Shown here: positions 1-46,559 of the stretch, one piece after another | How positions within the stretch are numbered: position 1 is the stretch's first letter | Layout: the number at the start of each line of letters is the position of its first letter | Assembly: GCA_903893485.1 (NCBI GenBank) | Contig: CAITMK010000001.1 | Location: forward strand, 1 to 46,559 | Length of the DNA: 46,559 nt | Source of the DNA: Candidatus Magasanikiibacteriota bacterium | GTDB lineage: Bacteria > Patescibacteriota > Patescibacteriia > Magasanikbacterales > 2-02-FULL-50-9b | Direction: 5' to 3' | The notes under the pieces: model-generated | What the model was told of the DNA's origin: nothing | Databases searched by the model: none | Seen by the model: the letters and a program-made list of their open reading frames with translations, nothing else | Program-made: the position numbers and the translations under genes

Positions 1-147
1 GACGTCACCCACAAAAATGATACGGTCATCGCGGCACTCAAAAAGCGCTATGATGCGGATGTATTGACCACTACTAGTTCAACACCCGCGGCAAACATTG
101 ACATAATCCTCATTTTAGGGGAGAATGCAAAGGATATAGCACCCTAA
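1..147 (+). CDS. C-terminal fragment of a LytR_C-like domain protein (truncated by window start)
   Basis: Frame 1 is open from base 1 to the TAA at 145-147; ends ...KKRYDADVLTTTSSTPAANIDIILILGENAKDIAP*, resembling the C-terminus of LytR_C domains. Confidence 0.5.
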   Translation, partial: DVTHKNDTVIAALKKRYDADVLTTTSSTPAANIDIILILGENAKDIAP

Positions 148-148
148 T

Positions 149-1522
149 ATGACCGATATTGAACGCCGCCCAGAACTTGTTGACCTTCGCCTCCCTACTA
201 TTGCACTTGTGGGCCGTGTTAATGTTGGTAAATCAACCCTTTTTAATCGCATCGTCGAAAAACGCCAAGCCGTGGTTTCGGATATTCCTGGCACCACTCG
301 AACACGTAACATTGGTATTTTTACCTGGCGCGGTGCGCAGGCGCGCATTATCGACGCGGGTGGTCTTACCTTTCATAACGACCAACCTTTTGAGAAAGAA
401 ATTTTGGAACAAACCAAAATGGCACTTCATGAAGCTGACATTGTCTTTTTTGTGATTGACGTGCGTGAAGGTGTGTTTGTACAAGAACGCGAAATTGCAA
501 AATTTTTGCGCAAACAAAAATTGCCCGTCATGCTCATTGCAAATAAAACCGATGCACCACGCGACCAGGTATTGGTTCACAACGGTGAATTTTTGCAACT
601 TGGTTTTGGCGCGCCACACGCCGTATCTTCACTGAACGGTGTTGGTGTTGGTGACGTACTTGATCAAGCCTTTAAAGTTTTTAACAAAGGTGCACTTCGT
701 CCAAAACAAATTAAAATTAAACCAGACATTAAAGTTGCAATTTTGGGCAAACCAAACGTTGGCAAATCTACTTTGCTTAACCAAATTGCAGGCACGGACA
801 TGGTAATCACTTCACCCGAAGCGCACACCACCCGCGAAACTTTTGACATGCTTGTTAAGTGGAACGACAAATACGTTTCATTTTTGGATACCGCTGGTAT
901 TCGCAAGAAAGCAAAAGTTGACGATGGCTTAGAACGCATTGGCGTAAGCCAAAGTATATACAACATGCAATCAGCCGACGTGGTTATGTTGGTGATCGAC
1001 GCAACCGATCCTGTTTCAGTACAGGAAAAAGTGTTGGCACGTCTCATCGATGAAAAACGTCGCAGCTTAATTGTCCTGGTGAATAAATGGGATTTGATCG
1101 CCGACAAAAGCGAAGAAAATCGTTTGAAATTTATTGATGCATTAAATGCATATTACCCACACATTGCACATGCAGAAATTCTTTTTGTGTCCGCAAAAAG
1201 TGGTTACAAAATTCATCAGCTGTTTGAACTCATCACCGCATGTTACGAAGCGCGTCACAAAGAAATCGATGTGCACACGCTCGACACCTTCATGCGCCAA
1301 CTCATTTCGAAGCATAAACCACAGCGTGGTATTGGTTCAGCGCCACCAAAAATTTACGCACTCAAACAACTTGCAACCGATCCACCAGAATTCCAAATCA
1401 GTGTAAAAGCGCGTACCAGTTTAAATTCGGGCTACATTAAATTCGTAGAACGTGCACTTCGCGAACAATTTGGTTTTGTTGGTACGCCAATTAAAATGTA
1501 TACTAAAAAGATCAAGCAATAA
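149..1522 (+). CDS. der: Ribosome biogenesis GTPase Der (EngA), two GTPase domains
   Basis: Two P-loops (GRVNVGKSTL, GKPNVGKSTL), NKTD/NKWD motifs and a KH-like C-terminus. Confidence 0.95.
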   Translation: MTDIERRPELVDLRLPTIALVGRVNVGKSTLFNRIVEKRQAVVSDIPGTTRTRNIGIFTWRGAQARIIDAGGLTFHNDQPFEKEILEQTKMALHEADIVFFVIDVREGVFVQEREIAKFLRKQKLPVMLIANKTDAPRDQVLVHNGEFLQLGFGAPHAVSSLNGVGVGDVLDQAFKVFNKGALRPKQIKIKPDIKVAILGKPNVGKSTLLNQIAGTDMVITSPEAHTTRETFDMLVKWNDKYVSFLDTAGIRKKAKVDDGLERIGVSQSIYNMQSADVVMLVIDATDPVSVQEKVLARLIDEKRRSLIVLVNKWDLIADKSEENRLKFIDALNAYYPHIAHAEILFVSAKSGYKIHQLFELITACYEARHKEIDVHTLDTFMRQLISKHKPQRGIGSAPPKIYALKQLATDPPEFQISVKARTSLNSGYIKFVERALREQFGFVGTPIKMYTKKIKQ

Positions 1523-1528
1523 TTTTGT

Positions 1529-2002
1529 ATGTGGCTCATTGTTGGCCTTGGCAATCCTGGCGCGCAGTACGACCGAACGCGACACAATATTGGTTTCCGT
1601 GCCGTAGATTTTTTATCAGAAAAAAATTTGGTTGCAGGCGAAAAAATTATTTTTCTCAAGCCGCAAGACTTCATGAATTTATCTGGCCGCGCGGTTGCAG
1701 AAAAAATTAATTTCTACAAAATTCCTCATGATCATTTAGTTGTGATTCATGACGATTTGGATTTTACATTTGGCGCCGTGAAAGCGCAGTTCGATCGATC
1801 AGCTGCTGGTCACAACGGCATCATCGACATCATCGAAAAAATTGGCGGTCAAGATTTTCACCGCATTCGCGTTGGCATTGGTCCACAAACTGGCGCCGCA
1901 GAAAATTTTGTATTACAACCCTTCACCACCGAAGAAGAAAAGCAATTTCCAGAAATATTTGACAAAGTTTTGAGCCTCGTGCAAGATATCGTCAAGATTT
2001 AA
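1529..2002 (+). CDS. pth: Peptidyl-tRNA hydrolase (short, 157 aa)
   Basis: Starts MWLIVGLGNPGAQYDRTRHNIGF; contains HDDLDF and GHNGI motifs. Shorter than typical Pth before KPQDFMNLSG. Confidence 0.93.
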   Translation: MWLIVGLGNPGAQYDRTRHNIGFRAVDFLSEKNLVAGEKIIFLKPQDFMNLSGRAVAEKINFYKIPHDHLVVIHDDLDFTFGAVKAQFDRSAAGHNGIIDIIEKIGGQDFHRIRVGIGPQTGAAENFVLQPFTTEEEKQFPEIFDKVLSLVQDIVKI

Positions 2003-2017
2003 AAACTTAAAAACACT

Positions 2018-2890
2018 ATGCAAGGAGGAGCATCGTCTGTTTTGTGTATCGAATTTTCTGATTCACGGTATCCAGCGCAACTGCGCGAGATCACGGATCC
2101 GCCAATGCAGTTATATGTACGCGGCAATCCGGATGTATTATCCGGTCCAATTATCAGCATCGTCGGTTCGCGCAAAAGTTCTGTGTATGGCCACAAGGTG
2201 GTATGCGAATTTGTGCCGCGCCTATTGCCAGCCGCTGCAATTTGCTCCGGTCTTGCGCTTGGTATCGATTCCGCAGCCCATGCCGCAACGCTGGAAAATA
2301 AAGGAATTACCATTGCCGTTTTGGGCAGCGGCGTTGACGACGAAAATATTTATCCCAAAAGTCATTTGCGTTTAGCGCATCGCATTATTGCAAGCGGCGG
2401 CTGTGTAATTTCGGAATATCCGTGCGGTACACAAGCGTTTAAAAGTCAGTTCCCCGCTCGCAACAGAATTATCGCCGGGCTAGCGCGCGCAATTGTAATT
2501 GTTGAAGCCGACGAAGATTCCGGCACCATGATCACTGCCAATCGCGCGCTGGATTATAACCGCGATGTATTTGCGGTTCCCGGATCAGTATTTTCACCTA
2601 CGTCACGTGGCACACACAAACTTCTTTCAAGCGGCGCACGCATCGCAGCATCGCCTGAACACATTTTGCAGGCGCTACAATTTGAGATTCCACCAGCACT
2701 GCAACAGCAACGATTACTGCTTGCACCCGATGAATCTGAGCTTTTTAAACAGCTTTCATCCGAACCAATTTCACTCGACGCACTTGCCCAAAAACTTAAT
2801 CGTCCAATCATTGAAATCGCGCAAATCATGATGAGATTGGAGTTGCTTGGGGCTGTCACGAAAGTGCCTGGACGCGGGTATCTAGTTTGA
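2018..2890 (+). CDS. dprA: DNA processing protein DprA/Smf
   Basis: IVGSRKSSVYG, SGLALGIDSAAHAATL, FPARNRIIAGLARAIVIVEA, and a winged-helix-like C-terminus. Confidence 0.93.
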   Translation: MQGGASSVLCIEFSDSRYPAQLREITDPPMQLYVRGNPDVLSGPIISIVGSRKSSVYGHKVVCEFVPRLLPAAAICSGLALGIDSAAHAATLENKGITIAVLGSGVDDENIYPKSHLRLAHRIIASGGCVISEYPCGTQAFKSQFPARNRIIAGLARAIVIVEADEDSGTMITANRALDYNRDVFAVPGSVFSPTSRGTHKLLSSGARIAASPEHILQALQFEIPPALQQQRLLLAPDESELFKQLSSEPISLDALAQKLNRPIIEIAQIMMRLELLGAVTKVPGRGYLV

Positions 2891-2924
2891 CAAAACCGCT
2901 AAAAGCGCGTATGTTCATATACAT

Positions 2925-5066
2925 ATGTCCAAACTTGTTATTGTAGAGTCTCCTACCAAAGCCAAAACGATAGCTAAGTTTTTGGGCAAAGGTTACGTGG
3001 TCGAATCTTCATTCGGCCATATTCGTGATCTGCCAAAATCAAAGCTCGGTGTGGACACCGAACATGATTTCGAAGTGAAATATTTAGTGCCTCGCGACAA
3101 AACTGCGCGCGTAAAAGAATTAAAAAAACTTGCGGCAGCGGCCGATGAAATCTTATTCGCGACAGATGAAGATCGCGAAGGAGAAGCAATTTCATGGCAC
3201 CTTGCGGAAGTGCTCGGCGAAAATCCAGCAAAAATTAAACGCATCACGTTTCACGAAATTACCAAAAAAGCGATCGAACATGCAATCGAACATCCACGCA
3301 AATTAGATTTATACATGGTGGATGCGCAGCAAGCACGCCGCATTGTTGATCGCCTCGTGGGCTATGAACTCTCACCATTTTTATGGAAAAAAGTTCGCGG
3401 TGGGTTATCTGCAGGCCGTGTTCAATCAGTTACCGTACGTCTCATCGTTGAACGCGAACGCGAAATCCAAGCATTCGTTCCGGAAGAATATTGGACCATT
3501 GATGCCCTGCTCCGCGCTGATGCAACAACTTTTGAATCAAAACTTTCTGCAATTAACGGCGAAAAATTAGATAAATTTGCAATCAAAACCGCCGACGAAG
3601 CGCGCGCAATTGAACAAGCACTTGCCAGTGTAAAACTCACCATCGACGCGGTGGAGAAAAAAGGTGCAACTCGCCAAGCACCAGCACCATTTACCACTTC
3701 AACACTTCAGCAAGAGGCTAATCGCCGTCTTGGTGCCACCGCAAAACTCACCATGATGCTTGCGCAGAAGTTATACGAACTTGGTCACATCACCTACATG
3801 CGTACCGACTCGGTAAACATGAGTACTGATTTTCAGGCAGCAGCAGTAAGCTACATTACCAGCACGTTTGGCGCAGAGTACACCACAGGTCCTCGCAGCT
3901 ACACCAGCAAATCAAAAGGCGCGCAAGAAGCCCACGAAGCAATTCGCCCAACAGATGTTACTGCAACCGCGGAACGCCTTGCTTCAACCGGCGTTGACCC
4001 AAAAATGATTAAAATGTACGAACTCATTTGGCGTCGCGCAGTTGCATCCCAAATGTCTGGCGCAGAATTTACCCAGACAGGTATTGATATTTCAGGCACC
4101 GGCACGGACAAGAAAAAATATACCTTCCGTGCAACCGGACAAATCATTAAATTTTCAGGTTTCATGGCCGTGTATCCAGATGCGCAAAAAGAAACGATCA
4201 TGCCGGACGTAAAAGAAGGCCAGGCAATCGGGATTGAATCGCTCAGCGGCGTGCAACATTTTACCGAACCGCCAGCACGATACAGCGACGCATCAATCGT
4301 TAAAGCGCTCGAAGAATACGGCATTGGCCGCCCATCAACCTACGCGCCAACAATTGCAACCGTTATTGATCGCGGCTATGTTGAACGCGATGACCGCCGA
4401 CTCAAACCAACTGAAATCGCGTTTACGGTAACCGATATGCTTGTTGCGCATTTTCCACAAATCACTGATTACGAATTTACCGCGGACATCGAATCACAGC
4501 TCGACGGAATTGCAGAAGGCGAAAAAGAATTAGTGCCCGTGCTCCATCATTTTTACGATCCATTCAAAAAAAATCTGATCGAAAAAACAAAATCAGTTGT
4601 TGCAGAAAAACCAGCTGATATTCCAACCGACGAAATTTGTGACAAGTGTCAAAAACCAATGGTAATCAAAACCGGCCGCTTTGGTAAATTTTTAGCATGT
4701 ACCGGTTATCCTGCGTGTAAAAATACTAAACCTATTTTTGTTCCAAGCGGAGTAAAGTGCCCAGTCTGTAACGAAGGCGACATCATCGAACGTCGCTCAC
4801 GTTTTGGTAAATTATTTTATTCCTGCAGCCGCTATCCAGATTGCAAAAATGCGTATTGGGACAAGCCAACCGGCGAATTATGCACCACGTGTGGTGCCAT
4901 GATCGTCCAACCACTTAAGGGCGAAGCACGATGCAGCAACAAAGAATGTAAAACCAACGAAGGCCGACCAAAAGGCCGCGGCGGATTTAAAAAGAAGGTG
5001 GTTGAACCCGAAGTTGTAGCCGCTGAGCCAGTGAAAAAGAAAAGAGCGCCCCGAAAAAGCAAATAG
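2925..5066 (+). CDS. topA: DNA topoisomerase I with C-terminal zinc ribbons and basic tail
   Basis: MSKLVIVESPTKAKTIAKFLG, YMRTDS active-site motif, multiple CxxC zinc ribbons. Confidence 0.97.
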   Translation: MSKLVIVESPTKAKTIAKFLGKGYVVESSFGHIRDLPKSKLGVDTEHDFEVKYLVPRDKTARVKELKKLAAAADEILFATDEDREGEAISWHLAEVLGENPAKIKRITFHEITKKAIEHAIEHPRKLDLYMVDAQQARRIVDRLVGYELSPFLWKKVRGGLSAGRVQSVTVRLIVEREREIQAFVPEEYWTIDALLRADATTFESKLSAINGEKLDKFAIKTADEARAIEQALASVKLTIDAVEKKGATRQAPAPFTTSTLQQEANRRLGATAKLTMMLAQKLYELGHITYMRTDSVNMSTDFQAAAVSYITSTFGAEYTTGPRSYTSKSKGAQEAHEAIRPTDVTATAERLASTGVDPKMIKMYELIWRRAVASQMSGAEFTQTGIDISGTGTDKKKYTFRATGQIIKFSGFMAVYPDAQKETIMPDVKEGQAIGIESLSGVQHFTEPPARYSDASIVKALEEYGIGRPSTYAPTIATVIDRGYVERDDRRLKPTEIAFTVTDMLVAHFPQITDYEFTADIESQLDGIAEGEKELVPVLHHFYDPFKKNLIEKTKSVVAEKPADIPTDEICDKCQKPMVIKTGRFGKFLACTGYPACKNTKPIFVPSGVKCPVCNEGDIIERRSRFGKLFYSCSRYPDCKNAYWDKPTGELCTTCGAMIVQPLKGEARCSNKECKTNEGRPKGRGGFKKKVVEPEVVAAEPVKKKRAPRKSK

Positions 5067-5075
5067 GTACTACAG

Positions 5076-5102
5076 AAAAACCGCCCTTACGGGCGGTTTT
5101 TC
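5076..5102 (+). terminator. Intrinsic terminator downstream of topA
   Basis: GAAAAACCGCCCTTACGGGCGGTTTTT: GC stem with 4-nt loop and T-run. Confidence 0.9.
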
Positions 5103-5231
5103 AATGTTTGCGCTACTGATTCAATCCCGTTGGCCTGTAGTGATACGGACCAGGGATGAGCAGCGCGTAGACCAAAATATACCAGAAAAAAATAAGCCTG
5201 GCAAGTATTTTTTCTATGGTTTTACGGTGAC

Positions 5232-5346
5232 TCTCTCGGGGGTCATCCGCAGGCGCGGCGGCCCGGAGTCTTGGCCGCGCCAAGACGAGCCGCGTCGAGG
5301 CCGAGCGCAAAATCCCGGCGAGGATTTTGACGCGACCCCCAAGAGA
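5232..5346. repeat. Structured intergenic repeat, copy 1
   Basis: Outer inverted repeat GGGGGTC(5238-5244)/GACCCCC(5334-5340) extended by TCTCT/AGAGA; three internal stems; 60-nt core at 5249-5308 aligns without gaps to copy 2 at 9090-9149. Confidence 0.85.
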
Positions 5347-5361
5347 AACTCCGGAAAATCA

Positions 5362-5390
5362 TTGACACTTTTTACCAATTTTTTTATACT
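5362..5390 (+). promoter_or_regulatory. Putative sigma70-type promoter for a short RNA upstream of rel
   Basis: TTGACA(5362-5367), 17-bp spacer, TATACT(5385-5390). Confidence 0.65.
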
Positions 5391-5396
5391 GGTACC

Positions 5397-5480
5397 AGTG
5401 ATACGGACCGGCAAAATCACCAATTGTTGGCCCAAAAAAGTCCTGCTTGCAAAACTTGCTCGCACGGGCTTTTTTGCTTT
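5397..5480 (+). ncRNA. Candidate ~85-nt small RNA or rel leader ending in a terminator-like hairpin
   Basis: Starts just after the promoter at 5362-5390; ends at AAAAAAGTCCTGCTTGC...GCACGGGCTTTTTT. A second promoter (TTGTCA-N17-TATGCT) lies after the hairpin, before the rel start. Confidence 0.4.
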
Positions 5481-5537
5481 TTTACCCTTGTCAGGACATC
5501 TTTTTTCCGTTATGCTCTGTATTAGATTGTCTTTCAT

Positions 5538-7034
5538 ATGCAACATCCTCAAGATATTCCGCCGCCAGAAAATCCAACTTTGCAATTATTGCTCGATACC
5601 ATTCGTGAACGCCGCCCCACGGCCGATCTCACCATGGTGCAGTTAGCGTACGAATTTGCAGATGCAGCTCACTCCGGGCAAATTCGTAAGTCTGGCGTAC
5701 CATACATCATTCATCCGCTGTGCACTGCCATTACGCTTGCACAAATGAATTTAGATCCAGTGGTGGTAGTTGCCGGTCTTTTGCACGATGTTCCAGAAGA
5801 TACCGCCGTAACAATCGAAGAGCTTGAAAAAAACTTTGGAAAAGAAGTTGCGCATTTAGTTGCAGGCGTTACCAAGCTTGGTAAAATTAAATATCGCGGC
5901 ATCGAACGCTACATCGAAAATTTGCGTAAAATGTTTGTGGCCATGGCCGAGGATATTCGCGTCATCATTATTAAGTTTGCGGATCGCTTGCATAATTTAA
6001 ACACGCTCGAACATTTGCCACCAAAAAAACAATATCGCGTCGCGCTCGAAACTTTGGAAATTTATGCGCCAATCGCGAACCGATTAGGTATGGGGGAAAT
6101 GAAAGGTCAACTCGAAGATTTGTCTTTCAAATATGTGTACCCAAAAGAATATGCATGGGTGCGCGGCTTAGTTGAAGAACGCTCTGAACAAAAAGAAGCA
6201 TACATTAATGAAGTGAGTCAAAAACTTGAAGCGGAATTAGCAAAACAAAATATCCCTGTCGTTTCCGTAAGCGGCCGATTAAAACGTTTGTACAGTTTGT
6301 ACGAAAAATTATTACGTCACGACAAAGACATTGAAAAAATTCATGATTTAGTTGCGCTGCGTGTGATTGTAAAAAATGCCGCGGACTGCTACACCGCACT
6401 GGGCGTGATTCATAATATTTGGCGCCCCATGCCCGGCCGTTTTAAAGATTATATTGCACAACCAAAACCAAATGGGTATCAATCACTGCACACCACGGTT
6501 TTTGCCGAGCAAGGTAAAATTGTTGAATTTCAAATTCGCGATGAAGAGCAAAATATGAACGCCGAATTTGGTATTGCCGCACATTGGGTGTATGACGAAA
6601 CTGGATCAAAAGCAACGAAACAAATTAAGTGGGTGCGCGAATTGGCGGCCGCGGGCGATGCGATGACGCGCCTCAAAGATTTAGAAAATTTAAAAATTGA
6701 TATTTTTGAAAATCGCATTTTTGTGTTTACCCCAAAAGGCGATGTGATTGATTTGCCAGAAAACGCAACGCCCGTTGATTTTGCATTTGCGGTTCACACC
6801 CAAATCGGCAATCAATGTGCGGGCGCGCGCGTGAATGATCGCATTGTAAGTTTGGACCAACCATTAAAATCCGGTGACGTAATCGACATCATTGTTGATA
6901 AATCAAAAAAAGGCCCAAGCGCCGATTGGATTAAATTTGTAAAAACAACTCACGCAAAAACGTGCATCAAACAATATAGCAAAACGTCACTTGCAAATTG
7001 GCTGAAGCGCGCACTACCAACTCGTGGAAAATAA
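5538..7034 (+). CDS. RelA/SpoT family (p)ppGpp synthetase/hydrolase, HD + synthetase + TGS, no ACT domain
   Basis: HD domain (HPLCTAITLAQ...AGLLHDVPEDT), synthetase (KPNGYQSLHTTV), TGS (VFTPKGDVIDLPENATPVDFAFAVHT); ends shortly after TGS. Confidence 0.93.
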   Translation: MQHPQDIPPPENPTLQLLLDTIRERRPTADLTMVQLAYEFADAAHSGQIRKSGVPYIIHPLCTAITLAQMNLDPVVVVAGLLHDVPEDTAVTIEELEKNFGKEVAHLVAGVTKLGKIKYRGIERYIENLRKMFVAMAEDIRVIIIKFADRLHNLNTLEHLPPKKQYRVALETLEIYAPIANRLGMGEMKGQLEDLSFKYVYPKEYAWVRGLVEERSEQKEAYINEVSQKLEAELAKQNIPVVSVSGRLKRLYSLYEKLLRHDKDIEKIHDLVALRVIVKNAADCYTALGVIHNIWRPMPGRFKDYIAQPKPNGYQSLHTTVFAEQGKIVEFQIRDEEQNMNAEFGIAAHWVYDETGSKATKQIKWVRELAAAGDAMTRLKDLENLKIDIFENRIFVFTPKGDVIDLPENATPVDFAFAVHTQIGNQCAGARVNDRIVSLDQPLKSGDVIDIIVDKSKKGPSADWIKFVKTTHAKTCIKQYSKTSLANWLKRALPTRGK

Positions 7035-7035
7035 A

Positions 7036-7908
7036 TTACATTTTTCGCATTCGCGCCACTAAATTTTCCAACTCTTCATTGGAATAAAATTCAATAATAA
7101 TCGTTCCCTTTTCGCCGCGCTTGGTGATGCTCACTTTGGTTCCGAGCGCAGTGCGTAATTCAGATTCTAAATATTGTACGTCCGTTGCTTTTGGACGACT
7201 TGGCATGCGTGTGCGATTTTGTACCGCGGCTTCAACTTCGCGCGTGGTCATTCCTTCACCCAACATACTCGCTAAAACTTCGAGTTGTTCTTTTTCTGAT
7301 GATAAACTAAGCAGCGCGCGCGCTTTGCCCATGGTAATTTTTCCTTGGGTAAGCGCCTCTGCGGCTTGTTCTGGAAGTTCGAGCAAACGCACCATGTTGG
7401 ATACATGCGGGCGCGATTTGCCAACACGCTGGCCGACATCGTCGTAGGTCATGCCAAATTCGTCGTGCAAACGTTTGTAACTATATGCTTCGTCGATTGC
7501 GGACAAATCAACACGCTGCACATTTTCGATAATTGCAAGTTCCAATTTTTCGTGATTACTTGCGGTGCGCACGAGCGCCGGAATCGTAACAAGGCCCGCA
7601 CGTTTTGATGCGCGCAAACGTCGCTCACCAGCAATTAATTCATATCCGCCGTCATTTTTTTCCGTCACGACAATTGGCTGCATCACCCCATGTTCGCGAA
7701 TACTATTTTCAAGTTCGCGTAATTCTTCATCGTTAAATGAACGACGTGGCTGATTTGGATTTGGAAAAATTTGGTCAAGAGGAATTTGCCAAACACGCTC
7801 GCTCGAAAGTTGTGCCGCAGCTATTGGCGCCGTAATTGGCGTTACTGCTGGCGCATCTTTTGGTTTATTTTGTTGAATGATAGATTGTAATCCTCTGCCA
7901 AGTGCCAT
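7036..7908 (-). CDS. parB: Chromosome partitioning protein ParB
   Basis: IFPNPNQPRRSF, AGERRLRASKRAG, HTH region GQRVGKSRPHVSNMVRLLELP. Confidence 0.95.
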   Translation of the reverse strand: MALGRGLQSIIQQNKPKDAPAVTPITAPIAAAQLSSERVWQIPLDQIFPNPNQPRRSFNDEELRELENSIREHGVMQPIVVTEKNDGGYELIAGERRLRASKRAGLVTIPALVRTASNHEKLELAIIENVQRVDLSAIDEAYSYKRLHDEFGMTYDDVGQRVGKSRPHVSNMVRLLELPEQAAEALTQGKITMGKARALLSLSSEKEQLEVLASMLGEGMTTREVEAAVQNRTRMPSRPKATDVQYLESELRTALGTKVSITKRGEKGTIIIEFYSNEELENLVARMRKM

Positions 7909-7913
7909 ATTTT

Positions 7914-8720
7914 TTAAACAACAAAGTTTTTAACAGGAGCATTTGCTTCATCTTCTGCCGCGTGCGTTGCCAAAATTTCATCAGCAAGCGCATCATACGC
8001 AACCGCACCACGAGAAAATTTATCGTACTGCATAATTACTTTCCCAAAACTTGGCGCTTCTGCTAATTTCACGTTGCGCGGAATAACGGTAGTAAAAATT
8101 TTGTTTGGAAAAAATTTGCGAAGCTCGCCTTCGACGTCTTTTGATAATTTATTTTGCGAACTAAACATGGTAATCACTGCACCTAAAATTTTAACCGTTG
8201 GATTAATACTTTCGCGCACCAATTCAATGGTTTCTAAAAGCTGACCCAAACCCTCGAGCGCATAATATTCTGCTTGCACCGGAATTAAAATTTCGTCGGC
8301 AGCAACCAGTGAATTCACGGTTAAAAGACCGAGCGATGGCGGGCAATCAATGATTACGTAATCGTAGGAATGCGCTGATTCCTGAAGCAAATCGCGCAAA
8401 CGAAATTCGCGGCGATCAACGCTAACTAATTCAACGTTGGCGCCGGCAAGTGCCGGAGTTGCAGGTGCAATTCTGAAACCGTCAACGGATGTTTCGTGGA
8501 TAATATCGCGAAAATTTTTGTCACCAACTAATGCGTCATATAAACCATGCGCCAACTCGCGATAACTTTGGCCAACGCCGCTGGTTGCATTTGCCTGCGG
8601 ATCCATATCAACCAACAAAACAAATTTGCCTTTATCCGCCAAATAACTCGCAACATTAATAGCTGTGGTAGTCTTACCGACACCGCCTTTTTGATTCACA
8701 ACCGCAATAATTCTACCCAT
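7914..8720 (-). CDS. parA: Chromosome partitioning ATPase ParA/Soj
   Basis: MGRIIAVVNQKGGVGKTTTAINVAS deviant Walker A; start trimmed from 8837 because the longer ORF runs into the tRNA-Leu. Confidence 0.95.
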   Translation of the reverse strand: MGRIIAVVNQKGGVGKTTTAINVASYLADKGKFVLLVDMDPQANATSGVGQSYRELAHGLYDALVGDKNFRDIIHETSVDGFRIAPATPALAGANVELVSVDRREFRLRDLLQESAHSYDYVIIDCPPSLGLLTVNSLVAADEILIPVQAEYYALEGLGQLLETIELVRESINPTVKILGAVITMFSSQNKLSKDVEGELRKFFPNKIFTTVIPRNVKLAEAPSFGKVIMQYDKFSRGAVAYDALADEILATHAAEDEANAPVKNFVV

Positions 8721-8753
8721 AGATGACGGCAGTATAGCAGCCTTTCGCCGGCT

Positions 8754-8782
8754 TTGACAACCGGTCAAAAACCTGATAAGAT
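8754..8782 (+). promoter_or_regulatory. Promoter for tRNA-Leu/tRNA-Met unit
   Basis: TTGACA(8754-8759)-N17-TAAGAT(8777-8782). Confidence 0.7.
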
Positions 8783-8800
8783 ATCCCCGTAATAACGTAA

Positions 8801-8887
8801 GCCCAGATGGCGGAATTGGTAGACGCACAGGACTCAAAATCCTGCGGCCGCAAGGTCATGAGAGTTCGATTCTCTCTCTGGGCACCA
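8801..8887 (+). tRNA. tRNA-Leu (CAA), CCA encoded
   Basis: Acceptor GCCCAGA/TCTGGGC, long variable arm, anticodon loop CTCAAAA, T-loop GTTCGAT, 3' ACCA. Confidence 0.95.
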
Positions 8888-8912
8888 GCCTCAATTTCAA
8901 AATATACCGCCC

Positions 8913-8986
<74 letters not shown>

Positions 8987-8989
8987 TTT

Positions 8990-9019
8990 AAAAATACCCA
9001 CGCATGCGTGGGTATTTTT
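8990..9019. terminator. Terminator after the tRNA pair (perfect palindrome)
   Basis: AAAAATACCCACGCATGCGTGGGTATTTTT. Confidence 0.85.
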
Positions 9020-9058
9020 AAATTCATCGGAAGATGAAATTAAAAAACGAAATACGTG

Positions 9059-9202
9059 AGTTTGTTTTTGTTTTGAGAAGGGGTCATCCGCAGGCATTGC
9101 GGGCCGGTGCCGCGCACCATGCGCGGCGAGCAATGCCGAGGCCGAGCGCAAAATCCCGCCGGGGATTTTGACGCGACCCCTGAACAAAATAAAAACAAAC
9201 TT
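9059..9202. repeat. Structured intergenic repeat, copy 2
   Basis: GGGGTC(9080-9085)/GACCCC(9175-9180) with extended A/T-rich flanking inverted repeat (AGTTTGTTTTTGTTTTG.../...CAAAATAAAAACAAACT); core 9090-9149 folds like copy 1. Confidence 0.85.
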
Positions 9203-10180
9203 TTAATTTGTCGGCCACGTAAAATTATCAAACGTCCACTCCGCAAGCATCGCGGTTTCCGTGAATCGTTTATAGACATCCCCCGCACCCATCACCACCA
9301 CGCGAATTTCATGTCCATCATCACTCCGAATAAGCGAGGCAAAATTATATCCGGCTTCATCGGTGTAACCCGTTTTTCCACCTTCAATCGTTGCCGCCTT
9401 CAGCGGCACCGCACCAGTTAAAACCCAATCAGTTGCTTTCACGGTTTTTTTCTTTCCGCTTTCAAGTTCGTGAATCGAAACTTTTTCTTCAACACTTGTC
9501 ACTTTAATTTGCGCGGATGAAAGCGCAATTTTAATTAAACGCGAAACATCTTTTGCGCTCCCTACATTGTGCGCCGATAAACCCGTTACATCTTCAAAAT
9601 GCATGGTCGGCATTCCCAAATCTGCGGCGCGCTGATTCATAAGCACTGCAAATTGTTCGGGTGTAAAACCACTTGCCTGCACCAGCGCATTCATTGCGGT
9701 ATTCAATGAACCAACTAAACCCGCGGCAAATAAATCATGCAATGTATATGTTTCGCCAGCAACCAAATCTTTTGATGAATCAACCACCGCAGAATTTGAA
9801 ATGGTTGTCGTTGCGTTCCAATTCGTAATTTTTTCTGTAAGTAAAAGCGCGGTCATTAATTTTGTAACCGAAGCCAGCGCTTGTGGCTGATCTGCATTTT
9901 TTGAAAAAATAATTGCATCGCTCGCCGCGTCTTCAACAATCACGTGCGGCGCGGTTAATGTTTTTGTAAATTGCGCACCTGATAAATTAATCGGCGGCTT
10001 TGGTGGTTGATGCGCTTCGGGCAACACATTTTTGAGCGGCGCCGCGGCAATATCAGAAATACGATCAAGCGCGTTTTGAGAATTACTAACACGCGACGCG
10101 GCAACTGCGTGCCCCGCCTGCTGACCGCCAATAACACCGATTACAGCGGCAACTGCGATGATGGCAACAAAGCTTCGCAT
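9203..10180 (-). CDS. D-alanyl-D-alanine carboxypeptidase (serine peptidase S11)
   Basis: SVTK active site (ASVTKLMTALLL), SLN-type motif, KTGYT motif, N-terminal signal-like segment. Start overlaps the scpB 3' end by 40 nt. Confidence 0.88.
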   Translation of the reverse strand: MRSFVAIIAVAAVIGVIGGQQAGHAVAASRVSNSQNALDRISDIAAAPLKNVLPEAHQPPKPPINLSGAQFTKTLTAPHVIVEDAASDAIIFSKNADQPQALASVTKLMTALLLTEKITNWNATTTISNSAVVDSSKDLVAGETYTLHDLFAAGLVGSLNTAMNALVQASGFTPEQFAVLMNQRAADLGMPTMHFEDVTGLSAHNVGSAKDVSRLIKIALSSAQIKVTSVEEKVSIHELESGKKKTVKATDWVLTGAVPLKAATIEGGKTGYTDEAGYNFASLIRSDDGHEIRVVVMGAGDVYKRFTETAMLAEWTFDNFTWPTN

Positions 10181-10677
10181 ACATTCATTTTTTCATACTG
10201 AGGTAACTGTTCGGTGCTGGAAAGGCCCAAATAACGCACAAAATCAATGGTTACACGATACGCAGGAATTTCGGACGTGGATTCCCCGCTCTGCTCAATG
10301 AGCCCGCGCCACTCCAAATTGCGCAAAATTAAAGTACAGTTTATACCACGAATCTGTTCAATGTCTGGCTTCGAAATTGGCCCGCGATACGCAATAATCG
10401 TGAGCGTTTCAAGCTGCGGTCGCGTGAGCTCGCCGGTAATTTCTTCTTTCAAAAAATTCTCAACAACTTCGCGTGTTTGTGGGGCAGAAAAAAACTGCAC
10501 TTCCGCGCCGTTGCGAACTAACATCATACCACGTTCTGGACCAGAATAAATTTCAGATAATTCTTCGAGCCATGATTCAATTTTTTCTGCGTCTGTTTCA
10601 AGAAGCTTTGCAAGTGCGCCCACCGTAAGTGGTTTTGCTGAAACAAATAAAATTGCCTCGAGATGTGCTTTGGTCAT
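10141..10677 (-). CDS. scpB: Segregation and condensation protein ScpB
   Basis: AILFVSAKPLTVGALAKLL, LETLTIIAYRGPISKPDIEQIRG. Confidence 0.93.
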   Translation of the reverse strand: MTKAHLEAILFVSAKPLTVGALAKLLETDAEKIESWLEELSEIYSGPERGMMLVRNGAEVQFFSAPQTREVVENFLKEEITGELTRPQLETLTIIAYRGPISKPDIEQIRGINCTLILRNLEWRGLIEQSGESTSEIPAYRVTIDFVRYLGLSSTEQLPQYEKMNVCEALLPSSQLPL

Positions 10678-11366
10678 AGAGTTGCGGTAATATGAATGTC
10701 CGTGAAATGATCTTCTTGCTCCAGCAAAACGCTGCGCTGTTTTGCCAACTCGAGCAGTGCCAAAAACGTTACAATTATATCAGGTTTGGAAGATAAATCA
10801 TCCACCAAATGTTTCATGTGCGTGCGCTGAAATGTTTTAAGCATGTCTTGAACCGCATCAATTTTTTCGCGGATGGACATTACTTTTTGGATTTGCGCTT
10901 CTTCCAATTTTACTGGCGTGCGACGCGTCACGATGTCCGTAATCACCGCGCCCAATTTAAATGAGGTCAATGTTTTTGGCGGCTGAAATCCGCGCGCCAT
11001 GACATGCAATTCTTGGCGTGGATACATGAACCGACGCTGCAATAGCATTTCTTTTATTTCTTCTGCCGCGTGCACAAACTGTTCGTACATTTTGAGCTGG
11101 CGCGAAAGCTCATCCCCGGTCTGCTCGTCTTCAACCACCAACTGCGGCAATAATTCTTTGGATTTCAGGTATAGCAATTTTGCCGCAAGCACCAAAAAAT
11201 CCGCCATTTCAGATTCATCAATTTCAGTTGACGAATTTACAAAGGATAAATATTTGTCCGTCACATCCGCCAAAGAAATTTCGGTAATTTTCAATTCATG
11301 CCCTTCAACTAAGTTGAGGAGCAAATCAAGCGGACCAGAAAATTTCTCGTCGGTGAAAGTAAACAT
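10674..11366 (-). CDS. scpA: Segregation and condensation protein ScpA
   Basis: FSGPLDLLLNLVEGHELKITEISLADVTDKYL; 4-nt overlap with scpB. Confidence 0.93.
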   Translation of the reverse strand: MFTFTDEKFSGPLDLLLNLVEGHELKITEISLADVTDKYLSFVNSSTEIDESEMADFLVLAAKLLYLKSKELLPQLVVEDEQTGDELSRQLKMYEQFVHAAEEIKEMLLQRRFMYPRQELHVMARGFQPPKTLTSFKLGAVITDIVTRRTPVKLEEAQIQKVMSIREKIDAVQDMLKTFQRTHMKHLVDDLSSKPDIIVTFLALLELAKQRSVLLEQEDHFTDIHITATL

Positions 11367-12767
11367 TTATTTTTTGATTTGAATGTGCGCTTCGTCTAAA
11401 GTTTTTTGATCAACATCACTTGGCGCGCCCATCATCGGATCACGTGCGTCGCCCGTTTTTGGAAACGCAATTACCTCGCGAATGTTTGGTTCGCCCGCAA
11501 GCAGCATTACGATACGATCAATGCCAGGCGCAAAACCGCCATGTGGTGGCGCGCCGTATTCAAACGCTTCGAGCATGTGACCGAATTTCAATTCCTGTTG
11601 CTCTGCAGAAATTTTTAGGATATCGAAAATTTTCTGCTGCTCCGCGCGATTATGAATACGAATACTACCACTCGATAATTCATAGCCATTCATAACCAAA
11701 TCATAGGCATTCGCACGCACTTTGAGTGGTTCTGATTCAAGCAAATGTAAATCATCGGGATGCACTGCACAAAATGGATGATGTTTTGCGGCCAAATTTC
11801 CTTCTTCATCGGTTTCAAACATTGGAAAATCCAAAACCCACGCAAATCCTAATTCATTTGGATCATTTTTGTCAGCACGAATATCTGGCTTATCGTTGCC
11901 ATATTTTTCCATCGCTTCGGCGTACGTCATGCGTGGAAATGGAATTTGTGTAATTTTTTTCTCTGGCGTTACGGTTTTGATAAGCTCAATCATCATCGCT
12001 TCGGTATATTGAAAAATATCTTCAGCTTCAACGAATGACATTTCAAAATCAAACTGCGTAAATTCTGGTTGACGATCGCCGCGCTGATCTTCATCGCGAA
12101 AGCATCGTGCGATCTGAAAATATTTTTCGAAACCTGCAACCATGAGAAGCTGCTTGAATTGCTGCGGCGATTGTGGAAGCACAAAAAACTTTCCCGCATG
12201 AAGACGTGACGGCACAATATATTCGCGCGAACCTTCTGGAGTTCCTTTCATCAAAATAGGAGTTTCAATCTCTGTAAACCCATGCGCATGCATGTAATTA
12301 CGAAAGAAAGTCACCACCTGATCGCGCAATTTAATATTGCGCACCATGCGATCGTGGCGCAAATCCAAGTAGCGATATTTCAAACGCAATTCTTCGTTCG
12401 CGCGATTTTCTTCGCTATCAATTTCAAATGGCGGCGTTTTAGATTCATTCAAAACTTTCACTGACTTCGCAAGTAATTCCACGGTCCCGGTTGCCTGCTC
12501 TGGATTAATTTGTTTCGCGCCACGCGCCTGCACGATACCAGTTACTTCAACAACAAATTCGCTGCGAAGTGAATCGAGTGCCACGCGACTTTCATCGGTT
12601 TCCAATTCCTGCGGCACACCAACAATTTGCAAACGACCCGACGCATCGCGTAAATCAAAAAAAACTAATTTACCCATGTTACGGCGTGCATGCACCCAAC
12701 CAAACACGGTTACAATTTCACCAACTTTTCCAACGGTTTCTAGAGCGAGCGTTCGTTTTTCTAACAT
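11367..12767 (-). CDS. aspS: Aspartyl-tRNA synthetase, bacterial type lacking most of the GAD insertion
   Basis: GWVHARRNMGKLVFFDLRD, FRDEDQRGDRQPEFTQFD, GFAPGIDRIVMLL; YGNDKPDIR is followed almost at once by FAWVLDFPMFE. Confidence 0.93.
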   Translation of the reverse strand: MLEKRTLALETVGKVGEIVTVFGWVHARRNMGKLVFFDLRDASGRLQIVGVPQELETDESRVALDSLRSEFVVEVTGIVQARGAKQINPEQATGTVELLAKSVKVLNESKTPPFEIDSEENRANEELRLKYRYLDLRHDRMVRNIKLRDQVVTFFRNYMHAHGFTEIETPILMKGTPEGSREYIVPSRLHAGKFFVLPQSPQQFKQLLMVAGFEKYFQIARCFRDEDQRGDRQPEFTQFDFEMSFVEAEDIFQYTEAMMIELIKTVTPEKKITQIPFPRMTYAEAMEKYGNDKPDIRADKNDPNELGFAWVLDFPMFETDEEGNLAAKHHPFCAVHPDDLHLLESEPLKVRANAYDLVMNGYELSSGSIRIHNRAEQQKIFDILKISAEQQELKFGHMLEAFEYGAPPHGGFAPGIDRIVMLLAGEPNIREVIAFPKTGDARDPMMGAPSDVDQKTLDEAHIQIKK

Positions 12768-12822
12768 ATCAAAATTCCAATTTTTATATCTGAATAATAC
12801 CCAAAAACGCAGCGTTCGTCAA

Positions 12823-12870
12823 TAAAAAAAACCCGTTCCCCACCGCGAAGTTCGGCGGCTAGGGATTGGG
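12823..12870 (-). terminator. Intrinsic terminator of the lipoprotein gene
   Basis: Minus strand CCCAATCCCTAGCCGCCGAACTTCGCGGTGGGGAACGGGTTTTTTTT. Confidence 0.75.
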
Positions 12871-12889
12871 TGTTTGCGCTGCGCGGCGA

Positions 12890-13594
12890 CTATGGCTTGA
12901 CTACCAAAAACCAACAACTTGGACTGAAATCAGACCCTTCATTTTGGACGCGCAATCCACGGTGTAGCCTCGGCGCCTCGCCTGCCTCGCTTGGAAGCAG
13001 CGTCTGCTTGAGATACCACACCCCCGTCACCTTGCGATGACCATCAAGCGTTTTCCGCTTGACTCCAAGCGTGACCAGCGCTGGATGCGCCTGATATTCC
13101 GCGGGATCCGTATGCTCAGACAAATACGCGAGGAACTCAGTATCCTTTGCAAATCGTAGATGCCTACGAGCCGCAAAATTGGCCACTGTGGCCGCCGAAA
13201 CAGCTTCATCGAAGTGGATGAGTTCGTACGGCACAAGAACCGTAGAAGGCTGTTTTTTGGCGTTTTTTGCTGATTTGGCAACGAGTTGGGGCAAGCCGGT
13301 TTCCAGCGTAGCACCTTGATCGATTTGCGCCGCTTGCACAACACCGGAAAGATTTCCCCGTGCCAAAACAGCAAGCATGTGGGCTGGATCTGCGGGCATC
13401 GGAACCATCGTGTCAGTCCGCGGCGCCTGTGCACGCATTTTAGCCAGAACAGCGGCCTGGCGCTGGCGCTCAACCAACTCAACCGCGGTCGGCGGCGGTT
13501 GCCGATAACGCAAAGCTTCGTCAATCGCATCATCTTCGACCTTGTGCCGAACACAGCTACAGAAAAGTAACAGAGCAAACGTCAAAAGCTTCAT
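12890..13594 (-). CDS. Orphan predicted lipoprotein of unknown function
   Basis: From the internal Met: MKLLTFALLLFCSCVRHK (lipobox-like LFCSC); GGAGG Shine-Dalgarno upstream; GC-richer than neighbours. Confidence 0.7.
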   Translation of the reverse strand: MKLLTFALLLFCSCVRHKVEDDAIDEALRYRQPPPTAVELVERQRQAAVLAKMRAQAPRTDTMVPMPADPAHMLAVLARGNLSGVVQAAQIDQGATLETGLPQLVAKSAKNAKKQPSTVLVPYELIHFDEAVSAATVANFAARRHLRFAKDTEFLAYLSEHTDPAEYQAHPALVTLGVKRKTLDGHRKVTGVWYLKQTLLPSEAGEAPRLHRGLRVQNEGSDFSPSCWFLVVKP

Positions 13595-13661
13595 TTTTCC
13601 TACCTCCAATAGGCGCAAATGAAAATCGACACCCCTCGGTGCCGACCTCAAAGCTGCTGAA

Positions 13662-13690
13662 TTTATACCAATTTGTCGCCGAAAAGTCAA
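13662..13690 (-). promoter_or_regulatory. Promoter for the orphan lipoprotein gene
   Basis: Minus strand TTGACT-N17-TATAAA with extended -10 TGG. Confidence 0.7.
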
Positions 13691-13693
13691 GGA

Positions 13694-14986
13694 TTACGGT
13701 GTTAAACGGTTCAAAAGGCGTGCAAACGGAATCGCCTCGCGAATATGCTCAAGCCCACAAATCCAAGCAACTGAACGTTCCAAGCCAATCCCAAAACCCG
13801 AATGTGGTACAGAGCCAAAACGACGTAAATCCAAATACCACTGAAACATTTCAACCGGCAGATTGTGCGACCTGATACGCTCTTCCAAAAGTGCCAAATC
13901 GTCGATACGCTGCGAGCCGCCAATTACTTCGCCGTAACCTTCTGGGGCCAACATGTCGGCATTAAGCACATAGCGTGGATCCGCTGGATCTGGTTTCATG
14001 TAAAACGATTTTACCTCAACCGGATAATGCGTGATAAAAATCGGACGATCGTATTGCTTGGTCAAAATTGTTTCGTCGTCGGCACCCAAATCATCGCCGT
14101 CTTTAATATCGCTACCAAGTTTTTGAAGCTGTGCGATTGCATCGGTGTAGCGAATGCGTGGAAAATTTCCTTCCGCTGTTTTTTGGAGTGGTGCGATATC
14201 GCGCTCTAATGTTTTTAAATCTTCAGCTCGGCGTTCGAGCACGCGCTTCACTACAAACACGGTCATGTCTTCTTGAAGTTGCATGTTTTCGTTTTGATCC
14301 ATGAAACTTGCTTCGGCTTCAAGCATCCAAAATTCGGTAAGATGACGACGCGTTTTTGATTTTTCGCTGCGAAATGTTGGACCAAAACAATACGTACGTT
14401 TAAGCGCTGACGAAGTCGCTTCTTGATACAACTGCCCTGACTGTGAGAGATACGCGAGTCCGTCAAAATATTTTACTTCAAACAAATCAGTGGTGCCTTC
14501 GCATGCATTTGGGGTAAAAATTGGTGAATCCATCAAAATAAATTTGCGTTCATACAAAAATTCACGAAGCGTAAATTCAATTTCGCTGCGCACACGCATG
14601 ATTGCTTCTTGGCGCGATGATCGAAGCCAGAGATGACGCTCATCCATTAAAAATTCAACGCCGTGTTCTTTTTTTGAAATGGGAAATTCTCCCGAGGTTG
14701 CAGAAATAAATACACATGACAAACCAGTGAGTTCAAAACCCGATGGGGCGCGAGGTTCTGCTTTAACTACGCCAGTTACCATAACTGACGATTCCATGGT
14801 CATCGCTTCGAGTGTGGCCCATGTTTCCGCCGACACTTCATTTTTTGAAAACACAATTTGCACGCGGCCCGTGCCATCGCGAAGTTGCAAAAAATAAATC
14901 GATCCGCTTGAGCGAAAATTGTACGCCCACCCAGAAAGTTCAACCGTTTCTCCGATTTTTTGTGATAATTCAGCAATGTCCAACAT
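13694..14986 (-). CDS. asnS: Asparaginyl-tRNA synthetase
   Basis: GWAYNFRSSGSIYFLQLRDG, FRSEKSKTRRHLTEFWMLE, SGFGIGLERSVAWICGLEHIREAIPFAR. Confidence 0.93.
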   Translation of the reverse strand: MLDIAELSQKIGETVELSGWAYNFRSSGSIYFLQLRDGTGRVQIVFSKNEVSAETWATLEAMTMESSVMVTGVVKAEPRAPSGFELTGLSCVFISATSGEFPISKKEHGVEFLMDERHLWLRSSRQEAIMRVRSEIEFTLREFLYERKFILMDSPIFTPNACEGTTDLFEVKYFDGLAYLSQSGQLYQEATSSALKRTYCFGPTFRSEKSKTRRHLTEFWMLEAEASFMDQNENMQLQEDMTVFVVKRVLERRAEDLKTLERDIAPLQKTAEGNFPRIRYTDAIAQLQKLGSDIKDGDDLGADDETILTKQYDRPIFITHYPVEVKSFYMKPDPADPRYVLNADMLAPEGYGEVIGGSQRIDDLALLEERIRSHNLPVEMFQWYLDLRRFGSVPHSGFGIGLERSVAWICGLEHIREAIPFARLLNRLTP

Positions 14987-15085
14987 AGAAAATATAGGGT
15001 TATAGTACCCCAAAACCCGTGCAGCTGGCAAGACCCACGCCCTTCCCGTTTTAGCCAAAAAACGCTATAGTATACGCCACAGCAT

Positions 15086-15712
15086 ATGCGTATTACCCCA
15101 GCACTTCGACACACATTTTTCTTAGGCGCGATTGCGTCCTGGGGCGCATGGGTTTATCCACTCATCGTACTCGCCATTTTTTTTGAAGGCGAAGCCGTGA
15201 TTTACACGGTCATGTTTTTAACATTTGAAAAAATTATAAGTGCCTGGATTACCGTGCCATTAATTTTTGTGAGCGTCATGTTTACCGATTTTATTTCGTA
15301 CTCAATTGGCGCGCGGTGCCCCAAATATTTTCCACGCATTGCACATTACTACGAAAAATTAACGTCGCCCATGGATGCGCGATTAAAATCAGTTTCATTT
15401 TCCGTTTATTTAATTTCAAAATTTACGTACGGATTTCATCGTGCAGTATTGATTCGCTCCGGCATGATTGGTATTCCAGTAAAAAAATTATTTGCCATAA
15501 ACTTTTTTACTTCAATCATTTGGATTGGCGCAATTTCTGCAATCGCATTTGGTTCATGGCGATCAGTAAGTTATTTACGTTCATTCCGCTACGTTGAAAT
15601 CACGCTGCTCGCGGGAATTATCGGTGTACTTTTGGGCAGCCACATTATTTCTCATTTTGCAAAAATGAAATTGGCCAACGATTCAACAAAGTCCCCGCCA
15701 CTGAAAAAATAA
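15086..15712 (+). CDS. DedA/VTT-like membrane protein
   Basis: Multiple TM segments, DFISYSIGARCPKYFPR, KFTYGFHRAVLIRSGMIGIPVKKLFAIN. Confidence 0.65.
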   Translation: MRITPALRHTFFLGAIASWGAWVYPLIVLAIFFEGEAVIYTVMFLTFEKIISAWITVPLIFVSVMFTDFISYSIGARCPKYFPRIAHYYEKLTSPMDARLKSVSFSVYLISKFTYGFHRAVLIRSGMIGIPVKKLFAINFFTSIIWIGAISAIAFGSWRSVSYLRSFRYVEITLLAGIIGVLLGSHIISHFAKMKLANDSTKSPPLKK

Positions 15713-16294
15713 TCGCATGGTAATTGCAAGTTGGTTTTTTTCTGTGGCGTTATATATAATCGCACCTTCGGGTTTAACGCAATTTGCACATACCACACCG
15801 CCCTGCGCTGGGCTAAACCATTTAAAATTTTCGGTGCTCGCACACAAAACACATTCATGAAATTCTGGTTTTAAACCAGCGTGCATGGCGAGCATACATA
15901 AAAATTCACCTGCGTCGCCCGCGCCCGCTGCGGCAGATTTTTGCGCTTCGTACAATAAACCAAACATCACCGGATCCGCATGGCCCGGCTGCGAAAGCGA
16001 CGTGGCGAGTCGCGCATATAATCCTAACATCGCAATGGATTCTGCGCTTGCACCATGCGCAAAATTTTGTTGCGTTACCGCTTGCGCCACAGTAAATCCG
16101 TTTTTACCCGTTGCCAGCATAACATCAACCAGGCGAAGCGGCTCTAAATGGCCAGATAATTTGCTGGTCATTTTTTGCGCGCCAATTGCCGTGCCAATCA
16201 CCAACCCGTGATGCTCGGTAAAAAAAGTTACTCGCTTATCACGCTCGCGCCATTTTTCGCGCCCCACGATAAGCGCTCGATCAGTAAACGTCAC
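15683..16294 (-). CDS. recO: DNA repair protein RecO
   Basis: N-terminal OB-like segment and a CVLC...CANC zinc motif; convergent 30-nt overlap with the DedA gene. Confidence 0.75.
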   Translation of the reverse strand: MTFTDRALIVGREKWRERDKRVTFFTEHHGLVIGTAIGAQKMTSKLSGHLEPLRLVDVMLATGKNGFTVAQAVTQQNFAHGASAESIAMLGLYARLATSLSQPGHADPVMFGLLYEAQKSAAAGAGDAGEFLCMLAMHAGLKPEFHECVLCASTENFKWFSPAQGGVVCANCVKPEGAIIYNATEKNQLAITMRLFFQWRGLC

Positions 16295-16695
16295 ACTTCA
16301 AAAATATCTTCGCCAGCTGACGCCGCCTTGCTTAAATACGTATCTAAAATAATTGCCGCGCTTGATGCGTCGATGTCGCCTGCGCCGGCGCGCGATGCTT
16401 CCATTGAGCTCATGCGTTCGTCTACAAATTCAACCGGAATATTATATTTTTCAAAAAGTTTTGCGCCAAAATCACGGGCCTTTTCCGCTTGTTCGCCTTC
16501 GCTGCCTGCCATGGTGTATGGCAAACCAACAACCAAAACGCGAGGATTTTGTTTTTTAATCAAATCATCAATTTTGAGCCATTGCGCATCTTCATCGCCA
16601 TCAACCGTAATAAGTGGCAATGCAAAATCCATGTCGTCGGGCACAATCGCAACGCCGATGCGTGCTTTTCCAAAATCAAAACCTAAAAGTGGCAT
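16291..16695 (-). CDS. ruvX: Holliday junction resolvase-like RuvX/YqgF
   Basis: GFDFGKARIGVA, VVGLPYTMAGSEGEQA, VEFVDERMSSMEA. Confidence 0.92.
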   Translation of the reverse strand: MPLLGFDFGKARIGVAIVPDDMDFALPLITVDGDEDAQWLKIDDLIKKQNPRVLVVGLPYTMAGSEGEQAEKARDFGAKLFEKYNIPVEFVDERMSSMEASRAGAGDIDASSAAIILDTYLSKAASAGEDIFEV

Positions 16696-16699
16696 AAGA

Positions 16700-17518
16700 T
16701 TATATTTTTTCGCCGGGGCGGAGTGTTACAATTTCTGGGCCCGTGGGTGAAATTATAATAGTGTGCTCAAAATGAGCGCTACGTGAATGATCTTCGGTGG
16801 ACACCGTCCAACCATCCTTTTCAGTATACACGTCCGCAGAGCCAATTGTCACCATCGGTTCGAGTGCCAAAACCATTCCAGGTAAAAGGCGGATTGATGG
16901 TTGAAAACGATCGGTGAAATTTGGAACTTGTGGCGCCTCGTGAACCGCGTATCCAACACCATGCCCCACTAAATCGCGCACAATGCCATAGCCAAGTGGC
17001 GTAAGATATTTTTCAACTGCTTTGGAAATATCTTTGATTTCATTTCCAACGGTTGCGGCTTTAATTCCGCGGCACAAACTTTCGTAGGTTGCGGCTAATA
17101 TTTTTTCGTCTTCGGCGCGTGGTGTGCCGGCGATAACCGAAATTGCAGTATCGGTATAATATCCTTTTGGCCCATCTGGTGTGAATGGCCACTCCATACC
17201 AATATCCAAACCAACCACATCGCCATCCTGAATGATGTGATCGACGCGTGGAATCCCGTGCACCACTTCTTCGTTAACCGAAACACAAAGCGACGCTGGA
17301 TATGCAGGATCTTTCGTTGAAATGGTGTAGCCCAAAAATGCCGGACGACCACCACATTGGCGAATTAAAAATTCAGCACGATCATCGAGTGCTTTGGTAC
17401 TAATGCCGGGCGCTACCATTGCAGCACATTCGGCTAAAATTTCACCCAGCTTTTTTCCGCCTTCGCGAATCGCAACAAGTGCGGCTGGATCTTTGATCAT
17501 GCGTGAGTTTTTTTCCAT
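16700..17518 (-). CDS. map: Methionine aminopeptidase type I
   Basis: SVNEEVVHGIP, GDVVGLDIGM, GHGVGYAVHEAPQVPN. Confidence 0.95.
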   Translation of the reverse strand: MEKNSRMIKDPAALVAIREGGKKLGEILAECAAMVAPGISTKALDDRAEFLIRQCGGRPAFLGYTISTKDPAYPASLCVSVNEEVVHGIPRVDHIIQDGDVVGLDIGMEWPFTPDGPKGYYTDTAISVIAGTPRAEDEKILAATYESLCRGIKAATVGNEIKDISKAVEKYLTPLGYGIVRDLVGHGVGYAVHEAPQVPNFTDRFQPSIRLLPGMVLALEPMVTIGSADVYTEKDGWTVSTEDHSRSAHFEHTIIISPTGPEIVTLRPGEKI

Positions 17519-17525
17519 GCAAAAA

Positions 17526-18167
17526 TTATAACACGTGCGCGATTTCCATGAAAATTAGGGGGATGGAAAGTGACGCATTGAACCGCTCTACTAAGTCGTG
17601 ACTCTGATAAAAATCAATTACTGGCTGCGTTACTGCGTGGTATGTTTCCAAACGACGCTTAATAACTTCTGGCTGATCGTCTTCGCGTTGCACAATTTTT
17701 CCTTGGCAACGTGGACAAATATCACCATGTGCTGCGGTGTATTCTGCGGTCGTTTTAAAACGACATTGGTTACATGCGCGGCGACTCGACATACGTGCCA
17801 CAGCGATTTTATCTGACAGGTCAAACACGATCACCTTGGTAGGCGCAAGCCAAAGCATTGAATCTTCTGCTTGCGCCACAGTGCGAGGAAAACCGTCGAT
17901 AATAAAACCTTCAGTCGCATCATATTCGGCGATGCGTTTTTTCAGCATGCCAATGATTACTTGGTCTGGCACCAAATCGCCAGCGCGCATTTCACGTTCA
18001 AACGATTTACCAAGTTCAGTTCCCTTTTCAATTTCAGTGCGACACAGTTGCCCGGTGGAAATTGTTGGGATCTGCAAATACACCTGCAGGAGCTCGCCCT
18101 GTGTACCCTTACCTGAGCCCTGTGGCCCGATTAAGATGAGGCGATGCTGCGCAGTGTTTTGGATCAT
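17526..18167 (-). CDS. adk: Adenylate kinase with zinc-type LID (CxxC...CxxC)
   Basis: LIGPQGSGKGTQ, DGFPRTVAQAE, CNQC...CPRC. Confidence 0.95.
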   Translation of the reverse strand: MIQNTAQHRLILIGPQGSGKGTQGELLQVYLQIPTISTGQLCRTEIEKGTELGKSFEREMRAGDLVPDQVIIGMLKKRIAEYDATEGFIIDGFPRTVAQAEDSMLWLAPTKVIVFDLSDKIAVARMSSRRACNQCRFKTTAEYTAAHGDICPRCQGKIVQREDDQPEVIKRRLETYHAVTQPVIDFYQSHDLVERFNASLSIPLIFMEIAHVL

Positions 18168-19438
18168 AAGTGGTCGTATTCACGCATGGTGATTTGTGAC
18201 TCAATTTTGTTCATGGTTTCAATGGCAACCGACACGACGATGAGCAAACTGGTACCGCCAATGGCAAGTGTACGAGTTCCCATGAAGTTTTGCACAATAA
18301 GCGGCAGTACTGCAATGAGTGCCAAGAAAATTGCACCCGCAAGTAAAACGCGATTGGTTACACGTTCCAAATATTCTGCAGTCGCGCTGCCTGGACGAAT
18401 ACCTGGAATAAAGCCACCCTGTTTTTGCAGATTTTCTGCAACTTTGTCTGGTTGAAACACAATGCCTGTGTAAAAGAAGGTAAAACCAAATACCAATACA
18501 AAGTAAATGATGCCGTAATATAATTGATTCTGAAAGAAGCTAATTACATTTTCAGCGAATCCTGCGACCCACGCGGTTTGTGCATGCACAAAGAATTGCG
18601 CAATAAGTGGTGGGAACAACACCATTGAGATCGCAAAGATGATTGGAATAACGCCAGCCATGTTTACGCGAATTGGCAAATGAGTTGAAACGCCGCCAAA
18701 CATACGGGTACCACGTTGCTGACGTGCATACTGAATTGGAATGATGCGTTGACCCTGTGACATGAATACCACGCCAACGATAGTTACCAAACCAAGAATT
18801 GCAAATGCAAGCAGCTGAACCATTTGTGACTTATCAAAAGTTACAAACGCACGCTGCACTGCAGTTGGAAGTGACGAAACGATACCTGCAAAAATCAAAA
18901 TTGAAATACCATTACCCACGTTTTTTTCTGTAATGAGCTCACCGAGCCACATAAGAAAAATCGTACCTGCGGTAACTGTAATAAGAATTGTTGCCAATTT
19001 AAATGGCGTCAGGTCAATGAAAATCGAAGCCTGAGATTGACGAAGCAAATTGATCATGCCGTAAGACTGCAAAATACCAAGCGGTACTGCAAGCAAACGA
19101 GTCCATTGATTCACGCGCTGCTGGCCAGCTTCACCTTCTTTTTGGAGTTCTTCCAAAGAAGGGATGATCATGCCGAGGAGCTGAAAAATAATGGACGCGG
19201 TAATGTATGGACCAACGCCCATCATCACGACAGAAAAATTCTGCAAAGTGCCACCAGAAAAAACATTAAGCAACCCAACAAATTGGTTATTGTCAACGAA
19301 GTTCTTGAGCGCTTCGGCGTTAATACCTGGAACTGGGATATGCGCTGCTAAGCGGAAAATCACTAAAATGCCCAATACAAACAAAATACTTTCCCGGAGT
19401 TCTTTAATACTCCAGACTGATTTCAAGCGTTCCCACAT
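18164..19438 (-). CDS. secY: Preprotein translocase SecY
   Basis: MWERLKSVWSIKELRESILFVLGIL; PGINAEAL, GTRMFGGVSTHLPIRVNMAGVIPIIFA. Confidence 0.96.
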   Translation of the reverse strand: MWERLKSVWSIKELRESILFVLGILVIFRLAAHIPVPGINAEALKNFVDNNQFVGLLNVFSGGTLQNFSVVMMGVGPYITASIIFQLLGMIIPSLEELQKEGEAGQQRVNQWTRLLAVPLGILQSYGMINLLRQSQASIFIDLTPFKLATILITVTAGTIFLMWLGELITEKNVGNGISILIFAGIVSSLPTAVQRAFVTFDKSQMVQLLAFAILGLVTIVGVVFMSQGQRIIPIQYARQQRGTRMFGGVSTHLPIRVNMAGVIPIIFAISMVLFPPLIAQFFVHAQTAWVAGFAENVISFFQNQLYYGIIYFVLVFGFTFFYTGIVFQPDKVAENLQKQGGFIPGIRPGSATAEYLERVTNRVLLAGAIFLALIAVLPLIVQNFMGTRTLAIGGTSLLIVVSVAIETMNKIESQITMREYDHL

Positions 19439-19448
19439 AGGAAAAATG

Positions 19449-19892
19449 TTATGCTGTAACTGTGCCGCCGGCCGCTTCAATTGCGGTGCGAGCACCTGCT
19501 GTTACTGCTACTCCTTGGAGTGTAAATTTCTTTTCTACTTTGGTGTTGCCAACAATCTTAACGGTGTGATTTGCGTGGCCACGAACAAAACCAGCAGTGC
19601 GAAGAGCCTCTGCGGTAATAACAGTACCATCTGCAAACTCTTTCTGCAACTGAGACACTGTTACTGTAACTGGTTTACCAGACATTGATTTGAAACCACG
19701 AAGTTTTGGCAAGCTCTGGATGAGCGCCTTGCTACCTTTGAAGGCAAGCTTATGGCGACCACCTGAACGAGCACGCTGACCCTTGTAGCCACGACCAGCG
19801 GTTTTACCCAAACCGGACGATGTACCACGGCCAACATCAAAACTCTTCATGCGGCTACCTGGTTTTGGTGTAAGTGTATGAGTATTCAACAT
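19449..19892 (-). CDS. rplO: 50S ribosomal protein L15
   Basis: RGTSSGLGKTAGRGYKGQRARSGG. Confidence 0.96.
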   Translation of the reverse strand: MLNTHTLTPKPGSRMKSFDVGRGTSSGLGKTAGRGYKGQRARSGGRHKLAFKGSKALIQSLPKLRGFKSMSGKPVTVTVSQLQKEFADGTVITAEALRTAGFVRGHANHTVKIVGNTKVEKKFTLQGVAVTAGARTAIEAAGGTVTA

Positions 19893-19902
19893 ATGAAGAA
19901 TG

Positions 19903-20586
19903 TTATGCGGCCTTTGGTGTTTTTACACGAGGGGCTTTAAGTGCGCCCAATGCTTCGATTGCTGCACGAACGTTATTGATTTTATTATTTGCACCCAAAA
20001 TTTTGGATGATGCGTTTGGCACACCAGCGAGCTGGAGTACTACGCGAACTGGACCACCTGCAATAATACCAGAACCAAGTGGTGCAGGCATAATGAGAAT
20101 GCTTGAAGCACCAGATTTACCACGAGTGGTATGTGGAATGGTACCGTTAGCCATAGGCACGGTGATCACACGTTTTTTTGCTTTAGTCGATGCTTTCAAA
20201 ACAGCAGCCTGAACGTCAACACCTTTGCTGGTAGCAAAACCAACGCGGCCTTTGCCGTCGCCTACCACAACAGTTGCGCGGAAACGCATGCGTTTACCAC
20301 CTTTGGTCACACGTGTAACACGTGCCAAATCCAAAGTAACTTGGTTAAATTCGCTTGGTTCACGTTCGCGTCCGCCACGGTCATCGCGACGACCACGTCC
20401 GCCAGCACCACCTGCGCCACCACGTCCACCGCCAGCACCACCGCGACCGTTGCGGCCACCTGCTGGGCGATTTTCTTCTGGCATTGAGCCACGAACCATT
20501 ACTTCAAGTGCTACTGCTGGAGCGATGTCCGCAGGGCCTGCAGTTACTGGAGCTTCTGATTCTGTTGTTGTTTTTTCTTCAGACAT
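19903..20586 (-). CDS. rpsE: 30S ribosomal protein S5 with Gly/Arg-rich N-terminal extension
   Basis: S5 core VTRVTKGGKRMRFRATVVVGDGKGRVGFATSKG; preceded by NGRGGAGGGRGGAGGAGGRGRRDDRGG. Confidence 0.95.
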   Translation of the reverse strand: MSEEKTTTESEAPVTAGPADIAPAVALEVMVRGSMPEENRPAGGRNGRGGAGGGRGGAGGAGGRGRRDDRGGREREPSEFNQVTLDLARVTRVTKGGKRMRFRATVVVGDGKGRVGFATSKGVDVQAAVLKASTKAKKRVITVPMANGTIPHTTRGKSGASSILIMPAPLGSGIIAGGPVRVVLQLAGVPNASSKILGANNKINNVRAAIEALGALKAPRVKTPKAA

Positions 20587-20591
20587 AAAAC

Positions 20592-20960
20592 TTAAAATTG
20601 AAGACCGCCTTCACGAGCACCTTCAGCGAAGGCGCGTAAACGACCGGTGAAACGAAAACCACCACGATCAAAAACTACCGTTGTGATTTTTGCAGTTTTA
20701 GCAAGCTCTGCAAGGGCTTTGCCGCCTAAATAACTTTCCGCGATTTTCCCGGTGCGTTCGCCAGCATCGCCTTTTAAACCAGCGGTTGCAGCGGCAGCCA
20801 AAGTTTTACCAGTGGTATCGTCAATAAGCTGAGCAAGGATTTGCGTAAGTGAACGATAAATTGAAAGACGAGGCACCGCTGGCGTACCAGAAATGCGTGC
20901 GCGGATTGCATGATGACGGCGTGCGCGGCGTGCTCGTTTGTATAATGGAGACTCTTTCAT
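20592..20960 (-). CDS. rplR: 50S ribosomal protein L18
   Basis: PRLSIYRSLTQILAQLIDDTTGKTLAAA...VVFDRGGFRFTGRLRAFAEGAREGGLQF. Confidence 0.95.
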   Translation of the reverse strand: MKESPLYKRARRARRHHAIRARISGTPAVPRLSIYRSLTQILAQLIDDTTGKTLAAAATAGLKGDAGERTGKIAESYLGGKALAELAKTAKITTVVFDRGGFRFTGRLRAFAEGAREGGLQF

Positions 20961-20968
20961 AGCGGTTA

Positions 20969-21514
20969 TTATTTAGCTGACTTAGCAGCCTTACCTGCCT
21001 TACGGCGGATGTATTCGCCGGCGTATTTAATACCTTTACCTTTATATGGTTCAGGCTTACGGATGCGACGAATCTGTGCGGCCATTTCACCAACAAGCTG
21101 TTTGTCGATGCCAGTAAGTGTAATGTTTGTTTTTTCTGCGGTTGCAGTGATGCCAGCTGGGATTTCGAAGACAACTGGGTGTGAATAACCCACTTCGATC
21201 TTCAAATCTTTGCCCTGCATTGCAACGCGGTAACCAACACCCACGAGTTCTAACTTTTTCTCGTAGCCTTTGGTAACACCAACAATCATGTTGCGAAGAA
21301 GTGCACCTGCCAAGCCCCAAAGAGCGCGGTCAGATTTAAGACCTTCATCAGCGATTTTCACGCTCAAGATGTCGCCTTCTTTCACCGCAGTGGTGTGTGG
21401 GTGCAAAGTCATCTTTAAAGTACCTTTTGGGCCTTTAACAGTAACTTCCTGATCCTTGACGGTTACGTCAACGCCAGCTGGAATGGTAATAGGTTGTTTT
21501 CCAATACGTGACAT
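20969..21514 (-). CDS. rplF: 50S ribosomal protein L6
   Basis: MSRIGKQPITIPAGV...RIRKPEPYKGKGIKY. Confidence 0.96.
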   Translation of the reverse strand: MSRIGKQPITIPAGVDVTVKDQEVTVKGPKGTLKMTLHPHTTAVKEGDILSVKIADEGLKSDRALWGLAGALLRNMIVGVTKGYEKKLELVGVGYRVAMQGKDLKIEVGYSHPVVFEIPAGITATAEKTNITLTGIDKQLVGEMAAQIRRIRKPEPYKGKGIKYAGEYIRRKAGKAAKSAK

Positions 21515-21523
21515 ATAATTTTA

Positions 21524-21922
21524 TTACCAGACAGTGCAAACCATTTCACCGCCAACACCAAGCTTTTTAGCTTTTTTGTTGGTCATAATACCTTGTGAAG
21601 TGGAAAGGATTGCAACACCGTAGCCGCTCTGAATGGTTGGCAGCTCTTCGGATTTTTTGTATACACGATGACCTGGCTTTGAAACACGGGTAACTTCCGT
21701 GATTGCCGCGCGGCCACCTTCGTATTTCAGACGAATCTTAAGGTCAGGAAAACCTTGTTTGCCTTCTGGAACTTTTTCCACTGAGGTAACAAATTTTTCT
21801 TCAACCAAAATGTCCGCAACTGAATGCTTGAGTTTTGAGTATGGAAGGGTGATTTCATGCTTGTGAGCCATGTATCCATTACGGATACGGGTGAGCATGT
21901 CTGCGATTGGATCTGTTGTCAT
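21524..21922 (-). CDS. rpsH: 30S ribosomal protein S8
   Basis: TTDPIADMLTRIRNGYMAHK...LSTSQGIMTNKKAKKLGVGGEMVCTVW. Confidence 0.96.
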   Translation of the reverse strand: MTTDPIADMLTRIRNGYMAHKHEITLPYSKLKHSVADILVEEKFVTSVEKVPEGKQGFPDLKIRLKYEGGRAAITEVTRVSKPGHRVYKKSEELPTIQSGYGVAILSTSQGIMTNKKAKKLGVGGEMVCTVW

Positions 21923-21923
21923 A

Positions 21924-22109
21924 TTACCAGCTAGATTTACGAACACCCGGGAGTTCACCACGGTTTGCTAATTCACGGAAGCAAATACGGCATAAGTTAA
22001 ACATGCGCATATAGCTACGTGTGCGGCCGCATTTAAAGCAGCGGTTAACCTTGCGTGAAGAGAATTTTGGTTTCTTTGCAGATTGTGCGATTTGTGCCTC
22101 TGTTGCCAT
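21924..22109 (-). CDS. rpsN: 30S ribosomal protein S14, zinc-binding type
   Basis: [38 protein letters not shown]. Confidence 0.96.
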
Positions 22110-22114
22110 ATAGA

Positions 22115-22663
22115 TTATTTTACGGCTTCTTTAAATGGGAACCCGAGCGCACGAAGAAGCGCTTCCCCCGCCTTGAATGAACCTGCGGTTGTGTGAATGG
22201 TGATTTCAAGGCCATGCACATTGTCCAATTCATCATTCTTAATTTCTGGGAATGACAAATGTTCTTTGAAACCAAGTGACATGTTACCATTCGCATCAAT
22301 TGCTTTGGTAGAAATGCCACGGAAGTCGCGAACACGTGGGAAAGTAACTGCAACCAACTTTTGGATGAAATCCCACATGCGAGCGCCACGAAGAGTTACT
22401 TTGTAACCAACAACTTGGCCTTCACGAAGTTTAAAGTTTGAAATTGAGATGCGTGACTTTGTTTCTGCAGGCTTTTGGCCGGTGATGCGTGTAAGTGTGC
22501 GGATAACGGTATCGATCATTTTGCTATCTTTACCGATTTTACCTACACCAACAGAGACCACCACTTTAACGATTTTTGGTACCGCGTTAACATTATCAAT
22601 ACCAAGCTGTTTTTGCAGCGCTGGCACGATCTCTTCGCGATATTGTTCTTTTAATTTTTTCAT
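22115..22663 (-). CDS. rplE: 50S ribosomal protein L5
   Basis: [18 protein letters not shown]...[12 protein letters not shown]. Confidence 0.96.
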
Positions 22664-22664
22664 A

Positions 22665-22979
22665 TTACAAGATGGTTCCTGTTTTTTTAGCCACGCGAAC
22701 CTTTTTGCCTTCCTTCACTTCCATTTTCACGCGAGTTGGCTTCTTGGTAGAAGGATCAATCAGCATGACATTAGAAATGTGCATTGGCGCAGACAACTCA
22801 AGGATCTGACCTTTTTGGTCTGAACCACGAGCACGCATGTGTTTTTTCATGAGGTTAATGCCCTCAACCACAATACGATCTTTTTCGGTGAAAATCTGAA
22901 GAACCTTACCAGTTTTGCCCTTGTCCTTGCCGGCAATCACCTGTACCTCGTCTCCAGTTTTGATATGATATTTTGCCAT
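22665..22979 (-). CDS. rplX: 50S ribosomal protein L24
   Basis: Internal start MAKYHIKTGDEVQVIAGKDKGKTGKV. Confidence 0.95.
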   Translation of the reverse strand: MAKYHIKTGDEVQVIAGKDKGKTGKVLQIFTEKDRIVVEGINLMKKHMRARGSDQKGQILELSAPMHISNVMLIDPSTKKPTRVKMEVKEGKKVRVAKKTGTIL

Positions 22980-22983
22980 ATGT

Positions 22984-23355
22984 TTACAAAACTTCAGGGG
23001 CAAGTGACACAATCTTTTGGTAACCCATCGCACGAAGTTCACGTGCTACTGGTCCAAAGATACGTGTACCCTTAGGTTCTTTTGTTTTTTTATCGATAAT
23101 AACTGCTGCGTTTTCGCTGAAACGCACGTAGGTGCCATCAGCACGACGTGTTTCCTTGCGCTGACGAACAATCACAGCGGTAACCACGTCACCTTTTTTA
23201 GCGGTGCCATGTGGTTCAGCTTCTTTAACACTGCAAACAACCAAGTCGCCAATTGTTGCATAACGTTTTTTGTAGCCGCCGAGTACGCGAAAAGCATAAA
23301 GCTTTTTAGCGCCGGAATTGTCTGCTACTTGGAGCATTGAGCGATGCTGAATCAT
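22984..23355 (-). CDS. rplN: 50S ribosomal protein L14
   Basis: [27 protein letters not shown]...[13 protein letters not shown]. Confidence 0.96.
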
Positions 23356-23356
23356 A

Positions 23357-23602
23357 TTATTTAGTTACCACGAGCCAACACTTTGTTTTAGAAAGTGGAC
23401 GGCATTGTGTGAAAGTTACGACATCCCCGACCTTGTGGGTGCCATGTTCATCATGAACATGATATTTTTTGGATACCACGTACTGTTTTTTATATTTTGG
23501 ATGAATTTTGGTACGGTCAACCTGCACTGTAATGGTTTTCTGCATTGCAGCGGAGATGACTTTACCGGTAAATTCTCGCTTAACGTTAGCTTTTTGTTCC
23601 AT
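23357..23602 (-). CDS. rpsQ: 30S ribosomal protein S17
   Basis: [20 protein letters not shown]...[18 protein letters not shown]. Confidence 0.95.
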
Positions 23603-23603
23603 A

Positions 23604-23804
23604 TTAGTGACGTGTTAGTGTACCCTGCTCTCCAAGAATTGTCAAGATTTGAGCACGTTCTTTTTTGAGCATCGAAACCTCATTTGGTTTACGGAATGTT
23701 GCAGTTGCAAGACCCATTTCCAAAGCACGGATTTCTTCGGTGATTGTTGCAACACGTGAGGTTAACTCTTCTTTTGTGGCTGAGCGAAGTTCTGTGAGTT
23801 TCAT
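23604..23804 (-). CDS. rpmC: 50S ribosomal protein L29
   Basis: MKLTELRSATKEELTSRV...ATFRKPNEVSMLKKERAQILTIL. Confidence 0.9.
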   Translation of the reverse strand: MKLTELRSATKEELTSRVATITEEIRALEMGLATATFRKPNEVSMLKKERAQILTILGEQGTLTRH

Positions 23805-23808
23805 AGAG

Positions 23809-24225
23809 TTATCCGTTACGCTTAACCATAATTGCCTTGAGTGGCAATTTGTAGTTTGCAAATTCAAACGCTTCTTTTACCTGTGCTTCTGGCACGCCGT
23901 CCATTTCGAACATAACCGTACCTGGGCGAACGATACACACGTAGTGATCTACACCACCCTTACCTTTACCCATAGGTGTTTCTGCACCTTTCTGAGTAAT
24001 TGGTTTGTCTGGAAAAATACGAATCCACACTTTGCCACCTTTTTTGGTGTAACGAGTGAGCACCTTACGAACAGATTCAATCTGACGTGAAGTTACCCAT
24101 GCGTATGTGGTTGCACGAAGACCAAAGGTACCGAAAGCAACAGTAACTTTGCTGGTAGCGATACCAGTGTTGCGACGGCGGCCCTTATGCCACTTGCGAT
24201 GTTTTACCTTTTTAGGAATCAGCAT
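23809..24225 (-). CDS. rplP: 50S ribosomal protein L16
   Basis: MLIPKKVKHRKWHKGR...GVDHYVCIVRPGTVMFEMDGV. Confidence 0.96.
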   Translation of the reverse strand: MLIPKKVKHRKWHKGRRRNTGIATSKVTVAFGTFGLRATTYAWVTSRQIESVRKVLTRYTKKGGKVWIRIFPDKPITQKGAETPMGKGKGGVDHYVCIVRPGTVMFEMDGVPEAQVKEAFEFANYKLPLKAIMVKRNG

Positions 24226-24228
24226 AGA

Positions 24229-24921
24229 TTATTTCGAAAACACTTTTTCTTTTGCATCGTCAGTGAAACGATCCTTGCGACCAAAACGTTCGCCTTTGTA
24301 GATCCACACCTTGATACCGATCGCACCATAAATAGTGTGAGCGGTGCCAGTTGCAAAATCAATTTCGCTACGAATTGTTGCGAGTGGAACCTTGCCCCAT
24401 GACAACCATTCGCGACGTGCAATTTCCGCACCGTTCAAACGGCCAGATACTGCAACTTTAATACCAAGGGCGCCGGCGCGCTGTGCGCGTTCGATGGTTC
24501 CCTTAAGTACGCGGCGGAAAGGCATACGCTTTTCAAGATCAGCTGCCATCTGTTCGATAACAACGGTTGATGAAATGCTTGGGTTAGCAAGTTCCTGAAC
24601 ATTCACGCGAAGCTGCGCGTCTTTTTTTCCAGGGAAAAATTTCTGTTGGATTTTTTTGCGAAGCTCGTCGATACCAGCGCCGCCACGACCAATGATCATA
24701 CCTGGCTTACCTGCCAAAATAGTAACCACGGTATCGCGTGCACCCATTTCAATTTTTGTTGAGTCAACAGCAGCACCCTTCAATTCTTTTTTGAGGTACT
24801 TACGAAGATCCACGTCAAATTCAAGTGCTTTAGCGTAGTTGTTCTTAGAGCGATACCAACGTGAGTCCCACGTCCAGAGCTCGCCCATGCGAAAAATTTT
24901 TGGATGTACTTTGTGACCCAT
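24229..24921 (-). CDS. rpsC: 30S ribosomal protein S3
   Basis: MGHKVHPKIFRMG...GKPGMIIGRGGAGIDELRKKI. Confidence 0.96.
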   Translation of the reverse strand: MGHKVHPKIFRMGELWTWDSRWYRSKNNYAKALEFDVDLRKYLKKELKGAAVDSTKIEMGARDTVVTILAGKPGMIIGRGGAGIDELRKKIQQKFFPGKKDAQLRVNVQELANPSISSTVVIEQMAADLEKRMPFRRVLKGTIERAQRAGALGIKVAVSGRLNGAEIARREWLSWGKVPLATIRSEIDFATGTAHTIYGAIGIKVWIYKGERFGRKDRFTDDAKEKVFSK

Positions 24922-24922
24922 A

Positions 24923-25324
24923 TTATTTGGTATTAGTTACGGCTTTCGCTTTGGCTGCGGCCTTGCGAGCTGCAGCTGCCTTTACAGGCTTTGGCGAATC
25001 CGACAAAGTAACCATGACGTGTGCCATGTGCTTATGAATTTCTGCTGCGCGACCCATTGCACGAGGGCGGAAGCGCTTAATGAAACCAGCATTGTCTGAG
25101 CTAATTTCTGAGATCCAGAGTTTTTCTGGTTCTGCTTTGAAATTGTGCTCTGCATTTGCCATTGCTGATTTAATAAGTTTTGCAACCGGTGCTGCTGCGT
25201 CGCGACGCACAAAAGCAAGGCGTGTTAACGCTTCGGTAGCATACATGCCGCGCACCATATCAGTGATAAGGCGCACTTTGCGACAAGACATGCGGATTGT
25301 ATTTGCGTGTGCCGTTGTTTTCAT
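24923..25324 (-). CDS. rplV: 50S ribosomal protein L22
   Basis: IRMSCRKVRLITDMVRG...SSDNAGFIKRFRPRAMGRAAEIHKHMAHVMVTLSD. Confidence 0.95.
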   Translation of the reverse strand: MKTTAHANTIRMSCRKVRLITDMVRGMYATEALTRLAFVRRDAAAPVAKLIKSAMANAEHNFKAEPEKLWISEISSDNAGFIKRFRPRAMGRAAEIHKHMAHVMVTLSDSPKPVKAAAARKAAAKAKAVTNTK

Positions 25325-25327
25325 AGC

Positions 25328-25627
25328 TTACTTTTTAGGGGCAGACTTACCAGCGCCTTCATCTTTAGCGAGTTTACCACCGTGGCGGACAAACTTGCGA
25401 GTTAATGAAAATTCACCAAGTTTGTGACCCACCATGTTTTCTACAACATAGACTGGGAGGAAATCTTTGCCGTTATGTACAGCAAAGGTAAAACCAACCA
25501 TAGATGGGGTGATTGTGCTTGCACGTGCCCAAGTTTTGATCACGGTTTTATCGCCAGCTTTTAACTTGCCGACTTTTTCCATGAGTTTTTGGTCCGTGTA
25601 TGGTCCTTTTTTGGTAGATCGCGACAT
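25328..25627 (-). CDS. rpsS: 30S ribosomal protein S19
   Basis: [19 protein letters not shown]...[14 protein letters not shown]. Confidence 0.95.
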
Positions 25628-25628
25628 A

Positions 25629-26468
25629 TTATTTCTTCTTTGAACGACGAGCAATGATAAATACGCTGCTCGATTTTTTCTTGTTGCGAGTTTTTACACC
25701 CAATGCATGCTTACCCCATGGTGTCTTTGGATATTTCATACCAATGGAGTTACGGCCTTCACCACCACCATGTGGATGGTCAACAGGGTTCATAACCTTA
25801 CCACGAACTGTTGGACGAAAGCCCATATGACGCATACGGCCTGCCTTACCAACACGTACCAAGTTATGATCTGGGTTGCTTACCTGGCCGATGGTTGCAC
25901 TGCAATCTGCAGAAACCATGCGAACTTCACCAGATGGCATACGAAGAGTTGCCATGTTGTTTTCTACTGCCATGAACTGAGCACCGTTACCAGCACCACG
26001 AACCATTTTGCCACCTTGAAGCGGTTTGAGTTCTACGTTATGAACAGTAATACCAACTGGGATGAACTTAAGTGGCATACGATTGCCATCGATAGGTTCG
26101 ATTGCCTGTTGTGAAGACATAAGAACTGCACCAACAGCTACGTTGTTTGGAGCAATCATGTAAGCCTTTGTGCCATCTGGGTATTCAAGGAGAGCCAAAC
26201 GAGCACCACGAGCTGGATCGTATTCGATAGCTGCAACAGTTGCAGGTACGTCGAATTTGTTTGAAACAAAATCAACCGTACGTGTGTAACGGCGAGCACC
26301 ACCGCCACGATGGCGAACAGTGATTTTACCGGTGTTGTTACGACCACCATTTGAGGCGCGGAAAAAAATCAGTGATTTTTCTGGTTCAAATTTTGTAATG
26401 TCTTTGAACGCATCAACACTGCTGTTGCGGCGGCCTGCACTGGTTGGATTGTATTTCTTAATCGGCAT
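25629..26468 (-). CDS. rplB: 50S ribosomal protein L2
   Basis: [19 protein letters not shown]...[14 protein letters not shown]. Confidence 0.97.
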
Positions 26469-26473
26469 AGTAA

Positions 26474-27013
26474 TTAAACGCCTTTAAACAAAGAGATCGT
26501 CTGACCTTTTGCAAGAGTCACAAACGCTTTCTTAGTGTTGCTACGGCTACCCGAGTTGCGACCAGCACCAACTTTTTTGCCATCCATACGGCTGGTGTGA
26601 ACACGGATTACTGAAACGCCATAGATTTTCTCGATTGCTTCTTTGATTGCGCGCTTGTTTGCAGTTGGAAGCACTTCAAACATGTGTGTGTTGTGCTCTG
26701 CAGTGCGTGTACCTTTTTCGGTAACCAGTGGGCGAACAATGTATTTTGCAGCACCGTTACCAATCGCACCCTCTACAGCAATTGGGCGAGCAGCATGAAC
26801 CGCACCATGGTCGTGACCGCTGTGGTCATGGCCATCATGTTCATCGTGATCATGAGCAGCTTCAACTGCAGCAACCGCAACTTTTTTTGCTTTTGCTGGA
26901 GCCTTTTTTTCTGTAGCTGGTTTTTCTGCAGCAGCCTTACGTGCACGAGGCTTTTTTTCCTCAGCACCTTCTTCTGCTCCAACCAATTTTTTGACTTTAC
27001 CAAGAATACTCAT
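26474..27013 (-). CDS. rplW: 50S ribosomal protein L23 with Lys/Ala-rich and His/Asp-rich N-terminal extension
   Basis: L23 core IVRPLVTEKGTRTAEHNTHMFEVLPTANKRAIKEAIEKIYGVSV preceded by HDHDEHDGHDHSGHDHGAVHAA. Confidence 0.93.
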   Translation of the reverse strand: MSILGKVKKLVGAEEGAEEKKPRARKAAAEKPATEKKAPAKAKKVAVAAVEAAHDHDEHDGHDHSGHDHGAVHAARPIAVEGAIGNGAAKYIVRPLVTEKGTRTAEHNTHMFEVLPTANKRAIKEAIEKIYGVSVIRVHTSRMDGKKVGAGRNSGSRSNTKKAFVTLAKGQTISLFKGV

Positions 27014-27014
27014 A

Positions 27015-27647
27015 TTATTTGACGAACAAGGTTTCAAGACCCTTCAAGGTGTCTTCGCTTACAACCATATATTGATGCTCAAGCATGGCTGCAACGTTAA
27101 CTTCGTTTACTGGGAGCACATCAACACGTTCAATGTTGCGAGCTGCACGGTAAGTTTTTGTATCCTTTTCTGGGGTTACCACCAAAATGCTGCGACCCAA
27201 AACGCCGAGGCCTTTAAGCATTTCTGCGAAGCCCTTTGTTTTGCTTTCGGTGTTCCAATCGGTGATAACAAAAAGTGCTTTGTCTTCAGCGCGGTTGGTA
27301 AGCATCATGCGAAAAGCTTTGCGCATGGTTGCTTTGTTGATTTTACGTTTATAATTTTTTTCTGAGCGTGGACCAAAAGTGATACCACCGCCAACCCAAA
27401 TTGGTGAACGGGTTGAACCATGACGAGCACGGCCAGTACCTTTTTGTTTCCATGGTTTTTTACCGCCACCGCGAACTTCACCGCGTGTTTTTGTGTGAGC
27501 ACCACCTTGGCGCATGCTTGAGGTCAATGAAGTGAAAACTTCATGAAGCACACCCTGTTTCATTGGTTCTGCAAACAAAACACTGTCGGTTTTAAGTTCA
27601 CCAACTTTTTCGCCTTTTTTGTTGTAGGTAAGTAAGGTGACCGACAT
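27015..27647 (-). CDS. rplD: 50S ribosomal protein L4
   Basis: HTKTRGEVRGGGKKPWKQKGTGRARHGSTRSPIWVGGG. Confidence 0.96.
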   Translation of the reverse strand: MSVTLLTYNKKGEKVGELKTDSVLFAEPMKQGVLHEVFTSLTSSMRQGGAHTKTRGEVRGGGKKPWKQKGTGRARHGSTRSPIWVGGGITFGPRSEKNYKRKINKATMRKAFRMMLTNRAEDKALFVITDWNTESKTKGFAEMLKGLGVLGRSILVVTPEKDTKTYRAARNIERVDVLPVNEVNVAAMLEHQYMVVSEDTLKGLETLFVK

Positions 27648-27648
27648 A

Positions 27649-28356
27649 TTAAGCAGTTAATTCTTCAGTTACCTCAGGAGCAACTTCTGCTTCTGGGGCG
27701 GTGATCTCTTCTACAACAGCATCTGATGAATCTGGAGTATTTTTTACTACCAAATCACCTTCTGCTTCGAGAACGATAAGACCGTTAAAAGCGCCCGGAA
27801 CTGCACCGCGGACAAAAATGTCGTTGGTAACAGGATCGATTGCGACAACTTCGAGGTTCAGTACGGTTACACGAGCATCACCCATGTGACCTGCCATACG
27901 CATGCCTTTAAAAACACGTTGAACACCACCAGCACCAATGGAACCAGGAGCGCGTAAGTTATCTTTATGACCATGTGAAGCAGGACCACCACGGAAATGA
28001 TGGCGTTTTACAACACCAGCAAAACCCTTACCTTTTGATGTGCCAATTGCTTTTACGCGTTCGCCAAGGCTAAACGTATCGACAGTAATGACATCACCGC
28101 GATGTACGGGCTGTGTTACCTGAAATTCTTTGAGTACACGAAACATTGGCAAACCTTTCAAGTGACCTTGAATTGATTTGTTCAATGTTTTTGAGGTTGT
28201 TTCAAATCCAACCTGGATTGCTACTTGCTTTCCCCCACCAAGTTTAACTTGCGTGACAGTTACCGGTCCCGCTTTAATGCGAGTAACCGGAATAACCGCC
28301 CCGTCTGGGCGAAAGATTTGCGTCATGTTCTGTTTTCTTCCGATAATAAATTTCAT
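27649..28356 (-). CDS. rplC: 50S ribosomal protein L3 with acidic C-terminal tail
   Basis: [15 protein letters not shown]...[25 protein letters not shown]; tail [20 protein letters not shown]. Confidence 0.95.
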
Positions 28357-28480
28357 ACTGTATTTGTTTCCTGCTGGTTATGGTGCAGGTAACAAAAAAC
28401 CAGAAGTTGTGTACAATCGTATCCCTTACGGGACGCATCGTGCGCAGCTTCTGATTTCTCCCCTCCAGAAAAATCGAGTC
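28357..28480 (-). promoter_or_regulatory. Structured rpsJ-rplC spacer: terminator-like hairpin followed by a Shine-Dalgarno-sequestering hairpin
   Basis: Minus strand CAGAAGCTGCGCAC...GTACACAACTTCTGGTTTTTTG, then CCTGC-ACCATAACCA-GCAGG overlapping the rplC SD. Confidence 0.45.
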
Positions 28481-28831
28481 TTACATTTTAATTTCGACAT
28501 CCACGCCGGCAGGTAATGGCAGAGATGTAAGGATTTCAACTGTTTTAGCAGTTGGTTCCACAATGTCAATGAGACGAGTATGCGTGCGCATCTCGAACTG
28601 TTCACGGGCATCTTTGTGAACAAAAGTTGAACGGTTAACAGTAAACTTCTTAATATTAGTAGGAAGTGGTACTGGACCCTTAACTTTTGCTCCAGAGCGT
28701 TCTACGGCCTCAATAATTGAGCGTGTTGCCACGTCAATAATTTTGTGATCGTACGCACGAACTTTTAAGCGAATGCGTTGCCCTGCGATCTCTTCTACCT
28801 TCTTTGTTTTGTCTGATACAACGGTACTCAT
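28481..28831 (-). CDS. rpsJ: 30S ribosomal protein S10
   Basis: [41 protein letters not shown]. Confidence 0.95.
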
Positions 28832-28839
28832 GTGATTTT

Positions 28840-28892
28840 CTCCAGCCGCAATCGGTGGAGTATGACATGTTGCTGAGGCGAACCCCAGCAAC
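28840..28892 (-). promoter_or_regulatory. S10 leader: UUCG-capped hairpin plus SD-sequestering hairpin
   Basis: Minus strand GTTGCTGGGG-TTCG-CCTCAGCAAC (28869-28892) and CTCCA...TGGAG (28840-28860), the latter covering the SD. Confidence 0.5.
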
Positions 28893-28914
28893 ACGCTGAC
28901 TCAATCGATTACGA

Positions 28915-30105
28915 TTATTTAATAATTTTTGTTACAACACCTGCACCAACTGTGCGGCCACCTTCACGGATAGCAAAGCGCATTTGGTCTTCCACAGCAA
29001 CTGGAGTAATGAGTTTAACAACCATTTTCATGTTGTCACCTGGCATTACCATTTCAGTACCTTCTGGAAGTGTTACTTCACCGGTTACGTCAGTTGTACG
29101 GATGTAAAACTGAGGTTTGTAGCCGTTAAAGAAAGGCTTGTGGCGACCACCTTCTTCTTTGGTAAGTGCATAAACCTGCACTTCAAATTCAGTGTGCGGC
29201 TTGATTGAACCTGGCTTAGCAAGAACCATACCACGTTCAACTTCTTCTTTCTTGATACCACGGAGGAGGAGACCTGCGTTATCACCAGCCATACCTTCTT
29301 CGAGCTGTTTATTAAACATTTCGATACCGGTTACAACTGTTGCGCGAGTATCTGCGAGACCAACCAATTCAACGGCTTCGTTGATTTTGACCATGCCACG
29401 TTCGATACGGCCAGTTACTACAGTACCACGGCCTTCAATTGAGAACACATCTTCAATAGGCATGAGGAATGGCTTGTCTGTTGCACGTTCTGGGGTTGGA
29501 ATAAAGGAGTCCAAAGCTGCCAAAAGGTCGAGAACAGGCTTTGCAGCACCTTCTTTGTCACCTGGGTTTTCAAGAGCCTTGAGAGCTGAACCACGGATGA
29601 TTGGAGTTGTTGCACCTGGGAATTCGTATTTGTTAAGCAAATCGCGAACTTCTTCTTCAACAAGGTCGATAAGTTCCAAGTCTGAAACCATGTCGCATTT
29701 GTTAAGGAAAACTACGATATATGGAACGCCAACCTGACGAGCGAGCAAAATATGTTCGCGAGTCTGAGGCATTGGACCATCAGTTGCTGATACTACGAGA
29801 ATTGCGCCGTCCATCTGAGCAGCACCAGTGATCATGTTTTTCACATAGTCAGCATGGCCTGGACAGTCAACGTGAGCGTAATGACGAGCAATGGATTCGT
29901 ATTCAACGTGTGCGGTTGAAATAGTAATACCACGTGCTTTTTCTTCTGGAGCGCCGTCAATTTCGTCAACCTTCTTTTGGGTTGCTGCGAAACCAGCTGC
30001 GGTTGACACTGCCAAAATAGCAGCAGTCAATGTTGTTTTGCCGTGATCAACGTGGCCGATAGTACCAACGTTAACATGAGGTTTTGTGCGTTCGAATTTT
30101 GCCAT
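28915..30105 (-). CDS. tuf: Elongation factor Tu
   Basis: [41 protein letters not shown]. Confidence 0.98.
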
Positions 30106-30233
30106 AGGCTAGGTGAATTCGGGGCTTAATTAAGGGAAATATTATGTGTTTCCGAAAGTGAGCAGTACTATACCAGAGAACTCAATTCTCTGCAAGTGGG
30201 GATAAACTGAGCGCTTTTGGAACTTGCTCGATT

Positions 30234-30262
30234 AGTTTAGCGCAGATTAATGAGCTTGTCAA
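30234..30262 (-). promoter_or_regulatory. tuf promoter
   Basis: Minus strand TTGACA(30257-30262)-N17-TAAACT(30234-30239). Confidence 0.7.
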
Positions 30263-30269
30263 GCGGGTT

Positions 30270-30845
30270 TTATTGAGGTAGCGCGTAGCGTACCAACCCT
30301 CCTGCCCGAGCCACCAAAAATATAGCGTCTGCAAGGTGCGGCGGTGCGCCTATATCGGCCATAAGTGCGCCTAATGCACCATCAATGTTGAGCGGAATAG
30401 TTTTATTTTTTTGTGTGCTCAATTCTGCAGCCACGGCGCGTGCAAAATTAAAATGCGGTGTTGCAGATAATAATTTTGTTGTGGCCGCATATATTTTTTC
30501 TGTACGTTCATCGATTTCATAAATTCTATGGCCAACGCCAGGAATTATTTGTTGTGAAGCAATAAAATCTGCTGGTGAAATTTTATTTTGTACTGCCGCA
30601 ATCCAATTGTGTGCCGCGGCGCTTCCTGCATTTCCATGCACAGGACCGAGCGTTAAAAGTCCTGCGACAATTTGCTGCGCAAAAATTTTGTTGTCTGCTG
30701 CAGCAGCGCGTGTTGCCGCGGCGCTTGGTGAATCAGGGCCATTATCAATGCAAAGTGTCAGGCACAACTCTAATAATTCTGATTGAATTTCAGTTGGCGC
30801 GGTGCCAGTCCAATTTTTCCAAAGTTCTGCAACAAAAGTATTCAT
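30270..30845 (-). CDS. Citryl-CoA lyase-like (citrate synthase fold) subunit of a split ATP-citrate-lyase-like enzyme
   Basis: GLLTLGPVHGNAGSAA, IIPGVGHRIYEIDERTEKI, PLNIDGALGALMADIG follow the C-terminal domain of ATP-citrate lyase. Confidence 0.8.
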   Translation of the reverse strand: MNTFVAELWKNWTGTAPTEIQSELLELCLTLCIDNGPDSPSAAATRAAAADNKIFAQQIVAGLLTLGPVHGNAGSAAAHNWIAAVQNKISPADFIASQQIIPGVGHRIYEIDERTEKIYAATTKLLSATPHFNFARAVAAELSTQKNKTIPLNIDGALGALMADIGAPPHLADAIFLVARAGGLVRYALPQ

Positions 30846-31684
30846 AGATGTTTCACAAATTCTTCAACGGTTTGTGTGCACACCATACCATATTTTTCTA
30901 GCGATGCAATATCCGCAACGCCATCATCTAATAGTGCACCAGCATGCCCGTACGCAATACCTTTTGGCAGTAGCGCCATTGAATGACCCGCAATAAGAAG
31001 TACAATTTTTTTATTGTACATAGTTGGCGTAAATAAAAATGGGTTGCCATGCTCGATAAAAATACCAATGGTTTTAATTTCTGGTTCAGTATCCAAGCGT
31101 GCAACCATTTCTGCGATTGATGTTGCAGGTACGAGCGCACCACCAACGCCCCACGCACTGTGTATCCCAATTTTTTCTGCGACACACGCGTGTAGTAATT
31201 CATTAAGCATTCCGCCTGATGAAGAAATAAGTGCAACGTCACCGGTGGTAAGATTTTCAAATGGATGTTCGCCACCTAAATATCCAATGCGCACGCCGGA
31301 TGAGATTACACCAATAGATCCGGGGCCCAAAATGAATGCGCCATGCGTGCGTGCCGCTGTACGAATCAAAATACAATCTCGCACCGGAACCAAATCTGTT
31401 AGCAGATGAATGAATGTAATACCCGCAGCGAGCGCTTCCTGCACAGCGCCAAGCGCCGCAAGTGGCGGCACCACCGTACAAGAAATTGTTGCGCGAGGAA
31501 ATTGTATACGCGCGTCTGAAACGGAATTAAAAATTGGCGTGCCAAAAATTTCTTGGCCACCCTTACCTGGCGTCACACCCGCAACCACGCGCGCGCCAGC
31601 TTGTTTCATCCACGCCAACATACGGCTGCCTTCCGCACCCGTTGCGCCCTGCAAAATAATTTCGTCGTGCGAATTAAAAATCAT
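30842..31684 (-). CDS. Succinyl-CoA synthetase alpha-like subunit of a split ATP-citrate-lyase-like enzyme
   Basis: LQGATGAEGSRMLAWM, GPGSIGVI, SSSGGMLNELLHA, phosphohistidine motif GHAGALLDDG. 4-nt overlaps with both neighbours. Confidence 0.85.
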   Translation of the reverse strand: MIFNSHDEIILQGATGAEGSRMLAWMKQAGARVVAGVTPGKGGQEIFGTPIFNSVSDARIQFPRATISCTVVPPLAALGAVQEALAAGITFIHLLTDLVPVRDCILIRTAARTHGAFILGPGSIGVISSGVRIGYLGGEHPFENLTTGDVALISSSGGMLNELLHACVAEKIGIHSAWGVGGALVPATSIAEMVARLDTEPEIKTIGIFIEHGNPFLFTPTMYNKKIVLLIAGHSMALLPKGIAYGHAGALLDDGVADIASLEKYGMVCTQTVEEFVKHL

Positions 31685-32622
31685 ATCAGAAGTTTTGCAG
31701 ATTCAGAAAACGAAATATCTATGCGATCAAAAATTAATTTGATATCATTTCTTTCTGCCCACGCGAATGCATAATTTTCTGCTTCAGTGGTGAGTGGTCC
31801 ATCACGACGAATAATAATTGGACAGGATAATTTTGCAACTTCATATGCATCTAACACTGCGCGCACGGTTTCAAAAACATTGGTGAAATTTGCGTGAGAG
31901 CCTGCGATCCATACGGCGATAATTTTTGGCGCGCTCAAAACTTGTGCGGCGATTGCACGCACCGCGCCGTACGAAGGATTACCACTGATCTCTGTAAAAT
32001 TTGCCGGCCGCGCACCCGCAGCAAATAATGCATCAAGCGCGAGCAAACTTGCGCCACCGCCAAAAAAAATGCAGGCAATATTCCCATCCAACAAAATATT
32101 TTTTGGTGTAATACCGGATTGCTTATACAAAGCCCATTCTGGATGTCGCGCCGCAGCTGCATCATCTAACTCAACTTTTGCATCAAGCGCAATTAACGTT
32201 CCTGCAACCTCAACAAGTGGATTAATTTCAATAAGTGTTGCATCATTTTTTTTGGCGGCCGCAAGCAGCGCGCGTGCAATCGCAGAAAATTTTTCTGGAA
32301 TATTCGTAGTCATGTCTGCGGGTGTAACCGCACCACCGCCAACCTCAGAAAATAAAATTTGATAGTCACCCACTGCACGATCAATCGTACATGCAATATA
32401 AAATTCTTTTTCATGCACAATAAATTCTTCACACAAAAATTTTTTACCACGTTCATCTTCAGTTAATTCCACTTCCGATTGAATATGCCGAATCAATCCG
32501 CGTTCACCACGCCGACCGCTCAAAATTTGCGGTTTTACTACTGCGGGAAATACAAATTCGCGCGGCGCTGCGATTCCCGCATCACGCAAGATTTTTTTTC
32601 CGTCACGTTCAAGTAATTTCAT
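31681..32622 (-). CDS. ATP-grasp (SCS-beta-like) subunit of a split ATP-citrate-lyase-like enzyme
   Basis: LIEINPLVEVAGTLIALDAKVELDD; then GGGASLLALD, EISGNPSYGAV, AGSHANFTNV, IIIRRDGP, which match ACLY-type rather than SucC-type sequence. Confidence 0.85.
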   Translation of the reverse strand: MKLLERDGKKILRDAGIAAPREFVFPAVVKPQILSGRRGERGLIRHIQSEVELTEDERGKKFLCEEFIVHEKEFYIACTIDRAVGDYQILFSEVGGGAVTPADMTTNIPEKFSAIARALLAAAKKNDATLIEINPLVEVAGTLIALDAKVELDDAAAARHPEWALYKQSGITPKNILLDGNIACIFFGGGASLLALDALFAAGARPANFTEISGNPSYGAVRAIAAQVLSAPKIIAVWIAGSHANFTNVFETVRAVLDAYEVAKLSCPIIIRRDGPLTTEAENYAFAWAERNDIKLIFDRIDISFSESAKLLI

Positions 32623-32625
32623 GAA

Positions 32626-32783
32626 TTATTTTGTAATAAGCGCGCTCAAATCATATTGCGTCCGAGCAGCGCTATAAACAGCATCCGACCACGCCGTAAT
32701 AACATATTCCGGACACATGTGTCAAAAAAGCCATCAAAACTATCCACCAGATCAACACGCTGTGTGATAATAATCGGCTTCAT
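32626..32783 (-). pseudogene. Possible gene remnant (class I glutamine-amidotransferase-like N-terminus joined out of frame to another short segment)
   Basis: From ATG at 32783: MKPIIITQRVDLVDSFDGFF...; in another frame, ending at the TAA at 32626: MCPEYVITAWSDAVYSAARTQYDLSALITK*. Confidence 0.35.
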
Positions 32784-32798
32784 ATGAGATAACGATAA

Positions 32799-34295
32799 TT
32801 AATGTGGTAAATAGTGCACGTGTGTTAATAAAAAATATTTAATAACCCGCTCAAGATGGATTTGTGTTTCTTCAAGCGATCCTTCAGTAGAAATTTTTGC
32901 CACACAAGGAAGACGCTTTTGGGCATGCAGATAATACATTTCTACAGCAGCTGCCGTTAATTCCCCTTTTCGTTCTATAACAGTCGCTGGTGTGGCGGTG
33001 AGTAGAATCGTTTGAACCTTCGGTGGAAATAACCATTTCAATAACGGCCATAACCAAAACGCAGAATCAGCTCTTTGCAAAAACGGATCATAAAATGAGC
33101 GATCGAGAAGTATGAGTGGAGCGGTGTTTCGCCGCAATAACCGTTCATAAGCAAATCGCAACCCCGGCAAACTCTCACGCCATTTTGCTGAAATACGCTC
33201 ACGAATACTCCAATGTCCTACAGGAGGAATCCACCCCTCACGTGCAAAACGCCATGCATGAATAAAACGTTTGGGGAAAATATTAAGTACATCATCCTCA
33301 CAAACCCGTTCGATGTTTGAAAGTAATGTCGTCTTACCGACGCCATCAGGCCCAGTAACCGCAATTTGTACAGGTGCATGTCTCATTGTTTTTTCTATTC
33401 TTAATCTAGTACGGCTCACAGGTACTGCCAAATGTACATCCAAGATTTGTAAATCAAACAAACTATATACATATACCTTCACGTTATCACGCGAATGAAA
33501 AAAAATGCGATGATCGAGATGCGTATGATTGATTGCTTGTACAACAAGTGACAGATGTTGCAAATTTGGAACATAAATATCAACATCTTCACCTGGAACA
33601 TCTGCGATATGTTCAAACTCGACACTTGGAATTTCTTTCACGATATCCCGCACCGAAAACGCCGTTAAAAACGGTTGCATATACGACACCAGCTCTTGAG
33701 GGGCATGCACACGTGCAAGTACCTCACGAACTTCCGCAGCGGTAAAAAGATACATGAGCCGAGGAATAAATTTTCTATAGTCACTAACTCGATCCTGCGC
33801 CTCATGCGTAACTTGCACGTCTTCAAAATCGATTAGATAGAGCCGACCTTCATTTGTAACCAACACATTTTTAGGCTTAAGATCCCCATGAACAATTCCC
33901 GCATTATGCATCTGGACAACGAGTGAAAAAGCTCGAATTAATAAATCAAGTCTTCCAACCACAGAAACTTCATCGATAATAGCCTGTACCAGATCTCGTG
34001 TGTGAGGTAAATATCGGTACTTAACATAAGTATCTGCAAGAATAAAATCTGGCATATATTCGCCAAGTCCACGTACTTTCATTTCGTTATGAATTGCAAG
34101 AAAACTCTTAAACGGCCGATCCCTCCGGAATAAAAAATGAATATTCCAACATTTATACACAAAAGTGCCGTATCGAAACGTAAGACAGTCACCGTTTGCA
34201 CTTTTAAAAAACTCAATTTGAGGTGACCAAAAAAATACTGCGCGAAGCATGGAGTACGTACACGAATTAAAGATATTGCGAAATATTCTCTTCAT
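32799..34295 (-). CDS. Multidomain protein: RIO/WaaP-like kinase, possible nucleotidyltransferase-like segment, C-terminal thymidylate-kinase-like P-loop domain
   Basis: HGDLKPKNVLV...LIDFEDVQV; DVPGEDVDIYV; GPDGVGKTTLLSNIERV...LLDRSFYDPFLQRADS. Confidence 0.75.
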   Translation of the reverse strand: MKRIFRNIFNSCTYSMLRAVFFWSPQIEFFKSANGDCLTFRYGTFVYKCWNIHFLFRRDRPFKSFLAIHNEMKVRGLGEYMPDFILADTYVKYRYLPHTRDLVQAIIDEVSVVGRLDLLIRAFSLVVQMHNAGIVHGDLKPKNVLVTNEGRLYLIDFEDVQVTHEAQDRVSDYRKFIPRLMYLFTAAEVREVLARVHAPQELVSYMQPFLTAFSVRDIVKEIPSVEFEHIADVPGEDVDIYVPNLQHLSLVVQAINHTHLDHRIFFHSRDNVKVYVYSLFDLQILDVHLAVPVSRTRLRIEKTMRHAPVQIAVTGPDGVGKTTLLSNIERVCEDDVLNIFPKRFIHAWRFAREGWIPPVGHWSIRERISAKWRESLPGLRFAYERLLRRNTAPLILLDRSFYDPFLQRADSAFWLWPLLKWLFPPKVQTILLTATPATVIERKGELTAAAVEMYYLHAQKRLPCVAKISTEGSLEETQIHLERVIKYFLLTHVHYLPH

Positions 34296-34374
34296 AATTT
34301 GTTGATACTACAACACGAACGCCTCCGACACAAACATTCTACTATACACAGGTCGAAAGGCACGTACCTACATC

Positions 34375-36036
34375 TTACCACTTTTCGACTGATCGCCCAT
34401 ACCCAATATGCAGAAATGGACTGTCCTTTTGCGCAACACCACGTGCCCCTTCAAAATATTGATTAAATTTGCGCATATACGCCGGCTCCTGGGATCGTCT
34501 GTTGATACTGTCATCGCATAATCGTCCTACACGCTCCACTGCAGAATATCGAATCAGCCCACAACTGTTTGCATATATGCCTTCACCATTTCCTTGACTC
34601 TCAAGAACTCTATAGCGGTGATGCAGGCTACGTGTTTCAAAAACATCAGCAGAAAGAATACGTTCATGGATCTTATATGCTTCATTCCACGCACGATAAT
34701 CACCCGGATATTTGCGCTCAAGTCTAACAATGCCCACATGCCCATCTTCATCCAAAATATCAAGCGCGTGCAGGATAAAATTATCCGTAAATTCACACAC
34801 CCAGTCATCTTCAACATTCAACAAATACGTTCCTTGTGATTCTTCAAACCAAAATCGATTAATGTTATAAGAAATCCCTCGATTTACTTCATTAAAAAAT
34901 ATTTTATCAAAAAGTGTATTTTTTTTCGCCCAAACTTCTATTTCAGGATTCAGTCCGTCATGAAAAAAAAGTACTTCATACGCAAAACTTGAGCCAAAGC
35001 GCACAAGATATTCATTAAGCGACGCACATGTTCTCTCGAGCAAGTCAAAACGACCACACCCAAAAACACCAATAGATACCATCTTTTTTCGCTTTGAGGT
35101 TGTAGATAACTCCCCACGCTTCCCTTTTTTTTCAAGCTGTATCGCCGTAAGTGCGGTCCTTGAAATGAGTGTTGGTTTTTGCCTCCGAGAAAATAAAAGT
35201 ATTATGGCACGCGCAAACATATTATTTCTTCTTCGATCAAGCCCAGCGTATATGCGACGCATATTCCATCTTGTACTCTCTATCCGATATTGACCATGAA
35301 TAATTTGTTGAAATATTTGTATGGTTGTATCGCGGTTAATTTCCATACGTGGCAAGCAGTGCACGTTGCTGTCCAGCGTCACATAATTCTCGGCGGTTGA
35401 AACCGCGGAGGTAAAACCAATTTTTTTTACAAGCTTATGTAATCTATGATTCTCTCCGCCATATGGATACGCAAAATGCAGTGCCGGCTTGCCAATAAGC
35501 AATTCCACATCTTTTTTTGAACCGTTAATTTCATGGAAGGCTTCAGTGTCTGATAAATCAGTCAAACGAACATGTGTTTTGGTGTGTCCACCGAAATCAA
35601 CAATCCCTGAGACTGCAAGTTCCTGAATTTCATTTTGAGTCAGGTATGGAATGAAAGCGTGATTTATCTTTGCCGTATGAATGCTGCCTGTTATCAAATA
35701 CATTGTCGAAGGAAACTGATATTGTTGTAAAAAAGGAAATGCATCTGAATAAAAATCATGATATCCATCATCAAATGTGATCACCACCGCCCCTCTGAGC
35801 AGTTCCTTTGCAGCAAGTCGACGCGTCAGCTCATCGAGTGAAATCACATCGATATGGTTATCAGCTAGTAACGCCATTTGTTTTTTAAAATCTTCTGGAG
35901 ATGTTGACCAAAAATAATCATTCCGGTTACTTACAGAGTGATACATAAGTATTGTTGCCCAATCTGTTTTAGGCAACTGAAACCATTTTGTGATCACCCT
36001 CAAAAAAGGTCGTGCACGACTTATCAGCCATCTCAT
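34375..36036 (-). CDS. Polysaccharide deacetylase (NodB) fused to a glycosyltransferase-2-like domain
   Basis: NodB motifs TFDDGYHDF, GHTKTH, AYPYGG; C-terminal VSIGVFGCGRFDLLERTCASL...LLNVEDDW. Start placed at the internal Met because the upstream ATG (36108) lies inside the fusA terminator. Confidence 0.8.
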   Translation of the reverse strand: MRWLISRARPFLRVITKWFQLPKTDWATILMYHSVSNRNDYFWSTSPEDFKKQMALLADNHIDVISLDELTRRLAAKELLRGAVVITFDDGYHDFYSDAFPFLQQYQFPSTMYLITGSIHTAKINHAFIPYLTQNEIQELAVSGIVDFGGHTKTHVRLTDLSDTEAFHEINGSKKDVELLIGKPALHFAYPYGGENHRLHKLVKKIGFTSAVSTAENYVTLDSNVHCLPRMEINRDTTIQIFQQIIHGQYRIESTRWNMRRIYAGLDRRRNNMFARAIILLFSRRQKPTLISRTALTAIQLEKKGKRGELSTTSKRKKMVSIGVFGCGRFDLLERTCASLNEYLVRFGSSFAYEVLFFHDGLNPEIEVWAKKNTLFDKIFFNEVNRGISYNINRFWFEESQGTYLLNVEDDWVCEFTDNFILHALDILDEDGHVGIVRLERKYPGDYRAWNEAYKIHERILSADVFETRSLHHRYRVLESQGNGEGIYANSCGLIRYSAVERVGRLCDDSINRRSQEPAYMRKFNQYFEGARGVAQKDSPFLHIGYGRSVEKW

Positions 36037-36091
36037 ATAATGAGAATATCCTATCACACGACCCTTATTAGCGTAAAGTGCAACAAAACTT

Positions 36092-36122
36092 AAAAAGTCA
36101 CCTCGCAATGAGGTGACTTTTT
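36092..36122 (-). terminator. Intrinsic terminator downstream of fusA
   Basis: AAAAAGTCACCTCGCAATGAGGTGACTTTTT. Confidence 0.88.
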
Positions 36123-36137
36123 ATGAAATATGCAAGA

Positions 36138-38216
36138 TTATTTCTTACGACCTTCAACAACTTCCTTCGCAACGTTCTGCGGAACTTCAGCGTAATGGCC
36201 AAATTCCATTGAGTACGATGCGCGACCCTGTGTCATGGAACGAAGTTCAGTTGCATAACCAAACATAGATGCAAGTGGGATTTCTGAATCCACCACTTTG
36301 GTACCCATGCGATCACGCATTTCCTTCACCACACCACGCTTAGATGAAATGTTACCGATAACATCACCCATGTTGGATTCTGGTGTCAAAACTTCTACGT
36401 TCATAACTGGTTCGAGCAAGATGAGGCCTGCTCGCTGGCAAGCTTCTTTGAATGCCATTGAACCGGCGATTTTAAACGCAGCTTCTGAAGAGTCAACTTC
36501 GTGGTATGAACCATCGTACACCGTTGCGCGAATATCGAGCATTGGATAGCCGGCCAAAACACCACGATCCATGGTTTCCTTAACACCTTTTTCGATTGGA
36601 CCAATATATTCTTTTGGAATTGAACCACCTTTGGTAGCGTCAACAAATTCAAAGCCTTTGCCTTTTTCCATTGGTTCAACTTTCATCCAGCAATGACCGT
36701 ATTGACCACGACCACCAGACTGTTTCACATATTTACCTTCAGCTTCCGCTGCGTTGCGAATTGTTTCCTTAAAAGCAACCTGAGGAGCACCCACGTTTGC
36801 TTCAACTTTAAATTCACGTTTCATGCGATCCACAATAATGTCCAAGTGCAATTCACCCATACCGGCGATAATTGTCTGCATGGTTTCTTCATCAGTATGA
36901 ACACGGAAAGTTGGATCTTCTTCAGCAAGTTTCTGCAAAGCCATGCCCATTTTTTCTTGGTCCTGCTTTGTTTTTGGTTCGATTGCCAAAGAAATAACTG
37001 GTTCAGGGAACACAATTTTTTCCATGAGCACTGGTGAGTCTTCAGCACACAAAGTATTACCTGTTGTGGTTGATTTAAGACCTACCGCAGCTGCAATATC
37101 ACCAGAGAAAACCTCTTCTACGTCTTCACGAGTGTTTGCATGCAAACGCACGATACGACCGAAGCGTTCCTTTTCACCAGTTGATGAGTTGAGCGCGTAT
37201 GAACCAGCTTTCAAGCTACCTGAGTACACGCGGAAGAAAGTAAGCTTACCCACGAATGGATCAGCTGCAACTTTAAACGCAAGTGCGGTAAACGGTTCGC
37301 TATCATCTGCATGGCGGAAGATAACTTTGGTTTCGTCATCCGGATCAGTACAACGTACTGGTGGAATGTCGAGTGGAGATGGAAGATAATCAACGATTGC
37401 ATCGAGCAAGAATTGAACACCCTTGTTCTTAAGCGCTGAGCCACAGAACACTGGTACAAATACACCAGCAATTGTTGCTTTGCGGATAATCACTTTGAGT
37501 TCGTCAACAGGGATTTCTTCACCAGCCAAATAGCGGTTCATTGCTGATTCATCGTTTTCAACGATTTTTTCAACCATGGCTGCGCGATATTCTTTTGCTT
37601 TTTCAAGCATGTCTGCTGGCACATCTTCATGGCGGAAGTCCTGACCCATTTCGTCGTAGTAAACTTCAGCTTTCATGTGCAAGAGATCGATAATACCCTT
37701 GAAACCACCTTCCTGACCGATTGGAAGCTGCATAGGTACCGCATTCTTGGTAAGGCGGTTGTGGATTGATTCCACATCCTTGTAGTAGTCAGCACCGGTA
37801 CGATCGAGCTTGTTGATGAAACATAAACGTGGAACGTTTAATTCATCAGCATAGCGCCAGTTAGTTTCTGATTGAGGTTCAACACCTGCAACACCATCAA
37901 AGATAACTGCCGCACCGTCGAGCACGCGGAGTGAACGTTTTACTTCAACCGTAAAGTCAATATGACCTGGGGTATCAATAAGGTTCATGCGAGTGTCCTT
38001 CCAGAAACAGGTGGTAGCAGCTGCAGTAATGGTAATACCACGTTCGCGTTCTTGTTCCATCCAGTCCATGGTTGCTGCACCTTCATGCACTTCACCAATT
38101 TTGTGTTTTTTACCGGTGTAAAACAAAATACGTTCTGAAACAGTGGTTTTACCTGCATCGATATGCGCGATAATACCAAAGTTACGTGTATGTAAGAGTG
38201 AGTAATCTCGGGGCAT
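36138..38216 (-). CDS. fusA: Elongation factor G
   Basis: [48 protein letters not shown]. Confidence 0.98.
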
Positions 38217-38222
38217 AATTGA

Positions 38223-38690
38223 TTAGTAAGCGAAGTGAGCAAATGCACGGTTTGATTCTGCCATGCGATGTACGTCTGCACGTTTCTTCATAGCATCACC
38301 TTCACCTTTTGCAGCGAGCATGAATTCTTCTGCAAGTTTGTCCTTCATCGCGCGGCCTTTTTTGGCGCGTGCGGCGTTAATGATCCAGCGCATTGCCAAA
38401 GCATTTTTGCGTTCTGGTTTAACGGGGACTGGCACCTGGTAGTTTGAACCACCAACGCGCTTTGTTTTAACTTCAACAGATGGACCAACGTTGTTCAAAG
38501 CTGCTTCGAACACTTCCATTGGATCTTTGTCTTCTTTCTTTTTTACGATATCAAAAGCACCGTACACAATTCCTTGTGCAACAGATTTTTTGCCGCTTAA
38601 CATGAGGAAGTTAATAAACTTACCCAAGGTAACATTGTTATATAACGCGTCTGGCGCTGCCTCGCGTTTTGGAGCTTGTTTACCGCGCAT
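38223..38690 (-). CDS. rpsG: 30S ribosomal protein S7
   Basis: FINFLMLSGKKSVAQGIVYGAFDIV...GGSNYQVPVPVKPERKNALAMRWII. Confidence 0.96.
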   Translation of the reverse strand: MRGKQAPKREAAPDALYNNVTLGKFINFLMLSGKKSVAQGIVYGAFDIVKKKEDKDPMEVFEAALNNVGPSVEVKTKRVGGSNYQVPVPVKPERKNALAMRWIINAARAKKGRAMKDKLAEEFMLAAKGEGDAMKKRADVHRMAESNRAFAHFAY

Positions 38691-38692
38691 AT

Positions 38693-39151
38693 TTATTTCT
38701 TCTTTTTACCTTTAGCAACAGCTTTTACTGCTGGAGTCTTTGGACGTTTGACACCGTAAAGTGAACGGCTGCCACGACGATTTGCAACACCTTGCGCATC
38801 ATAAATACCACGCACAATGTGGTAACGAACACCTGGAAGATCTTTCACACGACCACCACGAATCATAACGATTGAGTGCTCCTGCAAGTTGTGACCTTCA
38901 CCTGGGATGTAGGCAGTGACTTCCATACCGTTAGAAAGGCGAACACGCGCGATCTTACGGATAGCTGAGTTAGGTTTTTTTGGGGTCATGGTAGTGACCT
39001 TGGTACAAACACCACGTTTAAATGGTGCGCCATCTAAAATTTGATGGCGACGGCGATGCAAAGAATCCAAAGTCCACTGCATTGCAGGGGATTTGCTCTT
39101 CGTCTTCGCCGTGGTACGCCCCTTGCGGAGCAATTGTGACATTGTTGGCAT
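38693..39151 (-). CDS. rpsL: 30S ribosomal protein S12 with ~20-aa internal insertion
   Basis: [66 protein letters not shown]. Confidence 0.96.
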
Positions 39152-39231
39152 AAACACGGTTACTCTGCGCACGGAAACATTCCGAGCCGCGCGGCAGATG
39201 AGAGAATAAATTTGAAAAGGAATGTAGCGGT

Positions 39232-39260
39232 AGTTTAAAGGAAATTGGCTGAGCTGTCAA
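39232..39260 (-). promoter_or_regulatory. str operon (rpsL) promoter
   Basis: Minus strand TTGACA(39255-39260)-N17-TAAACT(39232-39237). Confidence 0.75.
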
Positions 39261-39264
39261 GTGA

Positions 39265-39293
39265 TTGACAATGTCCTAGAGGTGTGTAAAAAT
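39265..39293 (+). promoter_or_regulatory. Divergent promoter for a structured RNA
   Basis: TTGACA(39265-39270), 16-17-bp spacer, TAAAAAT(39287-39293). Confidence 0.6.
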
Positions 39294-39299
39294 ATGCCC

Positions 39300-39569
39300 A
39301 AACAGCGATGGGCGCTTTTGTTACAAGTGGTCGGTAGTTACCGATGTGCGGGATCCCTTTTCGGGAAATGCAACTCTGACCCTCCCCTCTCTTCCTATTG
39401 CGTTGGACGAGAGGCATTCAAATAGGAGTTGCACAGCGGGCCGAAGGTCCAGGAGCTTGCGACGAGGTGGAGATTCCTCCCCGTCCCCACACAGTCCAGG
39501 CTCCTGGACCCGAGGCAACTCACAATCAACCCCACACCCAAGCCGAACGAACTGTTCGGCTATTTTTTT
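39300..39569 (+). ncRNA. Candidate ~270-nt structured RNA of unknown class
   Basis: Promoter at 39265-39293, terminator at 39541-39569, no supported ORF; stems TCGGT-AGTT-ACCGA, TGCAACTC/GAGTTGCA, GGTCCAGGAGC/GCTCCTGGACC. Confidence 0.6.
39541..39569 (+). terminator. Intrinsic terminator of the structured RNA
   Basis: AGCCGAAC-GAACT-GTTCGGCTATTTTTTT. Confidence 0.88.
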
Positions 39570-39570
39570 G

Positions 39571-39629
39571 AAAAAAAAATCGGCAGTAGTACGGACCCGT
39601 GAAGTTCTGGGGTACGTATACTACTGCCG
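39571..39629 (-). terminator. Intrinsic terminator of the 383-aa orphan gene
   Basis: Minus strand CGGCAGTAGTATACGTACCCC...GGGTCCGTACTACTGCCGATTTTTTTTT; a second hairpin ATGCAGG/CCTGCAT lies at 39630-39648. Confidence 0.85.
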
Positions 39630-39655
39630 ATGCAGGGCTTACCTGCATGCGACAA

Positions 39656-40807
39656 TCACTGAAGCGGCAGATCGGGCACTTGCCACGTGCGACCGACGAG
39701 CGAGACGCTCTTCAACATGTCGCCCGCCACCGGTTCAGCAGCCGAGGGAATACGCTTGATTTCGGTATCCTGCCCCGCCGCAATGACATGCAACGCGCTG
39801 TCTGCTTTGATAATCGCGTCGGCCTCGCTGATCTTGGTCGATGCCCGGCTGCCGCCCTTCACCACGAGGTCAAGGCCGTCAGACAGATACGCCGTGAGCG
39901 CCTCAAAAAGCATCCCCCAAGCCGCCTCGCTCGGAGATGCGAAGAAGGTCTTCAGCGCCTCAAGGTACGCATCCCGAAGCGTCGAGCTCCGAAACACGCA
40001 GATATTCTCAGCAGAAAGCCAGCCGATGCCTTCGCTGAGAAGCCAGCCGATGCGCGGATCATCGACCTGCCGCACGAACTGGCCGAGCAGCAAATTCGCG
40101 GGCGACGACACCTCGACCGAGCCGATCGCGTGCGAAGGCGACTGCCGAAGCGCGGCAAGCACTTGATCGCCCCGGAATTCCGGATGGCAGATCATGCTGC
40201 AGCCCAGCAGATCCGGCAGGTTGATCGAGTACGGCGCGCGCGCAATGTCCATGACGAGGTTCTGCTCGGCAACCGGAAGCGCCGGGCAGACGATCTCCTT
40301 CACGTACGTGTTGGTATCAGAACTGGCGTTCGCCCGAAGCAAACGGTCCACGATCGCCGCCGATTCCTCGCTGACGCCGAGCATCATGAGAAAATCGGGG
40401 GCGAGAACGCGACCGGCCATCTTCTTGTAGTTCGCGCCGATCTGCGCCGCCGGAAACGTGAGCGCATGCGGACCAGCCTCAAGGTCAAGCATCTGGGCGA
40501 ATTCAGGACTCGCCGTAATGCCATGCATCTTGCCCTGCGAGACCGCCAGAAACTCCGCGAACGACGGCGCCGTGTCGCGACGAGCTCCGACGAGAATGCT
40601 CTCGCGAAGCAGGAGACGCCCTTCGGGCAAACGCAGAATTCCCTGAAGCGGCTCATTGGTCATGAGCCACGAGTCGGAAATAATCATCCGATCGTAGAGC
40701 AGCGCGTTGAGAACAATGCCGCGCCAAACCCGATCAACGGATTGGCCCGGAATGAGGTTGTCAAAGAGTACGCCGAACGCATCAATGAGAGTAACGGGAC
40801 GAAACAT
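39656..40807 (-). CDS. GC-rich orphan protein of unknown function (383 aa)
   Basis: Full-length ORF with SD (AGGTGA), promoter and terminator; composition clearly GC-richer than flanks; family not recognised. Confidence 0.8.
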   Translation of the reverse strand: MFRPVTLIDAFGVLFDNLIPGQSVDRVWRGIVLNALLYDRMIISDSWLMTNEPLQGILRLPEGRLLLRESILVGARRDTAPSFAEFLAVSQGKMHGITASPEFAQMLDLEAGPHALTFPAAQIGANYKKMAGRVLAPDFLMMLGVSEESAAIVDRLLRANASSDTNTYVKEIVCPALPVAEQNLVMDIARAPYSINLPDLLGCSMICHPEFRGDQVLAALRQSPSHAIGSVEVSSPANLLLGQFVRQVDDPRIGWLLSEGIGWLSAENICVFRSSTLRDAYLEALKTFFASPSEAAWGMLFEALTAYLSDGLDLVVKGGSRASTKISEADAIIKADSALHVIAAGQDTEIKRIPSAAEPVAGDMLKSVSLVGRTWQVPDLPLQ

Positions 40808-40847
40808 GAGTCACCTGCCTTTATTCGCGTCAGTGCGAATTGTACAG

Positions 40848-40876
40848 ATACTAGCAATCAGTACACAAATTGTCAA
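40848..40876 (-). promoter_or_regulatory. Promoter of the 383-aa orphan gene
   Basis: Minus strand TTGACA(40871-40876)-N17-TAGTAT(40848-40853). Confidence 0.75.
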
Positions 40877-40897
40877 CCCTCTCTTATACAACCCAAA

Positions 40898-41497
40898 TTA
40901 AGCCCCCAAGAGCAATCGTGCGAGCGCTTCAACAGGCACGGTAATGTATTGTCCAAAAAAGAAAACTAAAATTAAAACAGCAAAAAAACCGTAGCGTTCG
41001 AGTTTGTATTTAATGTAGTCGTAACGCACGGGCAGCAGCGCAAGTAAAATTTTTGAGCCGTCGAGTGGAGGAATTGGCACCAAATTAAAAATCGCGAGTG
41101 AGCAGTTGATAATGACCACGCGCACCGCAATATAGGCGATAGCGCTATTAACACCAAAACCGCGCGCGACCAATGCAAATAAAATAGCAAGCACTAAATT
41201 GGTAATTGGCCCAGCCGCGCCAACAGCCGCAGGCCCCCACTGCTGATTTTTTAAATTGTAGGGATTATAAGGAACTGGTTTTGCCGCGGCAAAGAAAAAG
41301 GTCCCGCCAGACAAAAACCAAAGCCCCAGCGGCAACAAAATTGAACCATATAAATCAAGATGCACTAAAGGATTTAAGGTCAAACGCCCTGCTCGCTCCG
41401 CGGTTTTATCGCCGAGCGCGCGTGCGGCCAGCCCATGTGACACCTCGTGCAGCACTGCAGAAAAGATAACAATAATAATGTCGAAAATGAAATCCAT
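40898..41497 (-). CDS. Site-2 protease-like M50 membrane metalloprotease
   Basis: Start at internal Met MDFIFDIIIVIFSAVLHEVSHGLAARALGD (HExxH); NLVPIPPLDGSKIL. Confidence 0.9.
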   Translation of the reverse strand: MDFIFDIIIVIFSAVLHEVSHGLAARALGDKTAERAGRLTLNPLVHLDLYGSILLPLGLWFLSGGTFFFAAAKPVPYNPYNLKNQQWGPAAVGAAGPITNLVLAILFALVARGFGVNSAIAYIAVRVVIINCSLAIFNLVPIPPLDGSKILLALLPVRYDYIKYKLERYGFFAVLILVFFFGQYITVPVEALARLLLGA

Positions 41498-41575
41498 AGA
41501 AGTTTTGGTTGCGGCCCTTGCCAAAAAACAGAATACCTGATAAACTAGGGCCCATAACGTAACTAGCGTAACACT

Positions 41576-41758
41576 ATGGCACAGAACTGTAAACTCTGCG
41601 AACGTGGCACCACACGCGGCGCAACACGCAGCCACTCAAACATCCAAACAAAAAAATGGGTCGGTATCAATGTACAACCTATGAAATTATTTGGAAAAAT
41701 GATTTCTGTTTGCACCCGTTGCAAACGCACCCTCGCTAAGATGGTAAAGGAAGCATAA
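41576..41758 (+). CDS. rpmB: 50S ribosomal protein L28
   Basis: MAQNCKLCERGTTRGATRSHSNIQTKKWVGINVQ. Confidence 0.9.
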   Translation: MAQNCKLCERGTTRGATRSHSNIQTKKWVGINVQPMKLFGKMISVCTRCKRTLAKMVKEA

Positions 41759-41787
41759 AAAAAGCAGCTCGCAAGGGCTGTTTTTTT
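41755..41787 (+). terminator. Intrinsic terminator after rpmB
   Basis: AAAAAAAGCAGCTCGCAAGGGCTGTTTTTTT. Confidence 0.75.
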
Positions 41788-41830
41788 AATTGTAAAAAAA
41801 AAGTGCGCGTGTTACATTGTACCTACTTAT

Positions 41831-43102
41831 ATGAAATTTTCAGCACTGCTGCATAAATTGGAAAAGCTACTTAAGATCGACGTGCGCTACGTTTTATCGG
41901 GCGGTTTTTGGTTAACGTTTGGGCAAGTAGTTTCTGCAATCACCGGGCTCGCACTTTCAATTATTTTTGCTCGGTTACTACCCAAAGAAACGTACGGCAA
42001 CTACAAATTCATCACTTCCATTTTTGGCATGATCGCGATCACTTCAATTCCAGGATTGGGCGCTGCAGTAACGCAAGCAGTGGTAAAAAAACACGATAAC
42101 ACGATTTATACCGCAATTAAAACGCGCATTCGTTGGGGACTTTTAGGGGCGCTCGCCAGCATTGGTACGGCAATTTATTTTTATGCCAAATCGAATATTG
42201 ATTTTGCAATTATTTTTGGCGCGGCTGCACTATTTTTGCCGTTCATGGATTCGCTCAATACGTACGATTGCTTACTGCAAGGCCGTAAGGATTTTAAAAA
42301 ATCAAATATTCTTTATAGTATTGGACAACTGATCGTACTTGCTGCGATCGCTGCAACAGTTGTGGTAACAAAAAATATTGTTTGGATTACAATAAGTTAC
42401 ATTGCGAGCTGGACGCTTGTTCGAGGTGCTTTTTTTCTGTATATAAAAAAAGATATTAATAAGGATTCAAGCTCCGACGCATCTGCGATTACCTACGGAA
42501 AACATCTTTCCCTCATGAGCGTACTTGCAACACTTACCGGTCAACTCGATAAAGTATTGGCATTTCATTTTTTAGGCGCCGCACAGATGGCAATTTATGC
42601 ATTCGCAATCGCACTTCCCGAACAAGTACGCGTAATACTTGCGAACATTAATACCCTTCTATTTCCAAAATTTGTGCAACATGACGATCGCGTGATTCAT
42701 GGCGCAATGCGCAATAAATTTATAAAACTTTTTATTTTTAGCTCCGCAATAGTCGGATGTTACATTATTTCAGCGCCGTTTGTTTTTAAAATTCTCTTTC
42801 CAAAATATCTTGATTCAGTTCGCTATTCACAAGTATTTGCTCTGTCAATGCTTAATTTAACGTTTACACCAGCAACGGTATATCTGCAGGCAAAAAAGAA
42901 GGTCAAACATATGTATATTGGAAATATTATAACGCCACTTTTCCAAATCACAACCATGGTTGTTGGAATTATTTGGTACGGCCTTATGGGACTTATCATC
43001 GCACGGGTACTAACCCGTTTTTTCGGCAGCCTCTTTAATTTATTTTTGTATCAAAAATCAAAAGATATCGATATGACTGAACAATCTGCGCAGTCCATCT
43101 AA
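41831..43102 (+). CDS. Polysaccharide biosynthesis flippase (Wzx/MATE-like)
   Basis: Hydrophobic multi-TM; GGFWLTFGQVVSAITGLALSIIFARLLPKETYGNYKFI. Confidence 0.88.
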   Translation: MKFSALLHKLEKLLKIDVRYVLSGGFWLTFGQVVSAITGLALSIIFARLLPKETYGNYKFITSIFGMIAITSIPGLGAAVTQAVVKKHDNTIYTAIKTRIRWGLLGALASIGTAIYFYAKSNIDFAIIFGAAALFLPFMDSLNTYDCLLQGRKDFKKSNILYSIGQLIVLAAIAATVVVTKNIVWITISYIASWTLVRGAFFLYIKKDINKDSSSDASAITYGKHLSLMSVLATLTGQLDKVLAFHFLGAAQMAIYAFAIALPEQVRVILANINTLLFPKFVQHDDRVIHGAMRNKFIKLFIFSSAIVGCYIISAPFVFKILFPKYLDSVRYSQVFALSMLNLTFTPATVYLQAKKKVKHMYIGNIITPLFQITTMVVGIIWYGLMGLIIARVLTRFFGSLFNLFLYQKSKDIDMTEQSAQSI

Positions 43103-43104
43103 AA

Positions 43105-43875
43105 TTAGACCGGATCGCCAAATTGTTTTTCCGTAAAAATTTTAATAACATCGCTTTTCTTCCGCGCAACGACACCAATTTTTTGAGCCGACGTTGGTAC
43201 CAATTTTACAAAAAGTTTATGCCACCAGCGAGTTGCCTTATCAATGTAAGCAATTTGTTCCACTGCAAATCCATGCATATTTAGCAATTGACGAAGCGAT
43301 GCAGGGCTATAAAAAATTTTGTGTTCTGGCTGACTTTCAATCGCCTTTTGCACAGTGCGATATGCCTTGAAATTATCGATCGACTCCTCAAGTGTTAACT
43401 CTTGTACATCTCCCATCGTATTTTTCTTTTGAAAAAAAACATTTAAAACATTTTTTAGATCATACACATTTGGCGTATCCATGATGAGTGTACCACCTTC
43501 TTTTAAAATACGCGCGCATTCTGAAATCATTTGACCCGGGTGCCATGAATGTTCGATCACTTCACCAATATACACCACATCAAAAGTACCTGATTCAATA
43601 ACACCCGATAAATCATGGAGGTCGCCAAAATATTGATTTTTCAGATTCATTTCTTTTGCTAAATTTTCATTCACATCAAGGCCAGTATATTCCCCACCAG
43701 ATGCTTCAACAATTTTTCTAATTTCAATAGTAACGCCACCATCACCCAAATTACCAACATCAAGCACGCGGCCTTTGAGCGGACTTAAAAAATGCTTTAC
43801 AAAATTAGTACGTGTATGAAATAAAATACATTTTTGTAAATAAATATACGTGTTGCGCGAAATTTTAGTTGTCAT
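43105..43875 (-). CDS. Class I SAM-dependent methyltransferase
   Basis: GRVLDVGNLGDGG, FDVVYIGEVIEHSWHPGQMISECARILKEGGTLIMDTPN. Confidence 0.85.
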   Translation of the reverse strand: MTTKISRNTYIYLQKCILFHTRTNFVKHFLSPLKGRVLDVGNLGDGGVTIEIRKIVEASGGEYTGLDVNENLAKEMNLKNQYFGDLHDLSGVIESGTFDVVYIGEVIEHSWHPGQMISECARILKEGGTLIMDTPNVYDLKNVLNVFFQKKNTMGDVQELTLEESIDNFKAYRTVQKAIESQPEHKIFYSPASLRQLLNMHGFAVEQIAYIDKATRWWHKLFVKLVPTSAQKIGVVARKKSDVIKIFTEKQFGDPV

Positions 43876-43878
43876 AGT

Positions 43879-44901
43879 TTAAATGCCCTGTTTAATATAT
43901 GCACTCATTTTTTTAACCAGGCCTGCTAAATCATGGCGGCCTTGAACAATTGCGCGTAATTTATCTGGCGCATCCGGGGTCAGTGCTAAAATATATTTTG
44001 CAATCGCTTCCGGTGTTTCATTTTCAGGTGCTGCTGGATATCCAATCGCCTCGGCCTGCGCTTTCGTAATAACCGGTGTCACACCACAATACATGGATTC
44101 CAAAACGGTTTTATCAATCGTACCTGGAACCATATTTACCAACACGCGAAATTGTGGATATACTTTTTTTAATTCTGGCATCGGGCGTGAACCCATAAAC
44201 GTCACGCGATTTTTGAGATCAGTATTTTCCACGAGCGCGCGAATTTCTATTTCATAATCTGGATCGCGCGTTGGATCGAGCGCGCGACCATAGTGTGTAA
44301 GTGTGTATTCGGGTGGTAAAAATTGCAGTGCCTTAATTACCAAATCAATTCGCTTTGAGCGAGAGATGCGATGCACCGCAAGTAAATTTATTTTTGGCTT
44401 ACGATTTTCGTAATCCGTTATGTCAACATTCCAAAATTGCGTATCAATGCCATGCCCTGTTACAATCTTACGAGGATCTCCTTCATATTGCGGCAGACTT
44501 TCTTTGGTCGCCGCAAACATGCGCTTCACTATTTTGTCGCCAATTTTCATGGAAAAGGTGCGCGTATAGTGGGTATACCACAAATACGTTGGCGTTCGTT
44601 TAATTGCCCAGAGCCAACTACCCGCCGCAAGCCAACGCGGATTCATGTGCACAAAAACGCGATCATGCGGAATCGTGAGAATGAGCCACTGAAAATAAAA
44701 AAATGATTGGAGGCGTGACCAGCCTTTTTCGCGACCCAGTGAATACACGGGCATGTGTAAACTATTTTCACCTTTTTCTAAGCAGATGACCGTCACATCA
44801 AATCCTTCTTGCTCAAACGCTGCAGCCCAAAGTGCGCAAAAAGAAAAATCATCATCACGCTCATGAATTTTTGGTGTAATAAAAAGTAATCGCTGTTTCA
44901 T
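43879..44901 (-). CDS. Glycosyltransferase, GT4-like
   Basis: AVHRISRSKRIDLVIKAL, VTFMGSRPMPELKKVYPQFRVLVNMVPGTIDKTVLESMYCGVTPVITK. Confidence 0.85.
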   Translation of the reverse strand: MKQRLLFITPKIHERDDDFSFCALWAAAFEQEGFDVTVICLEKGENSLHMPVYSLGREKGWSRLQSFFYFQWLILTIPHDRVFVHMNPRWLAAGSWLWAIKRTPTYLWYTHYTRTFSMKIGDKIVKRMFAATKESLPQYEGDPRKIVTGHGIDTQFWNVDITDYENRKPKINLLAVHRISRSKRIDLVIKALQFLPPEYTLTHYGRALDPTRDPDYEIEIRALVENTDLKNRVTFMGSRPMPELKKVYPQFRVLVNMVPGTIDKTVLESMYCGVTPVITKAQAEAIGYPAAPENETPEAIAKYILALTPDAPDKLRAIVQGRHDLAGLVKKMSAYIKQGI

Positions 44902-44902
44902 A

Positions 44903-45982
44903 CTAATATTTTTTCATGAGAATTTCTACGATTCGATCTGCCGCATGCCCATCCCACAGATGCGGTGCCGCACCTTTTTTCCAGTCACCCCGTTTAATTT
45001 TTTGCACCGCCTGCACAACATCATCACTATTCATACCAATGAGTTCGTTTGTACCTTCAGTAATGGTAATAGGCCGTTCAGTATCGGTGCGCAGTGTGAT
45101 ACAAGGAATTCCAAGCACGGTCGTTTCTTCTTGAATGCCCCCTGAATCAGTAATTACCCCCGCTGAGTCTCTCATTAACGAAATCATTTCAGTGTATGAC
45201 AAAGGATCAGTGCAAATAACCGATGCAGGAAACGTAATATTGAGTGATTCCATTTTTGTCTTTGTGCGGGGATGAACCGGAAAAACGACAGGGATTTCTT
45301 CTGCAACTTTTTTAATAAGCGCTACCGAATTCAAAAGCGCTTCGTCAGTATCAACATTTTGCGGGCGGTGCACCGTAGCAACAATATATTTTTTAGCTGT
45401 CAAACCAAATCGTTCGCAACATTTTAAAGATTCAATTTTGGGAAGTATTTGCATCAGCGAGTCAATCATTACATTACCGACTAAGTGAATACGATCAGCT
45501 GCTATTCCTTCAACAGACAAATTTATTACCCCCTGCGGTTCCGTAACAAAAAGTTCATCTGCATTATGGTCAACAAAAATTCGATTCACCTCTTCAGGCA
45601 TTGACAAATTAAAGCTGCGTAAACCGGATTCAACATGAATAAGCGGGACATTTGTGCTCAGCGCTGCAATGGTGGCAGCAATGGTCGAGGTAACATCCCC
45701 TACAACAACAATTGCATCTGGCGTATTTTTTTGAATTACCGGCACGAGCGCGGCAATTATTTTTTTTGTTTGAGAAATTCGATCACCACCAGAAATACCA
45801 AGATTCACATCAGGTGGCGGTAATCCAAGATCAGAGAAAAAAACATCTGACATGTTTCCATCAAAATGCTGCCCGGTATGCACCAAAACAGGTACAATTT
45901 TTTGTGCAATAAAAGCGCGATACAGTGGAGCAATTTTAACAAAATTTGGACGCGTTCCTGCGACAAGCAAACATGATTTCAT
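44903..45982 (-). CDS. wecB: UDP-N-acetylglucosamine 2-epimerase (non-hydrolysing)
   Basis: AGTRPNFVKIAPLYRAF, HTGQHFDGNMSDVFF, GDVTSTIAA, HVESGLRSF, DSGGIQEETTVLGIPCITLR. Confidence 0.92.
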   Translation of the reverse strand: MKSCLLVAGTRPNFVKIAPLYRAFIAQKIVPVLVHTGQHFDGNMSDVFFSDLGLPPPDVNLGISGGDRISQTKKIIAALVPVIQKNTPDAIVVVGDVTSTIAATIAALSTNVPLIHVESGLRSFNLSMPEEVNRIFVDHNADELFVTEPQGVINLSVEGIAADRIHLVGNVMIDSLMQILPKIESLKCCERFGLTAKKYIVATVHRPQNVDTDEALLNSVALIKKVAEEIPVVFPVHPRTKTKMESLNITFPASVICTDPLSYTEMISLMRDSAGVITDSGGIQEETTVLGIPCITLRTDTERPITITEGTNELIGMNSDDVVQAVQKIKRGDWKKGAAPHLWDGHAADRIVEILMKKY

Positions 45983-46016
45983 AGCGTTGTTATTGTAGTC
46001 GGGCCCACTTAAAAAG

Positions 46017-46559
46017 TCAATCAAAAAGGCTCAGCAATGTGCGGGCGCGCATATCCCACGTATATTTTTGGCAAACAATTTGCAACGCTTTTTGCGCGCG
46101 ATTATTAGCTTCTGCCGAATTACTAAGTGCGGCAATGCAAGCATCAAAAAAACTGTTTGCATCATCAGGCAATGCAAAAAAAGCAGCATCATCTGTTAAA
46201 ATCTCTCGCATGGATGGTAAATCTGAAACAACAATCGGTCGTGCCGATGCCATATATTCAAAAAGCTTCATTGGTGAGGTATACTCGCGAGAAATTTTTT
46301 CCACGCCTGAATTTGGAATAATAAGTACGTCGGCGGCTTGCAAATAAAGCGGCATTTCTTGATGAGGTTTTTGCCCAAGATACACAATAGTATCGATACC
46401 TTTAGCTCGGGCGCGATTTAGCTCAATATCGCATGCAACCCCGCCCACCACGACCAGCAACATCGTTTCTGGCAATTTACGTGCAAGCTCAAGTAACAGG
46501 TCTGCACCCTTCCAAGAATATAAGTGGCCCGTATATAAAATTATTTTTTTATCAAACGG
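46017..46559 (-). CDS. Glycosyltransferase, GT4-like (truncated by window end)
   Basis: Frame open to the edge: PFDKKIILYTGHLYSWKGADLLLELARKLPETMLLVV...SPMKLFEYMASARPIVVSDLPSMREIL. Confidence 0.85.
   Translation of the reverse strand, partial: PFDKKIILYTGHLYSWKGADLLLELARKLPETMLLVVVGGVACDIELNRARAKGIDTIVYLGQKPHQEMPLYLQAADVLIIPNSGVEKISREYTSPMKLFEYMASARPIVVSDLPSMREILTDDAAFFALPDDANSFFDACIAALSNSAEANNRAQKALQIVCQKYTWDMRARTLLSLFD

Follow-up and report, generated by a model that had tools for sequence, protein, structure and literature searches.

On balance, we favour the reading that the two intergenic repeats in the window (the whole stretch analysed, 46,559 nt of a contig from a Candidatus Magasanikiibacteriota bacterium) are copies of a non-autonomous, protein-free and probably mobile element of about 100-150 nt, which would be recognised as a folded single strand and moved in trans by a putative enzyme. 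This reading is supported by many copies per genome, covariation, an asymmetry favouring the + strand, and insertion at tRNA ends with a 21-nt duplication. Against it count the lack of a candidate enzyme and the fact that a functional RNA would also give conserved internal loops and an excess of G.T pairs. In the proposed mechanism, the + strand would fold as a single strand into an outer helix (P1) and two hairpins, P2 with a GNA/GA internal loop and P3 with a bulged A, and a putative trans-acting enzyme would recognise the folded strand and move the element. Apparently, this family of small mobile DNA elements in Patescibacteria is undescribed. No description was found in the literature outside subscription journals and bioRxiv, and Rfam returned no family at its gathering cut-off except tRNAs. 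Patescibacteria have tiny genomes with few recognised mobile elements; a folded element that is multi-copy, occurs phylum-wide and has clean empty sites would amount to a major repeat class so far unannotated there.

Fold, copy number and distribution of the family

Copies 1 (5239-5339) and 2 (9080-9180) align without gaps at 89% identity (Table 1), and a 19-nt conserved piece occurs twice in the window versus 0.01 times expected from shuffles. The two stems of the preliminary description, A (5252-5259/5289-5296 in copy 1) and B (5268-5275/5279-5286), pair in both copies, with one G.T pair (5253/5295) in copy 1. The whole unit exceeds these stems and also comprises an outer helix (GGGGTC/GACCCC and beyond) and an AAAATCC/GGATTTT hairpin; the three-way fold of P1, P2 and P3 is common to the family. 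The folding z-scores of the two copies were -3.1 and -4.4 as RNA and -4.7 and -8.1 as DNA, and ranged from about -3 to -8 across RNA and DNA folding of either strand.

Table 1. Parts of the two copies in the window
Feature	Position	Strand	Evidence
Copy 1, P1 5' arm (locus-specific outer part and GGGGGTC)	5224..5244	+	fold, arm comparison
Copy 1, junction and hairpin P2	5245..5304	+	covariation
Copy 1, P2 elements: GCA/GA internal loop 5249-5251/5297-5298 between stem CC/GG and stem A; second internal loop between stems A and B		+	covariation
Copy 1, hairpin P3 GCGCAAAATCC...GGATTTTG(A)CGC, bulged A5330	5305..5333	+	folding, covariation
Copy 1, P1 3' arm	5334..5358	+	arm comparison, fold
Copy 1, covariance-model R3 match, 106.3 bits	5234..5338	+	
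Copy 2, P1 5' arm (AGTTTGTTTTTGTTTTGAGAAGGGGTC), GA/GA internal loop inside	9059..9085	+	arm comparison, fold
Copy 2, junction and hairpin P2 (stem A 9093-9100/9130-9137, stem B, GCA/GA loop)	9086..9145	+	sequence, covariation
Copy 2, hairpin P3, bulged A9171	9146..9174	+	folding, covariation
Copy 2, P1 3' arm, end adjoins stop codon of convergent dacA-like gene (9203-10180, -)	9175..9201	+	
Copy 2, covariance-model R3 match, 112.8 bits	9075..9179	+	

A near-consensus promoter (TTGACA-17-TATACT, 5362-5390) lies between copy 1 and the relA/spoT gene, and a short hairpin with a T-run 3' of it, around 5436-5480, may be an attenuator.

Three covariance models were built: R1 from P3 of 12 members, R2 from tRNA-associated members and R3 from ten copies of the window's genome; E-values of the short-calibrated models are rough. 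R3 found at least 14 copies in the 948-kb genome and 12, 14, 16, 9 and 5 copies in five relatives of the same family. The search of the genome and its relatives that the preliminary description called for thus bore out its repeat family, which two isolated hairpins would have contradicted. R2 matched 56 of the 389 genomes of the phylum. Because R2 and R3 each find members of the other type weakly, at the right place and on the right strand, the window type and the tRNA type form one superfamily; known elements accounted for all seven R2 matches in window-type loci and, at the other loci, for 19 of 20 R3 matches.

A degenerate pattern based on one P3 variant was run over 85,488 species genomes and gave 23 loci. 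Every locus that showed the complete fold carried a Patescibacteria label (Yanofskybacteria, Magasanikbacteria, Kerfeldbacteria, Berkelbacteria, Yonathbacteria and others); absence elsewhere refers to this one variant. Nine of the 23 matches, and the sole match of the exact pattern in viral contigs, which lay inside a gene, were apparently chance or in-gene matches; two-mismatch matches in relatives (L003, L004) were likewise chance matches inside genes. Plasmids queried with a Kerfeldbacteria copy and phages queried with a window copy gave no match. In the Kerfeldbacteria genome G124 (L020, L024, L028, L034 and L035), a constant-arm version is present as several amplified copies that are near-identical, some of them at contig ends, and additional diverged copies lie at L020:7224-7383 and L024:192-305. 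Metagenome assemblies probably break at these repeats, and several copies are found at contig ends. Within the window's genus, many copies occur in closely spaced divergent pairs (the first on the minus, the second on the plus strand) whose members are separated by 57 to about 800 nt (L109 9182-9495, L242, L235, L234 and L232).

Covariation and the folding strand

Among ten copies of the window's genome, 97.7% of cells were paired and 20 of 31 pairs showed two-sided changes, a level reached by none of 500 shuffles. With 70 copies from the window's genus and family, all 31 modelled pairs showed two-sided changes and 95.5% of cells paired; the covariation score was 0.667, compared with 0.194 for shuffled and at most 0.113 for slid versions. 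In the tRNA type, 24 of 26 pairs had two-sided changes. Model alignments are biased towards structure, and the ungapped stems agree in result. The original suggestion that selection acts on a fold, of RNA or of a single-stranded DNA hairpin, is strongly supported, and the hundreds of copies offer a natural covariation set.

The constant positions are the unpaired ones: conservation is 94-100% in the GNA/GA internal loop of P2, 80-96% in the P3 loop and 90-99% at the bulged A. Part of what had first been listed as nearly invariant, the AAAATCC/GGATTTT segments, is a stem that varies and covaries, and the true invariants are these loops and the bulge. Since G.T cells exceed A.C cells in the two sets compared (49:12 and 41:20, the former of 2081 cells), the strand read here (+) is the folding strand. 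Wobble intermediates are scarce (49/2081 cells, 2.4%), which suits single-stranded DNA at least as well as RNA and suggests that the folded molecule may be single-stranded DNA.

Insertion at tRNA ends and the surroundings of the window type

In other lineages, the element lies 3' of a tRNA gene in the same orientation, and the last 21 nt of the tRNA recur as the 3' arm of the element, giving a 21-nt direct duplication from C56 to the tRNA end. Thirty-six of 49 tRNA-type hairpins lie within 200 nt downstream of a tRNA on the same strand, and in 33 of the 49 the 3' end matches the upstream tRNA with at most three mismatches. The insert length clusters at 108-134 nt (median 127). Copies were found at many isoacceptors and can stand in tandem, with units of 157 bp seen; at three of the four tRNA-Ser loci examined, the copy agrees with the version of the tRNA end that the host itself carries. 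The genomes are metagenome assemblies, one per species, so intergenic comparisons are between species. Among sister species of one family, G745 and G761 have a filled tRNA-Pro(cgg) site and an empty tRNA-Arg(cct) site, and G579 and G589 show the opposite. The native flank adjoins the tRNA directly when the site is empty and the 21-nt copy when it is filled; at tRNA-Pro of G761, the 151 nt between copies correspond to a 130-nt insert. Because filled and empty sites occur in sister species, insertion did happen in the tRNA type, with a clean empty site and an insertion polymorphism. These sites mark tRNA ends as a recurrent landing place.

The insert usually opens with a terminator-like hairpin, owing to which the tRNA probably still terminates before the fold. 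An inverted pair of 6-8 bp, GANTCG/CGANTC, closes the hairpin and covaries with the host tRNA. A tRNA-specific guide in the outer 5' arm was rejected, as the match was no better than that to other tRNAs (p=0.2) and only the inner 6-8 pairs covary. The window's own genome contains a look-alike at L112 (G000:C3) 14640-14860, where a terminator-like hairpin and a folded unit come after tRNA-Glu, and the 3' end of the tRNA recurs (CGATTCCCCTTGGGACTA) about 127 nt downstream; the plan is that of the tRNA type, yet R2 does not match. Other inserts of 127-129 nt with a tRNA-end copy and a different or decayed interior were seen at L213 8635-8860 and L095 17095-17320, at tRNA-Ala(cgc) and tRNA-Glu(ctc), respectively.

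Among copies from the window's genus, the P1 helix is specific to its locus. In 64 of 67 copies, each flanking arm complements its partner far better than it does arms from elsewhere in the set; from copy to copy the arms mostly bear no relation, with between-copy scores near the shuffled level. Arm pairing ends abruptly, most commonly 21-26 nt past the model end, and a tandem GA/GA mismatch often lies between the constant inner arm and the unique outer arm. Direct repeats around window-type copies were not above control. A 13-nt repeat, AGTGATACGGACC (5139 and 5397), around copy 1 is native; a similar pair occurs in G001 without copy 1. As no direct repeat accompanies the window type, any insertion chemistry that it has must differ from that of the tRNA type. 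In congeners, the flanking genes of the topA-relA and dacA neighbourhoods are present and copies 1 and 2 are missing at that place. Copy number and these congeners suggest that the window's own type may also move. Mobilisation in trans, proposed in the preliminary description, is supported by filled and empty sites for the tRNA-inserted members and may hold for the window type; the empty sites for which it proposed a check in relatives are clean for the tRNA type and amount, for the window type, to absence in diverged congeners.

The insertion process may itself re-match P1 at every site, so that later compensatory mutation would not be the only cause. One speculative version, which we hold with considerable doubt, is that the outer stem is rebuilt from the target at each insertion: the core would be portable, and an arm of ~20 nt would be copied from, and complementary to, the new site by an enzyme unrelated to known transposases. 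The arm of the tRNA type is exactly the last 21 nt of the tRNA. If this were true, the core would amount to a folded strand that travels and has its address re-written.

The strongest rival, though an unlikely one, is that the copies are structured RNAs, that is, transcribed 3'-end structures of neighbouring genes (terminators, RNase III or exonuclease barriers, or small RNAs) whose 20-24 bp P1 is kept by compensatory mutation. It would account for the elaborate conserved internal loops, the fold energies, the fixed length of P1 and the position of the element: in 39 of 61 scorable copies, the 3' side adjoins a convergent gene at its 3' end, as in copy 2, whose arm stops beside the dacA-like stop codon, and tRNA ends lie 26-30 nt away. 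However, the flanking convergent gene would transcribe the strand opposite to that favoured by the G.T/A.C asymmetry, and the low share of G.T cells speaks against RNA. Moreover, the copies carry no T-run after the hairpin, as an intrinsic terminator would, whereas a terminator-like hairpin already precedes the tRNA-type element, and insertion is seen at filled and empty sites.

Candidate enzymes and comparison with known systems

The mobile-element reading points to a putative recombination or transposition enzyme, which could be searched for by co-occurrence. Y1_Tnp was found in 5 of 23 genomes and was absent from most carriers; none occurred in the window's genome, G561, G598, G707, G528, G589 or G011. 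The REP/TnpA-REP (Y1) mechanism that the preliminary description had considered is therefore not borne out. Tyrosine recombinases usually number one or a few per genome, those typed being only Xer-like, and none was detectable in carriers G598 and G665. Cas1 was absent from 27 of 28 carriers and relatives tested. Y1 transposases, tyrosine recombinases and Cas1 were accordingly rejected as the mobilising enzyme on absence from carriers or Xer-like typing.

The elements resemble REP/REPIN sequences mobilised by TnpA-REP (RAYT, Y1 HUH) in being short folded intergenic repeats, many per genome, moved in trans and forming a single-strand hairpin with a bulge. Unlike these, they have a three-way junction instead of a single 20-40 nt hairpin, no constant GTAG-like foot tetranucleotide in the consensus, a locus-specific outer helix and, in the tRNA type, the tRNA 3'-end duplication. 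Bacterial MITEs are likewise protein-free, multi-copy and 100-200 nt long, and the Kerfeldbacteria amplify the whole palindrome; in contrast, terminal inverted repeats common to copies occur here only in G124, no matching autonomous element was found, and the internal loops are conserved. Casposons and CRISPR integration (Cas1) share insertion at tRNA 3' ends with duplication and differ in the 21-nt duplication, the missing Cas1 and an element of only ~128 nt.

An improbable alternative takes P1-P2-P3 as an attC-like folded site and the tRNA T-arm (CGANTCC) as an attI-like acceptor, with cargo cassettes stacked behind tRNA genes. Like integron cassettes, the elements combine a folded strand and a short inverted core, here the GANTCG/CGANTC pair covarying with the host tRNA, with serial insertion at one platform, and apparent cargo exists in G589 and G669. 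However, the unit is fixed near 128 nt and usually cargo-free, it has no GTTRRRY core, its platform is the T-arm, the window type has arbitrary arms, and, in the six typed carriers, the integron integrase TIGR02249 fell far short of its cut-off. The cases with cargo resemble later, separate islands, for which reason a cassette with cargo was rejected. In G669 (L201 10211-15190), tRNA-Lys and the hairpin are 4.9 kb apart, the island between them containing a large serine recombinase (602 aa, weakly XisF/CcrB-like); in G589 (L095 8900-14090), genes (DUF4145, HNH and unknown ones) spanning 3.6 and 1.35 kb separate the tRNA and two tRNA-Gln-end hairpins, each preceded by a tRNA-Gln-like end remnant (...CAGCCA).

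That the hairpins are relics of an old spread, kept perfect by quasi-palindrome correction in replication without present function or mobility, is very improbable: nearly all changes are full Watson-Crick swaps, as it predicts, but unpaired loop bases are 94-100% conserved across very different stems and presence varies between congeners.

In E. coli, the tRNA gene tyrT is followed by tandem rtT repeats, every unit of which closes with a copy of the 3' end of the tRNA; the elements described here differ from them in their fold, their occurrence at many tRNAs and their phylum-wide distribution.

Follow-up and report, generated by a model that had tools for sequence, protein, structure and literature searches.

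Intergenic trans-acting sRNAs with C-rich (UCCC- or CCUCC-type) loops have their own promoter, an intrinsic terminator and stable stem-loops, and they expose a C-rich stretch that can base-pair with Shine-Dalgarno sequences. A unit of ~270 nt within the 46,559-nt window (the whole stretch of DNA analysed here) resembles them in all of these features, but differs in being a predicted transcript with no detected conservation and with target pairing not beyond what its composition gives. Riboswitches and attenuators likewise are structured RNAs with overlapping complementary segments, and 6S RNA (RF00013) is, like the unit, stand-alone, ~200-270 nt long and stably folded. The orphans termed 'Unnamed IGR' in PMC8632094 (three representatives at most) are also long, G+C-rich intergenic stretches with predicted structure and too few members for a consensus, the unit differing from them in having one representative only; high G+C is the property by which structured-RNA intergenic regions were selected there (PMC8632094). 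The literature searched contained no sRNA study for Patescibacteria. Judging from its sequence, we put the probability that the unit is a species-specific, stand-alone orphan sRNA gene at roughly 0.5.

Transcription signals and predicted fold

The initial annotation had described a G+C-rich non-coding unit of ~270 nt with a promoter and a terminator, and this description held, with signals at 39265-39293 and 39541-39569. The features of the unit are as follows.

39265-39293, + strand: sigma-70-type promoter, TTGACA / 17 nt / AAAAAT with TG before the second hexamer (10 of 12 consensus matches)
39300-39569, + strand: predicted non-coding transcript of ~270 nt between promoter and terminator (z -5.62; single copy)
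39330-39345, + strand: small 5' hairpin GUCGGU-AGUU-ACCGAU (pairing probabilities 0.75-1.0)
39354-39366, + strand: small hairpin UCCC-UUUUC-GGGA (pairing probability 0.86-0.99)
39369-39433, + strand: domain 1, stem 39369-39377/39425-39433 around the hairpin 39386-39391/39409-39414 plus 39393-39395/39405-39407 (probabilities mostly 0.96-1.0)
39440-39516, + strand: domain 2, long hairpin 39446-39463/39494-39510 topped by a short apical stem, the basal pairs being 39440-39442/39514-39516 (probabilities 0.93-1.0)
39541-39569, + strand: intrinsic terminator, a 9-bp stem (39541-39561) followed by the T-run ATTTTTTT

Both the promoter and the terminator were called by consensus matches only, and the 1.6-kb region has three promoter-like sites where 0.6 would be expected. 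On the - strand, rpsL has such a site at 39260-39232, back to back with that of the unit. Transcription of the putative sRNA gene would start divergently to the rpsL-rpsG-fusA operon and stop at its own terminator. The G+C content of the unit's segment is ~0.55, compared with 0.458 genome-wide. By these sequence signals the unit has the marks of an intergenic sRNA gene, namely its own promoter, a terminator, a fold above shuffles and no recognisable protein.

A short protein-coding gene at this place is very improbable. The unit overlaps several ORFs (54-137 codons), as G+C-rich DNA would give, but none of the ORFs in and around 39300-39569 has a Pfam match above the cut-off, the ATG at 39294 precedes the expected transcription start (~39300), and the longer + strand ORFs extend beyond the terminator.

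The + strand of 39300-39569 folds with a minimum free energy (MFE) of -112.8 kcal/mol, compared with a mean of -84.5 kcal/mol for 200 dinucleotide shuffles, none of which was as stable; the z value of -5.62 compares with -4.57 for the - strand. MFE and centroid structures coincide, giving a single dominant structure, and the transcript would accordingly be expected as one rigid arrangement of two stable hairpin domains and C-rich single strands. The fold signal comes mostly from 39366-39522 (z -5.6), with the region of domain 1 (39366-39436) at z -4.5 and that of domain 2 (39437-39522) at z -5.0, while the 5' 69 nt (39300-39368) carry none (z +0.3). All helix arms proposed earlier were found where they had been placed. 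For most of its length the proposed stem 39369-39376/39426-39433 pairs with a probability of ~0.99. CCTCTC/GAGAGG is likewise predicted to form a helix (39386-39391/39409-39414, probability ~0.99), its supposed role in a pseudoknot being dealt with below. The unpaired C-rich strand of domain 1 is 39378-39385, GACCCUCC. The core of domain 2 consists of 11 perfect G+C-rich pairs (39446-39456/39500-39510, inverted repeat I18), extended to 39463/39494; the earlier pairing of GGTCCAG with CCTGGAC thus captured a real long hairpin, with its arms one base out of register.

Strong intergenic folding is common in this 0.95-Mb genome, which counts against the orphan sRNA gene: 41 of 169 segments drawn from 79 long non-ORF gaps have z < -4, and the unit's segment ranks ~14th of the 169. 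Several of the higher-ranking segments are tRNA neighbourhoods and repeats.

Alternative helices and pseudoknot

Two mutually exclusive sets of helices and an H-type pseudoknot had been taken as signs of a switching RNA of riboswitch or attenuator type. The alternative arms do exist, and loop length would allow the pseudoknot, but the energies speak otherwise. Forcing the helix 39426-39432/39515-39521 costs 8.3 kcal/mol over the MFE and has an ensemble probability of ~0, and the stem 39369-39376/39426-39433 would also form earlier during transcription than this alternative. The 39494/39509 hairpin has zero ensemble probability, and imposing its start raises the energy by 11.4 kcal/mol; as proposed, GTCCAGG (39494-39500) and CCTGGAC (39503-39509) leave a 2-nt loop, which is sterically impossible and permits six pairs at most. 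Forcing 39395-39399/39421-39425 within the nested fold costs 11.2 kcal/mol.

Such alternatives are also expected by chance. Mutually exclusive helices occurred in equal or greater number in 9% of shuffles for helices of at least 7 bp and in 31% for those of at least 6 bp. With total helix lengths of at least 11, 12 and 13 bp, complementarity for an H-type pseudoknot, counted as crossing helix pairs spanning no more than 60 nt, was present in 49%, 22% and 7% of shuffles and in 59%, 26% and 11% of ordinary 241-nt stretches of this sequence, respectively. When the chosen 49-nt piece was shuffled alone the figure fell to 2.3%, a value for a piece picked after the fact. Domain 1 in its nested form has an energy of -25.3 kcal/mol and is presumably at least as stable as the pseudoknotted form even without a pseudoknot penalty, as roughly estimated by hand from nearest-neighbour stacking.

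Because the alternatives are energetically remote and the competing helices and pseudoknot arms stand at chance level, neither the switch nor the pseudoknot is supported. Moreover, the unit's terminator faces a convergent gene and hence, in contrast to riboswitches and attenuators, the unit has no downstream gene in cis to control. We regard a switching RNA as highly improbable, and caution that competing 6-7-bp helices and pseudoknot arms are to be expected by chance in G+C-rich stretches of 250 nt.

Relatives, known classes and the rpsL slot

The claim of a new structured RNA class found no backing, since no orthologous locus appeared in DNA or covariance searches. The unit is single-copy in its genome, and a DNA search revealed no relative in 95 near genomes or in 381 genomes of the class. 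A 34-nt match in one genome (G048, 88% identity) has unrelated surroundings and none of the structure and was taken as chance, and two further short class-wide matches (27 and 31 nt) look like chance too. Across 114 relatives' genomes and 86 genomes of the order, the covariance model R1 matched nothing apart from the unit and its hairpin read on the reverse strand; built from a single sequence at 0.59 bits per position, it could miss very diverged relatives. Phages, plasmids and viral contigs contained no credible relative, a Methylophaga plasmid match (E 0.8) being taken as chance. The arm pattern of the long hairpin, GGTCCAGGAGC-gap-GCTCCTGGACC, had eight matches in the viral and genome collections, all with unrelated flanks, and those in viruses resemble terminator-type hairpins. 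Without relatives there is no covariation test and no sign of selection, and this lack of any relative in the collections searched counts against the orphan sRNA gene as well.

Comparison with Rfam, both at the gathering threshold and at E up to 10, gave no relevant match in the region; what appeared at E up to 10 was eukaryotic microRNA and other noise arising from the long hairpin. The earlier statement that RNase P, tmRNA and SRP signatures are lacking is borne out, as the corresponding models match nothing here. RNase P RNA (RF00010) and tmRNA (RF00023) are encoded elsewhere in the genome (G000), at C12:52563-52962 (125.5 bits) and C14:93499-93898 (125.1 bits), respectively. The 6S (RF00013) and SRP (RF00169, RF01854) models matched neither this genome nor the 6-11 close relatives searched per model, whereas control genomes were positive; in this genome and its close relatives, 6S and SRP RNA are either strongly diverged or lost.

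With these RNAs unaccounted for, the unit could conceivably be a divergent 6S or SRP RNA, which we consider extremely unlikely. The region matches neither kind of model even at E up to 10. A housekeeping RNA would be expected in congeners, yet the DNA and covariance searches were negative in four congeners and in another family member. The two-domain fold differs from the long 6S-type rod with its central bubble, and the SRP domain IV motif, sought with a permissive pattern, turned up nowhere in the genome, the unit's region included.

The slot occupied by the unit (window 39173-40897) lies between rpsL and an M50-peptidase gene, both here and in G003, where these two genes are kept and an unrelated ORF stands between them. 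The RNA is also absent from the slot in G001, which has a different hairpin and different ORFs, in G004, where an ORF lies directly there, and in G005, which has another gene. Three congeners and one further family member thus lack the RNA at this position and have unrelated DNA instead; the positional comparison does not include the fourth congener (G002), which had no rpsL match. Across the family (L004, L006, L055, L058) the slot holds differing ORFs, mostly G+C-rich, often with a terminator facing rpsL. In G001 (L004) the DNA upstream of rpsL carries a different structured insert with inner hairpins, closed by TGGGCGCTTCCG / CGGAAGCGCCCA, which loosely resembles the dispersed repeat described below. 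From the sequences, the slot looks like a site where G+C-rich DNA is rapidly acquired and lost.

This apparent turnover bears on the possibility that the unit is non-functional passing cargo, a relic of unrelated G+C-rich DNA whose hairpins and promoter are meaningless. This is a possible reading, which we take seriously without favouring it. In its favour, the slots of G001, G003, G004 and G005 contain other DNA, none of it resembling the RNA. The neighbouring gene is itself a 383-aa ORFan (39656-40807, - strand) in a stretch of 55-58% G+C, and searches for it in 37 genomes, Pfam, PHROGs, PADLOC, phages and viral contigs were negative. Against it, the promoter and the terminator are good and correctly spaced, and together with the fold z they exceed what a random relic needs.

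The genome also contains a dispersed structured repeat of ~100 nt, in which the conserved single-stranded segments CATCCGCAGGC, GAGGCCGAGCGC and GACGCG join covarying stems in a three-way junction. Its copies (loci L090, L095, L110 and L112 among them) are listed below.

5226-5345 and 9075-9180: copies in the window
C3:33220-33340 (- strand) and C3:34005-34140: copies elsewhere in the genome
C4:60395-60530 (- strand), C4:61610-61750 and C4:62930-63060 (- strand): copies elsewhere in the genome
C12:59380-59500 and C12:84300-84420: copies elsewhere in the genome

Compensatory changes were observed at 19 of 30 predicted pairs across nine copies. Several copies have an outer stem prolonged by complementary arms peculiar to each copy, resembling a terminator hairpin with the core as its loop. 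There was no Rfam match to the repeat within the window, and loose pattern matches occurred in a few viral contigs (L071, L122-L125). Kinship between the repeat and the unit was rejected, as neither BLAST nor covariance models gave a match. The repeat is a better RNA- or DNA-element candidate than the unit: its covariation shows how selected structure looks in this genome, and the unit offers nothing comparable.

Another element was observed 3' of some tRNA genes. Beyond a terminator hairpin lies a ~100-nt stretch with strong folding that terminates with a copy of the 3' end of the tRNA in question; for Glu, Lys and Leu, the copies show 0-2 mismatches over 18 nt. The arrangement resembles that of a small element that has inserted at the 3' ends of tRNA genes.

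C3:38691-38870: element after tRNA-Glu
C11:19611-19798: element after tRNA-Lys
C13:20821-21008: element after tRNA-Leu
C14:107041-107232: related sequence after tRNA-Asp

Possible action and significance

If functional, the RNA would most likely act as an ordinary trans-acting regulatory sRNA presenting the CCUCC-type loop 39378-39385, which may pair with the Shine-Dalgarno regions of mRNAs and thereby block translation. The organism does use Shine-Dalgarno sites, GGAGG preceding 40 of 794 ORFs against 6.2 expected. In computed duplexes the unpaired segment 39377-39392 can pair with several such sites, the best (-25.7 kcal/mol) being predicted at C12:83608-84174, a 188-aa ORF without a Pfam match. 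However, shuffled versions of the segment paired equally well with ORF starts overall in 22% of trials, so that the predicted pairing is no better than that of segment shuffles. Masking of Shine-Dalgarno sites would be the likeliest mechanism for a functional RNA on these models, and is in itself improbable.

We favour the orphan sRNA gene because the promoter and terminator are well placed and spaced, the z value is -5.62 with one dominant fold, the G+C content stands out (~0.55 vs 0.458), the ORFs lack a family match, and RNase P and tmRNA are located elsewhere in the genome. The fuller proposal, in which a functional, lineage-restricted structured non-coding RNA of no known class arrived recently in a reduced genome, entering the rpsL-M50 slot along with the ORFan gene, and acts through its C-rich loop or by protein binding, seems to us rather unlikely. 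If expressed, the unit would add one more orphan sRNA, from Patescibacteria, and would illustrate how RNA genes can come and go at one fixed position of the chromosome.
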